Source: Planctomycetota bacterium (GTDB taxonomy: Bacteria > Planctomycetota > GCA-2746535). Taken from it: a stretch of 64,000 bases of DNA. The translations under genes were made by a program, and so were the position numbers. The notes under the pieces are model-generated. The model was given only the letters and a program-made list of their open reading frames with translations. It did not search any database and was not told the DNA's origin. Below are positions 1 to 64,000 of this stretch, piece by piece. The stretch is taken from NCBI GenBank assembly GCA_002746535.1, contig NVWA01000016.1, positions 64,001 to 128,000 of the forward strand. The letters are read 5' to 3'. How positions within the stretch are numbered: the stretch's first letter is position 1; each line of letters begins with the position of its first letter.

Positions 1-2
1 AT

Positions 3-866
3 CAAAAAAGTTAATTGAACGGCCAACACAATTGGTATCAATAGAGCCAAAAAATAATCAAAATGAAGATTGAAGCTATAACACAAAAATAAACAGAAGG
101 CTAAATTCATAACAATACAAATAATTAAATTAAACATTAACCGTATCTTTCGGCAAACAAACCAAAGACAAACTAATACACCTAATAAACCTAGTAACCC
201 TTTCGATAGCAAATTATCTAGCAAACTATCTTGCAATTCTTTTTTAATAATTGGCACACCCACGGTATATATTTTAAATTTATCTGATCTATATTTATCA
301 ATTACATTGTTAATTTTGGATACGAATGCATCAAGTTCAAATTTTGTATTAATAGAATCTTCAAAAAGACACAAGGTAACAGAAGACTTCATGTCTTCAG
401 ACATTATTAAGTTTTTTATGTAAGAGGTCTCTAAGGCTTTTTCTCTAACTTGTTTCCAATTTATTTTCTCCAACGTAATTTTATCCGGTACCAAAAGTTC
501 AAATCGTGGTTTTAGCTTGCCATTTTCGATCATGGCAGGAACTAAAATATTGGATAATCCGATCATATTATAGTTGTTGGGCATGTTGTATAAATCATCT
601 GCCATTGAACTATAAGTACGATAAGAATCAATGTCAAAAATATCATCACACTCCACTAAAACAACAACCCAGATGTCTTTTTGCAGTGATTTTTTAATGA
701 GAGCATCCGTATCAAAGGTACGGACATCCCCTTTCATGATACTAAGAGTATTATCTTTATATAAAAATTGTGTGCGAGCATTGTATAAAAATAAAATTAA
801 TGGAAAAAGTAAACCAATAATTAAAAGAGAGACATACTTTGCATATTTGGTGAAAATAAAAGGCAT
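3..866 (-). CDS. MMPL/RND-family exporter, N-terminal part (cut by left edge)
   Basis: This open frame is missing from the ORF track because it runs off the left edge. I translated it by hand; 288 residues are visible without a stop. It starts MPFIFTKYAK, has one membrane helix at about residues 12-28, and then a periplasmic stretch of about 190 residues. Three more helices follow from about residue 222 (LLSKGLLGLLGVLVCLWF, LMFNLIICIVMNLAF, FLALLIPIVLAV). One helix, a large porter loop and then a helix bundle is the first half of an RND/MMPL transporter, which usually exports lipids or hydrophobic compounds by proton exchange. The start lies just past the nrdB terminator and has only a weak ribosome site (GAG), so expression may be low or come from an unseen promoter. 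The substrate cannot be told from this half. Confidence 0.72.
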   Translation of the reverse strand, partial: MPFIFTKYAKYVSLLIIGLLFPLILFLYNARTQFLYKDNTLSIMKGDVRTFDTDALIKKSLQKDIWVVVLVECDDIFDIDSYRTYSSMADDLYNMPNNYNMIGLSNILVPAMIENGKLKPRFELLVPDKITLEKINWKQVREKALETSYIKNLIMSEDMKSSVTLCLFEDSINTKFELDAFVSKINNVIDKYRSDKFKIYTVGVPIIKKELQDSLLDNLLSKGLLGLLGVLVCLWFVCRKIRLMFNLIICIVMNLAFCLFLCYSFNLHFDYFLALLIPIVLAVQLTFL

Positions 867-873
867 CTGCTCA

Positions 874-910
874 ACAATAAAAAAACGCAGGGTAGAAGCA
901 ATTTCTACCC
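874..910 (-). terminator. Rho-independent terminator of nrdAB
   Basis: On the minus strand an 8-bp stem GGGTAGAA/TTCTACCC with a 5-nt loop is followed by TGCG and a run of seven T. It lies about 30 bases after the nrdB stop and just before the exporter start, so it separates the two units. Confidence 0.8.
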
Positions 911-939
911 TTTAATTACGTTTTTAAAATATAGTTTTA

Positions 940-1983
940 TTAAAAATCATCCATACTAAGACTACCTTTAGAGTAGTTCGTTACGGTAGCTTCAAAGAAA
1001 TTTACTTTTTGCTGGTTAAAGTTTGAAAACTTATCCACCCATTTAATAGGATTTTCAACATTATAAAGAGGTTTCATTTGAACCCCCTTCAATCTTAAAT
1101 CAGCTAAATATTGAACGTACTGCAAAATGATGGCGTCATTAAAGCCCAATATTTTACCGTCCGCAACATGGCATCCCCATTCAGCTTCTAATGAAACGGC
1201 CTCCTTGAACATTTCATAAACTTCAGTTTCAAGTTCTTCAGTAAACAGTTCAGGGCGATCTTTTCGAATTGAATTAATCATCTGCTTAAACAATGTTAAA
1301 TGGGTTAATTCATCTCTTTGAATAAAACGAATCATTTGGGCACTACCTAACATTTTCCCACTTCTTGCCAAAGAATAAATAAAGGCAAATCCTTGATAAA
1401 AATATAAGCCTTCTAAAATTTGATTTGCAAATAGCGCTAATAGTTTTGCCTTAGAGGTAGGGTTTGTTTCCAAGCTTTCATATACTTTAGCAATGTAATT
1501 ATTCTTTTTAAATAATACTTCGTCAGTTCGCCACATATTATAAATACTATCTGTGTTTTCTGAAACAGATTCGACCATAACCGCATAACTAGAACTATGC
1601 AACGCTTCTTCAAATGCTTGACGAACTATCAATACATTTACTTCTGGTGCTGTTATATAGGGGTTAATATTATCCGTTGTATTATTTGTTTGAATACTAT
1701 CCATGAAAATCAATTGTGATAAGATCAAGTCATACATTCTTCTTTCTGCAATAGACAAGGTTTTATAGTCTTTTGCATCTTGAGTCATGTCAACTTCTTT
1801 TGGATACCATGAGTTTGCCAACATTGTATCCCACAGAGGTATTGCCCACTGGTATTTAACTTTTGTTAGCTCTATTAAACCTGTAGGATCTCCATCAATA
1901 ATACCTCGTGCATTTAATGTTTCAGTAGAAGAAGGGTTATAAATTTTCTTTTTTCCAACCATAACTGGTCTTAATTGATCCAT
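940..1983 (-). CDS. nrdB: Ribonucleoside-diphosphate reductase, beta subunit (class Ia/b type)
   Basis: This is the small, radical-bearing subunit of aerobic ribonucleotide reductase, which makes dNTPs together with NrdA. The di-iron and tyrosyl-radical signature is visible: MDSIQ supplies the first Asp ligand, and EEALHSSSY has Glu, then His three residues on, then Tyr four residues after His. That is the spacing of E115, H118 and Y122 in the E. coli enzyme, so the radical Tyr is kept. The track ORF opens at 2001, but the ATG at 1983 ([10 protein letters not shown]) is the better start. Its A is shared with the TGA stop of nrdA, the usual coupled arrangement, giving 347 residues. It is the last gene of the nrdAB operon and a terminator follows. 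Confidence 0.95.
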
Positions 1984-4364
1984 CACTGACACCCCACACA
2001 TTCTACACTTCGATCCATAACATCATCTTTATTTTCAGCCGATTCACTTCTTAAATAATAAGTTGATTTACAGCCTAACTTCCATGCTAACATATAAATA
2101 TCATTCAAAACTTTACCGCTAGCTTGATTTATTTTTATGAAAATATTTAACGATTGGCCTTGATCAATCCATTTTTGTCTTACAGCAGCCGCTCTCACCA
2201 AATCTCTTTGATCTAAGTCGTATGCTGAAATATAATACTCATTAGTTCTTGGTGTGATATTGGGTGCTGTTACAGGTATCAATCCCGATAAGTTTTCTTC
2301 AAACCATTTTCGTTTATAAATTGGCTCAATTGTTTGAGTGGTTCCCGTTAATATTGAGATACTTGAAGTCGGAGCAATTGCCATTAAATAGCCATTGCGT
2401 ATGCCATCTTTTTTTACCTTTTCTCTAAGACTTTCCCAATCATACACATATTCTCTTTTTGTGAGATCTTTCGCACCTTGATTGGCTGAATCAATTGGAA
2501 ATATCCCTTTACTCCATTTAGAACCTTCGAAGGTTGCGTAATTGCCTTTTTCCAAAGCTAATTCACTTGAAGATAAGATAGCATTATAACTAATGCTTTC
2601 CATCAACTCATCAACTAATTCAAAGTGCTCTTGGCTACCCCAATAAATTCTCTTTTCTGCCAACCACTGAGATTCCCCCATCACACCTAAACCAATAGAT
2701 CTTGATAGCAAATTAGTTTCTTTCACTTTAGAAACAGGATAAAAATTTAAATCAATTACATTGTCTAACATTCTCACCGCAATTGGTGTTACTCTTTCAA
2801 TATCTTCCTTTGTATTAACACGACTCAAGTTTATCGAAGCCAAATTACATACGGCTGTCAAACCATTAATAGGTTCCTTGTCAACCATGAAAATTTCTTT
2901 TCCATCCAGTGAATCCAAAGAGGTTAATTTACTGGCCCTTTTGTTCAATCCACTGTCAGTTGTAATTGCCTCTTCTTCATCAAACAAGATAGTACTACCA
3001 TCATGAAAGTTCACCTTAACCTTGTATGAATTTGGAGACGTATTTTGGAAAATTTCAGTACACAAATTTGAACTTCTGATAATACCAACATGGTTATTTG
3101 GATTTGCGTCATTTGCCGTATCCTTAAAACATAAAAAAGGACTACCAGATTCAAAATAACATAACAAAATTTTCTTCCATAGATCTTTTGCTTTTACAAC
3201 TCTTTTAGGTACACCATCATCAGCTTCATATTTTTCATACAAGGCTTTAAATTCTTCACCATGTGCTTCTTTAAGACCTTTAGCAACAAATGGATCCATC
3301 AAGGACCAATCTTCATTTGCTTCAATTCGCTCCATAAACAAAGAGTTTATCCACAACGATGGAAACAAATCATGTGTTCTTCTTCTTTCTTCACCTGAAT
3401 TTTTCTTTAGATCAATAAAATCATCTATATCTGAATGCCATGGTTCAATGTAGATTGCGATAGCTCCTTTTCTAGTACCAAGTTGATCAACTGCTACAGC
3501 CAAATCATTCGTCATTTTCAAGAATGGAATTATTCCTCCTGCTGCATTTTTATGTCCATCAATAAAAGATCCTTGAGATCTTACCGACGTCCAATCCCAT
3601 CCAATTCCTCCACCAAATTTAGACAGCAATGCCATTTCTTTGTAACCATCAAATATTCCTTCAATGTTATCAGGGGCAGCGCCAATGAAACAAGAACTTA
3701 GCTGATGTCTTGGTGTACGAGCGTTAGATAAAGTTGGAGTTGCACACATAACTTCAAATTTTGAAAGGATATCATAAAACTTTTTTGCCCAAGACTGACG
3801 ATCTTTTTCGTTTTGAGCTAGAAACATAGCTACTCCCATAAAGAGCTGCTGAGGCAATTCAATTGGGTTGCTGTGTTTATCTTTTAATAAATAGCGGTCG
3901 AATAATGTTTTGATTCCCAAATAATTAAATAAGTAATCTCTTTCAGGTTTAATATAGTTGTTTAGATCTTCGATGTCATATTTTTCTTTTAACCCAAGTA
4001 CAATCCTGCCAGCTTCTTCGCCAACTTCAAAATATTGGCTCAAAGGACAGTAAGGCTGACCTTTGGTACCTTCAATTGTTTTTCCTACTTTATGATAAAG
4101 ATCAAATAAGAATAATCTTGCAGCGACATATGTCCAATTAGGAAACTCAGTATCGATCTTATCAGCTGCTGTATGTATGATAGTTTCTTGAATCTCTTTT
4201 GTGGTAATTCCATTTCTGAATTGTATTCCCGCATCGACTTCCAGTTCAGATTGACTAACACCATCCAAACCTTCACAGGCTTTACTTGTTTTAACTTGTA
4301 TCTTTTGAATATTTAAAAGTTCCACTTCTCCGTCTCGATTTACGACCTCGATTTCATCTATCAC
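1983..4364 (-). CDS. nrdA: Ribonucleoside-diphosphate reductase, alpha subunit
   Basis: This is the catalytic large subunit of class I ribonucleotide reductase and reduces NDPs to dNDPs. The N-terminal 90 or so residues form an ATP-cone, the dATP/ATP activity switch. The active-site strand SNLCTEI near residue 434 carries the Asn-x-Cys-x-Glu triad of the catalytic thiyl site. The C-terminus ends ECVGCQ, the swinging CxxC pair that is re-reduced by thioredoxin or glutaredoxin. The length of 793 is normal. The ribosome site is a G-rich run (GAGGGGGG) about ten bases before the ATG. It overlaps nrdB by one base and has candidate NrdR boxes upstream. Confidence 0.96.
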
Positions 4365-4453
4365 TAATTATCCCCCCTCTTTTTGTTAAAATATTACAAT
4401 TTTCAACAGAATTTATTAATTTAGTCTAAATATAGTATTTTTTAGTGCCTCTA

Positions 4454-4499
4454 CAACCAAATATTGTGTGTTATTTATAAATATCACAACATCTTGTGG
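4454..4499 (-). promoter_or_regulatory. Candidate tandem NrdR boxes upstream of nrdAB
   Basis: Two 16-base sites, 4454-4469 and 4484-4499, each match the known NrdR box (acaCwAtATaTwGtgt) at 12 of 16 positions. Both keep the TTGTG half and the central AT. Their centres are 30 bp apart, close to the three-turn spacing of real NrdR pairs. They lie 90-135 bp before the nrdA start. NrdR itself is not in the window. The match was counted by eye. Confidence 0.55.
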
Positions 4500-5190
4500 T
4501 AGAGACGGATGTTCGATTATAGTTTTCACTGCTGATTAGAAATAGATAAATCTAAAAGATTTAAAAAAGATGTTATTTTGTCAAATTAGTTAAATTAAGG
4601 CCACTTTACTTTCCAAAAAGTATAAATTTTATGCCCTTTAATATGCTTTATACTGAAATAATTTACTAAAACTAAATCTTATAATTTTATAGGGAATCAA
4701 AAACCTTCATTTTTATCATTTTTAAAGTGATAAAAACATGACACATGATTTTATGATTAAAGTCATAAATAGATCTCAAACATGCTTACAACGCCACCTC
4801 AATCAATATATAAATAAAACCGACAGCTAATGATTCTTTATTAATAAGTTAATACTTTTGGCCATACACCTTCCAATAGACACAAGCTATGCATTAAAAG
4901 ATTAATCCAAATTAAAAAATTATTTTTAGGATAGCGAAATCACTTATTAAGAATAAGAACTGCTTTATGGAGCCCATATCCGGATAAAAATGCCCTTTTA
5001 CTCTATGGATAATAAAGATACGAAAAATGAACTAGATGAATAATTTAAGAAACACCTATTCGGTAAAAGAAATCTGGAAAATGAAATTGGCCATGAATTT
5101 TTATAAGATTCAGCCATAAATAAGAGTCATTTAGTACAAGGAAGTAAAAGAAATAATTTAAAAATATCAGGGAGATCGGGCAGAAAAAAA
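4500..5190. other. Gene-free stretch between nrdA and tRNA-Gln
   Basis: About 690 AT-rich bases with no open frame of useful length. The only coding-like trace is at about 5008-5180 on the plus strand. There a frame reads MDNKDTKNELDE, stop, FKKHLFGKRNLENEIGHEFL, stop, then more lysine-rich sequence. It could be the tail of a decayed gene, but I recognise no family and chance cannot be excluded. Confidence 0.4.
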
Positions 5191-5262
5191 TTCCCCCATA
5201 AGGACTTGAACCTCAAACGCTTGTACCAAAAACAAGTGTGTTACCAATTACACCATGGGGGA
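5191..5262 (-). tRNA. tRNA-Gln (anticodon UUG)
   Basis: The minus strand folds as a full cloverleaf of 72 nt. It has acceptor TCCCCCA/TGGGGGA, D stem GTGT/ACAC with the AATTGGTA loop, and anticodon stem CTTGT/ACAAG with loop TTTTGGT (anticodon TTG). The T arm has the TTCAAGT loop and the discriminator is A. CCA is not encoded; a run of seven T follows directly and may end transcription. Confidence 0.95.
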
Positions 5263-5276
5263 ATTTAAGAGCGCGA

Positions 5277-5304
5277 TTTATATTCTATTCAGTTCTTTTG
5301 TCAA
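5277..5304 (-). promoter_or_regulatory. Sigma70 promoter of tRNA-Gln
   Basis: On the minus strand: TTGACA, 16 bases, TATAAA, ending 14 bases before the tRNA. The -35 is perfect and the -10 is 5 of 6. It is followed by TCGCGC, a GC-rich discriminator of the kind seen at stable-RNA promoters under stringent control. Confidence 0.75.
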
Positions 5305-5328
5305 CCAAGTTTTATCAATTCGAGAGTT

Positions 5329-6174
5329 TTAAGTCAAAAAACGATCAGACAAAGAAAGCTCTTTTATTACATGCTGAGGGCTATTTGGGTACACTTTACT
5401 CATTAATTCATTGATTTCTTTTTGCTCGGATTCCGACACTTTTTTATACCAAACTTTGTTATCAGCATCCCACCTAAATCGGGCTGCCTTCAACATATCT
5501 TTGGATGCAAAAGGAGCCTTAACTGCATGTACAAAAAATTCTTTCTTTTGCGCATTATCAAAAAGCTCCTTCAAAAATATTGCCCCGCCTCTATCATTTG
5601 ATAATAATTTGAGGGTCGCCAAACAGTCAATTTCAGCCCGATGTCCTTCAAAGTAGAATAGGCAATCATTGCATAAATGCTGTAATGTTCGACATCCAAA
5701 CCCATTTGAGCGCCAGTTAACGTCATCCATCGAGCAGGCCCATAATTTATCGGATGAACTCTTAAATTTCTGATGTATAAACCCTCGGTCAAATCGAGCA
5801 TTATGGGCAATTATGATATTGGCATTTGAAAAGTGGCTATCAATTTTACCCATATCAAATGATTGATCTTTCAGTATCTCATCTGTCAATCCCGTTAATT
5901 TTACTATTTCTGCAGATAAAGGCTGACCCGGATCTTGTAAGAAATTATCGACTTTTAAAACTTCCGTGATTTTTCCCGAAAGACTATCAAACTGAAAAGA
6001 GACTAAGCCTATCTCAATGATTTTATCTTTTCTGGAATCCAATCCTGTTGTTTCGACATCCACCATTAAACCTGTCAAAATATCCGCGTCACCATCAGCA
6101 GTGGAAATAAAATCTTTTTCACCATCATAATAATTAATAATTCTAGGTTCTTTTTTAACCATTTGATTCTCCAT
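5329..6174 (-). CDS. DEDDh 3'-5' exonuclease (DnaQ-like)
   Basis: This is a member of the DnaQ/RNase T exonuclease superfamily. All three motifs are present: Exo I as LMVDVETTGLD, Exo II as IIAHNARFDRGF, and Exo III as HRAEIDCL (His-x4-Asp type). Together they supply the acidic metal ligands and the catalytic His. After the nuclease domain (about residues 30-205) comes a short C-terminal module (AARFRWDADNKVW) that I have seen attached to such exonucleases. It is probably a nucleic-acid or protein contact. It is a stand-alone protein with no polymerase domain, so proofreading, repair or RNA trimming are all possible. It is the last gene of the FHA kinase-NAGS operon, two bases after the NAGS stop. 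Confidence 0.85.
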   Translation of the reverse strand: MENQMVKKEPRIINYYDGEKDFISTADGDADILTGLMVDVETTGLDSRKDKIIEIGLVSFQFDSLSGKITEVLKVDNFLQDPGQPLSAEIVKLTGLTDEILKDQSFDMGKIDSHFSNANIIIAHNARFDRGFIHQKFKSSSDKLWACSMDDVNWRSNGFGCRTLQHLCNDCLFYFEGHRAEIDCLATLKLLSNDRGGAIFLKELFDNAQKKEFFVHAVKAPFASKDMLKAARFRWDADNKVWYKKVSESEQKEINELMSKVYPNSPQHVIKELSLSDRFLT

Positions 6175-6176
6175 TT

Positions 6177-7343
6177 TTATCTAATAAAAGAGTCGCCTCT
6201 TTGTTCACAAAACTTAATGACTTTTTTTCGTCCGCTTTCTCCAACGCCTATCCAAAAGACATACCAATCACCAACTCGTTGATGTCCGTCTGCTTTTTTA
6301 AAATACCATGCTTGCAAAGGATTCGTCTTTTTTGTTCGCCAAAAAAAGGGCTTATCAATTGAACAGATTTCTCGCCATAAACTATTACCCCAACCTTCAC
6401 TTTGATGTCCGGGATCCACTACAAATTTATCTAGATAGTACATTGACCCCACTTTTTTCAATATTGCAAAAGCGGAGGAATTCTCATTTTTAAAAATAAT
6501 ATCGTTTTTCGCAAATGTATAGTTCTCATTTAATTTAAAACCAAAACTTTTCTCTATAGTTTTTTTTAATTTTAAAACATCAACTTTACTGTAGCCATTA
6601 TAAAAATGGACTTCGTTCCGAAGATTTAAGTAGGTTCCACTCCCCTGAACAGTAAATAATTCCTTAAGAAGACCTTCAGAAGAGACTAATTGGACATGCA
6701 CTTTCTTTTCATATGCACGCGCCTGTTCAAGCAATATCTTATATTTTTTAATTTCACTATAAACTTTATGTGTGATTTCTTTATTCTTATTTAATCGCTC
6801 TAAATCCGGATCTATTTCTAAATAACTTATTAAAGCATTTGATTTCAATTTTAATCCTCCACTATTGGAAACAACTAAAATTTTTCTAGGATGTAATTGT
6901 TCAAGCAATAGTTTTGCTAAGTCTAATGAATTGAATTTAAAGGCAGGACATTTTTTTATTTCCAATATTGGCTGAAAACCAGAAGCGATCGTTTTAATTA
7001 CTGAATCAGTTAATTTCTTAGTATTCAAAGACTTTTTAAACGTCTCTAGAGGAATTCTTTTCAAACTACCATCACTTTTTTTGACTAAAGCAATCAAACG
7101 TTTAATCAAATCCTCCTCATCTTTGTTTTTGATATTCACCAATATAATAGGAAACAACTTCAGTCGAGCTAAAAAAATCAAATCCCATGCGAATAGTTCA
7201 AAATTCAATTTGAGGACGTCGGGGTCTAAAAGAAGAACGGCAAAATTTTCCGGTGATTGAGAATGAAAAATATTTAAAAACATTTCTCGTTCTTTTTCAG
7301 TGCCTAATATTTTAAAAAGGCCTTCTACTATATTTCTAGGCAT
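6177..7343 (-). CDS. N-acetylglutamate synthase-like protein (amino-acid-kinase fold plus DUF619 GNAT)
   Basis: The C-terminal 140 residues are the acetyltransferase domain of vertebrate-type N-acetylglutamate synthases: YLDKFVVDPGHQSEGWGNSLW is the acetyl-CoA loop region, followed by PFFWRTKKTNPLQAWYF and WYVFWIGV. The first 230 residues keep the outline of the acetylglutamate-kinase fold (KILVVSNSGGLKLKSNALIS resembles its 'TDVxGL' strand). The glycine-rich nucleotide loop is gone and at 388 residues it is short, so I expect synthase but not kinase activity. The role would be the first step of arginine synthesis, acetylating glutamate. Its ATG abuts the TAA of the FHA kinase gene, so the two are co-translated. 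No other arginine gene is nearby. Confidence 0.75.
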   Translation of the reverse strand: MPRNIVEGLFKILGTEKEREMFLNIFHSQSPENFAVLLLDPDVLKLNFELFAWDLIFLARLKLFPIILVNIKNKDEEDLIKRLIALVKKSDGSLKRIPLETFKKSLNTKKLTDSVIKTIASGFQPILEIKKCPAFKFNSLDLAKLLLEQLHPRKILVVSNSGGLKLKSNALISYLEIDPDLERLNKNKEITHKVYSEIKKYKILLEQARAYEKKVHVQLVSSEGLLKELFTVQGSGTYLNLRNEVHFYNGYSKVDVLKLKKTIEKSFGFKLNENYTFAKNDIIFKNENSSAFAILKKVGSMYYLDKFVVDPGHQSEGWGNSLWREICSIDKPFFWRTKKTNPLQAWYFKKADGHQRVGDWYVFWIGVGESGRKKVIKFCEQRGDSFIR

Positions 7344-8840
7344 TTATGATAATTCATTTAGGTGGGATTCTATTTCTTTTCTAAACTCCATAGCACTACT
7401 AAAGCGATCCTCCATACCAAATTCCAACGCTTTATCAACAATATCACAAATCCAAATAGGCAGATCTGGAACTAGAGAATTTAATTTGGGCAAGGGCTCC
7501 TCCCCAACCTTCATTAATATTTCTATGGCACCGACACCCTCATAAGGTGGTCGGCCTGTTAACATATGAAAAAGCGTTGCCCCAATGCCATACACATCTG
7601 TTTGAACAGTCACATTCTTGGCTGTTTTAATTTGCTCTGGAGCCATATAAGATGGTGTTCCAAGAGTCACCCCAGTCACGGTTGTTAATCCCGTTTGGGA
7701 TGCTTCTAAATTTTTCATCAATCCAAAGTCAGTTATTCTTACATTAAGCTCCTCATCAACCAAAACATTTTCTGGCTTAATATCTCTATGAATAATGCCT
7801 GATCCATGTGCTTGCTCCATAGCTTTAAGAACTTTTAAAATTATGTTAACTGATACAGGTAAAGTCAAGACACCATGAATGCTAATATATTCACCTAAAT
7901 TAAATTTTCCAAAATACTCCATAACAATATAATTCAAACCATTAAATTGACCCGCATCAAGGTATTGAATAATATGGTCACTATGTAATTGTTTTAAGAC
8001 ATTTTTTTCTTTATTAAATCTATGCTCTACTCCTGGCTCATCTTTACGTGAAGCTCTCAAAACTTTTACAGCTACTTCCTGACCATTCTCGACATTATCT
8101 GCGAGATAGACAACACCCATCCCACCTTTTCCGAGGTTTTCTTTAATTAAATATTTACCCATTTCAACACCAATTAACATATCAGTGATGGAAGATTCTC
8201 CAATTATATGACTTGAATCGTTATCATATTTTATTTTTACAGATTCAGTTTTCTTTGACATTCCAATAACTATTCGAATATGCTTACCCAATCTAATTGT
8301 GTCGCCAGCTTTGATATAAGCTTCAGATATTTTTTTTCCGTTTAAATAAGTACCATTTCGACTTCCTAAATCAATCAACTTATATCGACGGCCAAACATA
8401 CGAATCACGCAATGCTTTCTCGATAAATCAATATCATCTAAACAAAGTTCACATTGCTTTCTTCTTCCAAAATAAAAATTATCCGTTTTAACAATAAACT
8501 TAAGACCGGCGTCTTTAACAAATAGACTTGGAATATATTCATCCCAAAAATAATGGTTTTTAATTTCAACACCACATTCAACACATGTTTTTTCATCAGA
8601 ATCATGATAATCTACATTAGGAGAGAAATAATATTCTCGGCCACAACAGGAATAAATGCGGGTCTTAGACTCTTCAAGTAAAAGGTCCATTACTTCATTT
8701 GGAATTGACAACTCTGTTTCTAAAAACAGTCGATATTCGCTTAAACTATCGAAATAACGTCCTTGAAGCTTCTCAAGGGGGACCATCTTTTTTTCTTCGA
8801 GTAAATCAGAAACTGCCTGACATATTAACTGAACGTGCAT
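7344..8840 (-). CDS. FHA-domain Ser/Thr protein kinase with zinc-ribbon-like N-terminus
   Basis: A soluble eukaryotic-type kinase of 498 residues. Residues 1-100 are unassigned but hold two cysteine pairs (CC at 65-66, CVEC at 86-89) that could bind zinc. Residues about 117-192 form an FHA domain, which binds phosphothreonine (FGRRKQCELCL, SRKHC, LGSRNGTYLNG). The kinase domain runs from about 230 to 490 with every catalytic element: GKGGMGVVY loop, VAVKV Lys, HRDIKPEN, DFG and GTPSYMAPEQ. There is no membrane helix and no PASTA domain, so it senses something in the cytoplasm, perhaps via its own phosphorylated state. It is the first gene of an operon with NAGS and the exonuclease and has a strong predicted promoter. 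Its substrates are unknown. Confidence 0.9.
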   Translation of the reverse strand: MHVQLICQAVSDLLEEKKMVPLEKLQGRYFDSLSEYRLFLETELSIPNEVMDLLLEESKTRIYSCCGREYYFSPNVDYHDSDEKTCVECGVEIKNHYFWDEYIPSLFVKDAGLKFIVKTDNFYFGRRKQCELCLDDIDLSRKHCVIRMFGRRYKLIDLGSRNGTYLNGKKISEAYIKAGDTIRLGKHIRIVIGMSKKTESVKIKYDNDSSHIIGESSITDMLIGVEMGKYLIKENLGKGGMGVVYLADNVENGQEVAVKVLRASRKDEPGVEHRFNKEKNVLKQLHSDHIIQYLDAGQFNGLNYIVMEYFGKFNLGEYISIHGVLTLPVSVNIILKVLKAMEQAHGSGIIHRDIKPENVLVDEELNVRITDFGLMKNLEASQTGLTTVTGVTLGTPSYMAPEQIKTAKNVTVQTDVYGIGATLFHMLTGRPPYEGVGAIEILMKVGEEPLPKLNSLVPDLPIWICDIVDKALEFGMEDRFSSAMEFRKEIESHLNELS

Positions 8841-8892
8841 AAATTAAACCAATACTCTTCGAAATCGTAAAACGATAAATAATAACTCTTTT

Positions 8893-8921
8893 ATTATAGG
8901 ACATATTCTAGCTAGATTCAA
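8893..8921 (-). promoter_or_regulatory. Sigma70 promoter of the kinase-NAGS-exonuclease operon
   Basis: Minus strand TTGAAT, exactly 17 bases, then TATAAT (perfect -10). It lies in the 104-base gap after the FliK-like gene and leaves a leader of about 45 bases before the kinase ATG. Confidence 0.65.
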
Positions 8922-8944
8922 AATCTATAAAGAGAATTTTAGAT

Positions 8945-11900
8945 TTAAGCCAAGGAATCTAAGTGGCCATCACTATTGATACCTTTAATGGCATTTGAAG
9001 GTTTGTCAGGAATTTGCGACGAAGCACTGTTAAGAAAAATTAATTGAGAATGAAAGGGGATTTCTTTAAGCTTCTCATCGAGCTCATCTTTATGCTCTTC
9101 TGCTAAAGATTTAAAATTATTATCTTCAAATGTTAAAAATATTTGCTTACCGTGCTCTGAAGTTACAAGTCGACCCTTAACCTCTCCCAAGGAACTGAGT
9201 TCAACTTCTATATTTACTGAATATGAATTTGTCTTACCAGCTTCTTTTGAAAAATCTTCTTGTGCAACAGAAACATTAGGTGGCTTAATCTCAACATCTG
9301 GCTGTAAACTAAAAGTTAGACTTTGAATTTGATCTCTATGTGTAGAAACTCGATCAGCAATATGTTGTATACTTAAGTTTTGTTCTAACTGCCTTGTCAA
9401 TTGATGCAACCGACGAAGCTGCTGAGTCTGATTATCATTTTCAAATCGTTTAGTTTCAAATAACTCTATCTCAGATATTAATTGCTCAATTTTTTGGGGC
9501 AAGAGCAACTCGTATGTACTAACTGGTTTTAATGCATCGAAAGGTTTTGGAAATAATGACTCTTTTGGTGGAACTAATGAAGAAAGTAAATTTTTAAATT
9601 CTTGGGTAATTTCGCCTTCTATTACTCCATTTTTTGAATGCAAAAATGATGTTAATATTTCTTCAACATTTAGATCTTCATTTGCTAATTGCGCTAATTC
9701 ATTTAATAAAAATTCTGGAGATAATTTGTTTTTAATCTTACCATTAAAATCATTTAATAATTTCTGAAATGTATCCACCTCCTTTAAAAGATTTTCCGCT
9801 CCTTCAACAGTTTGTTTTTCCAGCGAGACATTAGAGTCAAAATTTATTTTACTAATTTCATTTGAAAGAATTTTAACTAAATATTCAGGAGGATTATCCT
9901 TTATAGGTAAAAATTTATTTTGATTTTCTCGACCAATTGATTCTTCTTGGTTTTGATCTTTGTCACCCACTACTATATTTTGATTACTCATGTTCTCTTC
10001 AATATTTTTTTCAATCTTCATGGAAGCGGCTAAAGGCTTCTCTAAGTTTTCAAAAATCACCTCTTGAGTATTTTTGGTATTTAAGCTATTGTTAACAATA
10101 GATTTAGTTTCGACGATCGCGTTTTCATCCAATGGTTTTCTATTGATTGTTTCAATTGTAGGTTCGCTTATTTTTATATTCACCAGAACCTCTTTTGCTG
10201 GTATGGATTCATTGGACTTACCAGCACCCATATTGCTATTAGAATGGGTCGGAGGGGCTTCAGTTTCGACATTTGAAGGATAGGCTATTTTTGCAGCTTT
10301 ATATAAAAATTCTTTAAAATCAGGTACCTTTTTTTCGTATGAAATATTTTTTTCAATCGGTTCAGGCAATGTTTGATTTTTCTGATCCGATTCAGTTGTC
10401 GTAGTATTATTGCTACTCGGAATTTTCGCAATCGTGCCTGGCTTCTTTTCTTCGATATGCAATTCTAGATCGTTTTTTATAGGTAATTCAATAGGCTGAT
10501 TACCTTCCATTTTAAAAAACAGCTCAAAGGTTTTAATTGTATCTCGAATTAAAGTTGAAACCTTTTTGTGAATTTGAATGTGATCTTTATTTATCTCAGA
10601 TTTTTTGATTTGTTTCCCATCATCAATAAGGATATTTTTTTTCTTTTCATTAGGAGCGATCGCAGCAGAAATATTCTTATTATCACCTACTAAATGATTC
10701 TCTTTAATATTCTTCGTCTCGATATCTGAATGATTTTTTTCAAATTCAATTGTCGTCTCAATCAAATTACTTTTTTGAGTCAGCATTTGAGTTGGATTCC
10801 CTATTTCACTTTGGGTAATTTTCTTATAATTAATCAATGAGCTTGATTTTTGTTCACTAGGAATGGCTGGTTGCTTCACGTCATCTGCTTTGACAACTTT
10901 ATCTTTTTTCCCCATAAATAAATCGCTGGGCTTCAATGGCTCATCGGACTTAGCGGCTTCTGAGAACTGATTATTATCAATTTCCTCAGAATATCCTGCC
11001 TCAACTGATTTTGATGTATTAGAAATAAAATCATCCAAAAGTTGTTTAATGACTTTTTTAACATCAAAATTTAATACTTCTTTTTGTTCATTTAATTTAT
11101 TTACCCCAAACTCAAATTCACGAACTTCATTACTCTTAATTCTATTATCATGGGAATAGGCAGACTTTATTTTATCTCTAGGTAAATCATTTATTTGAAT
11201 ATATTTTTTACTGCTAGTAGCTTTTTCTGGAGATTGCTTAGAAATTCGGCTAATAATATCACTTGCTTCATTAAAGCTTTCAACTGGCTCAACACCTTTA
11301 CCAGATAAGATCTGAAAAACTTTTTTGGAAAGATCGTCTGTATAATTTGCCAATTTATTAATCTGCAAGACTGTATCAGGCTTCTCATCGCCTTTCAAAG
11401 TTTTAGCGGCTCTATTTACTTCTCTATTAATGTCATTTGTTGGTTTTTCAACGGAGCTATTTGGATCAATATTAACCAATTCGGGTAATGATATTTTTTC
11501 AGAAACGAAAGGGGTGATTTTCTTATAAGTTACAATGCTCTTATCTTCATTTTTAGTTTTTGAAAATAACGCTTTCTCTTCTATTTTGGGGGACTCTTCA
11601 TTTTTCTGAGTTTCAGGCACAGCCTTTTCAAAATACTCTACAGCCTTTTTCAAAACGAAACTTAATTCTATTTCAATTGGGGTATTAGTTGATGTATCAA
11701 CCGATGTTTCAAATTCAAGTTGCTCTTCACTAACAGCTGGAAGTAATTGTTCTATTTTTTTGGCAGAAATAATAATATCAGAAAACTGCTCTTTAATTTC
11801 GCTGCTTGAGTTTTCAAGTGTAACCACTAATGCTTCGGTAACTTTATTTTCTGGCTTCGAGTCTATGTTTTCTATTATTTTGTTTTCAACATCATTTTTT

Positions 11901-12529
11901 AATGCACTAACTTGATTTAGAAACTCTGCTTTGCTTGGCTTAACTTCTGAATCAGGATGAAGATTTGCAAGAGGAATATTATGCTCAGTATGTTTTTCAG
12001 TTTCAGAAATATTGCTTTCAGATACCGTCTCCGTTATTTTTTCAAGCAATTCTTCTTTAACAGAAACAGGAATGGGCAATTGATGAATTTCCGTTTTAAT
12101 TTCCTGAATTAATTTCTCAGCTGGCAAATCATTTGTCTGTTGAATTATACTACTAGCTGTTTTAGAATCTGATATTAAAGAAAGAATCTCAATAGCCTCG
12201 TCTCTGGTTATAACATTACTCTCAGGCTTCTGATTGTTTTCGGGGACTTCATTTTCAATGGAAAGAATTAATTCAATATTTTCCTTTGTTGGCACTACAT
12301 CTTTTTTTATTAATTCATTAACGACCTTGATTGATTCTTCGGTAATTTCAACATCTAACTCTTTTAAAATATGCTTACTCTCAACATTAGATTCTATAGA
12401 ATCTTCATTGATAATGTTTTCAGCTTTTGCGTCAATTGATTCAGGGTTTTTTTTTGAATTAGATTTGGATTTATCGGGATCTTGAAGATTTATTTGCTTC
12501 TTTATTTCAATAGAAAATCCATCATTCAT
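8945..12529 (-). CDS. Large disordered protein with FliK-like C-terminal domain
   Basis: The protein has 1194 residues. The first 900 or so are rich in Lys, Glu, Asn and Ser with no fold I recognise and look largely disordered. The last 120 resemble the C-terminal hook-length-control domain of FliK: VNIEVELSSLGEVKGRLV is the 'L-x-P-x-x-L-G-x-V' strand, followed by a helix with LAEEHKDELDEKLKEI. FliK measures hook length and switches the flagellar export gate, and its N-terminus is always low-complexity. At nearly 1200 residues this one is two to three times the usual size. The SwrB-like gene upstream, overlapping by 8 bases, supports a flagellar or export-gate role, but no other flagellar gene is in the window. 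The family call rests on the C-terminus only. Confidence 0.5.
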   Translation of the reverse strand: MNDGFSIEIKKQINLQDPDKSKSNSKKNPESIDAKAENIINEDSIESNVESKHILKELDVEITEESIKVVNELIKKDVVPTKENIELILSIENEVPENNQKPESNVITRDEAIEILSLISDSKTASSIIQQTNDLPAEKLIQEIKTEIHQLPIPVSVKEELLEKITETVSESNISETEKHTEHNIPLANLHPDSEVKPSKAEFLNQVSALKNDVENKIIENIDSKPENKVTEALVVTLENSSSEIKEQFSDIIISAKKIEQLLPAVSEEQLEFETSVDTSTNTPIEIELSFVLKKAVEYFEKAVPETQKNEESPKIEEKALFSKTKNEDKSIVTYKKITPFVSEKISLPELVNIDPNSSVEKPTNDINREVNRAAKTLKGDEKPDTVLQINKLANYTDDLSKKVFQILSGKGVEPVESFNEASDIISRISKQSPEKATSSKKYIQINDLPRDKIKSAYSHDNRIKSNEVREFEFGVNKLNEQKEVLNFDVKKVIKQLLDDFISNTSKSVEAGYSEEIDNNQFSEAAKSDEPLKPSDLFMGKKDKVVKADDVKQPAIPSEQKSSSLINYKKITQSEIGNPTQMLTQKSNLIETTIEFEKNHSDIETKNIKENHLVGDNKNISAAIAPNEKKKNILIDDGKQIKKSEINKDHIQIHKKVSTLIRDTIKTFELFFKMEGNQPIELPIKNDLELHIEEKKPGTIAKIPSSNNTTTTESDQKNQTLPEPIEKNISYEKKVPDFKEFLYKAAKIAYPSNVETEAPPTHSNSNMGAGKSNESIPAKEVLVNIKISEPTIETINRKPLDENAIVETKSIVNNSLNTKNTQEVIFENLEKPLAASMKIEKNIEENMSNQNIVVGDKDQNQEESIGRENQNKFLPIKDNPPEYLVKILSNEISKINFDSNVSLEKQTVEGAENLLKEVDTFQKLLNDFNGKIKNKLSPEFLLNELAQLANEDLNVEEILTSFLHSKNGVIEGEITQEFKNLLSSLVPPKESLFPKPFDALKPVSTYELLLPQKIEQLISEIELFETKRFENDNQTQQLRRLHQLTRQLEQNLSIQHIADRVSTHRDQIQSLTFSLQPDVEIKPPNVSVAQEDFSKEAGKTNSYSVNIEVELSSLGEVKGRLVTSEHGKQIFLTFEDNNFKSLAEEHKDELDEKLKEIPFHSQLIFLNSASSQIPDKPSNAIKGINSDGHLDSLA

Positions 12530-13016
12530 CTTGTTTCTTTTTTATTAAACTGGTTATAAGTTTAACTTCACCTTCTAGCATTTTCAGATGAGAAGCAATT
12601 TCTTTTGAACTCAAACCCGCAGTAAACAGTTCATTTACCTTTTGGTATATTTCAGCTTGAGTAGGGTTATTTAAAGGGATATTTTTATTATAAATACCCT
12701 TCTCACCCTCAGTAATTTCACGCCCCTCAACATGAACTCTATTAAGCTTTTTATCGGCTTCTTCCACCAATATGTTTAAGGCTGATATTCTATTTCCCAT
12801 ACGAGCGCCAAATTCTCGCTCTAATTCATGAAATTTGATGTCCATTTGATCTTCAAATTTGCGCATTACCAATTCTTCTCTTTTAGTTAACTTTAAAGCT
12901 TGAGTAGTGGAAGCTTCAGGACTATTAGGTCTTCTCTTATAGCGAATATAAAACAGCATATAAATTACAAATATGAAATTAACTATTGGAAGAATCCAAC
13001 CTTTGACTTCATCCAT
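12522..13016 (-). CDS. SwrB/DUF6115/DUF2802-like single-pass membrane protein
   Basis: A 164-residue protein. One N-terminal membrane helix (ILPIVNFIFVIYMLFYI, about residues 8-24) is followed by a charged, probably coiled segment. A small helix-turn-helix-like tail ends it (YQKVNELFTAGLSSKEIASHL, then GEVKLI). That layout is shared by the Bacillus SwrB and the DUF6115/DUF2802 proteins found in flagellar gene clusters, where SwrB helps activate the flagellar export apparatus. The 8-base overlap with the FliK-like gene fits this. The match is by layout and the tail motif, not by strong identity. Confidence 0.55.
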   Translation of the reverse strand: MDEVKGWILPIVNFIFVIYMLFYIRYKRRPNSPEASTTQALKLTKREELVMRKFEDQMDIKFHELEREFGARMGNRISALNILVEEADKKLNRVHVEGREITEGEKGIYNKNIPLNNPTQAEIYQKVNELFTAGLSSKEIASHLKMLEGEVKLITSLIKKKQDE

Positions 13017-13018
13017 AA

Positions 13019-13573
13019 TTAGACCTTCGGCGACAAAAGGGTTACTTCACTGACACCAAATTCTCTTTGGTTAACAACTTCAAAACCATCAACATCTTCA
13101 AAGAGTCTTTTGGGATGTCTAAAGACAATGGCACCATCAACATCAATGAAAGGAAGTAGCTTTTGCATTTCTTTTTGAAGATGAGAATAGGATTTTTTAA
13201 CCAATGGAAAAGGAGGATCGTAGAAAACTATTTTATATTTTTCATTTGAAAGATTTTTTAAAAACTCAGAAACAGAGCTATTAATTACAGACGTATTTTT
13301 AACAAGATTAGTTTTTTCTAAGTTCTTATTAATCACTTCAACACAATCAGGATCCGCATCCACAAAATCACATTGAGTGGCTCCACGGCTTAATGCTTCA
13401 ATACCCATTGATCCTGTGCCAGAATATAAATCCGCCACAGGCTCTCCAATAAAAAATGGTTGGATCATATCAAAAAGTGATGTTTTAATTCTAGACGTAA
13501 TCGGTCTTGTGGTACTTTTATTAACATCAAATAATCGTAAACCACGTGCTGACCCAGAAACAACTTTAAGCAT
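13019..13573 (-). CDS. rsmD: 16S rRNA (guanine-966-N2)-methyltransferase
   Basis: RsmD methylates G966 of 16S rRNA using S-adenosylmethionine. The family landmarks are in order: KVVSGSARGLRL at the N-terminus, TRPITSRIKTSLFD, the SAM loop DLYSGTGSMGIEALSRGA and the catalytic DPPF. The track opens at a TTG (13585), but the ATG at 13573 (MLKVVSG) gives the normal family N-terminus and 184 residues. The AGGAG ribosome site lies within the end of rpoN at a rather long spacing of 14 bases. The genes are packed tightly: rpoN ends nearby and the SwrB-like gene starts two bases after the stop. Confidence 0.92.
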   Translation of the reverse strand: MLKVVSGSARGLRLFDVNKSTTRPITSRIKTSLFDMIQPFFIGEPVADLYSGTGSMGIEALSRGATQCDFVDADPDCVEVINKNLEKTNLVKNTSVINSSVSEFLKNLSNEKYKIVFYDPPFPLVKKSYSHLQKEMQKLLPFIDVDGAIVFRHPKRLFEDVDGFEVVNQREFGVSEVTLLSPKV

Positions 13574-13581
13574 TTTGAAAA

Positions 13582-15021
13582 TCAATGCTCCTTACGTTTA
13601 ATTGAAGATGGTACCCCAAGTTGTTCGCGATATTTAGTGACAGTTCGCCTGGCAAGTTTTAATTCATCTCTTTTTAAAATCTCTACTATAGCTTGATCAC
13701 TTAATGGTTTCTTTTTATTTTCACCATCTATAATATCTTGAATCTTCTGTAGAACACTTTGAGTAGTTGTGCTTCCATCCTCACTACCACTACTATTAAC
13801 AAAAAAGTATTTAAGCGGATAAGTTCCTAACGGGGATTCTAAATATTTATTCGCTACTGTTCGGCATATCGTGGATACATGCATACCAACTTTATCGGCA
13901 ACTTCCTGCATCATCAATGGTTTTAAACCAGAAACGCCTTCTACAAAAAAATCTTTTTGGGTTCTTAATAATTCAGTAGATATTTTATATAACGTTTCTT
14001 TTCTCTTACTAATTGATTCAATTATTTTTTGGGCATTGCTAACTTTTTCTTTAATGTATTTTTTAGACTGAGGGTCAACACTTTGATCTAATAGCTCCAT
14101 ATAATAAGAACTAATTCCAAGTCTAGGAATCCCTTCATTTGAAATCTTCAAAATCAACTCACCCTCAACTTCTTCAATAATAACATCAGGCTTAATAATG
14201 TCAGCGGATGCAATAGAATATGCCGCCCCCGGTTTTGGATTCAAATGTTTTAAGAGTTTCATTAAGTCCTTCAACTCTGTAATCGTCATATCCAAACCTT
14301 TTGCAACCTTGGGCAATCTATTCTGAACGACATCGTGGAAATATTCTTTAATAAGTTTTTCAAGAAGAGGTAATTGCATTTCTTTCAATTTTAGCTGCAA
14401 CAACAACGAATCTTGCAAACCAAAAGCTCCGATTCCATCAGGCTCTAATGATTGCATAATATCAACGGCACCATGCCATTCTTCTGCAGAAGCTTCAATT
14501 GGATTATTCTCAACAATTTCCTCAAAGGATTCCTTAAAGAAACCTTCGGCTGATAAGCGATAAGCCAAATGCTCTACTAACATCTTTTCTCTATCACTCA
14601 TATCTAAAAATGTTAATTGATTAATAACATGATCTACGAGCGTACCTGTTATCTCAGCAGTATTCTCAATTGCATCCATTTTAGAAAACTTATCATCATT
14701 TTGATTTCCATAACTTAATTGTTGCTCTTCATCAAAATTACTATCAAGCTGGCTGGGTTTTTCAAAGTTCTCAAACGTTTCTGTATTTGCTATGGATTCT
14801 ATATCTGTGGTAAGTTTTTCAGAATCTGGTTTATCGTGAACAATTTCAGCTGCTGGTTCTTCAATTTCCAACACAGGGTTCTCAACTAATTCTTTATCTA
14901 TTTGGGCATTTAATTCCACAATCGGCATTTGCAACAAATCCAACCCATGAATCATTTGGGCTGTTAATTGCATTCTCTGCTGAAGAGATTGTGTTTGATT
15001 AAGACCTAAAGAAAAATCCAT
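13582..15021 (-). CDS. rpoN: RNA polymerase sigma-54 factor
   Basis: Sigma-54 directs RNA polymerase to -24/-12 promoters that need an AAA+ activator. Region I is the Gln/Leu-rich start (SLGLNQTQSLQQRMQLTAQM). An acidic region II follows, then the core- and DNA-binding parts, and the RpoN box appears near the end as ARRTVTKYREQLGVPSS. The ATG at 15021 (MDFSLG) is the correct start, giving 479 residues; the track adds 16 residues that do not belong. It is the first gene of the rpoN-rsmD-SwrB-like-FliK-like operon. I found no clear -24/-12 promoter or sigma-54 activator in the window, so its targets lie elsewhere. Confidence 0.95.
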   Translation of the reverse strand: MDFSLGLNQTQSLQQRMQLTAQMIHGLDLLQMPIVELNAQIDKELVENPVLEIEEPAAEIVHDKPDSEKLTTDIESIANTETFENFEKPSQLDSNFDEEQQLSYGNQNDDKFSKMDAIENTAEITGTLVDHVINQLTFLDMSDREKMLVEHLAYRLSAEGFFKESFEEIVENNPIEASAEEWHGAVDIMQSLEPDGIGAFGLQDSLLLQLKLKEMQLPLLEKLIKEYFHDVVQNRLPKVAKGLDMTITELKDLMKLLKHLNPKPGAAYSIASADIIKPDVIIEEVEGELILKISNEGIPRLGISSYYMELLDQSVDPQSKKYIKEKVSNAQKIIESISKRKETLYKISTELLRTQKDFFVEGVSGLKPLMMQEVADKVGMHVSTICRTVANKYLESPLGTYPLKYFFVNSSGSEDGSTTTQSVLQKIQDIIDGENKKKPLSDQAIVEILKRDELKLARRTVTKYREQLGVPSSIKRKEH

Positions 15022-15071
15022 AAACTTTACTTTTAAATCAAAATGAATTATGACGAGTGTATTTAGCAATT

Positions 15072-15100
15072 ATTGTACCGCTAAAACAAGCAACTTACAA
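15072..15100 (-). promoter_or_regulatory. Sigma70 promoter of rpoN operon
   Basis: Minus strand TTGTAA, 17 bases, TACAAT (4 of 6 and 5 of 6), about 50 bases before the rpoN ATG at 15021. Placing it here also supports the shorter rpoN start. Confidence 0.55.
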
Positions 15101-15280
15101 CTCAAAAGAAATAAAAGCTAATAATTTAAATTAACAGGTATGTGTAGCAAATCAAAAAATCAAAAAATTTTCATAAACGTAAAAAATATAATGCAAAATA
15201 GAACATTCAAGCAAACATTTGTTTACAAGTAAATAAAAGAAAAATACATTTTAAAAAATAGAATTATGATCCTTGATAGA

Positions 15281-16042
15281 TCAAAAAAGGTCTTGAGAAT
15301 TTTCCTTCTCTTTAATTTCTTGGTACTTTCGAACAACACTCTTCATATCTTGCCAAACACCTTTTTTGACAGAAGGCTTTGAAATAATTTCATCTAAATC
15401 ATAAGTGGATATTAATGGTGTACCCAAATAACTTTCCCAGTTTTCTCGCTTAGTATGAATTTTCGGCTCTTCGTTCATTAAGGCTTTATAAGCAATCGGT
15501 CCTAAAGTTACAATTATCCTTGGCTCAACAATCTCTATTTGTTTTGTTAAATAAGGTAGACACGCTTTTATTTCTTCTGTTCTTGGCTCTGTACCTTTTG
15601 GTGGATGACATTTTAATACCGTCGTAATAAAAAATTCCGAAAGTTTTGTTTTCATTGCACGTATAATTCTATTTAATAAATCACCCTTGTTATCACCATA
15701 AATAATTTCAGTAAAATCATCCATCTCAGAAGGGTAACCACCTATAAACATAATGCTTGCTTTTGAATCACCTCTACCAAAGACCACATGCTTTCGGGTA
15801 TAAAACAATGGACACTTCTGACAACTCTTAGCATAATCTCTTAACTCACATAACTGCTTGGCTTTATCATTCATTCGCAATGGAGATACTTGAGATTTTT
15901 CTAGATCTTCAAGAGATATTAACTCTTCTTGAATAGTAAAGGGCATATCTTCCAAGTGAGTATCAAAAGAACTCACGCCTACATTTTCAAAATATTGCAT
16001 ATGCTTTAATACATCTTTTAAGATTTTGTCATGTGATGTCAT
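15281..16042 (-). CDS. Family-4-like uracil-DNA glycosylase with altered catalytic motifs
   Basis: The protein has 253 residues from the ATG at 16042, which is fixed by a strong AGGAGG eight bases upstream; the track start at 16147 is wrong. The iron-sulfur cysteines of family-4 glycosylases are complete: C74 and C77 (CQKC), then C145 and C161 separated by 15 residues. The core (VVFGRGDSKASIMFIGG, TTVLKCHPPKGTEP, IIVTLG) is clearly of this family. The two catalytic motifs are altered, though: the usual GEAPG is GGYPS and the usual HP loop reads TYDLDEII. It may recognise another lesion or act only as a binding protein. A 90-residue N-terminal extension is unassigned. It stands alone behind a palindromic site. 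Confidence 0.75.
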   Translation of the reverse strand: MTSHDKILKDVLKHMQYFENVGVSSFDTHLEDMPFTIQEELISLEDLEKSQVSPLRMNDKAKQLCELRDYAKSCQKCPLFYTRKHVVFGRGDSKASIMFIGGYPSEMDDFTEIIYGDNKGDLLNRIIRAMKTKLSEFFITTVLKCHPPKGTEPRTEEIKACLPYLTKQIEIVEPRIIVTLGPIAYKALMNEEPKIHTKRENWESYLGTPLISTYDLDEIISKPSVKKGVWQDMKSVVRKYQEIKEKENSQDLF

Positions 16043-16071
16043 GATTTTAACCTCCTCGGAAATTCCTGATA

Positions 16072-16088
16072 ATGGTATAATATACCAT
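16072..16088. promoter_or_regulatory. 17-bp perfect palindrome in the UDG-like promoter region
   Basis: ATGGTATA-A-TATACCAT lies 30 bases before the start codon, where a -10 element would be expected (TATATT or TATTAT on the minus strand). A repressor bound here would block the gene. The regulator is unknown. Confidence 0.5.
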
Positions 16089-16229
16089 ATATTGTGGTAT
16101 TTCAAATTTAAAGCACAATTTACGCTTGGTGAAGGAGAAAAAGACATCTTGAAAACTATCGGGCAAATTATTGTAAAATAGTAAATAGAATTCTCTTATA
16201 GACAAATATTTACTTCGATAAATAAAAAG

Positions 16230-16261
16230 ATGGCCCATGGCTTTCAAAAAAACTAGGCCAT
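16230..16261 (-). terminator. Terminator after the amidohydrolase pseudogene
   Basis: Minus strand ATGGCC ... GGCCAT with a 20-base loop, followed by CTTTTTATTT. The stem is short, but its place just after the pseudogene and before the UDG promoter fits. Confidence 0.5.
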
Positions 16262-16286
16262 TTTAGATAAGGCTCCTACCATATCA

Positions 16287-17366
16287 TCAATGAATTTTAT
16301 AAATTTCAATTACGTTTAAATAACTAAATTTATTTTTTATTTTCGTGGACAGTAAATCTAAAAGAAAAAAAGTTTTCTGTGCTCTATCTGGTAAAGATAA
16401 ACTAAATTCTGGCGCTTGATAAAACTGATCACTTCCTAAAATAAACCGACTCGGATATTTTTTGAAGACAGCCAACCATTCGGTGCTTAATGTTCCATCA
16501 GCTTCTATCATTCTATTCTGTATTGCTGTTTCCGTTATTTTAATTGAATGATAAAGATTAGAATGATCTCCCAATAATTTATCACAAAGAGTACTTATTT
16601 TATTGCCCATCACAACCCAACCTGTATGAGCCCAAAATATTTTTGCACTTTTACTATGATCAAGTAATCTTTCAAGTAAGGTGATATTCTCTTTCATCTA
16701 TGTAGGATTTGACGGATTAGATGCAAATTGAGTAGGGGTCGCAATCTCTTCCGTAACGGCCTCCATATGCAAATCTGTGGGCAAATTGTTTTCGCCTGCA
16801 ATGTCAGCGAGCTTCTTAAATAAAAAATGATTTGGAGGCAAATGTACATAAGGTTCTGTCCCACCAATAATAATATGTTCCGCTGCTAATTCACCAAAGC
16901 CGACAATCCCTTTATTTATTAATTCGAGTGCTTTCTCCTCAAATTCCTCTTCTGTTACAACGCCACCATTGACTGACTTTTGAATCAGAACATTCAATGT
17001 TCCCCCCACCACCTACAACATAAAAACGATCAGAATAAGTATTATATACAGTTAGCAAGGGATCGACCTCATAGGTATGATCCCAATTTTCAGGAAATGG
17101 AGTAGGCATTATTATGGACCGCTTAATTCCCAATGTATCCATTTTTAAAATAACTGCGTCCGCCGCACCCAAATAATTTTTAGTGCTTCCAACAATACCT
17201 GAAAGATGAACATGCGTATCAGACCAATGGTTTCATACTTACTTGTATCAACTGTTGTTTCACTTATTGTACTACTAGAGGTACTATCATTAGTACCTTC
17301 GTTAACAGATAAAGAAGAACTACAATCACAAACACCAAGAAAAAAAAGGCCAATAAAACGAGCCAT
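16287..17366 (-). pseudogene. Amidohydrolase-family lipoprotein gene, broken
   Basis: Four track fragments in a row are one damaged gene. It opens with a lipoprotein-like signal (MARFIGLFFLGVCDC), then needs a frameshift at about 17225 to reach SDTHVHLSG, the metal-binding HxH of amidohydrolase-2 proteins. That frame gives GIKRSIIMPTPFPENW. A second frameshift near 17007, in a G/C run, leads to GIVGFGELAAEH and LPTDLHMEAV. An in-frame TAG (16698-16700) then cuts the last 136 residues, which hold FWAHTGW and FILGSDQFY, the late metal-site motifs. All the motifs are in order, so the original was a complete secreted metal-dependent hydrolase. Two shifts plus a stop make it a true pseudogene unless the sequence has errors. 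Confidence 0.85.
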
Positions 17367-17511
17367 TTAATAGAACAGACTTTCAAAATTATTTTTAGCA
17401 ACAAGCGCACCTCATTTCAATTAATCACCCGAATCAATGCAGCATATCCTTAGTAATACCGCGGTTTAATTAAATTTCATTTAGAAAACTACAGCCAACT
17501 TATAATTTATT

Positions 17512-17557
17512 ATGCATATTACGCATTGTTTATTAATTAATAATGCATATTATGCAT
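17512..17557. promoter_or_regulatory. Paired palindromic operators upstream of iclR
   Basis: ATGCATATTACGCAT (17512-17526) and ATGCATATTATGCAT (17543-17557) differ at one base. Each is a dyad around a central T/A, and their centres are 31 bp apart, about three helical turns, so they face the same side. The perfect palindrome TTATTAATTAATAA sits between them. The second site ends 39 bases before the IclR start. This is the layout expected for autoregulation by the IclR dimer-of-dimers. Confidence 0.65.
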
Positions 17558-17596
17558 TATTATGATTTAACTTCAATTTGATAAGTAGAGATAATT

Positions 17597-18397
17597 ATGA
17601 ATGAAAAAGAACCACCCGATGGGGCAAAAGCATTAACTCTAGGATTAACTATTTTACGATTGCTGATTCAATCTGAAAAGGCGATGACATCCACAGAAAT
17701 TGCTCAACTGGTGAATGTTCATCAAAGTACTGCCTCAAGAATTCTGAGGGCATTAATTGCTGAAGGGTATGTTCGAAAATCAAACTACCGCTCCTTTGTT
17801 CCTGATTTAGGTGTTTTAGCTATGGGAGGTAAAGTCATACAACATTTTCCCTTAATCAAAAAGTTCATAGAACCTATGCAAGCTATCGCGCAAGATATAA
17901 ATGGTCTTTCAGTTACCCTCGCAACTTTATGGCAAGGGTCTCTGTTATATTTAATTCGGTGCCATCAAGACCAAGAACCCGTTTTGGGATACACAATTGA
18001 ATTTCCTCTACACCTATCATCAATAGGACTAAAGCTTTGCCTCGATCTTCCTCAAAACGAAGCCGAGAAATTACTTGAGAATTCAAAAGAAAAATATGGT
18101 TGGTCCAGACCTACTCAAAATGTTCCAACAACATTAAAAAAATGTCTACCAGAAATAAGAAATTTTTTAATACAAGATATCCTGGTTCTAAAAGATTATC
18201 AAAAATCAGACTTTATTAACATGGCTACCGATATAGGTGATTTTTTTGATGAAAACAATCATCCAATGGCTTTAGCCATATTTGGATCCGCATCATTAAT
18301 GGAACAAGATAATGTACACCTTCTACTACAAAAGGCAAAAAAACTGCTACAAAATGCAATGTATCCATCATCCCCTCTCAACAGGAATGTTTCATGA
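17597..18397 (+). CDS. IclR-family transcriptional regulator
   Basis: A 266-residue DNA-binding regulator. Residues about 12-70 form the winged helix-turn-helix (TSTEIAQLVNVHQSTASRILRALIAEGYV), and the rest is the IclR effector domain that binds a small organic acid or sugar-derived ligand. Such proteins usually control one neighbouring catabolic operon and themselves. Here the gene overlaps the FAD oxidoreductase by four bases (ATGA), so both are translated from one message. The paired palindromes upstream are the likely operator. The ligand is not predictable from sequence. Confidence 0.88.
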   Translation: MNEKEPPDGAKALTLGLTILRLLIQSEKAMTSTEIAQLVNVHQSTASRILRALIAEGYVRKSNYRSFVPDLGVLAMGGKVIQHFPLIKKFIEPMQAIAQDINGLSVTLATLWQGSLLYLIRCHQDQEPVLGYTIEFPLHLSSIGLKLCLDLPQNEAEKLLENSKEKYGWSRPTQNVPTTLKKCLPEIRNFLIQDILVLKDYQKSDFINMATDIGDFFDENNHPMALAIFGSASLMEQDNVHLLLQKAKKLLQNAMYPSSPLNRNVS

Positions 18398-20802
18398 ATA
18401 ATAAAAAAAAAATAGAAGAACACACGTTTGATTTTGTAGTCGTTGGTGGAGGCACAGCCGGTTTAGCGACAGCAATTGCTGCTGCTAGACATGGTACAAA
18501 GACGGCAATCATTCAAGATCGTCCTGTTTTTGGCGGAAACTCATCTAGTGAAATTCGTGTCAGCCCTCTTGGCTCCTCAACATTCAATGCATGGAGCCGA
18601 GAAACTGGCATAATAGAAGAATGGATACTTGATGAAAGAGCAAGAAATCACGCTGATGTCTATGATGGAATGGGAAATAGTAATTATGATTTGACCTTAC
18701 ACGAATCAGCGAAAAAGGAAAAAGATTTAACTCTTTTTATGAACACAACCATAAGGGATGTCAATACTGTTGATCTTCATAATCGTCCATCAGAATATTC
18801 AAAAAAAATAATCTCAATTCATGGTTCACAATTAGCCAGTGAAAAAGAGTTTCTTATCAACGCCACCCAATTTGCTGATTGCACTGGCGATGCAACATTA
18901 GGAGCTTTGGCTGGAGCTGAATTTCGATATGGCCGTGAGTCTCGATCTGAATTCAACGAACCTATGGCACCAATAAAATCAGACAAACAAACCATGGGTA
19001 GCAGCATCACTATGCGCGCAAGAAACATTGGTCGACATGTAAAATATCAAGCTCCAGACTGGTCAGAGAAGTACTATACTCTAGAAGACATTGGACCCTT
19101 TAGAAAACCAAGTCCATTTAATAAAATTGATTATGGTGGTTTTTGGTGGATGGAAATCGGAACACCATTTCATCAAATCGACGACAACCAGGCTATCACA
19201 GACGAACTACTAAAGCATGTTTTTGGGGTTTGGAATTTTATTAAGAATCATAGTGAAGATAAAACAAAAGCAGAAAACTATGCCATAGAATGGGTTGGGA
19301 TGGTTCCTGGGAAAAGAGAAAGTCGTCGCCTCGTCGGTGATATCATTTTAACAGAGGACGACACGCACAATGATAAAGCATGGCCCGATAGAATATGTCA
19401 TGCGGGATGGTTTATTGATTTACATACGATGGGTGCACTTCTAAACAAAAATGAACCCGGCGAGCCAGCCCACGCAGATCTCTATTACAGAAACTGGACA
19501 CGTGTATCCCCTTTTAGCATTCCGCTAAGATCGCTGTATAGCAAAAATATAGAAAATCTTTGGATGGCAGGAAGAAATATAAGTGTAAGTCATGTAGCAT
19601 TGGGAAGCACAAGAGTTATGATGACACATGCTGAACAAGGTCAAGCCATAGGAACCGCAGCTGCCATTGCTATTGCCAAACAAATTAATCCTCGCCAAGT
19701 CTCAAATCCAGATAATACCTTTATAAAAGATGTTCAACAAACATTAATAAAAGATGATGCGCAAATTCTAAATTGCCAAAATGAAGATATAAATGATTTG
19801 GCTTTGCAAGCGCAAGCAGAAAGTAGCAGTGATAGTGTTTTAGATTTTGGTGATCCTATAACAGATAACTTTTACCCATTAGATATTTCTCGTGGTGTCA
19901 TTTTTCCACAAAGCGAAAAATTTATAGAAACAATAGAAGTTTACATTAAAAATTTAAAAGAAACTAAAGTAAATTTAAAGATAGAATTACAGGAACTAAA
20001 TCGAATTTGGGATAGAGACAATGGCATCATTATCCAAAAAATGGAAATTACTGTAGAGCCTAATTTTGAAGGTTGGTTGCCACTTCCATTTAATACAAAA
20101 ACTACTCCTGAAAAACCAATGCGATTAGTGTTACATAAAATCGATGGTATTTTCTGGGCCGAATCCACATTCTTTCCTACTGGGACAAACATACAAGACC
20201 TCGCCATATCGCCAGGAGGATGTGAATCTAAAAATAAACACATGAATACGTTGCAACACCACGAAACAGCCATACCAGCCTTTGAATTATGGACATCCGT
20301 CAGATCAAGAATGCCTTTATCCATTCAATTAACACCCATGTCGAAACCTTATTCATCCACAAATGTAAATAATGGATTCGCATGGCCTATTTCCATGCCC
20401 AATTTATGGGTGTCTGATCCAAATCAAAAATTCCCTCAATCTTTAACTTTAAAACTGAACGAAGAAGTAGAAATTAATACTCTTTATATCTCATTCGATA
20501 CCCATCTAGATTATTCATACCAAAAAATGAAAGCATTTTGGAAACCAAGTGCCGCCGTAAAAGACTGGCATTTACATGCAATGATAGATGGGAAATGGGT
20601 AGTAATTTATTCTGAAAAAGGAAATCACAAGCGAAGAAGAAAAATAACTTTTAATTCTATAAAAACAGAAAAAATTAAAATTAAAATTGATTCAACCAAT
20701 AAACCTGAAGAACCTAATTCATCTGATAATATCAGAGAATTAGCCGAGCAATCGCAAGGGAATTCAGCAAGAATTTATGAAATAAGAATTTATAAAAATT
20801 AA
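18394..20802 (+). CDS. FAD-dependent oxidoreductase (FAD_oxidored family) with C-terminal beta domains
   Basis: The N-terminal half is a flavoprotein: FVVVGGGTAGLATAIAAARHG is the dinucleotide-binding GxGxxG loop, and FGGNSSSEIR is typical of the FAD_oxidored family common in Planctomycetes, Lentisphaerae and Verrucomicrobia. VRVMMTHAEQGQAIGTAAAIA-like sequence at about residues 405-425 closes the FAD domain. The last 300 residues are beta-rich and look like a carbohydrate-binding or discoidin-type domain. There is no signal peptide, so it is probably cytoplasmic. A role in oxidising sugars or sugar acids is plausible but inferred only from the family and the IclR partner. It converges on icd ten bases later, and I see no terminator between them. 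Confidence 0.85.
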   Translation: MNNKKKIEEHTFDFVVVGGGTAGLATAIAAARHGTKTAIIQDRPVFGGNSSSEIRVSPLGSSTFNAWSRETGIIEEWILDERARNHADVYDGMGNSNYDLTLHESAKKEKDLTLFMNTTIRDVNTVDLHNRPSEYSKKIISIHGSQLASEKEFLINATQFADCTGDATLGALAGAEFRYGRESRSEFNEPMAPIKSDKQTMGSSITMRARNIGRHVKYQAPDWSEKYYTLEDIGPFRKPSPFNKIDYGGFWWMEIGTPFHQIDDNQAITDELLKHVFGVWNFIKNHSEDKTKAENYAIEWVGMVPGKRESRRLVGDIILTEDDTHNDKAWPDRICHAGWFIDLHTMGALLNKNEPGEPAHADLYYRNWTRVSPFSIPLRSLYSKNIENLWMAGRNISVSHVALGSTRVMMTHAEQGQAIGTAAAIAIAKQINPRQVSNPDNTFIKDVQQTLIKDDAQILNCQNEDINDLALQAQAESSSDSVLDFGDPITDNFYPLDISRGVIFPQSEKFIETIEVYIKNLKETKVNLKIELQELNRIWDRDNGIIIQKMEITVEPNFEGWLPLPFNTKTTPEKPMRLVLHKIDGIFWAESTFFPTGTNIQDLAISPGGCESKNKHMNTLQHHETAIPAFELWTSVRSRMPLSIQLTPMSKPYSSTNVNNGFAWPISMPNLWVSDPNQKFPQSLTLKLNEEVEINTLYISFDTHLDYSYQKMKAFWKPSAAVKDWHLHAMIDGKWVVIYSEKGNHKRRRKITFNSIKTEKIKIKIDSTNKPEEPNSSDNIRELAEQSQGNSARIYEIRIYKN

Positions 20803-20811
20803 TTAAAGATA

Positions 20812-23034
<2,223 letters not shown>

Positions 23035-23075
23035 TTATTCCTGACATATTAAAATGGAGTAGGTTTAAGCCGTGT

Positions 23076-23102
23076 ATGATATCCTACATATCCTTTTGTC
23101 AA
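23076..23102 (-). promoter_or_regulatory. Probable icd promoter
   Basis: Minus strand has a perfect TTGACA (23097-23102) followed after 15 bases by TATCAT. The spacer is shorter than ideal, so the -10 could be a neighbouring hexamer. It lies about 45 bases before the icd start. Confidence 0.45.
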
Positions 23103-23182
23103 GGCAGAACAATTGCCTGAACGACATGTTCATCGAACAAAAATTTATTGCATATTTAAATTATAACAAAGGGGAAATAGAG

Positions 23183-23215
23183 AAATTGAATCAGGCCAAA
23201 TAGACCTGATTCAAT
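23183..23215 (-). terminator. Terminator after the first lipoprotein gene
   Basis: ATTGAATCAGG/CCTGATTCAAT forms an 11-bp stem that can extend to 13 bp with one wobble and a 5-base loop. It is followed on the minus strand by TTCTCTATTT. It begins about 12 bases after the stop codon, and the T tract is weak. Confidence 0.65.
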
Positions 23216-23226
23216 AAGAAAAAAAA

Positions 23227-25185
23227 TTACTGAGCAGTAATAGTTATTGAGAACTCACCATCAGTTAATGTAGATGTCGCGCTAGCAGAAGAATCTGTTG
23301 CAACAATATTAACAGTACCTTTAACAACTGTACTTGTAATTTCAGTAATCACAACGGAACCAGAGCCAAATGAACCATTAGCTGATAAAGTCGTTGTGGT
23401 AAAACCTGAAGTGCCGCCCACAACAATCGAAATGATATTTGCAACACTTGAACTTGTAAACGTATGCGAGCCAACTTCAGCTGGAACTGTAACAGAAATA
23501 GAAACTGAAGAACCAGTTGAACCTACAGCATGTCCTGTAGTTATTGTAATAACACCAGAAGAAGTTACAGCTGCCAAACTTGACGTTGTAACAGTACTAC
23601 CAGCCTGATTATCAAAGGCAACACTGTCTAACGAGCCTTTGAAAAAACCTGATGTATCAGTCGTAGTAGTATCAGTCGTGGTTGTATCTGTAACTGGAGT
23701 ACCAGAAACTGAATCAAGACTTGATGTCAAAGAAACACCTACTGCTGATGTGTATTCAGTACCGCTGGTACCTTCTTTTACGAATGTCTTGATTGTTATA
23801 TCACCTCTTACAACAGCAGTAGCAGTAATCTTTAAAGTACGTCCTGATGTTGATGCTGGTATTAAACCCGCAGTTGTATTCAATTTTTCAGCAATTAGTT
23901 TTGCTTTTACTTCTGCCAAAGCAACTGCCAAATCAATTGTACCTGCAGTAGCATTAATGGCATTTGTGCTTAATTTAATTACTAAGTCACCAGTATAAAG
24001 ACTGACATCACCATCAACTTCAAGGCCAATTGCACCTTTTTTAAGATCAACTTTAATTGAAATTGGCTCTGAGCCACCAAGCACTTCAGCACTTAAAGTA
24101 TGCTTATCACCTTCTAAAGCATTTGTGGCAGAATAAGTAATAGTATCATCACCCGTACCACTTCTTGTAACTGTTATTGTAATTACTGAAGGAGCTGCTG
24201 CAACATCAGTTACAGTTGTACTAATAGTTGTATCAGTAGTAGAATCAAGAACTAAAGCGGTAACTAGTGCATCAATTTCTTTCACTAGATCAGCCGTTTT
24301 AACAGCGTCTTTAATAGTGTTTGAAGTTACAACATCATTTATTAGGTTTTCGTAAGAAATAGATTTACCTTCAGCTTCTTTTGTTGCTAAAACATTACTA
24401 ATTGAAGCATAGAATTTAGGATCATTAAGTACTGACCCACCATCACTACCAACCGTGGAAGCATTTACTCTAGCTGAAATGAATGCCAATGGATCTACTC
24501 CATCACCAACAAAATTTGCTAACGCTTGCAACATAATGATTTCTGACGAATCAGCTTTAAGCCCATCATTTAAAAAATCTCCTGCAGAAACAGCAGGGTT
24601 ACCTGAGGCATCAACACCAAAAATAGAGACCAAAACAACATTTGCACTCGTTTCAATTTCTTCTTTTGTTATATTTAATTCTCTAGCTAATGAATCCAAT
24701 AGAGAGGTGTTTGTTACAGCTCCACCTGCAACCGCATTTGCAATTACAGAGGTAATATCAATGTCTAAACCAAGTGCATTTAATGCTGCAACCGTGATAA
24801 TATTAATATTTACTTTATCTTGACCATCACCAACAAGAGCCGTTAGTGCATTAGCACCAGTTCCCACTTGAATTATTACCGAACCTTTTACCTCTTTGCC
24901 TTTTTTACCTGAACTAGCTGTACCTGCTAATAATAGAGAAAATGCACCATCAGCACCAACTTTACCTGATGCTGTGTTTCCATTTGCATCAACTAATGAA
25001 ACAACAGTACCAGTCGCAAAAGCAATTCCTGCTGCATCAATCGCAACACCTTGAATCGTTTTTTCACTAACCAAGTCACCAACACTTGTACCACCACCAC
25101 TACTTCCACATCCAGCAAACCCAATTGCCAAGATAGCTAAAGAAAGTATTGATAGAGTCCGTTTGAAATTTTTGAAATCAAACAT
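23227..25185 (-). CDS. Secreted lipoprotein, paralogue of the next gene, with extra C-terminal domain
   Basis: The 652-residue protein has a lipoprotein signal ending AIGFAGC, so Cys26 would be lipidated, and a GSSGGG linker. Residues about 40-130 resemble the carboxypeptidase-regulatory or Ig-like beta module (VVSLVDANGNTASGKV, DGAFSLLL). A helical middle and a second beta domain follow. It shares this order and many residues with the protein at 25475-26923. It then adds a Thr/Asp-rich linker (DTTTTDTTTTDTSG) and about 135 further residues of Ser/Thr/Val-rich beta strand. It has no Trp and few aromatic residues. It is probably a surface or periplasmic structural protein; no enzyme motif is seen. 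A GGAGG ribosome site precedes the ATG. Confidence 0.75.
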   Translation of the reverse strand: MFDFKNFKRTLSILSLAILAIGFAGCGSSGGGTSVGDLVSEKTIQGVAIDAAGIAFATGTVVSLVDANGNTASGKVGADGAFSLLLAGTASSGKKGKEVKGSVIIQVGTGANALTALVGDGQDKVNINIITVAALNALGLDIDITSVIANAVAGGAVTNTSLLDSLARELNITKEEIETSANVVLVSIFGVDASGNPAVSAGDFLNDGLKADSSEIIMLQALANFVGDGVDPLAFISARVNASTVGSDGGSVLNDPKFYASISNVLATKEAEGKSISYENLINDVVTSNTIKDAVKTADLVKEIDALVTALVLDSTTDTTISTTVTDVAAAPSVITITVTRSGTGDDTITYSATNALEGDKHTLSAEVLGGSEPISIKVDLKKGAIGLEVDGDVSLYTGDLVIKLSTNAINATAGTIDLAVALAEVKAKLIAEKLNTTAGLIPASTSGRTLKITATAVVRGDITIKTFVKEGTSGTEYTSAVGVSLTSSLDSVSGTPVTDTTTTDTTTTDTSGFFKGSLDSVAFDNQAGSTVTTSSLAAVTSSGVITITTGHAVGSTGSSVSISVTVPAEVGSHTFTSSSVANIISIVVGGTSGFTTTTLSANGSFGSGSVVITEITSTVVKGTVNIVATDSSASATSTLTDGEFSITITAQ

Positions 25186-25267
25186 TTAAAACCTCCAGAA
25201 AAATGAGGGGATTATTTACCCCAATGATTAATTTAATTATTACAGAACTAAGTTTTCAAATTGAAAA

Positions 25268-25292
25268 TAAATAGGCGTTAGCCTCCTATTTA
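25268..25292 (-). promoter_or_regulatory. Hairpin in the leader region of the first lipoprotein gene
   Basis: TAAATAGG ... CCTATTTA pairs around a 9-base loop, about 85 bases before the ATG at 25185. It has no T run, so it may be an operator or leader structure rather than a terminator. A smaller GGGG/CCCC hairpin lies closer to the start (25203-25218). Confidence 0.35.
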
Positions 25293-25428
25293 AGTCGGGA
25301 CATTATACAAAGATAACAGCAATAGAAAGCAAGAGTTCAGCCAGTAATGGCAATTTATGAGGTAATTTCAGGCGAAAATCGAATGAGACTTAAATACTTT
25401 AGGAAGGTTTAACCAGAAGGAAATAAGA

Positions 25429-25452
25429 TTAGCGAGGGAAAACCCTCGCTAA
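25429..25452 (-). terminator. Terminator after the second lipoprotein gene
   Basis: A perfect 10-bp stem TTAGCGAGGG/CCCTCGCTAA with a 4-base loop lies about 22 bases after the stop codon. The following tract on the minus strand is TCTTATTTCC, weak in T. The stem is GC-rich for this genome. Confidence 0.7.
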
Positions 25453-25474
25453 CCTATTAAAGAAAAAAACTTAA

Positions 25475-26923
25475 TTAAAGCTTAACGCCACCTGAAGAGG
25501 CTACAGTTGTAGATCCAGAAGTGATAAAAGTGTCTACATTATCAACACCACTTCTTTCAATAGCAGTTCCAGACATTTGAACATCATAGTTAACTGATGA
25601 AGAAGGGATTTTATCTGCCAAGGTTGTCTGACCGGCAGCAATAAGAGCAGCCTTAGCCTCTGAGAGGAAAGTTGCTAAATTTATAGTTCCACTACTAATT
25701 GCTTGTGTATTTTTAATTGTAACAGAGACATCCCCTGAAGTAACAACAGCTGAAGCATCACCTGCCGAGAGAGATCCTGAACCAGCGGAAGTTAAAGTTA
25801 CAGAAACAGTCGCTTTAATTTCAGTTCCTGAACTAATGACGAAAGCTGCATTTGTTTTGTCACCACTTTTGTCATTGGCAACAGAATAAGTAAGTGTATC
25901 ACCAGATCTACTAACAGTAATTGTGACTGTAGGGGCACTTTCAGAAATTGAAGTCACGCTAGATGTAACAGATGTCGCAAATGCATCAGCAGCTGTTGAA
26001 CCAGCTTCAATAGCAGTTACCACTGCATCCAACTCAGTTGCTAAAGCAGCCAATTCCGCTTCTAATTCAGAACTCTCAACAACGTCTTTCAACAAATCAC
26101 TTAGTTTCTTATCTCCAGTATCAGTCGCTACTTCTTCAGCTAATTCTGTGTAGAAACTACTACTATTTAAAAGAGAGCCATCTGTAGTAACACCTGCTGA
26201 TGGATTATTTACAGCTGCAACAGCCGATGCAGCAACATCTGTTAAAACATCCGCAGCAGCTTTCAACAATACAGCTTCATCAGAATCAGCATTACCATTT
26301 AAGAAACCTGATATGTTAACAGCCGCTTTACCAGTGCTATCAAAACCAAACAGTGCGCCTACGACTGAAGTCACAGCACTTTCAAAAATATCTTGAGAAA
26401 TTTCTGCTACTTTTCCAAGCTCAGCAGAAGTGATTACAACATTTCCATCTGCATCGGCAGTAATCGCTATATCAGCTGCTGAAAAAACACTACTTAAATC
26501 TATGCCGCTAGATTGAAGCAAAATAGCAACCGCAGCTACTGTAACAGCATTAACATTTACACTACTTTTTCCGTTAGGAACAATAGCTTGAACTTGATTA
26601 CCAGATGTGTCTTTAATTCTCAAATAAGTGTTTCCACTTACTAACTTACCTTTTTTAGAACTAGAAGTACCCTTTAAGACAACTTTAAAGTTACCTTTAT
26701 CATCAGTAACCGTTCCTGCTGCAGCATTACCATTTTCATCAACAGCAATAACAGTTGAACCTTTAGCAAATACATCACCTGCAGCAGTTAAAGCAATACC
26801 TGTGATTGTTTTCTCCGTAGTATTATCACTACTTCCACCACCTGAACTACCACAACTAACAATACCAACTGCCAAAATAGACATGAAACAAAGACTTAGT
26901 AATTTTTTTAATGAAAATTTCAT
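25475..26923 (-). CDS. Secreted lipoprotein, shorter paralogue
   Basis: A 482-residue protein. The signal ends AVGIVSC with the lipidated Cys at position 24, then GSSGGGSSD. The N-terminal beta module (GSTVIAVDENGNAAAG, DDKGNFKVVLKGT), the Ala/Ser-rich helical middle and a final beta domain (SAPTVTITVSRSGDTLTYS) align with the longer neighbour. They stem from a tandem duplication, after which one copy gained or lost the C-terminal domain. No enzymatic motif is visible. Each copy has its own terminator, so they are separate units. Confidence 0.75.
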   Translation of the reverse strand: MKFSLKKLLSLCFMSILAVGIVSCGSSGGGSSDNTTEKTITGIALTAAGDVFAKGSTVIAVDENGNAAAGTVTDDKGNFKVVLKGTSSSKKGKLVSGNTYLRIKDTSGNQVQAIVPNGKSSVNVNAVTVAAVAILLQSSGIDLSSVFSAADIAITADADGNVVITSAELGKVAEISQDIFESAVTSVVGALFGFDSTGKAAVNISGFLNGNADSDEAVLLKAAADVLTDVAASAVAAVNNPSAGVTTDGSLLNSSSFYTELAEEVATDTGDKKLSDLLKDVVESSELEAELAALATELDAVVTAIEAGSTAADAFATSVTSSVTSISESAPTVTITVSRSGDTLTYSVANDKSGDKTNAAFVISSGTEIKATVSVTLTSAGSGSLSAGDASAVVTSGDVSVTIKNTQAISSGTINLATFLSEAKAALIAAGQTTLADKIPSSSVNYDVQMSGTAIERSGVDNVDTFITSGSTTVASSGGVKL

Positions 26924-27263
26924 TTTTTCACTTCTCCAAATAATAATTAAAGTTTAACTTCTTCTAATAACAATAGTACACCAATACTGGTGTACTCTGA
27001 TTTTCAATATACGAATCCTTTAATCTTGGTCACCCAAGATATTAATGCGCAGTAATATACCCGTTTTATTGACGCTTTCCATAATTAAACTCAATATAAT
27101 GTTATGAAGCATAATGATTATTATCTAAGTGCAAACAAGTTCGCTGGGAACAAACTTACTGTATTCTGAATAAAATATAGTCAACTTAAAAAGGATAGGA
27201 ACCAAAGTGAAACCTTTTGGATATCAAATTCCTAAAATAAGCCAAGACCTTCTAGATTGTAAT
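26924..27263. other. 340-base gap with two strong inverted repeats
   Basis: This is the upstream region of the second lipoprotein gene. It contains AGTACACC-aatact-GGTGTACT (26975-26996) and ATCTTGG-tcac-CCAAGAT (27023-27040), both perfect. A looser dyad, AGTTCGCTGGGAAC, lies near 27136. None has a T run in the right place to be a clear terminator, so operator or leader roles are as likely. No open frame is present. Confidence 0.5.
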
Positions 27264-29387
27264 CTAACGATCATATCGTTGCGATAAAACCGGAATCATT
27301 TGTAACAAAAGTGCCTTGTGTTCATCTAATATTTCAGGAACTTTTTTAACAACTGATGTAATGGGAGATAAATTAACTATTTCACGTTTTAAAAAGCCAC
27401 TTTCCTCCAACTCTTTTAATTCTCCTAAAATGGATGTAATGTGTTGAAATCTAGGAAAATCTAAACCTACTCTTGAATTCATCAGATGTGCTAAATCATC
27501 AAGGTATTCTACATTTCTAAACAAATCACCATTTAAAACAACCATCCCTTTCCAATTTTTGATTCTGCGATGAATTATAAATTTTAACCATGCCCCACTA
27601 CCACTTGCAGGTAATGGGTTTTCCACTAAGCGTTCTAACATCATCATTGCTTCAGGAGCTTCTTCACCTTCATTTGGACGAGCTCTTATCACCTGAAAAC
27701 CATTACCAACTTTTCTCACAAACAATTGTTTTAATAAAAATAAGGCATCTAACTCCTTACATACTTCTTTAAAATGCTCTAATTTAAAAATAGAAAAAAC
27801 GTCGGAATAACCAATGACATCAAATTCGCCTGAAATATTCCATCGATGACGTAGCGCATTTTCCTTGAGGTCGCCCCACTCTAATATTAATTTATAAATA
27901 GTTTTATCCACATCATCCTCAAAGGTATCAATCATCCCACCTTGAAAATACACCCAACCTTTTGAAATCCAAATGATGTGTTTTGTAGATAGCTCTCGTA
28001 TAAACCCCATAATCTTTTGGCTAACTTCTATAAGAGCATCGTGATTCACGTCGTCAGTTTTATGGCTCAAAAACAATATCGATATTTCTCGTGCTAACTC
28101 ACGACTTCTTAATTCTTTTTCAGCTAAATCAAAAGCTGGAAACAAAGTAAGAGTGGCAACACTAACCGATTTTTCTTTATCTTCATCCTTTTTATTGCCT
28201 TTAAATATTGACTTAATTCGATGAAAACGACCTTCATTTTCACCTTCCGCAGACTTATTTTGAGCCACATCATATTTGTATAATATTTTCTGAAGTGCTA
28301 ATTTGAAATCATTAATTTCTACCTCAGAATTTGTTTTATATAGGTTTGAATGAGAAATAACATGAATTGATTTATATAAATCATCATTAGCTTTATCCTC
28401 AACTAATCCAATAAATAACTGCTCTTCCTCACCATAAAATCTTTCTAAATCAATCTCTTTTAAACGATCCTTTATTAAGTCATCACCATACTCATCTAAA
28501 ACCCAGATGATTAAATTAATAGGAACAAATCTAGGCGTTCCAATCATCAAAAATATCAAATAAGCCAAATCTAAACCTTCTAGACCGAAAGACCCTGTTT
28601 CATCATTGTAGAGAAAAGATTTCTCTACGCCGATATTTCCATCACCTTTAACAATATTTTTAAGGACATTATTTTGGTGCCCATCAAGAATTTTTTGCAA
28701 TGAATCTTCATCTTCAAGCAATACATCAATGACACCACTCTCGGAAAGAGCATTTAAAAATTTAGAGATATTATTTGCAAATGATTTAGATGGAATCTTA
28801 ATACACTCTTTACCGTCAAAGGTAAATGTTCGCACACATAAATACTGAATGTATCTTAAAAATAAAAAATAATAAAGGCGCCTAGCCCCTCTACTAAAAA
28901 TAAAATAAGGATGAAGCTCTTCTCGATATCGATCACCTTCTATTACAAGTTCTATACGCACTAATGCTTTATTATTATCAATGGAAAAAGGCTCAATCAA
29001 TTCAGCGCTTTTAAATTTCATAGGATTTTTTTTAGGACCAGACAAAATAACTCTGATTCGATTCTCTAACTCATCACCCAAATGGTTGATAATTTCCCAG
29101 AATATACGAGCAAAATTTTTAGGTACCTTGTTCTTCTTGCCTTGAATTATTACGATTTCTGTTTCATTGGAAGTAACCAACTCTTCTTCCAATAAAGAAT
29201 GTGTATAAACAGTAACGCCTGCATAACCTATTGAAGGCTCTTCTGAGTTGACCTTTACACCATAACCAATAAGAACCTGTTTTTCTTGTTCAAAATAACC
29301 TGCTTTTACAATGTATATGGAACCTTTAACTTGCTTTAACAAGCCCAGTAAAATATTTATACCCTTTTTCTTAAACAACCGAATCAC
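27264..29387 (-). CDS. Conserved-looking protein of unknown function, 707 residues
   Basis: I do not recognise a family. It has no signal peptide and no clear membrane helix, although stretches such as GLDLAYLIFLMIGTPRFVPINLIIWVL are hydrophobic. It is rich in charged residues. A Lys/Glu-rich linker (IKSIFKGNKKDEDKEK) near residue 395 divides it into two halves, so two domains are likely. The second half has repeated Trp-containing strands (HIIWISKGWVYF, GAWLKFIIHRRIKNW). It looks cytoplasmic. The gene stands alone, divergent from ligA, and ends before the inverted-repeat region. Its codon use looks like its neighbours. Confidence 0.6.
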   Translation of the reverse strand: MIRLFKKKGINILLGLLKQVKGSIYIVKAGYFEQEKQVLIGYGVKVNSEEPSIGYAGVTVYTHSLLEEELVTSNETEIVIIQGKKNKVPKNFARIFWEIINHLGDELENRIRVILSGPKKNPMKFKSAELIEPFSIDNNKALVRIELVIEGDRYREELHPYFIFSRGARRLYYFLFLRYIQYLCVRTFTFDGKECIKIPSKSFANNISKFLNALSESGVIDVLLEDEDSLQKILDGHQNNVLKNIVKGDGNIGVEKSFLYNDETGSFGLEGLDLAYLIFLMIGTPRFVPINLIIWVLDEYGDDLIKDRLKEIDLERFYGEEEQLFIGLVEDKANDDLYKSIHVISHSNLYKTNSEVEINDFKLALQKILYKYDVAQNKSAEGENEGRFHRIKSIFKGNKKDEDKEKSVSVATLTLFPAFDLAEKELRSRELAREISILFLSHKTDDVNHDALIEVSQKIMGFIRELSTKHIIWISKGWVYFQGGMIDTFEDDVDKTIYKLILEWGDLKENALRHRWNISGEFDVIGYSDVFSIFKLEHFKEVCKELDALFLLKQLFVRKVGNGFQVIRARPNEGEEAPEAMMMLERLVENPLPASGSGAWLKFIIHRRIKNWKGMVVLNGDLFRNVEYLDDLAHLMNSRVGLDFPRFQHITSILGELKELEESGFLKREIVNLSPITSVVKKVPEILDEHKALLLQMIPVLSQRYDR

Positions 29388-29522
29388 TCATTTTAAAGAA
29401 GCTAAAACACACTAAGTCTATATATCGAAAGTACCTAACTAATTATCAAGTCACTTTCTACAGTTCTTAATTTTATCAAGTAATCTCATGATGTGTTCGA
29501 AACATGTCAGGAACATTTTTAG

Positions 29523-31625
<2,103 letters not shown>

Positions 31626-31663
31626 ATACAGTAAAAATATAAATTGAGAATCCAAATTAAATC

Positions 31664-33640
31664 ATGAAGTTATTGGAAGACATCTTTAAACAAGACGGCA
31701 CCCTATCAAAAAATTTATCAACTTACGAATTTAGACCTGAACAACTTGAAATGGCAAATGAAGTTTTTGATGCCATGCTTGATAAAGAACATTTAGTCGT
31801 TGAAGCTGGAACCGGGATTGGGAAATCTTTTGGTTATTTAATACCCGCAATTCTCTCTATCGATAAAACAAACGATCCAATCGTCATCTCTACCAACACA
31901 ATCAATCTTCAAGAACAACTAATTAATAAAGACTTACCTTTTATAAGACGATTCTTAGGAATTCCTTTTATCTATAAATTAGGTAAGGGTCGAAATAATT
32001 TCATTAGTATAAGAAGAATGCAAATTGCTCTTGAAAAGCACACAACACTTTTCGAAGATGCCGAGCAATTCCATGAACTAAGTGAAATTTATCAATGGTC
32101 TAAAGTCACTAAAGATGGTTCAAAATCAAGTTTGGTAACGAGACCATCACCGGCTGTTTGGTCAGAAGTTCAATCGGATAAAGACAATTGCCTAGGCAAG
32201 CGTTGCCCTTTCTACAGTAAGTGCTTTTACTTCCAATCAAGATTAGCTCTTCAAAAAGCAAATATTATTGTTGTAAATCATGCCCTACTATTTACAGACC
32301 TACAATTGAAACCAATGAACAAAGGAATCCTTCCCAAATATCAAAAATTAGTAATTGATGAAGCTCACAAAGTCGAACCTGTTGCTTCTGAACATTTTGG
32401 TATCACCGTTTCAAGGCGAGGCTTTCAAATCCTTTTTTCAAAAATTTTGAATCCTTCCAAAAATAAAGGCTTTTTTGCGAACCATGAATTTCGCCATGCC
32501 ATCGAAGATTTGATGATCAAAATGCCAGAATTCCTAGACGAATTTTATGGTGACATTTTCACCTACTTCAATAGCCAAACGAAATTTAACGAAAAAATAT
32601 TACGCATTAGAGAAAGCGGTTTTGTAGATACGACAGCGCTGACCCATTTAAGGGATCTCTATGATAAATTAAAAGAAGCCCTCGCAATTTGCCAAGATGA
32701 TAATGAAGAAGTACAAATAAATTCCTTCATGGAGAGTATCGTAACGTTATCGCAAAGCTTAACCTTCATATTATTCAGAGAAGGGAACGAAGAATATGTT
32801 TATTGGATTCAACTAAGCGGAAAATCAAATCACAATATTACACTAAATGCAGCCCCCATTGATATCGCAAATCAACTGAATAATTTATTGTTCAAGAATG
32901 TTAATTCCGTTACCCTGACAAGTGCTACCCTCATCATTAATAATACCAAAAATGGCTTTGACTATTTTAATAAGCGAGTTGGCTTACAAGAATCAAGAAC
33001 GCTTCAAGCTGGCTCACCTTTTGATTATCAAAAAAATGTTTCAATTCATATCCCACTTAGAATTGATGCGCCTAACACAGATAATTATGATTCTCAAATG
33101 ATCGAATGCGTACGCTACTATGTACATGCCACTCAAGGTGGAGCCTTTATCTTATTCACTAGTTACTCTGCTCTTCAAAAAGCATTTTTAGCACTACAAC
33201 ATGAATTTAAAAAAGCTGGTTATCAGATTCAATGCCAAGGCAACAACCAATCCAGATCTCAAATGCTTGATGATTTTAAAGAGTCAAATAATAGTGTTCT
33301 TTTCGGAACAGATAGTTTTTGGGAAGGTGTTGATGTTCAGGGAGAAAAACTGCGCAACGTAATCATCACAAAATTACCCTTCTCTGTCCCCACTCACCCT
33401 GTCAATCAAGCAAAGTATGAATTAATAGAGAATCAAGGCAAGAATTCATTTAAAGAATTATCACTACCTCAAGCGGTACTAAAATTCAAACAAGGCTTCG
33501 GACGATTAATTCGCTCCAAAGAAGATAAAGGTATCGTCTGCATATTAGACACTCGCATAATAAATAAATTTTATGGCATGCAGTTTTTATCGGCAATTCC
33601 AAAATGTGAAATTATTCGAGATGAAATTCTATACAATTGA
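31664..33640 (+). CDS. dinG: DinG/XPD-family DNA helicase, one Fe-S cysteine replaced
   Basis: A superfamily-2 5'-3' helicase of 658 residues that would unwind damaged or structured DNA and R-loops. Seen: Walker A EAGTGIGKS (residue about 47), DEAH box (IDEAHK), and the C-terminal helicase motifs GTDSFWEGVDVQG and GFGRLIRSKEDKG. Three iron-sulfur ligands keep the E. coli spacing: C176-x4-C181-x5-C187. The fourth, upstream ligand normally sits in KGRxNYLC; here this reads KGRNNFIS, with Ser115. It is probably co-transcribed with ligA. Whether a cluster still forms is open. Confidence 0.85.
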   Translation: MKLLEDIFKQDGTLSKNLSTYEFRPEQLEMANEVFDAMLDKEHLVVEAGTGIGKSFGYLIPAILSIDKTNDPIVISTNTINLQEQLINKDLPFIRRFLGIPFIYKLGKGRNNFISIRRMQIALEKHTTLFEDAEQFHELSEIYQWSKVTKDGSKSSLVTRPSPAVWSEVQSDKDNCLGKRCPFYSKCFYFQSRLALQKANIIVVNHALLFTDLQLKPMNKGILPKYQKLVIDEAHKVEPVASEHFGITVSRRGFQILFSKILNPSKNKGFFANHEFRHAIEDLMIKMPEFLDEFYGDIFTYFNSQTKFNEKILRIRESGFVDTTALTHLRDLYDKLKEALAICQDDNEEVQINSFMESIVTLSQSLTFILFREGNEEYVYWIQLSGKSNHNITLNAAPIDIANQLNNLLFKNVNSVTLTSATLIINNTKNGFDYFNKRVGLQESRTLQAGSPFDYQKNVSIHIPLRIDAPNTDNYDSQMIECVRYYVHATQGGAFILFTSYSALQKAFLALQHEFKKAGYQIQCQGNNQSRSQMLDDFKESNNSVLFGTDSFWEGVDVQGEKLRNVIITKLPFSVPTHPVNQAKYELIENQGKNSFKELSLPQAVLKFKQGFGRLIRSKEDKGIVCILDTRIINKFYGMQFLSAIPKCEIIRDEILYN

Positions 33641-33846
33641 TTTGTAATAATAAATTTTGCATCCGTAATAAATGATCAAATCAATTGAAAGCTGAAACCA
33701 TCGAAGACATTATTGAAATCGCTGCGGAACTCTAAAGCAATCTGAGTTTACAAATTGAAAGTTTTTGAAAATAATTAATTTTTCTGTTAAATAAATCTAG
33801 TGCTGCGTGTTAACCTATTTAAAAGGATATTTCACCAAGAATTCAT

Positions 33847-36800
33847 ATGAAACAATTAATTGAAGACATCATCAAAACAAATGACCAATCCAAGTGGAGT
33901 CAGCTAATTGATACAATTCATAATGACCTTCTAGCCCAATCTTATCGACTAATCCCTCATGGCGATTTGCATCAAGATGCTCTGCAAGAAAGCTGTATAA
34001 GTATCTATAAAAATCTCAATGCGTTTTACATAAAAAATAAAAAATATGACGATTACGAATTCACCATCAACTTTTCTAAGTGGTCCAGAACAATCGTTCG
34101 CAACACATCTTTCAATACTTTAAGACATAGAAAAAACCAAAATAAATTACTTGAACTCAATCCAAATTATCAAGAAAAATTAAACGAACAGATAAAAGAA
34201 AGTAAAAAAGATTCTTTTGAATTAAAAGAATATCTTAGCCAAATGCTTTGTAGCTTGAAACAAAAAGAACACAAGCTTTTGGTACTTAAATATTTTGAAG
34301 GGATGACCAATTTGGAAATCTCTACTGAAACTGGTTATCAGATTAATTCTATTCCAGTTTTAATTAACCGAGCATTAGGTCAGCTAAGAAAGCGCTTTGA
34401 ACACGTTGGCCTAACAATCGCAGCTGCAACACTTACAGAAGTTTTAGCACAACAAAATGTAACCACTTCTGTAATTACTACAATTCCTCCGGAGGTATTT
34501 CATTCAATCAAATCAATCCCATTAAAAATTGGGATTTTAACGTCATCATTGAAAGGACTACTTATGAAAAGTTTATTAATTTTAATCACCGCAACGGTGC
34601 TGAGCACTTCCATTCTGTATCTACAAACAAATGCAGAATCGGAAAAAAAAACAATCACTACTAAAAAAGAATCAACTATTACTACTAATAAAGAGGCTCT
34701 TACCAAGAGTAAAACTACTGACCAAAAGTCTAACTCTGAAGAAATAATAATTCCTGAACAAACAAGTGGGAACACTACCTCTATAAACAAACAGACTAAA
34801 ATTTATGGACTTAAAAAACCATTAGTTAGTCATATCCTACCAAATATCCAACAGTTCAGCCAATTTTTTAAAGATACCGCCTACGGGAAAATATGGGCTG
34901 ATAAAAAAATAAAAGAACAACTATCAAAAGTGAATTGGGAATTAATAGCTCCGGAACTGTTTAATATGGTCGATATCGACAGTACTTTTTGCACAATTGA
35001 CGAGTACTTATTTCTAAAAACATTACTTTCAAATACAGATGAAATAACTATTGAAGCCAACAAAAGGGAGTTTTCAGCAAGATTAAAAATCAAAAATGAA
35101 GTAGAAGAGAACTCTTTAAAAATTAAATCTGCGATAGATCTCTTAAAAAAAAGCTACAAGCTTAAACACGATAAACTTGCTGAAGTGAAACATAACATTA
35201 CATCATCCGATGGAGCTGTTTCAGTAAGCACTACTAGTATTTATCAAGATAATATTAAAAGCCTGAATAACTTAAAATACAAAACAGAAAATAATTACTT
35301 TTATATTTACATTGGTAACTTAGTCGAAATCCAAAATAAAAGCAATGAGAATAATAAAGAACTAATCTTTCGAGGTAAAACGAGACCATCAAAATCTTTT
35401 GATATTGGTAACAATGATCTTATTAGACACCCTTTTATGTATACAGATACCTCAGAAGTAACTTTTGAAACAAAATTTCAAAACAACCAATTTCATGAGC
35501 GTTCCATATCAACTAATTTGGATAAAAAATGCCTTCTCAAACCATTTATAAAATCAATTAGTGAAGAAGGTTTTACAAGTGACCAAGAAAAAAATATTTA
35601 TGCTGCCGCAAATTTCAACCTAGATGAATTTATTCTTTGGGCAAAGCCTGTTTTAAAAATCGCTCTTTCAATTTCACCATTTATGGTGGAACAAATTTCT
35701 TCCCAAATAAAAGAAAACTTAAGTGGTGAAGTCTTCATGTCATTAGGTAAAGATGGAGATATTACATTCATTAAAGCCAAATCACCCGAAAAGGCACAAG
35801 CCATGATGACAGCCTATTCATTATTCGCTACTCCCTATGGAATTATAGTTGAAAAAGGTCCAAACAACTGGATTAAAATTAAAACTTCTGACAAGTCATT
35901 TACAACAATAGAAGCTAATCTAAAAATAAAGGGATTCCTTGCCATAGCTAACTATAGTAATAAAGGACTCATCAATGGCATCTCAAAGTTTTTATATCCT
36001 ATTGCTGTCAAATACCAGCATGCAAAAGATTATAAAGAAATGGTTAAACCATGTCTGCCTATATTGACACAAAAACATTATCTAAAATATTTTGGTCAAT
36101 CAAAAATTTCAATTACAAAAAAGAACAATGTAATTATTGTAGATCAAACAACAGATATTCCCTTTCTCAGCATCACAAGCTTTTTTAATTATTTTGAAAC
36201 GTTAAATCAAAAAACACCTTCTAAAAAAATATTTAAAAATGAAGGACAAATAACAATTACCAACGCGAAGTTTAAACAAGAACTAAACTATGAAAATGGG
36301 AAAAAACAAGGTCTATGGAAAACAACTGATTTAAATGGTGCCCTTTACAGAGAAACAAATTACGATCAGGGAAAAAAATCCGGAATTCGTAAAATATTTT
36401 TTAATAATGGCACCCTCTCACATGCAATCAACTTTAAAAGTGATTCAAAGCATGGTAACTACAAACGATTTTATGGTACAGGGAAATTAAAGGAGCACGG
36501 ACAGTTTAAAAATGGTAAGAAAACTGGTTCTTGGAAATATTACCATTTAAATACATTTGTCAGCTCATCAGGAATATTCTCAGATGGACATAAAACAGGA
36601 ACATGGGAACATTTTGATGAAAATCAAAAAAAAGTGATGACATTGAACTACTCTAAAGATTCAAGCATTCCAATGCAATCTATCGTTTATCACCTCAATG
36701 GTTCTCCTAAAATCAGTATCGATCTAAAAGACCAAATTCATACCATTGAACAATACAACCAACAATCAACCTTAATAAGAATAAGCCATTATTACAATGG

Positions 36801-37488
36801 CAAAAAAGTAGGTCATTGGAAGGAATTTAACCACAATGAAAAGTTAATAAACGAGTGGAAATATAAGATGGAGTTTATACAAAATAGAAGATCATACTAC
36901 GATAACGGAAATCTAAAGAGCATCATCAATTACGAGAATTCAATGTATGACGGAAAGCAACTTTTATATTATCCTAATGGAAACATTAAATCATCCATTT
37001 CATTTTCTCTAAACTCACCGATTCCGGTATGGAAAAGATATTCACTAGATGGCGTTCTCAAAGGAGAGTGGAACATAGACGGCAAGTTCTCTGGGACTTT
37101 AAACGAACAGTATGTTTCAAAACAACTCTCAATATTCAATATTTTTGAAACTTTCGAAGATCAATTGATACTAATATCACTCAGTGGTGATGTAAGTATC
37201 AACAGTTCAAAAGTTATCTCAGCAACCAAACTGTTCAGAGGTCAAACGATTAGTTCGATTTCAAAAAATTATGGAAGTCTACTTGACTCCGATACATTAA
37301 AAGAATCTATTCTCTACCAAGAATATCATCTTAATAACCCATCAATAAATACATTTATAAAAGAAAAAATGGGTGGTGAAAAAAATTACTTTTTAATGAA
37401 TAAGAAAGTTCTGGTAAAACTTTCAACCAAAGGGAAAGTGGTAACAGAACAGGATTATTTAGAAATAAAAAATCACCCTCTAGAATAA
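33847..37488 (+). CDS. ECF-type sigma factor fused to a transmembrane and extracytoplasmic MORN/YwqK-repeat sensor
   Basis: One 1213-residue protein with three parts. Residues about 20-100 are sigma region 2 (DLHQDALQESCISIYKNLNAF) and about 125-185 region 4, with a helix-turn-helix (TNLEISTETGYQINSIPVLINRALGQL). A single hydrophobic helix at about 240-260 (SLLILITATVLSTSILYL) follows, then Thr/Lys-rich linker, so the remaining 950 residues should be outside the cytoplasm. About 310-790 is an unassigned domain. From about 800 to 1080 run repeats of the 'G-x-W-x-x-x-x-x-x-G-x-L' kind (NGKKQGLWKTTDLNG, NGKKTGSWKYY) as in MORN or YwqK-type proteins. Fused ECF sigma factors are known in Planctomycetes. 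No anti-sigma gene is adjacent. The start has a poor ribosome site. Confidence 0.8.
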   Translation: MKQLIEDIIKTNDQSKWSQLIDTIHNDLLAQSYRLIPHGDLHQDALQESCISIYKNLNAFYIKNKKYDDYEFTINFSKWSRTIVRNTSFNTLRHRKNQNKLLELNPNYQEKLNEQIKESKKDSFELKEYLSQMLCSLKQKEHKLLVLKYFEGMTNLEISTETGYQINSIPVLINRALGQLRKRFEHVGLTIAAATLTEVLAQQNVTTSVITTIPPEVFHSIKSIPLKIGILTSSLKGLLMKSLLILITATVLSTSILYLQTNAESEKKTITTKKESTITTNKEALTKSKTTDQKSNSEEIIIPEQTSGNTTSINKQTKIYGLKKPLVSHILPNIQQFSQFFKDTAYGKIWADKKIKEQLSKVNWELIAPELFNMVDIDSTFCTIDEYLFLKTLLSNTDEITIEANKREFSARLKIKNEVEENSLKIKSAIDLLKKSYKLKHDKLAEVKHNITSSDGAVSVSTTSIYQDNIKSLNNLKYKTENNYFYIYIGNLVEIQNKSNENNKELIFRGKTRPSKSFDIGNNDLIRHPFMYTDTSEVTFETKFQNNQFHERSISTNLDKKCLLKPFIKSISEEGFTSDQEKNIYAAANFNLDEFILWAKPVLKIALSISPFMVEQISSQIKENLSGEVFMSLGKDGDITFIKAKSPEKAQAMMTAYSLFATPYGIIVEKGPNNWIKIKTSDKSFTTIEANLKIKGFLAIANYSNKGLINGISKFLYPIAVKYQHAKDYKEMVKPCLPILTQKHYLKYFGQSKISITKKNNVIIVDQTTDIPFLSITSFFNYFETLNQKTPSKKIFKNEGQITITNAKFKQELNYENGKKQGLWKTTDLNGALYRETNYDQGKKSGIRKIFFNNGTLSHAINFKSDSKHGNYKRFYGTGKLKEHGQFKNGKKTGSWKYYHLNTFVSSSGIFSDGHKTGTWEHFDENQKKVMTLNYSKDSSIPMQSIVYHLNGSPKISIDLKDQIHTIEQYNQQSTLIRISHYYNGKKVGHWKEFNHNEKLINEWKYKMEFIQNRRSYYDNGNLKSIINYENSMYDGKQLLYYPNGNIKSSISFSLNSPIPVWKRYSLDGVLKGEWNIDGKFSGTLNEQYVSKQLSIFNIFETFEDQLILISLSGDVSINSSKVISATKLFRGQTISSISKNYGSLLDSDTLKESILYQEYHLNNPSINTFIKEKMGGEKNYFLMNKKVLVKLSTKGKVVTEQDYLEIKNHPLE
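34549..34566 (+). promoter_or_regulatory. Internal ribosome site and start before the membrane segment of the sigma fusion
   Basis: GAAAGGA lies seven bases before an in-frame ATG at 34564. Translation from there would give MKSLLILITATVLSTSIL, which reads like an N-terminal signal peptide, and a 974-residue secreted or anchored sensor without the sigma domain. Confidence 0.4.
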
Positions 37489-37508
37489 TATATTTTATTT
37501 TAACCCAA

Positions 37509-37555
37509 AGCACTCCTTTCTATCAATGTAAATTATTATTTTTGTCAGGAGTGCT
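37509..37555. repeat. Inverted repeat after the sigma fusion gene
   Basis: AGCACTCCT and AGGAGTGCT, nine bases each and perfect, with 29 bases between. It lies 20 bases after the stop codon. There is no T run at its end, so it may be a weak terminator or an RNA-stabilising hairpin. Confidence 0.45.
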
Positions 37556-37637
37556 CACAACTACATTCTATACCAAAGCTTACAAAATTTCTAAATACTA
37601 GTATCATTATGGCCCTTGATGGCTTTACAATCTCAAC

Positions 37638-37665
37638 TTGATATTATCCTTGAAAACCCTATACT
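37638..37665 (+). promoter_or_regulatory. Sigma70 promoter of the NHL-HlyD-toroid operon
   Basis: TTGATA, 16 bases, TATACT: 5 of 6 in each hexamer, about 95 bases before the ATG at 37760. The leader is long enough to hold further control. A similar TATACTAGT block precedes the Kelch operon at 56461. Confidence 0.55.
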
Positions 37666-37759
37666 AGTTTCTAATCAACTTGAACAATTACCTTCTCTGT
37701 GGTAAATCAAGTTACATTCACACCCTCTCTATAAATTATTTATACGCTAAGGAGTAATC

Positions 37760-40576
37760 ATGAAATATCTTTTTTTATCAATAGGCATTTTCTTTATCCT
37801 TTTTTGCAACACTATTGTTTTAGCTAGCGACTGGGATGAGTTTAAAGTAAAAAGGGAAAACAACTTTGAATTTGTGACTAAACCCACTATCACAAAAAAA
37901 GAGAATAGTTTTGTAATCTCCTTTGAAACTAAAAGTTTTTGTGACGTTACCATAGCTATCGAGAATAAAAGTAATGGTAAAATTTTACGCCATTTAGTAT
38001 CTGGCGTTTTAGGGAAAAACGCACCTACCCCCTTGAAACCAAATTCTAAAAAACAATCTATAGCTTTTGATGGCAAAGACGATGCCGGAAAATACATCAA
38101 AGAATTTTCGGATGTCCAAGTCAGAGTATCACTTGGGCTTAAACCAGTTTTTGACAAAAGCCTTTTTGATGAACCTAAAAGAAGACACTCTATAGCAAGA
38201 ATTCAAATGGCCACTCATCAAGATGGTGTCTATGTATATGATGGAGGTAATGGTATCGACTTTGTTAAGCTTTATGATTTTGACGGAAATTATAAAAAGA
38301 CCATTTACCCATTCCCTGCCAATAAAATTAAAGAAATTAAAAATTTAAAACACAAAGAGCTACCCAGCAAAGATGGAAAATATCCTGCAAAAGTAAATTT
38401 TCTCGGGACATCCTTTTTAAGAACTGGATCAAACTATGCACTGAATCTTGTCACACCTACAATCTTTGGAAGTAAACACTATGGTATGTATGGCAAAGCT
38501 GCGTCATTCATAGCCGTAAGCAAAAAAAATATCACGATTGGAATGGGGCATCTAGCAAGACTTGACAATACCGGTGGCTCCGGGGGTTTAGATTTTCATG
38601 GTCCACAAGTTGGCCCAATAATAAGTTATGGTAAAGATAGAACAAAAGCTATTGTTCCTCCAACAAGTGTAGCATTTAGTCCAAATGGAAAAAAACTTTA
38701 TCTTGCAGGATACCACTATTGTGTATATGGGAAAGCTTCTGGTGATATCATCACAAGTGGTAATTGGAAAACCCAACATATGGTCTATGAATTAGACTAT
38801 AACAGCAATGAAAAACCAAAAGTATTTTTGGGCAACCCTAATAAACCAGGTAATGATAATAAGAGTTTTAATTTGCCCATTAGTGTTACAACGGATGAAA
38901 AAGGTAACGTCTATGTCTGCGATTATTTTAATGATCGGGTGCAAGTTTTTAGTGCTGAGAAAAAAATTCTAAAATCTATTCCAGTCAAACGCCCCACCTA
39001 TATTACTATTCTTCCAAATACAAAAGAAACAATTGTAATTTCATATACTATAGCCACTCAAAAAAATGTAACAAAAAACAATCCAACGACATTAACTAAA
39101 CTTGGAAAATTCCCCAATCTCAAAGCAGGTAAACCAATTCTATTGCCAAAAGAGTACGGAACAAAGGGCGAAGGGTATTTATATTCAGGAACAGGTTTCC
39201 CCATAAGCACAGTCCTTTCAGACAATAATGGAAAGATTCGTCTTTGGGTATCAAAAGAATTAACTAGAGCCAATAGATTAACGAGAACAAAAGGAATCCG
39301 AAGGACAAATATAAAAATTTGGGAGTTAACAGGAACTAAATTTAAATTAATAAATGACTTTTCAAAAACAACAAAAGAAAAATTCATTGACTCAAAACCT
39401 GTTTATTACAGTCGCGAAAGAATTCAATACAACCCAAAAGACAAACACCTCTATTGCACAAAAACAATTCATGGCTTCAACGGAAAATCTTTTAAACATT
39501 TGTATAAAATAAATGTCAGTACAGGGAAAATATCTATTATTGACTTACCCTTTGATGCAGAAGATTTCTGTTTTGACAACTCGGGCTATCTATATTTGAA
39601 ATCAATTGATATTGTGGCAAGATATGACCCCTCTAATATGAGAGAAGTTCCTTGGGACTATGGCATAGAAATCAAAACAGCGACAAGTTCTTCATCTGAT
39701 AGAAAATTAGGTAGCGTTATATCTGGCATTAAAACACCTGTAAATAGTGGTTGGCACTCAGGAGGAATTTACGTAAATGCAAAAGGAGACTTTGTAATTT
39801 CTGGAGCAACTTATGCAGACAATAAAGAAGATAATCTCTCTAGTTCATTTAATATTTATAAAGGCAGGGCTAAGAACTCAAAAACGGTCAACTTAATTCA
39901 CATATACGATAAATATGGAAAATTGATAAAATCAGATGTTGTTCCAGGGCTTAGAGAAAACTATGGTGTTGCAATTGATTCGAATAAAAATATTTACATG
40001 ATGAACGCTTCTACAAGAGTATTGGACGGAAAAGCATACCCCGATTCATTAACGGGTACAATAATAAAATTCCCTGCAACTGGTGGACGTATTATTAAAA
40101 AAGGTACAAAACAAGTTTCGGTCCCTTTAGACCCTAGCGAAGAACCAAAAAGACCCGTAGATTTAAAAGGCGCTTGGGCTGAAAATGCTTCTTGGTTCTA
40201 CGGTGGTGTCGGCTTTTCTGGTAAGAATGGTACAAGAAACTTATTAAGTGGTACAGGATGCGCCTGTTGGAATGCAAGAATGACTTTTGATTATTTCAAC
40301 AGAACATTTGCACCAGAATTAAATAGGTTTAAAGTCGCTGTTTTAGATTCCAATGGTAACTTGATTCTCAACATTGGGCGATATGGCAACAGAGATACTG
40401 CCGGTGATAAAGGTTCCGTTAAAGTAGGAGGCGATGGCGTTACCTTAATGCACGGTGCCTATTTAGCAACTCACTCAGATAAAAGATTATTTATTGCCGA
40501 CCCTGGCAATGATCGAATAGTAGTTGTTAAATTAAATTATCATCAAAATGAAATCTTAAGTTTGCCTGAAAAATAA
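37760..40576 (+). CDS. Secreted NHL-repeat beta-propeller protein
   Basis: A 938-residue exported protein. The signal peptide is MKYLFLSIGIFFILFCNTIVLAS. Residues about 40-130 form a beta domain ending in a FlgD-like strand (FDGKDDAGKYIKEF). The rest is a propeller: NHL-type blades such as PISVTTDEKGNVYVCDYFNDRVQVF and GVAIDSNKNIYMMN, ending KRLFIADPGNDRIVVVKL. GCACWNARMTFDYFNRTF near residue 830 is a conserved-looking Cys/Trp patch that may bind a metal or a partner. Such proteins are frequent in PVC bacteria, where they may bind polysaccharide or protein outside the cell. AAGGAG six bases before the ATG is a strong ribosome site. It is the first gene of a three-gene operon. Confidence 0.8.
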   Translation: MKYLFLSIGIFFILFCNTIVLASDWDEFKVKRENNFEFVTKPTITKKENSFVISFETKSFCDVTIAIENKSNGKILRHLVSGVLGKNAPTPLKPNSKKQSIAFDGKDDAGKYIKEFSDVQVRVSLGLKPVFDKSLFDEPKRRHSIARIQMATHQDGVYVYDGGNGIDFVKLYDFDGNYKKTIYPFPANKIKEIKNLKHKELPSKDGKYPAKVNFLGTSFLRTGSNYALNLVTPTIFGSKHYGMYGKAASFIAVSKKNITIGMGHLARLDNTGGSGGLDFHGPQVGPIISYGKDRTKAIVPPTSVAFSPNGKKLYLAGYHYCVYGKASGDIITSGNWKTQHMVYELDYNSNEKPKVFLGNPNKPGNDNKSFNLPISVTTDEKGNVYVCDYFNDRVQVFSAEKKILKSIPVKRPTYITILPNTKETIVISYTIATQKNVTKNNPTTLTKLGKFPNLKAGKPILLPKEYGTKGEGYLYSGTGFPISTVLSDNNGKIRLWVSKELTRANRLTRTKGIRRTNIKIWELTGTKFKLINDFSKTTKEKFIDSKPVYYSRERIQYNPKDKHLYCTKTIHGFNGKSFKHLYKINVSTGKISIIDLPFDAEDFCFDNSGYLYLKSIDIVARYDPSNMREVPWDYGIEIKTATSSSSDRKLGSVISGIKTPVNSGWHSGGIYVNAKGDFVISGATYADNKEDNLSSSFNIYKGRAKNSKTVNLIHIYDKYGKLIKSDVVPGLRENYGVAIDSNKNIYMMNASTRVLDGKAYPDSLTGTIIKFPATGGRIIKKGTKQVSVPLDPSEEPKRPVDLKGAWAENASWFYGGVGFSGKNGTRNLLSGTGCACWNARMTFDYFNRTFAPELNRFKVAVLDSNGNLILNIGRYGNRDTAGDKGSVKVGGDGVTLMHGAYLATHSDKRLFIADPGNDRIVVVKLNYHQNEILSLPEK

Positions 40577-40758
40577 GATTGATTAAGCCTGTTAACTATT
40601 TAAGCGAGAACAATTTCTCGATTAAACAATTCAACTGATACAACTCATGAAATTCCTACTTGATATTTACTATAAATTGCAGATAACATTCAATTAATAT
40701 TATGTAATGATGATTAAAAATAATGGCGCTTATTTCCATTCACAAAAAAGGACTTTCC

Positions 40759-42300
40759 ATGAAAAAAATATTACTCCTTAACTTCTTAATACTTATGTTT
40801 GTAAATATACAATCCCAAGAAATAAAAAAAGATTCTAATAAGAAAGTTAAAACAGTCATCAAAAGCAAAGCACCAAAAGAAGACAAGAGCAACACCTATA
40901 AAGTAAAGAAAGAAAAGTTTAAAATTACTTTCAAATCAAAAGGCCAACTCGTACCAACAAAATTTCAAACGATTTCATTAAATCCTAAAAAATGGAACCT
41001 CTTTAAAATTACTAAATTAAAAAAACATGGCGACATGATAAAAAAAGGTGAATCGATAATTGAATTTGACCAAAAGCCATTAGATAAAAACATAAAACAA
41101 CAAGAACACCTTTTAATTGTTTCCCAACTCACATTAAAAGAGTCTTTATTGAAACTAGAAGAAATGAAATCAAGCCAAGAAATTAATCTTGAAACAGTAA
41201 ATAAAAAATCAAAACGATTAAATGAAGATATAAAAGAATATTTTAAAAACGGTCAGAAATGGGATAAAAAATTTAACGAAGACTATCGAAAACGTGTCGC
41301 CGAATACCTTTTATACAATATGGAAGAACTCAGACAATTAGAAAAGATGTATAAAGAAGATGACTTAACTGAAGAGACCGAAGAAATTATATTAACCCGC
41401 CAAAAAAATTCTGTTAACCACATGAAGTTGTGGGCTAGTCATTCTGATTATCGTAGCAAACAATTCAACATAAAATATCTTCCACGTATGAGTGAAGATC
41501 AAAAATCTCTCTTAAAACAGGACAAAATCTCTCTTAAAACCTTAAAAGAAAGTATACCTTTAGCGATTGGTATACTTGAAAAAGGCATTGAAAAACAAAA
41601 AGAAACCATTTTAGATTTAAAAATAAATCTAAAGAAATTAAGTGCTGATAAACAATTGTTCAACATTAAAGCTACTATGAACGGTATCGTTTATTACGGT
41701 CAATTAAATGGTGAAGGATGGCTCAATGCTCAAAACTCAGCAAATTCATTGAAGATACACTTAAATGCGCGTTTATTTACAACCATGATGACAATTGTCT
41801 CCTCAGATAAATTAATTGTTTATTCCCAAATCTTAGAAAACCAATTGCGATGGATGAACGAAAATCTAAAAGGGAAAATGAATCCTATTGCCTATCCCAA
41901 TCAAAAATACAGCTGCAAGCTTTTAAAAATTAAAAAAATACCCTCGAGCAAGTTAAAATTCAACACACACTTTTCTATCAAACCTCTCTCAAAAACCCCA
42001 AGTGACTTATATCCAGGTTACAATGTAAATTTAAAATTTACTCCCGTAGACCTAAATGATGTTATCAGCATTCCGCTTCCATTTTTGCATGAAGAAGATG
42101 AACTTAAATTTGTCTACTTGAAAAGCGATAACGAACTTAAGTTTATTAAAAGAGAAATTACAACTGGATTGAAAAATAAAAAAACTATCCTGGTAACAAA
42201 TGGTTTAACGCTTGATGATATATTATTAAAAAAGAAGCCAAAAAAGGAGGCTGCGAAAAAGACTAAAAAAGCCGAAAGTAATCAAAAAGATGAGAAGTAA
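40759..42300 (+). CDS. HlyD/RND-type periplasmic adaptor protein
   Basis: It has 513 residues from the ATG at 40759, supported by AAGGA six bases upstream; the track start at 40723 is too early. A signal peptide (MKKILLLNFLILMFVNIQSQ) is followed by a Lys-rich linker. Then comes a lipoyl-like half motif (FKSKGQLVPTK, ITKLKKHGDMIKKGESIIEFD), a long coiled-coil hairpin of about 240 residues, and the second half (IKATMNGIVYYGQLNGEGW). A beta-barrel region and a Lys-rich tail end it. Adaptors of this kind link an inner-membrane pump to an outer-membrane channel, but no pump gene is beside it. It overlaps the next gene by 11 bases. Confidence 0.75.
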   Translation: MKKILLLNFLILMFVNIQSQEIKKDSNKKVKTVIKSKAPKEDKSNTYKVKKEKFKITFKSKGQLVPTKFQTISLNPKKWNLFKITKLKKHGDMIKKGESIIEFDQKPLDKNIKQQEHLLIVSQLTLKESLLKLEEMKSSQEINLETVNKKSKRLNEDIKEYFKNGQKWDKKFNEDYRKRVAEYLLYNMEELRQLEKMYKEDDLTEETEEIILTRQKNSVNHMKLWASHSDYRSKQFNIKYLPRMSEDQKSLLKQDKISLKTLKESIPLAIGILEKGIEKQKETILDLKINLKKLSADKQLFNIKATMNGIVYYGQLNGEGWLNAQNSANSLKIHLNARLFTTMMTIVSSDKLIVYSQILENQLRWMNENLKGKMNPIAYPNQKYSCKLLKIKKIPSSKLKFNTHFSIKPLSKTPSDLYPGYNVNLKFTPVDLNDVISIPLPFLHEEDELKFVYLKSDNELKFIKREITTGLKNKKTILVTNGLTLDDILLKKKPKKEAAKKTKKAESNQKDEK

Positions 42301-43453
42301 AATAAATTATTGTTTTATTTTTATTCTGGCTGAACTGCTTATATCGTGTACAAAAATTTCGGTTCAATCTCCATTAGATTCTTGTTCTAAAGCCATCGAA
42401 AAGGGCACCACCTATTTAATTGAAAATCAACACCCTTCAGGAAATTGGGGATCAGCTACAAGAACTAAAGGTTTAAATATTTATGCTCCAATACCAGGAG
42501 CACATCATGGTTTTAAAATGGCCTCAACGGCCTTATGCCTTTCAGCTTTGCTTAAATTAGACTCCAAAAATAAAAAAGTTGGACAAGCAATTATAAAAGC
42601 TACCCATTGGATAATAAAGGAGATACCAAAGGTTAAAAGGGCTACTCCAGATGTGATCTATAATATATGGGCGCATGCCTATACAATAGAAACACTTATT
42701 CAGCTGCATCAATATTACAAATCTTTGAAAATCGATAGCTATCAATTAAAAATTGAAAAACTAATCAACCATCAAATAGCGATGCTTTACAAATACGAGG
42801 TTGTCGACGGCGGCTGGGCCTACTATGATTTTAATATTGGTTCAAAGAAACCGGCGGGGTCTAGTTCAAGCTTTACCACTGCAGCAACACTTATATCATT
42901 AAAATATGCTGAAAAAAATGGCTACAAAATAAATCAAAAAATAATTAACCGAGCAATTAAAGCATTAGTAAGAATGCAAAAACCAGATAAATCATATCTA
43001 TATGGCGAATATTTAAAGTGGCGTCCCATGCACCCTGTTAACCGACCTCCAGGAAGTTTAGGCCGAACCCAATCCTGCAATCTAGCACTTTATTTATGGA
43101 GCCATGAAAGTATTCAAGAACAACATTTATTAACCGGCACTGACAAGCTCGCCCGTAAACACTACTGGCTAGATGCTGGAAGAAAAACAGTCGTACCACA
43201 TGAATCTTTTTTTGCTATTGCAGGATATTTTTATTATCATGCCCTTTATTATGGAAGTAAAAATCTATCCCACCTACCTAATCTACATAAAAAAAGATTA
43301 TCAGAAACATTTATAAAGTATTTATGCAAACGCCAAGAAAAAAATGGCTCTTGGTGGGATTTCCCCTTATATAACTATCATCAATTTTATGGTACAGGCT
43401 ATGCTCTATCAGCATTGATCGATTGCCGAAAAGCTCAAATTAACAATCCCTAG
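42290..43453 (+). CDS. Lipoprotein with alpha/alpha-toroid (terpene-cyclase/prenyltransferase-like) fold
   Basis: The protein is 387 residues. A signal ends ELLISC, so Cys20 should carry lipid. The rest has the repeating helices of the squalene-cyclase/prenyltransferase toroid (AIEKGTTYLIENQHPSGNWGS, RMQKPDKSYLYGEY, YLCKRQEKNGSWWDFPLYNYHQFYGTGYALSAL), including QxxxGxW repeats. The acidic DxDD of real cyclases is absent, so catalysis of that kind is unlikely. An envelope-bound toroid more probably binds a polysaccharide or a hydrophobic ligand. It is translated in an overlap with the HlyD-like gene. Its stop overlaps the convergent gene below. Confidence 0.7.
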   Translation: MRSKINYCFIFILAELLISCTKISVQSPLDSCSKAIEKGTTYLIENQHPSGNWGSATRTKGLNIYAPIPGAHHGFKMASTALCLSALLKLDSKNKKVGQAIIKATHWIIKEIPKVKRATPDVIYNIWAHAYTIETLIQLHQYYKSLKIDSYQLKIEKLINHQIAMLYKYEVVDGGWAYYDFNIGSKKPAGSSSSFTTAATLISLKYAEKNGYKINQKIINRAIKALVRMQKPDKSYLYGEYLKWRPMHPVNRPPGSLGRTQSCNLALYLWSHESIQEQHLLTGTDKLARKHYWLDAGRKTVVPHESFFAIAGYFYYHALYYGSKNLSHLPNLHKKRLSETFIKYLCKRQEKNGSWWDFPLYNYHQFYGTGYALSALIDCRKAQINNP

Positions 43454-43722
43454 ACTTTAGCAAGCATACGATCATACTCGTCTTGTGAAATTCTTTTAAG
43501 ATGAAATAAGGTTAACAAATAAGCTACCCCAAATTTTTTCTTGTTGCTCGAAAATTTCTGTAAATCTTCATCTAGTTTAACTCTAGAAAATATGTCTTGA
43601 ACAAATGTATCTTTAAAATCCAATTCTAACATTACCGTTGCAGCTTTTACCGCTTCCTTAACAGCATCATTAATGTCACTATCAGGGTTATAAGATCTGT
43701 AAATATCTTCAATCGATATCAT
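43450..43722 (-). CDS. Small protein of unknown function
   Basis: 90 residues, acidic, predicted helical, with no signal or cysteine. MISIEDIYRSYNPDSDINDAVKEAV and LLTLFHLKRISQDEYDRML suggest a small helical bundle. I know of no family. Its TAG stop overlaps the TAG of the toroid gene on the opposite strand by two bases. It is a real-looking gene by codon pattern, but small. Confidence 0.5.
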   Translation of the reverse strand: MISIEDIYRSYNPDSDINDAVKEAVKAATVMLELDFKDTFVQDIFSRVKLDEDLQKFSSNKKKFGVAYLLTLFHLKRISQDEYDRMLAKV

Positions 43723-43856
43723 AAAATAGTTCCTAAAGGAATATAATTAAGACGTATAAGAATATTATACCCCATAAAATTGTAATTAATTCAACGGATC
43801 ACACATCAATTTAAAATAATGTGTGTCCACAATTCACTCATTATAAATTAAAATAT

Positions 43857-44600
43857 CTATTTACTTTTCAAGACTTCGTTTAAAAAACCTGTGAATCTAG
43901 CCCATGATTTTTCATCAGCATCTTTTCGATAACGCTCAGAACCAAAAACTGAAAAGGCGTGGGGAGCGCCACTATAAGTTACCATTTCATGAATGATTTT
44001 TTTGCTCTCAAGCTCAACAGCAAGTTTTGAAAAATGTTCCATCGTTACATGTTTATCAGCGGTACCATGCAGTATCAACAATTTCCCTTTTGTTTTTGTG
44101 TAATCTTTGCCCTCTGGAATACTGAGCCCGCCATGAAACGTCACAAAACCTTTTAAAGTTTTTCCCGAACGAGCGTATTCAAGTACGCAAGTTCCACCAA
44201 AACAATACCCCATAATAATAGCATTGGCAATATTACCGCCGGCAGATTTGGCAGCATTCAGACCACCATTTAACAATGCAATCATTTTTGGTCTGTCTTT
44301 ATAAAGAGCGCCCGTTAAAGCCTTCTTGTCTTTAAATTCTTTTGGCCGAATTCCTTTGCCAAACATATCAAGGGCAAATACAGCATAACCTTCTTTGACT
44401 AACATTTCAGCTCTTTTTATTTCATAATCAGTCAAACCATCCCAATCATGCACCAACAGAATTAAAGGTGCCTTTTTATCAGGGCTAACATAATAACCTT
44501 CGTAATCGTTACCGTCAACTTGGTAAACAACTAATTTACCCGCCGCACCTAGCGAACCCATAAGAAATGAAACTAATAAAACAATAAGGACTTTTTTCAT
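43857..44600 (-). CDS. Exported dienelactone-hydrolase-family enzyme
   Basis: An alpha/beta hydrolase of 247 residues. The better start is the ATG at 44600, because AAAGG sits ten bases upstream; the track ATG at 44609 is only one base from it. A signal peptide (MKKVLIVLLVSFLMGSLGAA) leads to the mature domain. The nucleophile is Cys in GYCFGG, the acid is in HGTADKHV, and the His is in SGAPHAFSVF; this Cys-Asp-His set is that of dienelactone hydrolases. The substrate is unknown. It follows the oxidoreductase gene after a few bases, so they are likely one operon. Confidence 0.8.
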   Translation of the reverse strand: MKKVLIVLLVSFLMGSLGAAGKLVVYQVDGNDYEGYYVSPDKKAPLILLVHDWDGLTDYEIKRAEMLVKEGYAVFALDMFGKGIRPKEFKDKKALTGALYKDRPKMIALLNGGLNAAKSAGGNIANAIIMGYCFGGTCVLEYARSGKTLKGFVTFHGGLSIPEGKDYTKTKGKLLILHGTADKHVTMEHFSKLAVELESKKIIHEMVTYSGAPHAFSVFGSERYRKDADEKSWARFTGFLNEVLKSK

Positions 44601-44614
44601 ATTAATCATACCTT

Positions 44615-45607
44615 TTAAATTTGAATTTCTTTTGAACAGTAATCATGACCACTCATGATCATTTTATATAAATCTTCTCGAATTACTTGTGTTGCATATG
44701 TATTATCTAATGTAGAGCTAGACAAAGAATCCCCTTTCAAAAGTTCCACAAAAGCCTTATGTTCATTTAGAATACCACCTAAACCAGATGAGTCATCCTC
44801 ATCGATGCCAAAGTCAACAGCACTTTTATGCTGAGTCACTTGATTATTTTCATGTAACTCTACAAAACCAGGAGTATCATACATACCCACTTGCGGGAAA
44901 GAAATAAGAACGGATTTATCAGTACCTTTCAATACATATTTTTCCTCAGCTGAACCTGTATTAGGTGTAATCAGTATATCAAAACGAATATTAGATTTAG
45001 ACCAACCGTTAATATAAAAATTAGCCACACCCCCTTTGCGAATTAATTCCATTTTTCCTTTTTCAAATTCTTCGCCACTCAAAAATTGAGTCGTATCTAT
45101 GGGATGGACAGCCGTAGAAGAAAATTCTTCATCCATTCTTTTAAAACGACTGAATTGTGCCGTTACGCTCAATAACTCTACGCCTTCCATCCATTTTCTA
45201 GCTTGTTGAATATAAGGTGAAAAACGACGGTTATATGCAATCAGGTGTTTAAGTCCATTCGCTTTAAGTGCCAATTTTTTATGTAATGCTGATTCTTTAA
45301 CCGGAGGCTTTTCACACATAAAAGGTATTTTATATTCTAATGCTGTTTCAATCAATTGGTGAGAAACTCCCGGCGGAACCAGTATAACCAAACCTTCAGC
45401 CTTCTTTTCGCCAAGCATTTTATTCACATCAGTATAAATATTTTCACAATTAAGTTCTTTAGCATATTCCTGTGCTTGGGCTTCTTGTAAATCGCATACT
45501 CCAACGACATCTATTCGTTCTTCATTAAGCATACATTTAAATGCAGGCAAATGCATCGCACGTGACCAGTGCCCTGTACCTACTATGCAAATTTTCAGAC
45601 CACTCAT
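44615..45607 (-). CDS. Gfo/Idh/MocA-family oxidoreductase
   Basis: NAD(P)-dependent sugar or sugar-acid dehydrogenase, 330 residues. The N-terminal Rossmann domain carries GTGHWSRAMHLPAF (GxGxxx) and VLVILVPPG; CEKPPVKE is the family's E-K-P motif. The C-terminal beta sheet domain follows, with HPIDTTQFLSG at the likely active site. No signal peptide, so cytoplasmic. The substrate is not given by sequence. It shares an operon with the exported hydrolase, a combination that suggests breakdown of a lactone or sugar ester. Confidence 0.85.
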   Translation of the reverse strand: MSGLKICIVGTGHWSRAMHLPAFKCMLNEERIDVVGVCDLQEAQAQEYAKELNCENIYTDVNKMLGEKKAEGLVILVPPGVSHQLIETALEYKIPFMCEKPPVKESALHKKLALKANGLKHLIAYNRRFSPYIQQARKWMEGVELLSVTAQFSRFKRMDEEFSSTAVHPIDTTQFLSGEEFEKGKMELIRKGGVANFYINGWSKSNIRFDILITPNTGSAEEKYVLKGTDKSVLISFPQVGMYDTPGFVELHENNQVTQHKSAVDFGIDEDDSSGLGGILNEHKAFVELLKGDSLSSSTLDNTYATQVIREDLYKMIMSGHDYCSKEIQI

Positions 45608-46094
45608 ATCAGATTATCCTTAACATTCTAGAAGACCAATTGAAATTTTTGACTTGAATCTCAGTAAGCCTCCAGTTTATATTTTCTTCACCAAAATCCA
45701 ATTTTTCAGAAGAACTTTTAAAAAATGTAATAAAAACTACTTTGCATTGATTCAGTGCTGATTCTTTAAATATATAATCTTTCATAAACTCATTTATACT
45801 CGTAATTTACAATATTAATTTTCATATTTTTATAATGAATTATTGAATAAAAACAATTAACAATCATTTCAAATATTCACATTAAAGCTCTAAGATACTC
45901 TCGTCTTCTTCACTTTCTCAATAAAAAGAATTATTCAGCTCTTTACTTTTTTGGTAATTACAGAGCAAATGTTCATATCGGCTCTTTATATAATATCTCA
46001 AAATACATTCAACTTATTTACAAATCAAACATTTTGCCCTTGCACTTATCAAAATATAGTTATGATACGAATTATTTGATAGCGAAGTATTATT
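45608..46094. other. Divergent intergenic region between the oxidoreductase and marR
   Basis: 487 AT-rich bases with no open frame. It must hold two outward promoters. On the plus side TATCAAA (46048) and TTTGATA (46075), an inverted pair, lie in the last 50 bases before marR, around a TATGAT that could be a -10. This could be the MarR operator. I see no other structure. Confidence 0.4.
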
Positions 46095-46541
46095 ATGAAA
46101 TATAGAGAAACTGATGTGTATAAGTTCTTATTAAAGCTTTTAAAGACTTCTCACAATTTACAGGTAAAAGCGGGTGATTTCTTAAGCCAATACAATTTAA
46201 CTCAAGTTCAATTTAACGCTTTGATGATTCTGAAGCATGAAGAGAAAAAAGGATGCTCTCAAAAAGTCCTAGGAGACCATTTGTCTGTAAAAGGTCCAAA
46301 TATATCGACCTTAATTAAAAGACTTTTAAAACTAGAGGTTATCACGCGTACTCCAAACGAAAATGATGATCGAGAAAAGTTAATCAAACTTACCAATAAA
46401 GGTTTAAAGATAATTACAAAAATAGAACCATCGTACTACAAGAAGGTGCAGACAATTTTTTCAGAAATCAATCATAAAAGATTAAAAGAAGCCATGGCTA
46501 TCCTGAATCTTATTGATGAAAATAGTAAGAAAGCCCAATAG
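46095..46541 (+). CDS. MarR-family transcriptional regulator
   Basis: A 148-residue winged-helix dimer. The recognition helix region is CSQKVLGDHLSVKGPNISTLIKRLLKLEVI, and the wing is RTPNENDDREKLIKLTNKG, the classic MarR 'DxRxxxxxLT' pattern with DRE. MarR proteins usually repress a transport or stress gene next to them, released by small aromatic ligands. The giant membrane protein gene begins 37 bases later, so it is the probable target and likely in the same message. Confidence 0.9.
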   Translation: MKYRETDVYKFLLKLLKTSHNLQVKAGDFLSQYNLTQVQFNALMILKHEEKKGCSQKVLGDHLSVKGPNISTLIKRLLKLEVITRTPNENDDREKLIKLTNKGLKIITKIEPSYYKKVQTIFSEINHKRLKEAMAILNLIDENSKKAQ

Positions 46542-46578
46542 ATTAATTGGTTAAGAATAAAATTTACGGAGAAAACAT

Positions 46579-49500
46579 GTGACTGAATTAAAAAACTTGA
46601 GCATTCAGTTAGCCAAAAAATATTCAGATCGCCCCGATCTTCATGGGCCTTTAATTAAGTTAATTACTAAATATTCTTTTCCACAATTAGATTCAAAGGA
46701 TAAGCCCTCTATCCTTGAAATGGCCGAATCGATAACAACTATAATTAAAACAATACAAGATTACGACACAAAACATCAATTAACCTTTTTCTTAAATGAA
46801 GTTAGCAAAGAGGCAAAGGGGATAGTAGCACAAGTTCTACAATCTAGTGATCAAAAACCAATTGATCTAAATTTTCAAAATAATGCTTTAAATATTCATC
46901 CCTCTTATTTGGAATCAGCCGCTGATTTTAAATCTCAAAAGGTATTTGAAAATCTATCACAGATCAATCAAGAAATATTATTTATTAAAAAACAAGATCG
47001 TCCTCAATTAAACAATTTATTAAACCAGCTTGAAAAAGAAAAATCAAATTTATTAGCTAAGAATTCTTGGCTGATAGACAATCTTCTATATTGCATCACC
47101 AATTCGCCCCTGCTGGATGAATTACCCAATTCCTCCGAGTTAAAAAATAAAATCTTTGATCGAATAAATTCAAAATCAAAACAATCCAAAGATGCCGTAA
47201 AAGAAATTCTCAGCGACCTTGACTTTACACCATCAAGAATTTGCGATGGCTTTAAACATCTGGATGAATTAAAAAATAATCAAGGTGTCTATTTTATAAA
47301 ATCAATTAGCGAATTATTTAATGAGTACGAACACGAAATCGTAAATTACCTCGTATACTCAAATTCAGTACAAAGCTACCAAATATTATCCAGCAAATCC
47401 CTTAATTGGAACAATCACACAGCTGCATTAACAATGCTGAATTTAAAATTCCCCGAAAGTTTAAACCAAACCCCCCAAAAAGTAATTGGTGAAAGATTTA
47501 ATCAACATAAAAAATTGGTGAATAGCATAGAGGAATATATTCAACAATTTCCCCTTTTCAGCATAGTCGACATTATATTAAATCTAAACCTCGATGATGG
47601 TACTACTAAAATAGAGAACATTATTCCTGCACCTAAAACTTTAACCGCTCATGAGTTTCTAGGCCAAAGAAATGTAACACCAGAAGAAAAATCATTAATA
47701 CTGAATACCCCCGAAAACTCAGATAACATCGAATCAATAGATGCTTTGGAAACAAAAGAAGGCACGATTAGCAAAGCAGCTAAATTTGCCGCCGACATCC
47801 TACTTGACAAACCGGACATCTCAGCAATTGAGAAAATACCCCTCGCAAGTGTTAAAGTGCAATCAGAAGAATTCTCGAGAAGACAAAAAGATTTTATCCA
47901 AAACACAAACACCATTTGGCATAAACATGTTCAGCCTTTTATAAAACAAAATATTTTTCCACTGGTGGCATCCATTTGTATTTTTATTGGAGTACTATCT
48001 TTGATTGTTGCCTTTTGGGATAAATCCCCCTTCATTAGATACCTGGCGACACCCCTATCTATATTATTAGCCGGGCTGGGTTTACATAAAATAGGTAACT
48101 GGCTATATCAGCTAGATGAAAAAAGTAAGACCCCAGCAAGTATACTTAAAGCATTGTCTCTCTTCTTGGCACCACTAAGCTTTATTATGGTTTCAATACT
48201 AAGCACAGATCCCGAGATTTCATTAATGGTAAAATTTGTTGCGACACCTCTATTAGCGATTGGATTATTAGTTGGTTGGAGAATTGTATTCAAAAGCAGT
48301 ATGAATCTCATCAACCCAATAATGCAAAAACCACACACTATTTCATTATTAATATTGAACGGGCTGCTTTTACTACTGCCAATATATTATTATGCTGATA
48401 ATCATATTACCGATAATCTTATTTTAAGTAAATCTATATTAGTACTTGGATTTTATTTAGGATTTGGATTTCTATTCTTAAAAGTTAAAGGCATCTTAAA
48501 AGAATTTTATAAAGACGAAGCCATTACTAGCCAATTGGCTCCACTATTCTTTATTATCACTACAATAGGCACCTATATAACGGTATGGGGTATAACCCAT
48601 ATTCGACTAAATGAATTACCTGAAGCATTCACCTATTCAATCCTCGTATGCTTCTTTGGTTTAATGACCTATGTAATTGAATTTTACATAAGACGTAAAA
48701 ACCGACTTACCACACTTTCATATGTGGGCACCTCATTTCTAATATTAGGAAATTTGCTGGCTATTTTTAACCCAACAATACGACCAATTGTTCTTCTTGT
48801 CACTGCCAGCATTTGGTTCTATCAAGCTCATCACCGAAAAGATGAAAGGCACTATACCATAAGTATAATTCTAGTATTATGCGGAATTACTTCATTTGCC
48901 TTTTATAAAGATTTCCCAACCTTTCTTTTTCCTTATTTGATAGCTCTTCAAGCTTTATCACTAATATTCACATCTAAGAAATTTAAAATCTTCAAAAACA
49001 TCATTCCAATAATTTTTTATCCGTTTGTAATTATAGGAACATTGATCTCTCTATACTTCACATGGACACAGCCAACACTTCAAATAATTAGTGCTCTTGG
49101 ACTAATACTACTAAGTGGATTAATTATTTATAAAGCAAACCAAGACAAACAAATTGAACAAATCCACACGGGTCTTCTGATTTCAATAACGGCACTCCCA
49201 TTCTTAGGTCTAGCTGATACGATCAACAAAATTTACCTCGGGAATATACTACTTTTTGGCTTTAGCATGTTAGGGTTTTTATGGATCGGTCTTTGTTATC
49301 ATTATAAAGAATCGTTCCTAGTAAAGGCAAGATCAACAGGATTATTTATTATCGCCATCATAGCCTTTTGTGTACTTCTGGTGAACTTATCTTTTGGTCC
49401 AGATCCTTTAAATTCAGACATTCGCCAATATTTAGTAATGGCAGGCCCTATATTGCTAAGCGTGATCTTTTTTATCAATGGATTTAAAACAAGATCTCAA

Positions 49501-52500
49501 ATACCCGTGTACCTAGGTCTGTTTACCCTTGTTTTTATATTCCCTGAAATAAAAAATCATTATAACATTGTCATGAAATCAGGACTAGGTAGCGCAGTCT
49601 CAATGGCTTTTATGCTGGCAATTGCCTATGGATTAAAACATATTAAGCAACTTAAAGATCTCGATGATGGCGATATGATTCTAGATAAAACACCATTCCC
49701 TCTTCATAAAAAGGATCACCGACTTTTCACAGAACCACTTATATTGGCAGCCCTTGTTTTAATAGCAAGGACAGTATTTAAATCATATCCTGTCAATATT
49801 TATCATGGTTACTTTGATAATTCAATTGAATCAGCAGATCCTTTTGAGATCAAGACACTTTTCGCATTAGCAATTCAGAGTGTTGGATTATTATTCTATA
49901 CTTTATGGTATAAGAAAAGTATTTTCACTTATATTGGCTTAGCACTTTCATTCATTACCGCTATTCATTTTTCTCATTTTATAAACATTGAACTTATAGC
50001 GATATATATGCTAGTACTCTTTTTCTGCTGGGAAGGCCTTTCTTATATATCCCAACGAAAAAATATTTCCGATAATTTAATTCAAAGCCCTATTCGAAAT
50101 GCATTTCTACTGGCAATGATTGCCTTCACTTTCATCTTATATCCCCTTTATACTTTAAATGATTTTCAACTCCCTCATTTATTTGCCGTACCACTATATT
50201 TATTTTTTATTTTCAAATCTTATCGATTTAATATCTCCAAACCCTGTCTTCCTCATATTACGATACTTTTTCTGTTGTGTTGGCAAACATTTATTTTAGT
50301 GTCTACCAATGGCATGTCCATTTTAAGTTTGATGAAACCAGACTCACCCTTTTATCTTTTTTCATTTATATTCATCTCTCTCTGGGCACTACCAACTTAT
50401 TATTTCGAATTTAAAAAACAAGAATCTTTATTTCGCTATTTCTACCAAAGCCTTTTTCTGCCACTAATTATTTGTTTAATAATCACTGTCCATTATATAA
50501 AAATGATGTATCTACCAGGATATGTACAACTTGAACTGGTCACAGCGCCATTCACCTTAGTCGTAGCAACAATAGCATTAATTCTACTAGCGAGATTAAT
50601 CAGAATATCATTTAATTGGCTTTGGATTACTTTAATCGTCTATGCACTATTTATAAGCTTTATATTTCCAGACATTTCTACCGCAATGATTTACCATCCC
50701 ATTGCACTAACAGTATTGATTATCAGCACAAATATCTTTAGCTTTCTCATTACTAAGTTTGACCATTATTTTATTCCTAAAATTAAAGCACCACTCATCA
50801 TACAAAAATTGCCTAGCACACAATTAGTACTGACCATCTTTGGCCAATTGATAAAACTAAGCATCGTTTTCTATTTAATATGGGTTGCTCCTTTCAAATT
50901 CACACCATTTACAACGGTTGCACTATACCTCATTGCCATTACTTCAATACAAGATGCTAAATTCCTTAAAATCAGTAAAGCATTTTATTTCTGGCTATTC
51001 TTCACATTCACAAATATATATTTAGTACTCGCATTAAACAATAGCTTCCCTGATTTTAGATTTTTTAAACATCTCCATATCAATCATTTGATTGCCATAG
51101 GATTGTTCATTTCGTTGTTGATAGCCGTTGTTTTTGATAAGCTAAAATTCTTCAAAGATAATACAAATAAATCCAGCTTCTATTTAATAAAATACGTTGC
51201 TGCAGCCTCTATTCCCTTTTTAATTTTTATTCAATATTGTCTGATCAGAAATATAAATATCCCATGGGAAAGAAGTGTCGTTTCTGCCGCATTAGCTCTT
51301 GGATCTGCCTTATATTTAAGGTATATGGTCCCAGACCAAGATAAGCAAAAAAGCTATGGGTTATTTACCTTCAGCCTATCTATCAGTATTTTTTGTATAG
51401 GTTTATTGATACTTGAAAAAGTCATGAAAATTGAAATGACACCTATGATTGCCTTTGCCATTCTAGCTCTTTCGCCATTTTGGTTTGCAATCAAAGCCGA
51501 ATTAAATTTTAAAAATAACAACATACACAATAGCGCAAGAGATGCCGCACAAATTTTATTGACTCTCTTGATGGGTTTTTATGTATATCAAAACATCTTT
51601 GATATTTTCTTCTTGCCTGGTACTGAAACCAGCATGACCTATTATTTTCAAAATGCATTTGTTTGTTTCATTGCATCTGTCTTAATGTGGCGTACTCATA
51701 AAATGAAAGGGCATTCCGCGATACCCTATCTCAGTATATCTATGATGCTCATTTCTTTATTTTTTATGTTTAATAATTTCACGCCAATAAACCTAACCAT
51801 AAATCCAGCCATGTCATGTTATACAGCAATAATACTAGGGGTCATCATTTGGTTAAATATTGAAAATGATCAACCACTCTATAATCTACTTAAGAATTCT
51901 GCTAAACTGAGTGATGAAGAATGGGTTAATATCAAATCAATAATACACACAATTGTGATTATTGGGTCACATATACTTTTCTTATTAGCCCTATTCGAAG
52001 GAACTGAAGATAACAATGCCGCCCTAATTCTAGTTGGCTTGGCTAGCTTATGGAGCTATTTGGGGATCTCTAAAAGAAAAACTCGTTTCTTGCACTTAGC
52101 CTTCTTTTATTTATTACTCGTCTGTTTAATAATTCCTCATACTTCAAAATTCATTCCAGATCATCTGACTGTTTTGCTATTAACATCTATGCTAGCCGGA
52201 TTACTAATAACATATCAAATCTTCTTAAAAAATCATTTCATCGAACAGTCACATAAAATCGTAAAAGTTATTGTTACTTGGTCTACTTTATTATTTACAA
52301 TAATTTTCTTTATTTCATTCCTGGAAATAGGAAACCACAAAAACATCATCCTTACATTATTAGCAACATCTTGGCTTCTAGTCTTATGCTCTCCATTTAT
52401 AAATAAAAATACTTCTAATGTTTTTGAAAAAATGTTAGTTTTAAGTTTTATGAATTTGCCCTGTTTAATATTAGCTCAAATATTTCATACAGGTCTTTTT

Positions 52501-53700
52501 TATAATGTAATTGTATTGCTACTCTCAATCACATCGATCAATTTAGGGGTTTACCTTTTGGATCATAAAAAGAAATCTGACTGGAGCGCTAAACATAAAA
52601 GTATCAATAGATTTGGCAGTTATATCATCGTTCATTATTTCCAACCAACTACGCGTTATGCCAGAATCTCTTTATATATGGCCAGTACAATTTCTCTTGC
52701 AATTCAACTAATTTATTTTGCAACAAGCTATTCTTCTTTTCAAAATTCTCACATCATTTACATGCTTTTTTTACATGCGCTAACACAATTGTTATTAATC
52801 GCCTTTTTATTTCTTGAAGCTAAAAGAAGTCAAAAAGTTATTTTTATGGTTATTGCAGAATTAATATACTTCTCATTTTATATGCAGATGAGATTAGCAT
52901 TACCTGTAGCATTCAACATTATATGGGATTCCGCATATGATGTTTACTTTTTAATGATTCAATCTTTTATTGTTGTTTCTCTACATTCAATAATTCAAAA
53001 ACAAGAGTCCTATATTCAAAAACCTATCAACTTCTCAATTTTAGGGTTTCCAATCTTAACCATTATGCTTTGCATGTATTTTAATATCGATCAAAATCTT
53101 ATGATGCATACGCTACTCTTTTATTCCGGAATATTTATCTGGCAATCGTACAACGAAAGAAGTAGGTTCATACTCTCATACGCTTTTTTAGGTTTAAATG
53201 CTTATGTCTTACTACAGTTATTTCACAATCATATTCATTCAGTACAAGCCTATGTGGCTCCACTGTGCATAACTTTATTAATTTATTCTCAAATGTTTCG
53301 AGATCGTACTTCAAAAACTACTGCTAATATATTGCGAACTATATCGCTGATAGCTATTTTGGGGACATCAGGGTGGGAAATAATTGCTAAAAATTTAACA
53401 TCCCCTTCTCATCATGCCATCCTAATTATCTTATGTAGTGCCGCCATATATTTTGCTGCTGTTTTTAAAGCGAAAATTTATGCCGTCATAGGCTCAACTG
53501 TTTTTCTTTTAGACATCGGAACTATCATTTATCTGTTAGTAAAAAATCAGGATAAAAATATGATTATAATTAGTCTTGGATTATTACTAACTATTGGGGG
53601 CAGCATTCTTCTCGGAGGGTATATTTATTATCGCAAAAACGAAAAAGCTATCGACGAAAAAATAGAAAAATTAAAATCTTTGATTAAGAGATGGGATTAA
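46579..53700 (+). CDS. Giant polytopic membrane protein, 2373 residues
   Basis: A GTG start with GGAG seven bases upstream. The first 450 or so residues are soluble, charged and helical (DLHGPLIKLITKYSF, SSELKNKIFDRINSKSK). From about residue 453 onward the sequence is almost unbroken hydrophobic helices (NIFPLVASICIFIGVLSLIVAFWD, then FLAPLSFIMVSIL and so on) to residue 2350. I estimate 50 or more membrane spans by eye. A short charged tail (IDEKIEKLKSLIKRW) ends it. No pore, ATPase or glycosyltransferase motif is visible. DUF2157/DUF2339-type proteins have a similar soluble-then-many-helices plan but are much shorter. It follows marR and may be controlled by it. Confidence 0.8.
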   Translation: MTELKNLSIQLAKKYSDRPDLHGPLIKLITKYSFPQLDSKDKPSILEMAESITTIIKTIQDYDTKHQLTFFLNEVSKEAKGIVAQVLQSSDQKPIDLNFQNNALNIHPSYLESAADFKSQKVFENLSQINQEILFIKKQDRPQLNNLLNQLEKEKSNLLAKNSWLIDNLLYCITNSPLLDELPNSSELKNKIFDRINSKSKQSKDAVKEILSDLDFTPSRICDGFKHLDELKNNQGVYFIKSISELFNEYEHEIVNYLVYSNSVQSYQILSSKSLNWNNHTAALTMLNLKFPESLNQTPQKVIGERFNQHKKLVNSIEEYIQQFPLFSIVDIILNLNLDDGTTKIENIIPAPKTLTAHEFLGQRNVTPEEKSLILNTPENSDNIESIDALETKEGTISKAAKFAADILLDKPDISAIEKIPLASVKVQSEEFSRRQKDFIQNTNTIWHKHVQPFIKQNIFPLVASICIFIGVLSLIVAFWDKSPFIRYLATPLSILLAGLGLHKIGNWLYQLDEKSKTPASILKALSLFLAPLSFIMVSILSTDPEISLMVKFVATPLLAIGLLVGWRIVFKSSMNLINPIMQKPHTISLLILNGLLLLLPIYYYADNHITDNLILSKSILVLGFYLGFGFLFLKVKGILKEFYKDEAITSQLAPLFFIITTIGTYITVWGITHIRLNELPEAFTYSILVCFFGLMTYVIEFYIRRKNRLTTLSYVGTSFLILGNLLAIFNPTIRPIVLLVTASIWFYQAHHRKDERHYTISIILVLCGITSFAFYKDFPTFLFPYLIALQALSLIFTSKKFKIFKNIIPIIFYPFVIIGTLISLYFTWTQPTLQIISALGLILLSGLIIYKANQDKQIEQIHTGLLISITALPFLGLADTINKIYLGNILLFGFSMLGFLWIGLCYHYKESFLVKARSTGLFIIAIIAFCVLLVNLSFGPDPLNSDIRQYLVMAGPILLSVIFFINGFKTRSQIPVYLGLFTLVFIFPEIKNHYNIVMKSGLGSAVSMAFMLAIAYGLKHIKQLKDLDDGDMILDKTPFPLHKKDHRLFTEPLILAALVLIARTVFKSYPVNIYHGYFDNSIESADPFEIKTLFALAIQSVGLLFYTLWYKKSIFTYIGLALSFITAIHFSHFINIELIAIYMLVLFFCWEGLSYISQRKNISDNLIQSPIRNAFLLAMIAFTFILYPLYTLNDFQLPHLFAVPLYLFFIFKSYRFNISKPCLPHITILFLLCWQTFILVSTNGMSILSLMKPDSPFYLFSFIFISLWALPTYYFEFKKQESLFRYFYQSLFLPLIICLIITVHYIKMMYLPGYVQLELVTAPFTLVVATIALILLARLIRISFNWLWITLIVYALFISFIFPDISTAMIYHPIALTVLIISTNIFSFLITKFDHYFIPKIKAPLIIQKLPSTQLVLTIFGQLIKLSIVFYLIWVAPFKFTPFTTVALYLIAITSIQDAKFLKISKAFYFWLFFTFTNIYLVLALNNSFPDFRFFKHLHINHLIAIGLFISLLIAVVFDKLKFFKDNTNKSSFYLIKYVAAASIPFLIFIQYCLIRNINIPWERSVVSAALALGSALYLRYMVPDQDKQKSYGLFTFSLSISIFCIGLLILEKVMKIEMTPMIAFAILALSPFWFAIKAELNFKNNNIHNSARDAAQILLTLLMGFYVYQNIFDIFFLPGTETSMTYYFQNAFVCFIASVLMWRTHKMKGHSAIPYLSISMMLISLFFMFNNFTPINLTINPAMSCYTAIILGVIIWLNIENDQPLYNLLKNSAKLSDEEWVNIKSIIHTIVIIGSHILFLLALFEGTEDNNAALILVGLASLWSYLGISKRKTRFLHLAFFYLLLVCLIIPHTSKFIPDHLTVLLLTSMLAGLLITYQIFLKNHFIEQSHKIVKVIVTWSTLLFTIIFFISFLEIGNHKNIILTLLATSWLLVLCSPFINKNTSNVFEKMLVLSFMNLPCLILAQIFHTGLFYNVIVLLLSITSINLGVYLLDHKKKSDWSAKHKSINRFGSYIIVHYFQPTTRYARISLYMASTISLAIQLIYFATSYSSFQNSHIIYMLFLHALTQLLLIAFLFLEAKRSQKVIFMVIAELIYFSFYMQMRLALPVAFNIIWDSAYDVYFLMIQSFIVVSLHSIIQKQESYIQKPINFSILGFPILTIMLCMYFNIDQNLMMHTLLFYSGIFIWQSYNERSRFILSYAFLGLNAYVLLQLFHNHIHSVQAYVAPLCITLLIYSQMFRDRTSKTTANILRTISLIAILGTSGWEIIAKNLTSPSHHAILIILCSAAIYFAAVFKAKIYAVIGSTVFLLDIGTIIYLLVKNQDKNMIIISLGLLLTIGGSILLGGYIYYRKNEKAIDEKIEKLKSLIKRWD

Positions 53701-53705
53701 TTTTA

Positions 53706-54836
53706 TTATTCTATCTTTAAAAGCCCTTCTACTCTTTTTATAAATTGATTAACCGCAGGCCTTGGGGACATTTCTTTTTTTGGTATCGCTTTTTGTAACC
53801 AAACTCGAAAATCATTAATTCTTTTCCCAGGCGGGAAGTGGTCGCCTTTATATTCAACATATACATGCTCATACTTCAATCGTTTTAATTCTTTTACCAT
53901 TTTCCTAGGACCAGAAACGGGAATATGATCTTTATCTCCATGTAAAATATAAATCGGAACAAATTTGAATTTTTTTACAGCGGCAACAGGTATCGCTGGC
54001 ATTCCAGAAAAGCTTCCTGCTCTGGAAAATAACATCGGGTGATTAGCAACAATTGACCAAGTACCCATACCACCTCCTGATCCTCCACACAAAATAATTC
54101 TTCTTGGATCAATTCTGTAATTCATTGAAATATAGGCAATTAAATTATAAAGGTTTTCTATCTCAACAGGGTCCTGCCAGAATCTGCGACCAGTTGTCCG
54201 AGGAGCCAAATGAAAACAGCCGTTTTTAGTTACATGATGCATATGAGATGACATGGCGACAGGATTATCATCGGTGCCATGCAAGCTGATGACTATTGGG
54301 TATGATTGTTTTTTAGGATCATAATTTTTTGGGATCTTAAACATAAAAATTGCTCTAGCGTTATCCTTTAACCAAGGCGTATGCACCGTAACAACTTTTT
54401 TATTGGCCTTAGGGTGCTTAAGTGGTCTTAGCCACTGCTCCATTACACTAAGTGATGGTAAATATTCCTTAATATCTTGGCTTGCAGATTCATAAATAAG
54501 CTTTCTCTTATCGCTGGTATTTAATAAAAGAATTTTATTTTCTAAAACTACAATTTCCTCATCCACCTCGATTGTTATCGTAGGCAGAGGTTTCTTCATG
54601 GTAAAAAAAACATCGCTTTCTTTTTGTTTATTCAAAGCCTGTCTGGATTTATAAATTCCATGAACCATGCGAGCTGGAAACCGATAGAGATTTCGCCCCT
54701 TTTTAACGGTAATTAGATTACCTTTTTTAGAAACCTTACCAACATATTCTTTTCCATTTCTTAATACAACTATATCTGCTATTAAGTTATTTAATGACAT
54801 TATTAGTAGAAATAAAAATGAACTGTATTTAATCAT
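53706..54836 (-). CDS. Secreted alpha/beta-hydrolase (esterase, PHB-depolymerase-like)
   Basis: 376 residues. A signal peptide (MIKYSSFLFLLIMSLNNLIA) is followed by a short beta module (VVLRNGKEYVGKVSKKGNLI) of SH3-like type. The catalytic domain has the nucleophile in LCGGSGGGMGTW, an oxyanion strand VISLHG, an acid in ILHGDKDHIP and the His in KGDHFPPG. It resembles feruloyl esterases and poly-hydroxybutyrate depolymerases. It converges on the giant membrane protein gene and is a single unit. The substrate is unknown; a plant or algal ester is likely for such enzymes. Confidence 0.8.
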   Translation of the reverse strand: MIKYSSFLFLLIMSLNNLIADIVVLRNGKEYVGKVSKKGNLITVKKGRNLYRFPARMVHGIYKSRQALNKQKESDVFFTMKKPLPTITIEVDEEIVVLENKILLLNTSDKRKLIYESASQDIKEYLPSLSVMEQWLRPLKHPKANKKVVTVHTPWLKDNARAIFMFKIPKNYDPKKQSYPIVISLHGTDDNPVAMSSHMHHVTKNGCFHLAPRTTGRRFWQDPVEIENLYNLIAYISMNYRIDPRRIILCGGSGGGMGTWSIVANHPMLFSRAGSFSGMPAIPVAAVKKFKFVPIYILHGDKDHIPVSGPRKMVKELKRLKYEHVYVEYKGDHFPPGKRINDFRVWLQKAIPKKEMSPRPAVNQFIKRVEGLLKIE

Positions 54837-54984
54837 AGGAACTCTCCAAAATCTATAATTATAAATTAATATACAATTAGATTAATTCAATCTCAAGTTC
54901 ATAATTTCAGAAAACTGTCTGCAATATGAATTATTAAAAATAAAATTAGAAATAATTAATAAATTCTGACAGGAGACACTCCTT

Positions 54985-55530
54985 CTATGTTTTGCGAGTA
55001 TTTTTCCATTGCAAAGCTCTTTGGATTAAGTCTTTTATCAAAGCATCTTTCCCTCGCATGTATCCAATATTATCATATTCATTTTCTGCAGCAATTTTAA
55101 TTTTATGATCGCCATATTCTTTTACATCATTAGGGTGTTTTCTTAAATAATCCCGAAATATTAAATAGGCATCATTATCAGGATGGCCGTCATGACAAAC
55201 ATTAACATGCGTAACATGTTTAGTCTCAATAATTCTAGGAAAATAAAATCGACCTGCCGTACCTGGAATTATAGCATCAAGACATTCACCTCTGCATTCA
55301 AATCCAGCATGAAGCATTTGATCATAATACTCAGGTATCATGGTTCCTTTTGAAACAACACACAACATATCAATTGTTGGCTTTGCGGTCATCCCAGGAA
55401 TAGAGGTGCTTCCTATATGATAAATAGACAAAACGGTATCACCAAAAATTGTCGTTATTTCTTTTTTGGCTATTTCAAAATTAATGGGCCAGCTTTTATC
55501 ATACTCTTGAACCACCATTCGTCTTTTCAT
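54985..55530 (-). CDS. GrpB family protein (nucleotidyltransferase fold)
   Basis: 181 residues of the GrpB/dephospho-CoA-kinase-associated family: VVQEYDKSWPINFE, HIGSTSIPGMTAKPTIDM (nucleotidyltransferase GST motif and acidic pair), and HVNVCHDGHPD. The biochemical role of GrpB proteins is not firmly known. It begins three bases after the NagB-like gene, so they are one operon. Confidence 0.88.
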   Translation of the reverse strand: MKRRMVVQEYDKSWPINFEIAKKEITTIFGDTVLSIYHIGSTSIPGMTAKPTIDMLCVVSKGTMIPEYYDQMLHAGFECRGECLDAIIPGTAGRFYFPRIIETKHVTHVNVCHDGHPDNDAYLIFRDYLRKHPNDVKEYGDHKIKIAAENEYDNIGYMRGKDALIKDLIQRALQWKNTRKT

Positions 55531-55533
55531 TTT

Positions 55534-56289
55534 TTAATTCAAACATTCAGGGCAAGAATTTGTATCGACATAAAGAGTACCTTCATATTCTAATAATATA
55601 GATGCTGGTAATTCATTTGTAATTGCAGCAGTTTTAAAAAGTTTTTCAAGAATGGGTCTCTTAAGACCTAGAGGTACAATGGTATATATATTTGCCGCTG
55701 AAAATAACGCTGGTATGGTCATTGTAATTCCTTTTAAAGGTATATAACCTAGGTCCTTAAAATTAGGGTCATCCATTAATTGGATCTTAGATTGTTTTGC
55801 TAAATCAACAACTTTAACCCATTCCTCATCTTTGAAATCCGTATCAAAAGGTTCATTTAGTGCTAAATGCCCCGATGTACCTATACCTTGACAAAGGATA
55901 TCAAGATCTTCTTCCCGCAAAAGTTTTTCAAACCTTTCAGCTTCTTCTTGTGGATCAGAGGCATTATATTTTACAAGATACACCTGCTTTGGCTTAACTT
56001 TGTTATATAATTGCTGACTGGTTTGAAACCCACAAGTAAATTTTTCAGGCATGTTAACATCGTGAAAATCATCCAAGTTAAAACACACAATTCGTTGCCA
56101 ATCGATATTTTTTTCCTCTGCCAATGCATTTAAAAAAGTCATTTGACTTTCACCTGCTGCAAAGACTATTCTCAATTCATTTTTTACTTCGAGCAGTTCT
56201 CTGATTTTTATAGCCACATCTAAAGCCACTTTTGAACCTAATTCGAATTCATCTTTACTGATCAAAACGTTGGTTTTTCCATAATTCAT
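55534..56289 (-). CDS. NagB-like sugar-phosphate isomerase/deaminase
   Basis: Glucosamine-6-phosphate deaminases turn GlcN6P into fructose-6-phosphate and ammonia. The fold is recognisable from FAAGESQMTFLNAL (phosphate loop), CFNLDDFHDV (the catalytic Asp region) and GIGTSGHLALNEP. In NagB this last motif is GxGxDGHIAFNEP; here the Asp that pairs with the His is Ser, so activity or substrate may differ. The ATG at 56289 (MNYGKTN) fits the family start better than the track ATG at 56316, giving 251 residues. It is operonic with grpB. Confidence 0.7.
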   Translation of the reverse strand: MNYGKTNVLISKDEFELGSKVALDVAIKIRELLEVKNELRIVFAAGESQMTFLNALAEEKNIDWQRIVCFNLDDFHDVNMPEKFTCGFQTSQQLYNKVKPKQVYLVKYNASDPQEEAERFEKLLREEDLDILCQGIGTSGHLALNEPFDTDFKDEEWVKVVDLAKQSKIQLMDDPNFKDLGYIPLKGITMTIPALFSAANIYTIVPLGLKRPILEKLFKTAAITNELPASILLEYEGTLYVDTNSCPECLN

Positions 56290-56435
56290 TATTAATTCCA
56301 ATCTCATAAATACCAAAAAAATATCTCATAATTTTAATCATATGAAATAGATGTCAAAGATGTAACCTTCTGATATTTAAAGATTTACAACACATAAGAA
56401 CACGTAACAACACATAGAGGAAACTCACTTAAAAC

Positions 56436-56466
56436 TTGCAAATAAGGTTATCCTAGATAATATACT
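56436..56466 (+). promoter_or_regulatory. Possible promoter of the Kelch operon
   Basis: TTGCAA then 19 bases then TATACT, 29 bases before the ATG; a TATAAT lies just beyond. The spacer is long, so the exact hexamers are uncertain. Its TATACTAGT is shared with the promoter at 37660. Confidence 0.35.
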
Positions 56467-56494
56467 AGTATTATAATCTACCTTAGGAAAAAAT

Positions 56495-58624
56495 ATGAAA
56501 CCACATGTATTAATCGTATCTGTTCTTTTAAGTCTATTTATTAGTCTGTCCGTTTCAGCTGAAAAAAAGAAAAAAACGAAACCAATTCGCCTTCGCGGTC
56601 TCCATGTTAGAGGTTCTAAAATTCAATGGGGTAGTACCTGTCAAAAACCAACAGGCAAAGGATTATTATTCGGTGGTTCTGAAAATAATGATGATGGAAG
56701 ACCACACACGCAAATTTTTAAAGGCGGTAAATGGACTTCAATAGTAAAAACTTTAAGAAAAAAGAATCCATTACAAACCCACTACACCAAAACATGGTTA
56801 ATAAGAAATCAAACCAAAGATCTACTTGCCATCATAAGGAAAATTTATTTCAAAGGTCTAACGCCTAAAGATGAAAAAAAACAATTAGGATTAGTGATAA
56901 CACCTGTGCAAAATAAATTAAAAGGTGATTTAGCAAAATTAAAAGCAGCCATAGAGAAATCAAGTGCCACAGATTATAATAAGGAGGTTACGGCATTCGC
57001 ATTAAATAAAATAAAGATAGCAGAGAAAATAATTAGCCGTGACATCAGTAGCGTTTCTGCAAAATTAATTATGTCTTGGCATACATCACAAATTAATTTA
57101 GAAAAAGCGGCCATTGTCTTGGATGCCGAACCACCCGCTCGTACTTTATCACCCCTAGCATATGACTCTAAAACAGGTCTATACGTACTTTTTGGTGGAG
57201 ATCATTTTGATTATCTAACAAATGATACTTGGATCTTTGATCCAAAAAAGAAAAAATGGATGATTAAATTTATAGAAAATTCACCTTCACCAAGAGCCAA
57301 TCATAAATTAGTGGCCAGCAACGGAAAAGTTAAACTGTCTGGTGGGTATAAATATTATTCAAATATGGATTATTGCGGAGGTCAATACGTTAATATTGAT
57401 GATGAAGGTTGGACTTATGATATTGAAAAAAATACTTGGATAGGAGGAATATTAACATCAAAAGCTGGCACAAGACAATACCGCGAAAAACAATTTCATC
57501 CCAACTTTTATTTACAAGGTGAGAAGCCAAATGCTAAAATTTGGGAAGAGAAATTAAAGAATCTTCCAGTTAACGAATGGATCTTAGCTAATCCTCCCTA
57601 TCGACCAAAATTAAATAGAGACTGGGGCTTTGCAGCCTATGACCCCAATCAAGACGTCATGTTACGATGGAGTGGTGGACATTCTGCCCATGGTGGTTCT
57701 GATGTCCCCCATTATCATTTCTCTACAAATCGATGGGAATTGTCTTTCCCCGTCGAGTTCCCACTAGATTGTCTTTATAGCAATACTACTTACCCAGATG
57801 GATTTAATTTCAATCTAAGACCATGGATAACGGGGCATACCTATCAAAATTATAATTACGACCTAGCCAGTAAATTAATGGTTTTTACTCCGCGTGGGAA
57901 ATTATATTTCTACGACACAGTTAAAGGTGATTGGTTAACCAAACGAAGCGATAAACCTAAAGAAATGAAATACAATAGCTCTTTCTACACACTTACGGCA
58001 ATAACAACCCCGAAGAAAATATTTTGCTGGACAGCCCAAGGTCGAATGCTTGGTATGGATTATAGTAATTTAACCTTCAAGGCTATAAAAACAGGTGGTG
58101 AAAAACTTGGAAACGTCAAAGTTGATCGCACTACATTTTGTTATGATGCTAAAAGAAAACGAATCTTAATGATGATAGGCTCTAAAAATTATTCTGGGCA
58201 GTTACAAAGTATGGACATTAAAACTAATGTTATATCAAATATAAATCCAAAGAATTCTAAATTTGCATTCGGAATTAAACAATATGATCGAGCTTGTTAT
58301 GATAGTAAAAATGATCTTTTTTTTATCGCTGCCAACTTAAAGAACTTTGGAAAAAACACACCAACCCCTGTATATGATTGTAAAAATAATCGCTGGGCCA
58401 TGATCGACATTAAATATAAAATCAGTAAACATTGGAGTGGTCGCACAACTAGGCATTTCCCTCACGGTCATAGTGGTGGCATCATGTATGATACCAAGCG
58501 AAATTTATATTGGGGAACAGATACCAATAGTCAGGTATATATTCTTAGACTAGATCTAACTAAGTCACCACTAAAAGATTTGGAAGCTGGAAATATAATG
58601 CCTCCGCCTAAAAAGAAAAAATAA
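56495..58624 (+). CDS. Secreted Kelch-like beta-propeller protein
   Basis: 709 residues with signal peptide MKPHVLIVSVLLSLFISLSVSA. Kelch-type blades are spread through it: GKGLLFGGSENND, YDSKTGLYVLFGGDHFDYLTNDTWIFD, DQNVMLRWSGGHSAHGG-like sequence, and YDTKRNLYWGTD near the end. A charged helical insert of about 130 residues (LLAIIRKIYFKGLTPKDEKKQ) interrupts the first part. A Kelch propeller outside the cell most likely binds a polysaccharide or protein, and some are galactose-oxidase-like. I see no clear copper site. AGGA seven bases before the ATG. Next gene 14 bases on is of the same kind. Confidence 0.78.
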   Translation: MKPHVLIVSVLLSLFISLSVSAEKKKKTKPIRLRGLHVRGSKIQWGSTCQKPTGKGLLFGGSENNDDGRPHTQIFKGGKWTSIVKTLRKKNPLQTHYTKTWLIRNQTKDLLAIIRKIYFKGLTPKDEKKQLGLVITPVQNKLKGDLAKLKAAIEKSSATDYNKEVTAFALNKIKIAEKIISRDISSVSAKLIMSWHTSQINLEKAAIVLDAEPPARTLSPLAYDSKTGLYVLFGGDHFDYLTNDTWIFDPKKKKWMIKFIENSPSPRANHKLVASNGKVKLSGGYKYYSNMDYCGGQYVNIDDEGWTYDIEKNTWIGGILTSKAGTRQYREKQFHPNFYLQGEKPNAKIWEEKLKNLPVNEWILANPPYRPKLNRDWGFAAYDPNQDVMLRWSGGHSAHGGSDVPHYHFSTNRWELSFPVEFPLDCLYSNTTYPDGFNFNLRPWITGHTYQNYNYDLASKLMVFTPRGKLYFYDTVKGDWLTKRSDKPKEMKYNSSFYTLTAITTPKKIFCWTAQGRMLGMDYSNLTFKAIKTGGEKLGNVKVDRTTFCYDAKRKRILMMIGSKNYSGQLQSMDIKTNVISNINPKNSKFAFGIKQYDRACYDSKNDLFFIAANLKNFGKNTPTPVYDCKNNRWAMIDIKYKISKHWSGRTTRHFPHGHSGGIMYDTKRNLYWGTDTNSQVYILRLDLTKSPLKDLEAGNIMPPPKKKK

Positions 58625-58638
58625 ACGGGAGATTTAAC

Positions 58639-59613
58639 ATGAATAACATTTCATCTATTATTCTCAGTATCTTTTTACTGTTCATAAGCACATTTCTTTT
58701 TGCAGGTAATAAAAAGTCGGTTTTAAGCAAAACGATAAAATCAATGAAAGCAGGTGAATGGAAGAAGTTTGAATCAAAAGGTTTCAGCAAAGAATTGCTC
58801 TACTCAAGTAATAAAACAATCTTACCTTATGCAAATAAGGCCGGGTGGGATGCAAAAACCCAAACCATTCATTTTATTGGCATGTGTCACATGACTCCAC
58901 CCATGAAACATATTACTTATTCTTCAAAATCAAATTCATGGAAAGCACAACCACCTGAAGATTTTTATAAAACTAGCAAATGGTTTCATGCCTACGATAA
59001 CAGCACCGCCGGTAAAGGAATTTATTATCATAATTTTTGGGGAAGTAGTGTTTGGCAATTCGATATTGCAAAAAAAACTTGGGCACAACTACCTAAAGTA
59101 ATTAAAAAAGGTAGTCACGGTGCTTCATTAAGTTTTTTCCCAGAGATGGGAACTAAAGGCTCTCTCATTCATTTGTTTGGAAGAAATGGCATCCAAATTT
59201 TTGATTTAACCACTAAGAAATGGAGACTCAGCAAATCAAATCCAACAACTATAGGACCTTACCACAATGTATCTATGTACAATGCCAAAAGAAAAACGGT
59301 TATTCTTGGTGGCGGAAATGGATGTAATTTTTTATATGAACTAAACCCAAAAGGACAATTAACACAAACAAAAGAAGCTCCCTTCCCAATTGGTGTTAAC
59401 AGCTCAACATTTGTGATTGACCCAGCTAGTGGTGATCTTTTAATCTTTAGCAAGAAATTAGGTTTTTATTATTTAAACCTCACCAAAATAGATTCTGATT
59501 GGAAAAAAATCGAAGGCAAAAAAGGTTTAAGCGGAGTAGTCATTTCACTAGAAAATCTTGGGGCAACTATGTGGTTTAATCTGAGCGGAACATTTCTTTA
59601 TAAACATAAGTAG
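58639..59613 (+). CDS. Secreted Kelch-like protein, short
   Basis: 324 residues with signal MNNISSIILSIFLLFISTFLFA. Propeller-like blades: WKAQPPEDFYKTSKWFHAYDNSTAG, LIHLFGRNGIQIFDLTTKKW, and KTVILGGGNGCNFLYEL. It is a companion of the 709-residue protein just upstream, with a GGGAG ribosome site in the 14-base gap. Function is unknown; as a pair, they may form one extracellular binding unit. Confidence 0.72.
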   Translation: MNNISSIILSIFLLFISTFLFAGNKKSVLSKTIKSMKAGEWKKFESKGFSKELLYSSNKTILPYANKAGWDAKTQTIHFIGMCHMTPPMKHITYSSKSNSWKAQPPEDFYKTSKWFHAYDNSTAGKGIYYHNFWGSSVWQFDIAKKTWAQLPKVIKKGSHGASLSFFPEMGTKGSLIHLFGRNGIQIFDLTTKKWRLSKSNPTTIGPYHNVSMYNAKRKTVILGGGNGCNFLYELNPKGQLTQTKEAPFPIGVNSSTFVIDPASGDLLIFSKKLGFYYLNLTKIDSDWKKIEGKKGLSGVVISLENLGATMWFNLSGTFLYKHK

Positions 59614-59691
59614 ATATATATACAAACATACTTAAAAAAGAAAGTGAGACTTCCTGGCTTGCACAATACGATAAATCTTTTTTCGACTTAG

Positions 59692-59708
59692 GCCGGCAAG
59701 ATGCCGGC
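59692..59708. repeat. GC-rich REP-like hairpin
   Basis: GCCGGCA-aga-TGCCGGC, a 7-bp stem in an AT-rich genome, followed by GCACCCAGC. Its translation in one frame, GAPASCRP, is a hallmark of short palindromic repeats dispersed in many genomes. Placed between the Kelch gene and the convergent beta-helix gene, it may serve as a terminator for both. Confidence 0.6.
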
Positions 59709-59723
59709 GCACCCAGCAAAAAC

Positions 59724-61487
59724 TTATTTTTTTGATTGGCTTCTATCGCCCCACTCTGGATTTTTACGGCCAGTAATAACCGCACCAATATCAGGGGCTT
59801 TTCCAGTGAACCCATCTGTTACGGCAGGAATTGCTACACCTGCACCAAGAGCCTTACTTTTCTTTGAAAGTTTTGGAATATATTGCTTTTTTATTTCTGT
59901 TAAAAAATCTGGACCTAGTTTTATTTCTTCAGCAAATTGATTTGCACCAATAATAATATCATTTTCATGCCTCTTAGTACTTTTACCAAAAACAGGTTTT
60001 GTTGCTGGAAGTTTTTTTCTAACGGCATCCATACTACGAGCAGAACCGCCAGTACCTGTCCACCAAAAACTTTTATCCGGATACCAACCATTATTAGTAA
60101 AATCTAATGGGTTTTGCCCTCTAGATTCCATAGCAAAAGTATTTCCTTTACCGTGCCAGATTAATAAATTATTACAATAGCCCCAAGCCACTAAAGGACC
60201 ATTATTAAATTGAACCCAACCCCAACTCTTGCCAGATCCAAAACCATTGGTTCTCACAACAGTATTATTATAAATAAATAAGCCAGTATTTTTATTATTT
60301 AATTTATAAGGTCCGCGACCAGTATTGATTGAAATGTTTCTAAAACAAAAAACAGGCCCACCTAACATAGGGTCCATTGAAATAAACGTCTGAGAATTTT
60401 GAATACGGTTATCATAAAAAGTGATATTCCGATGACCATAATCACCTTCAAAAGCATCATCACCCGTCATTAGAATATCATTTCTAAAAAAATGAACACC
60501 AACATTAAATACTCGATCATTCATCGCCAAGCAATCACCAAATCCATAAAAAGTATTGTTAAAACAAGAATTTCCTTGCCCAGGAATTCGAATACCATCG
60601 TCATTCCAAGTGCTATTGGTTGTAATAATCTCCCTTTTCCAAAGGTTGTTACCATTAAATGTATTATCATAAATCAGAACACCTCTAATAGCTTTGGAAG
60701 CCATAATTCCCATGTCCACACCACGAATGTTCAAATTACGAAAAGTAAAATTTACTTGCGGTTGTGATGCCGTCCAAAAGCTTACCGCTTTTGAGGCTGA
60801 TTTTGTTCCAGAATCTTTACCTGAACCTTCCAACGTTAAATTTTCAAGTGTTATGTAAGAGCACTCTAAGACTTGTATAATATTTCCCTTTACATCTTTG
60901 AGAATAACGCCTTCTCGACTTTCACCTCTGATAACTATAGGCTTATCAATTGAACCACTTGTTTTGAACTGAAGTCTATCTACATTATAGGTTCCATTAG
61001 CAAACTCAATTATATCACCTGGCTTAGCGGCATTCCAAATCGATTGAATTTGTGCTGAAGTTGAACTTGCTGCAATCTTTGTCGTTGCCTTGCCAGTAAC
61101 CGGTGGAAGTGTTCTGGTTTTTAAAGATATTTTTTTAACCGATGAAATGTCACCTTTTTTTAAGGTGACCTCAATATTGTAAGTTGTACCTGAAGTTAAA
61201 TCCCAAAGAACTCCTGCGTATGCTTTTTTCGGAGCTTTCCGACCAGTTGCTGCAGGACGAATACGATGCAAAGGATGACCTATCAACCATTTTGAAGTAC
61301 CATCTTTTTTATATTTCACATGAGCAATAATAGACTCATCCAATTCTCCTGTTACTGGCAAATATAATGAGATTTGCTCAGGAGTGGCTGGACCATCTTG
61401 AATTAATTTCCCTAAAGGAAAATCCTCCGCTGAAAGAGATAACACAAAAATAAATAATAAAAAACATAAATAGAGATTACGTAACAT
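59724..61487 (-). CDS. Secreted right-handed beta-helix protein (polysaccharide-lyase-like)
   Basis: 587 residues. Signal MLRNLYLCFLLFIFVLSLSA. Residues about 30-130 form an Ig/fibronectin-like domain (TYNIEVTLKKGDISSVKK). From about 150 to 480 the sequence repeats strands and turns of a parallel beta-helix: GDIIEFANGTYNVDRLQFK, ITLENLTLEGSG, GILIYDNTFNGNN and so on. This is the plan of pectate, alginate and chondroitin lyases (PL6 type is the closest by eye). I do not see a certain catalytic set. AAGGAAG five bases before the ATG. It probably degrades or binds an acidic polysaccharide. Confidence 0.75.
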   Translation of the reverse strand: MLRNLYLCFLLFIFVLSLSAEDFPLGKLIQDGPATPEQISLYLPVTGELDESIIAHVKYKKDGTSKWLIGHPLHRIRPAATGRKAPKKAYAGVLWDLTSGTTYNIEVTLKKGDISSVKKISLKTRTLPPVTGKATTKIAASSTSAQIQSIWNAAKPGDIIEFANGTYNVDRLQFKTSGSIDKPIVIRGESREGVILKDVKGNIIQVLECSYITLENLTLEGSGKDSGTKSASKAVSFWTASQPQVNFTFRNLNIRGVDMGIMASKAIRGVLIYDNTFNGNNLWKREIITTNSTWNDDGIRIPGQGNSCFNNTFYGFGDCLAMNDRVFNVGVHFFRNDILMTGDDAFEGDYGHRNITFYDNRIQNSQTFISMDPMLGGPVFCFRNISINTGRGPYKLNNKNTGLFIYNNTVVRTNGFGSGKSWGWVQFNNGPLVAWGYCNNLLIWHGKGNTFAMESRGQNPLDFTNNGWYPDKSFWWTGTGGSARSMDAVRKKLPATKPVFGKSTKRHENDIIIGANQFAEEIKLGPDFLTEIKKQYIPKLSKKSKALGAGVAIPAVTDGFTGKAPDIGAVITGRKNPEWGDRSQSKK

Positions 61488-61568
61488 AACACTTCCTTTA
61501 CATGAAAAGAGTCTGATTAATTTTATGGTGAGCCCAAGGAGATTTTTGGGAATATAAGGTGATAAAAC

Positions 61569-61925
61569 TTAATTGATAATACTTTTTTTATTACCGTCTT
61601 CGTCAACACTAACAAAAGTAATATTTGTTTGAAACAATGGATTTGTTTGATTTTCAGATCCTTTTTCACCGAAAACATCTACGTGATATTCAACAGATGT
61701 ATTACCCATCTTACTTTCATTAACAGCAAATCGCAGTATTTGTCCACAGGCAATGGGCTTCTTAAAAACAACATTTTCTAATGCTATTGTCAAAAAATTT
61801 CTATTTGGATAATCGATGTTAACCATAATATAAGCATACTCATCAAGCCACTTTAAAAGGTAACCGCCAAATAAAGCACCTTGGTCGTTCATGTGCTCTG
61901 GCAAAACTAATTTATGATGATCCAT
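61569..61925 (-). CDS. Acyl-CoA thioesterase, hotdog fold (YciA/BFIT type)
   Basis: 118 residues, one hotdog domain. HMNDQGALFGGYLLKWLDEYA carries the Asn-x-x-Gly-x-LFGG entry helix of this family, followed by FLTIALENVVFKKPI and the strand TNPLFQTNITFVSV. It hydrolyses acyl-CoA thioesters, usually with broad chain length. It lies in a run of small minus-strand genes and has no clear partner. Confidence 0.85.
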   Translation of the reverse strand: MDHHKLVLPEHMNDQGALFGGYLLKWLDEYAYIMVNIDYPNRNFLTIALENVVFKKPIACGQILRFAVNESKMGNTSVEYHVDVFGEKGSENQTNPLFQTNITFVSVDEDGNKKSIIN

Positions 61926-62003
61926 ATAAATTCCAAAAGAAATTAAGATGGATTATAAACAAGTTTTAAAACTATTCAGTGATTTAAAATTTCAGGATAA
62001 AAA

Positions 62004-62393
62004 TTATGAGGCGTATTGCTGCAGAAATCCAAGAAACTCAATCGCTTCTTTTTCAGTACTACAGATTTGGACGTTAATACCAATTTTCCTTAATAAAGGC
62101 AACATGAATTCAGTAATTTCTTTGGCGCGTTGGTTATCCGCCCAAAATACAGATAAAGAGTGACCTTTTATCTGCCACAATTCAACCAAAGCTGCTAAAT
62201 GAACCGAATCAGAATATTTCAACTCTAGATCCTCAACAAAGCTCATATCTACTATTTCGGAAAAATGACCCTGAATGTCACGTTCTTCAGATACATCTCT
62301 TAAATGATCAATAATTTCGGTTCCACTGAGTAAGCCTCGTGCTTCGGATCTGACTAAATCTTCTTTTTGGTCAAATTGAAAGTTTATAGGCAT
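62004..62393 (-). CDS. SpoIIAA/STAS-like protein
   Basis: 129 residues from the ATG at 62393 (the track opens at a TTG two codons earlier). The outline is that of SpoIIAA-like or STAS domains: FQFDQKEDLVRSEARGLLSGTEIIDHL at the start, FSEIVDMSFV, LAALVELWQIKGHSLSVF and a final helix, about 120 residues. GGAG precedes the ATG by 11 bases. It resembles the protein at 63007-63417 in length and plan. It lies near a receiver-domain gene, so a signalling role is plausible. Confidence 0.55.
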   Translation of the reverse strand: MPINFQFDQKEDLVRSEARGLLSGTEIIDHLRDVSEERDIQGHFSEIVDMSFVEDLELKYSDSVHLAALVELWQIKGHSLSVFWADNQRAKEITEFMLPLLRKIGINVQICSTEKEAIEFLGFLQQYAS

Positions 62394-62543
62394 ATACAAT
62401 ATCTCTCCAAATATTATTACTTAGTTAGAGTATCACCCATAAACCAAACAGAATCTAAATAAAAGATCAAAATAAATAAATTTAAATAAATATAGACATA
62501 CAGTAAAAAATGAGGGTACTTATGAACGATACTTATCGCTTTA

Positions 62544-63014
62544 CTAGGTATTATCTGGGATCAATTGCTCATATAACTTGTAGTTGGTTTCAGCCATACC
62601 TAGTTTCTTATAGGTACTTTGCGCCTTCATATTATCTTGTTCCACATACAACCGGAAACCACAAACATTATCTTCTTTTTGGGCAAGTAGTTGCACGTGA
62701 TTATATAGCTGTCGATAAACCCCTCGACCTCTAAAATCAGCCATAACATAAACACTTTGAATCCACCAAAAAAGACCATTTCTCCAATCACTCCATTCTT
62801 TGGTAATCATCAAACAACCGATTATTTTTTCCTCAATCGTTGCTACCAAATAAAAACCATGCGATGGATTGGCAAGCATATTTTTAACACCAGCAGTGAT
62901 CACAGCCGGTATTAATTTTAATTCTTCTGTCTCGAAAGCCATATCGATATTAAATTGGGCAATGATTTCACAATCTGCTTCACTAGCAAATCTAATTTCA
63001 ATGATATCACTCAT
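62544..63014 (-). CDS. GNAT-family N-acetyltransferase
   Basis: 156 residues. The acetyl-CoA loop is DFRGRGVYRQLYNHV, preceded by a strand that reads WIQSVYVMADF, and followed by FRLYVEQDNMKAQSTYKKLGM, the usual last helix and strand. The donor is acetyl-CoA; the acceptor cannot be told. Its start overlaps the preceding STAS-like gene by eight bases. Confidence 0.85.
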   Translation of the reverse strand: MSDIIEIRFASEADCEIIAQFNIDMAFETEELKLIPAVITAGVKNMLANPSHGFYLVATIEEKIIGCLMITKEWSDWRNGLFWWIQSVYVMADFRGRGVYRQLYNHVQLLAQKEDNVCGFRLYVEQDNMKAQSTYKKLGMAETNYKLYEQLIPDNT

Positions 63015-63417
63015 CAGAACCTACTGACTCATTTTGTTTTCCACTTCTAGTAGAATTAGCCCAATCAATACCATCTTGGAGACTATTAAAAATTTTAAAT
63101 TCAATTTTTGGATGGCTATTCAATGAAAAAAACATTCTAGCAAAACCATGCTGCTCATCGTTAGAAACAATAAAGGCAGATTTAACTTTATCGGGCAAAT
63201 AAGCCATCATTCTCTTTTTAGCGAGACCAGACACTTCATTATAATCCAGCTCGATGCTGGTTGTTTCTCTCAAATCCGTAACCCGATTAAAGAAAGGCGG
63301 GTTGTTTTTTTCCATTATTTCAAATTCTTTGAGGGCCAACAATAGTCCAGAAAAGTCTATATCACCTGAGAAATGAGTGAGATACCAACCTTCATTAACT
63401 TCAAATCTGAATTGCAT
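63007..63417 (-). CDS. SpoIIAA/STAS-like protein, second copy
   Basis: 136 residues from the ATG at 63417, with GAGG eight bases upstream; the track start is a TTG at 63444. It runs FRFEVNEGWYLTHFSGDIDFSGLLLAL, FFNRVTDLRETTSIELDY, SAFIVSNDEQHGFARMFFSL and ends with DGIDWANS. This plan (about 130 residues, paired strands then helices, phospho-site-sized loop) is common in Lentisphaerae next to receiver genes. It precedes the GNAT gene and may pair functionally with the tandem receiver protein upstream. Confidence 0.55.
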   Translation of the reverse strand: MQFRFEVNEGWYLTHFSGDIDFSGLLLALKEFEIMEKNNPPFFNRVTDLRETTSIELDYNEVSGLAKKRMMAYLPDKVKSAFIVSNDEQHGFARMFFSLNSHPKIEFKIFNSLQDGIDWANSTRSGKQNESVGSDE

Positions 63418-63500
63418 CAATAGTGCCTCAATATACAAATTCAAACAATTTTAATAAATAATTCTTCATTACAATGAAATCATATCAATTGTGAAATTAT

Positions 63501-64000
63501 TTAGGATTCTTTTAAAACAGTCTTATTATTGACAATTTCAAATACACTTTTAGCAACTTCAAGAGCCGATTCTGTTTTAAACATGATCTTTTCAACATGA
63601 GTTTCTCTTAATTTCTGAAGGATATGATGATCTTTATCTAAGCCAGAATAAACAATGATTTTGACCTCTTTATAATTTTCCTCTTTAAAAATAAACTCAA
63701 CAAAATCAGAGCCATCCATTTGCGGCATTCGCAAATCAGTGACAACAACATCAGGGACATTCTCACCAAGTTTTGCACAAGCCTTATACCCATTATCGGC
63801 TTCATCAACGATGACATTTTTGAAAACAGTGTGCAAAGATTTAACAATAATTTTTCGAATTTTTTCTTCATCTTCAACCACCAAAACTCGAGGAACCTTA
63901 TCTATAGAACGTTTGCTTGGCAATACTCCGGGTGTCCCATTTAGGGCATGCTTTTCAATCGTTGTGACTATTTCAATTTTTTTAACTGGTTTAGATAAGA
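63501..64000 (-). CDS. Tandem receiver-domain response regulator, C-terminal part (cut by right edge)
   Basis: The track starts this at 63923 with a TTG, but the frame stays open to the edge. The extra residues read LSKPVKKIEIVTTIEKH, which is the Lys-Pro end of another receiver domain. So at least two receivers lie in tandem. The visible one has VLVVEDEEK with its acidic pair, VVTDLRMPQMDG with the phospho-Asp, and a C-terminal helix. Residue IVYSGLDKDHH fits the Ser/Thr switch region, and the usual Lys is in KIMFKTES. No output domain is seen at the C-terminus. The N-terminus, possibly with a kinase or another receiver, lies outside the window. Confidence 0.8.
   Translation of the reverse strand, partial: LSKPVKKIEIVTTIEKHALNGTPGVLPSKRSIDKVPRVLVVEDEEKIRKIIVKSLHTVFKNVIVDEADNGYKACAKLGENVPDVVVTDLRMPQMDGSDFVEFIFKEENYKEVKIIVYSGLDKDHHILQKLRETHVEKIMFKTESALEVAKSVFEIVNNKTVLKES

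Follow-up and report, generated by a model that had tools for sequence, protein, structure and literature searches.

What does a bacterium do with a single protein of some 56–60 membrane helices? The question is raised by a gene that lies just behind a MarR regulator in the window analysed here, a stretch of 64,000 nucleotides from a Planctomycetota bacterium (positions 64,001 to 128,000 of contig NVWA01000016.1).

The giant gene and its MarR neighbour

An earlier note on this DNA, made from the sequence alone, had described a 2373-residue protein with at least 50 helices, whose gene follows a MarR gene at a distance of 37 bases, and both observations hold. The giant's frame runs on the forward strand from a GTG at 46579 to 53700, 2373 codons with zero internal stops and about 56–60 predicted spans by hydropathy and AlphaFold; a ribosome-binding site (GGAG, 46568–46571, forward strand) stands ahead of the start, and the remaining five frames of the same DNA carry 136–251 stops apiece. 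The note had itself asked whether such a frame might be an artefact of several fused genes, or might turn out to match a known large family clearly. Fusion or frameshift is ruled out because the same co-linear length recurs in ~30 independent assemblies, whose homologues are full-length. As for known large families, none that has been characterised gives a clear match. The giant is a real protein encoded by a single gene.

The neighbouring 148-residue MarR-family regulator (46095–46541, forward strand) is co-directional with the giant and matches PF01047 at 43 bits (cut-off 24.6; E 4e-11), and the two genes are likely co-transcribed. On the basis of this spacing, control of the giant by MarR is plausible. 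The pairing that had been noted is thus real in the source genome, but no MarR gene was seen beside any other family locus examined, and we therefore leave it outside the definition of the family. Likewise, the inverted pair noted in the MarR promoter region is present (TATCAAA-N21-TTTGATA, 46047–46081), a candidate operator by position, but 15% of Markov resamples contain a comparable 7-base pair, and it is therefore no evidence of an operator. Elsewhere, a MarR gene immediately precedes the gene of a DUF2339 protein of 1207 residues in a different genome (L115:2-4271), and a TetR gene lies upstream of one giant (L147); together these are a suggestive hint of regulation, not an established one.

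Distribution and size of the family

A first scan of genome contigs with the single giant protein as query gave no match. Searches of genomes from the same phylum returned co-linear open frames of 2331, 2353 and 2222 residues, followed by further members, and a profile scan of genome contigs with an alignment of these relatives yielded 32 loci. Nearly all are one frame of 2222–2436 residues wherever the contig permits, and co-linear homologues, mostly of 2.2–2.4 thousand residues, occur in ~30 genomes besides the source genome. The hosts are Planctomycetota, Verrucomicrobia, Lentisphaerae and Akkermansiaceae, with one Elusimicrobia and one Deltaproteobacteria metagenome-assembled genome (MAG); nearly all the records are labelled as MAGs, and none comes from a named cultured species. 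In the tree the giants form their own clade (support 100/98), and the window's protein, a divergent one, groups with G035.

The giant has no match to Pfam families by hmmscan and none in phage and defence libraries, no enzyme family is returned by Pfam, NCBIfam or PDB sequence searches, and the PDB search gave one chance match and nothing else. To judge from the libraries searched and the open literature, the family is so far undescribed.

Topology, conserved parts and structure models

The protein begins with a poorly conserved soluble front of ~445 residues (residues 1–445, 46579–47913, forward strand), close to the 450 residues first estimated; residues 1–440 have a mean hydropathy of -0.45 and are without any hydrophobic segment. 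Beyond this front, hydropathy alone gives 52–60 segments, varying with the cut-off. AlphaFold helices and hydropathy combined place 18 spans in residues 436–1070, ~12 in 1071–1479 and 26 in 1480–2373, a total of ~56, or up to ~60 if borderline helices are counted.

Conservation across the giants is strongest at residues 451–1050, 1551–1830 and 2101–2373. The first two of these stretches are conserved block 1 (47929–49728) and conserved block 2 (51229–52068), and the third falls within a C-terminal module (residues ~2078–2373, 52810–53697), all on the forward strand. Residues 445–560 (47911–48258, forward strand) make up what we term the first membrane module, in which W480, R487 and P492 are invariant and D481 and Y488 nearly so; the charged residues D481, R487, R735 and R972 are conserved within membrane segments. 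The protein closes with a soluble tail helix (53641–53697, forward strand) ending in Trp plus one residue, an ending found in 27 of 28 complete giants.

The internal repeats for which the earlier note had suggested looking are absent from the gene at the DNA level, and adjacent blocks of the protein show no significant mutual similarity (best E 0.0018). There is a weak resemblance between the C-terminal module and part of block 1 (residues ~760–1030; profile comparison, E 5e-7 against 0.002 for the control), which points to a possible internal duplication.

AlphaFold gives confident predicted models for both segments modelled, residues 436–1070 (pLDDT 82.4, pTM 0.73) and 1480–2373 (pLDDT 78.1, pTM 0.52). 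No solved membrane-protein or transporter fold stood out as a match to them in Foldseek and VIA-align, an absence that is no proof. Among solved structures, helical solenoids and toroids, including alpha/alpha toroids, come closest; the circular tandem repeat 7rdr_A, for example, matches with Z 9.7 over 385 residues and Z 11.6 over 415. Since all matches have Z < 13 and high rmsd, the range usual for helical arrangements, we take the solenoid idea as a lead only.

Kinship with known membrane proteins

The earlier statement that the giant carries no known motif is borne out by Pfam but not by NCBIfam, where SCO7613_CTERM (NF047321) matches it at 19.4 bits, under the NCBI curated cut-off of 45, and profile tests confirm the link. 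The C-terminal module aligns with the SCO7613_CTERM class by hhalign at 99.5% (E 1.5e-22 over 278 residues; reversed control 0.05), a search with an HMM of SCO7613-type proteins recovers 24 of 30 giants at E < 1e-3 (best E 8e-22) and zero reversed sequences, and the first membrane module is common to both groups (hhalign E 1e-17). Judged from these profiles, the C-terminal ~280 residues of the giant are clearly homologous to this uncharacterised class, in which the domain likewise ends a large polytopic protein and 22 of 26 members share the Trp-x ending. The giants differ in falling below the cut-off, in forming a separate clade, in their fixed length of ~2.2–2.4 thousand residues and in two extra conserved blocks. 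Deletion of SCO7613 has been published to reduce PHA, an effect that is possibly indirect according to its authors and that we do not weigh as evidence here.

A more distant relationship leads to DUF2339. By hhalign, the giants' first membrane module matches DUF2339 profiles at 95.7% (E 9e-9, against 2e-4 for the reversed control); for the SCO7613 class the figures are 97% and E 9e-11, against 1e-6 for the reversed control, with one poor row (L062) in the DUF2339 set behind the comparison. No such similarity was seen by hmmsearch in either direction with a DUF2339 set that held wrong ORFs, and neither the giant nor its source genome has a match to PF10101 over the cut-off. It is probable from the profile alignments that the first membrane module is remotely homologous to DUF2339, which is not to say that the giant is a member. 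The giants are kin of known, poorly understood giant membrane proteins.

The DUF2339 protein of interest is Arc3A, with 35 predicted spans and a mechanism that is unknown, which keeps lysophosphatidylethanolamine and monolysocardiolipin from accumulating when phospholipases attack, and arc3 genes adjoin aas genes in many bacteria (PMC8926400); both aas and arc3A protect against lipase effectors (PMC12663445). Giant and Arc3A have in common very many helices, a soluble front and probably the first membrane module. They differ in that the giant has no Pfam match and only a remote similarity, that the Planctomycetota DUF2339 proteins found here are ~800–1200 residues long, and that no DUF3999 (Arc3B) partner was seen for the giants. 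An Arc3-like pair does occur in a planctomycete, where a DUF3999 (Arc3B-like) gene adjoins a DUF2339 gene (L111:2642-4057).

DUF2157 (PF09925), a LiaF-type membrane domain, enters through sister proteins of 1215 residues, which match it at their first membrane module with E 9e-6, under the cut-off; the giant itself has no match, and its profile stays at control level. The source genome also encodes a tandem pair of membrane proteins with 9 helices each, of which the second matches DUF2157; a small protein with a single helix comes next (L122:4781-7343).

Gene context of the giants and their relatives

The giants are mostly solitary genes, and no neighbour is conserved across loci. The most informative context is that of an Akkermansiaceae genome (L149:5843-18008), where one strand carries Aas, LplT, a gap of 35 bp, the giant, a gap of 80 bp and a PlsC-type acyltransferase, in a genome with just 5 PF01553 genes in 6.1 Mb. 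At a second locus (L133) a PlsB/PlsC-like acyltransferase gene is divergent at the giant's start, and at a third (L153) an LpxL-type acyltransferase gene lies 51 bp upstream. These acyltransferase contexts, 3 of ~28 loci, were spotted post hoc; the profiles used found no other acyltransferase genes in 422 kb of giant flanks, LplT-Aas genes are absent from the window and from the other giant loci scanned, and most giant loci have no adjoining lipid gene. A squalene-hopene-cyclase-like repeat protein is encoded in the window at 42290-43453, and the giant at L010 has two genes of similar kind upstream of it. Such genes were considered as partners (in the window and at G020) and rejected, as they show no enrichment relative to other loci.

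Two sister clades have more regular partners. In Planctomycetota a PspA/IM30 gene follows the ~1215-residue SCO7613-type sister proteins in five of five cases (L049:4687-9096, L052:1-3679, L054:5308-9699, L206, L208), and a Band-7/SPFH gene precedes sister proteins of 1460–1580 residues in all four (L104:1806-7703, L105:1420-7130, L192, L195); each set is a well supported clade of the superfamily. In B. subtilis a single membrane-stress complex unites PspA with an SPFH protein and integral membrane proteins (PMC8581546). The two sister clades resemble this complex (YdjFGHI) and phage-shock systems in being encoded beside PspA or Band-7, but the giant clade differs: neither gene was found beside the giants, the window included, and three PspA genes lie elsewhere in the source genome.

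Possible functions

Among the roles guessed in the earlier note (transporter, scramblase-like protein or lipid channel, structural protein), a lipid-related one is best supported. Specifically, the giant may be a lipid-stress protein, concerned with lysolipids and membrane integrity, that acts like Arc3A; both the lipid role and the mechanism are what we infer, and we would put the chances a little short of even. Of the readings that take in the size of the protein, its remote kinship and the gene contexts, it is the simplest. The DUF2339 profile alignments, the Aas-LplT context, the acyltransferases at L133 and L153 and the PspA and Band-7 pairings of the sister clades all speak for it. Against it stand the profile-to-profile nature of the DUF2339 link, the lack of an adjoining lipid gene at most giant loci, the post hoc recognition of the three acyltransferase contexts, the fact that it is sister clades rather than giants that pair with PspA and Band-7, and the absence of any identified lipid-binding site in the giant.

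Under an Arc3A-like lipid-stress role, the giant would be a chromosomally encoded protein of the inner membrane, of house-keeping or stress type, whose big helix array handles damaged, single-chain phospholipids (lysophospholipids) and so prevents their build-up. It might sequester them, offer them to re-acylating enzymes of the LplT/Aas or PlsC type, or organise membrane repair together with partners of the PspA/SPFH type, and in the source genome the MarR regulator would probably control it. One could go further and imagine a ~57-helix single-chain transmembrane solenoid, also under MarR control, whose ring or arc encloses or samples a patch of lipid and captures lysophospholipids for LplT/Aas, but this specific picture strikes us as improbable.

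There are other readings of the same evidence. If successive helical hairpins formed a curved two-layer wall in the membrane, the giant could be a structural scaffold or corral, which would enclose a patch of lipid or give it shape, or hold peripheral membrane-repair proteins in place, with no substrate at all; the solenoid and toroid matches, the strongly conserved total length and the PspA or SPFH neighbours of the sister clades would fit, but those matches are of ordinary quality for helical models and those neighbours are missing from the giant's own loci, and we regard a scaffold as unlikely. The fixed length also bears on the idea of a transporter or flippase of many domains that would act on a lipid-linked or hydrophobic substrate, since a fixed length is not what a modular protein would show. 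MarR regulators often control efflux systems, and a MarR-controlled transporter would account for the many spans, the conserved charged membrane residues and the regulator genes here, at L115 and at L147; with no outstanding transporter fold and no conserved ATPase or partner gene, it seems to us unlikely in the same degree. The invariant polar residues spread over the three conserved blocks could instead mark a membrane-embedded enzyme, such as an acyltransferase or glycosyltransferase whose catalytic module is small. Given that the searches return no enzyme family and that ~57 helices would be superfluous for such a module, we consider an enzyme very improbable.

Significance

Arc3A-type giant polytopic proteins guard bacteria from phospholipase damage by means that remain mysterious, and the giants described here would add a second branch beside Arc3A, very large and conserved in length, found in three PVC phyla and absent from Pfam. 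One locus (L149) ties them directly to lysophospholipid re-acylation, and their sister clades are tied to PspA and SPFH proteins. Were the corral solenoid to prove true, its architecture and mechanism would, to our knowledge, be undescribed for any membrane protein. With confident models and clear gene partners in hand, the purpose of so many helices in one chain becomes testable.
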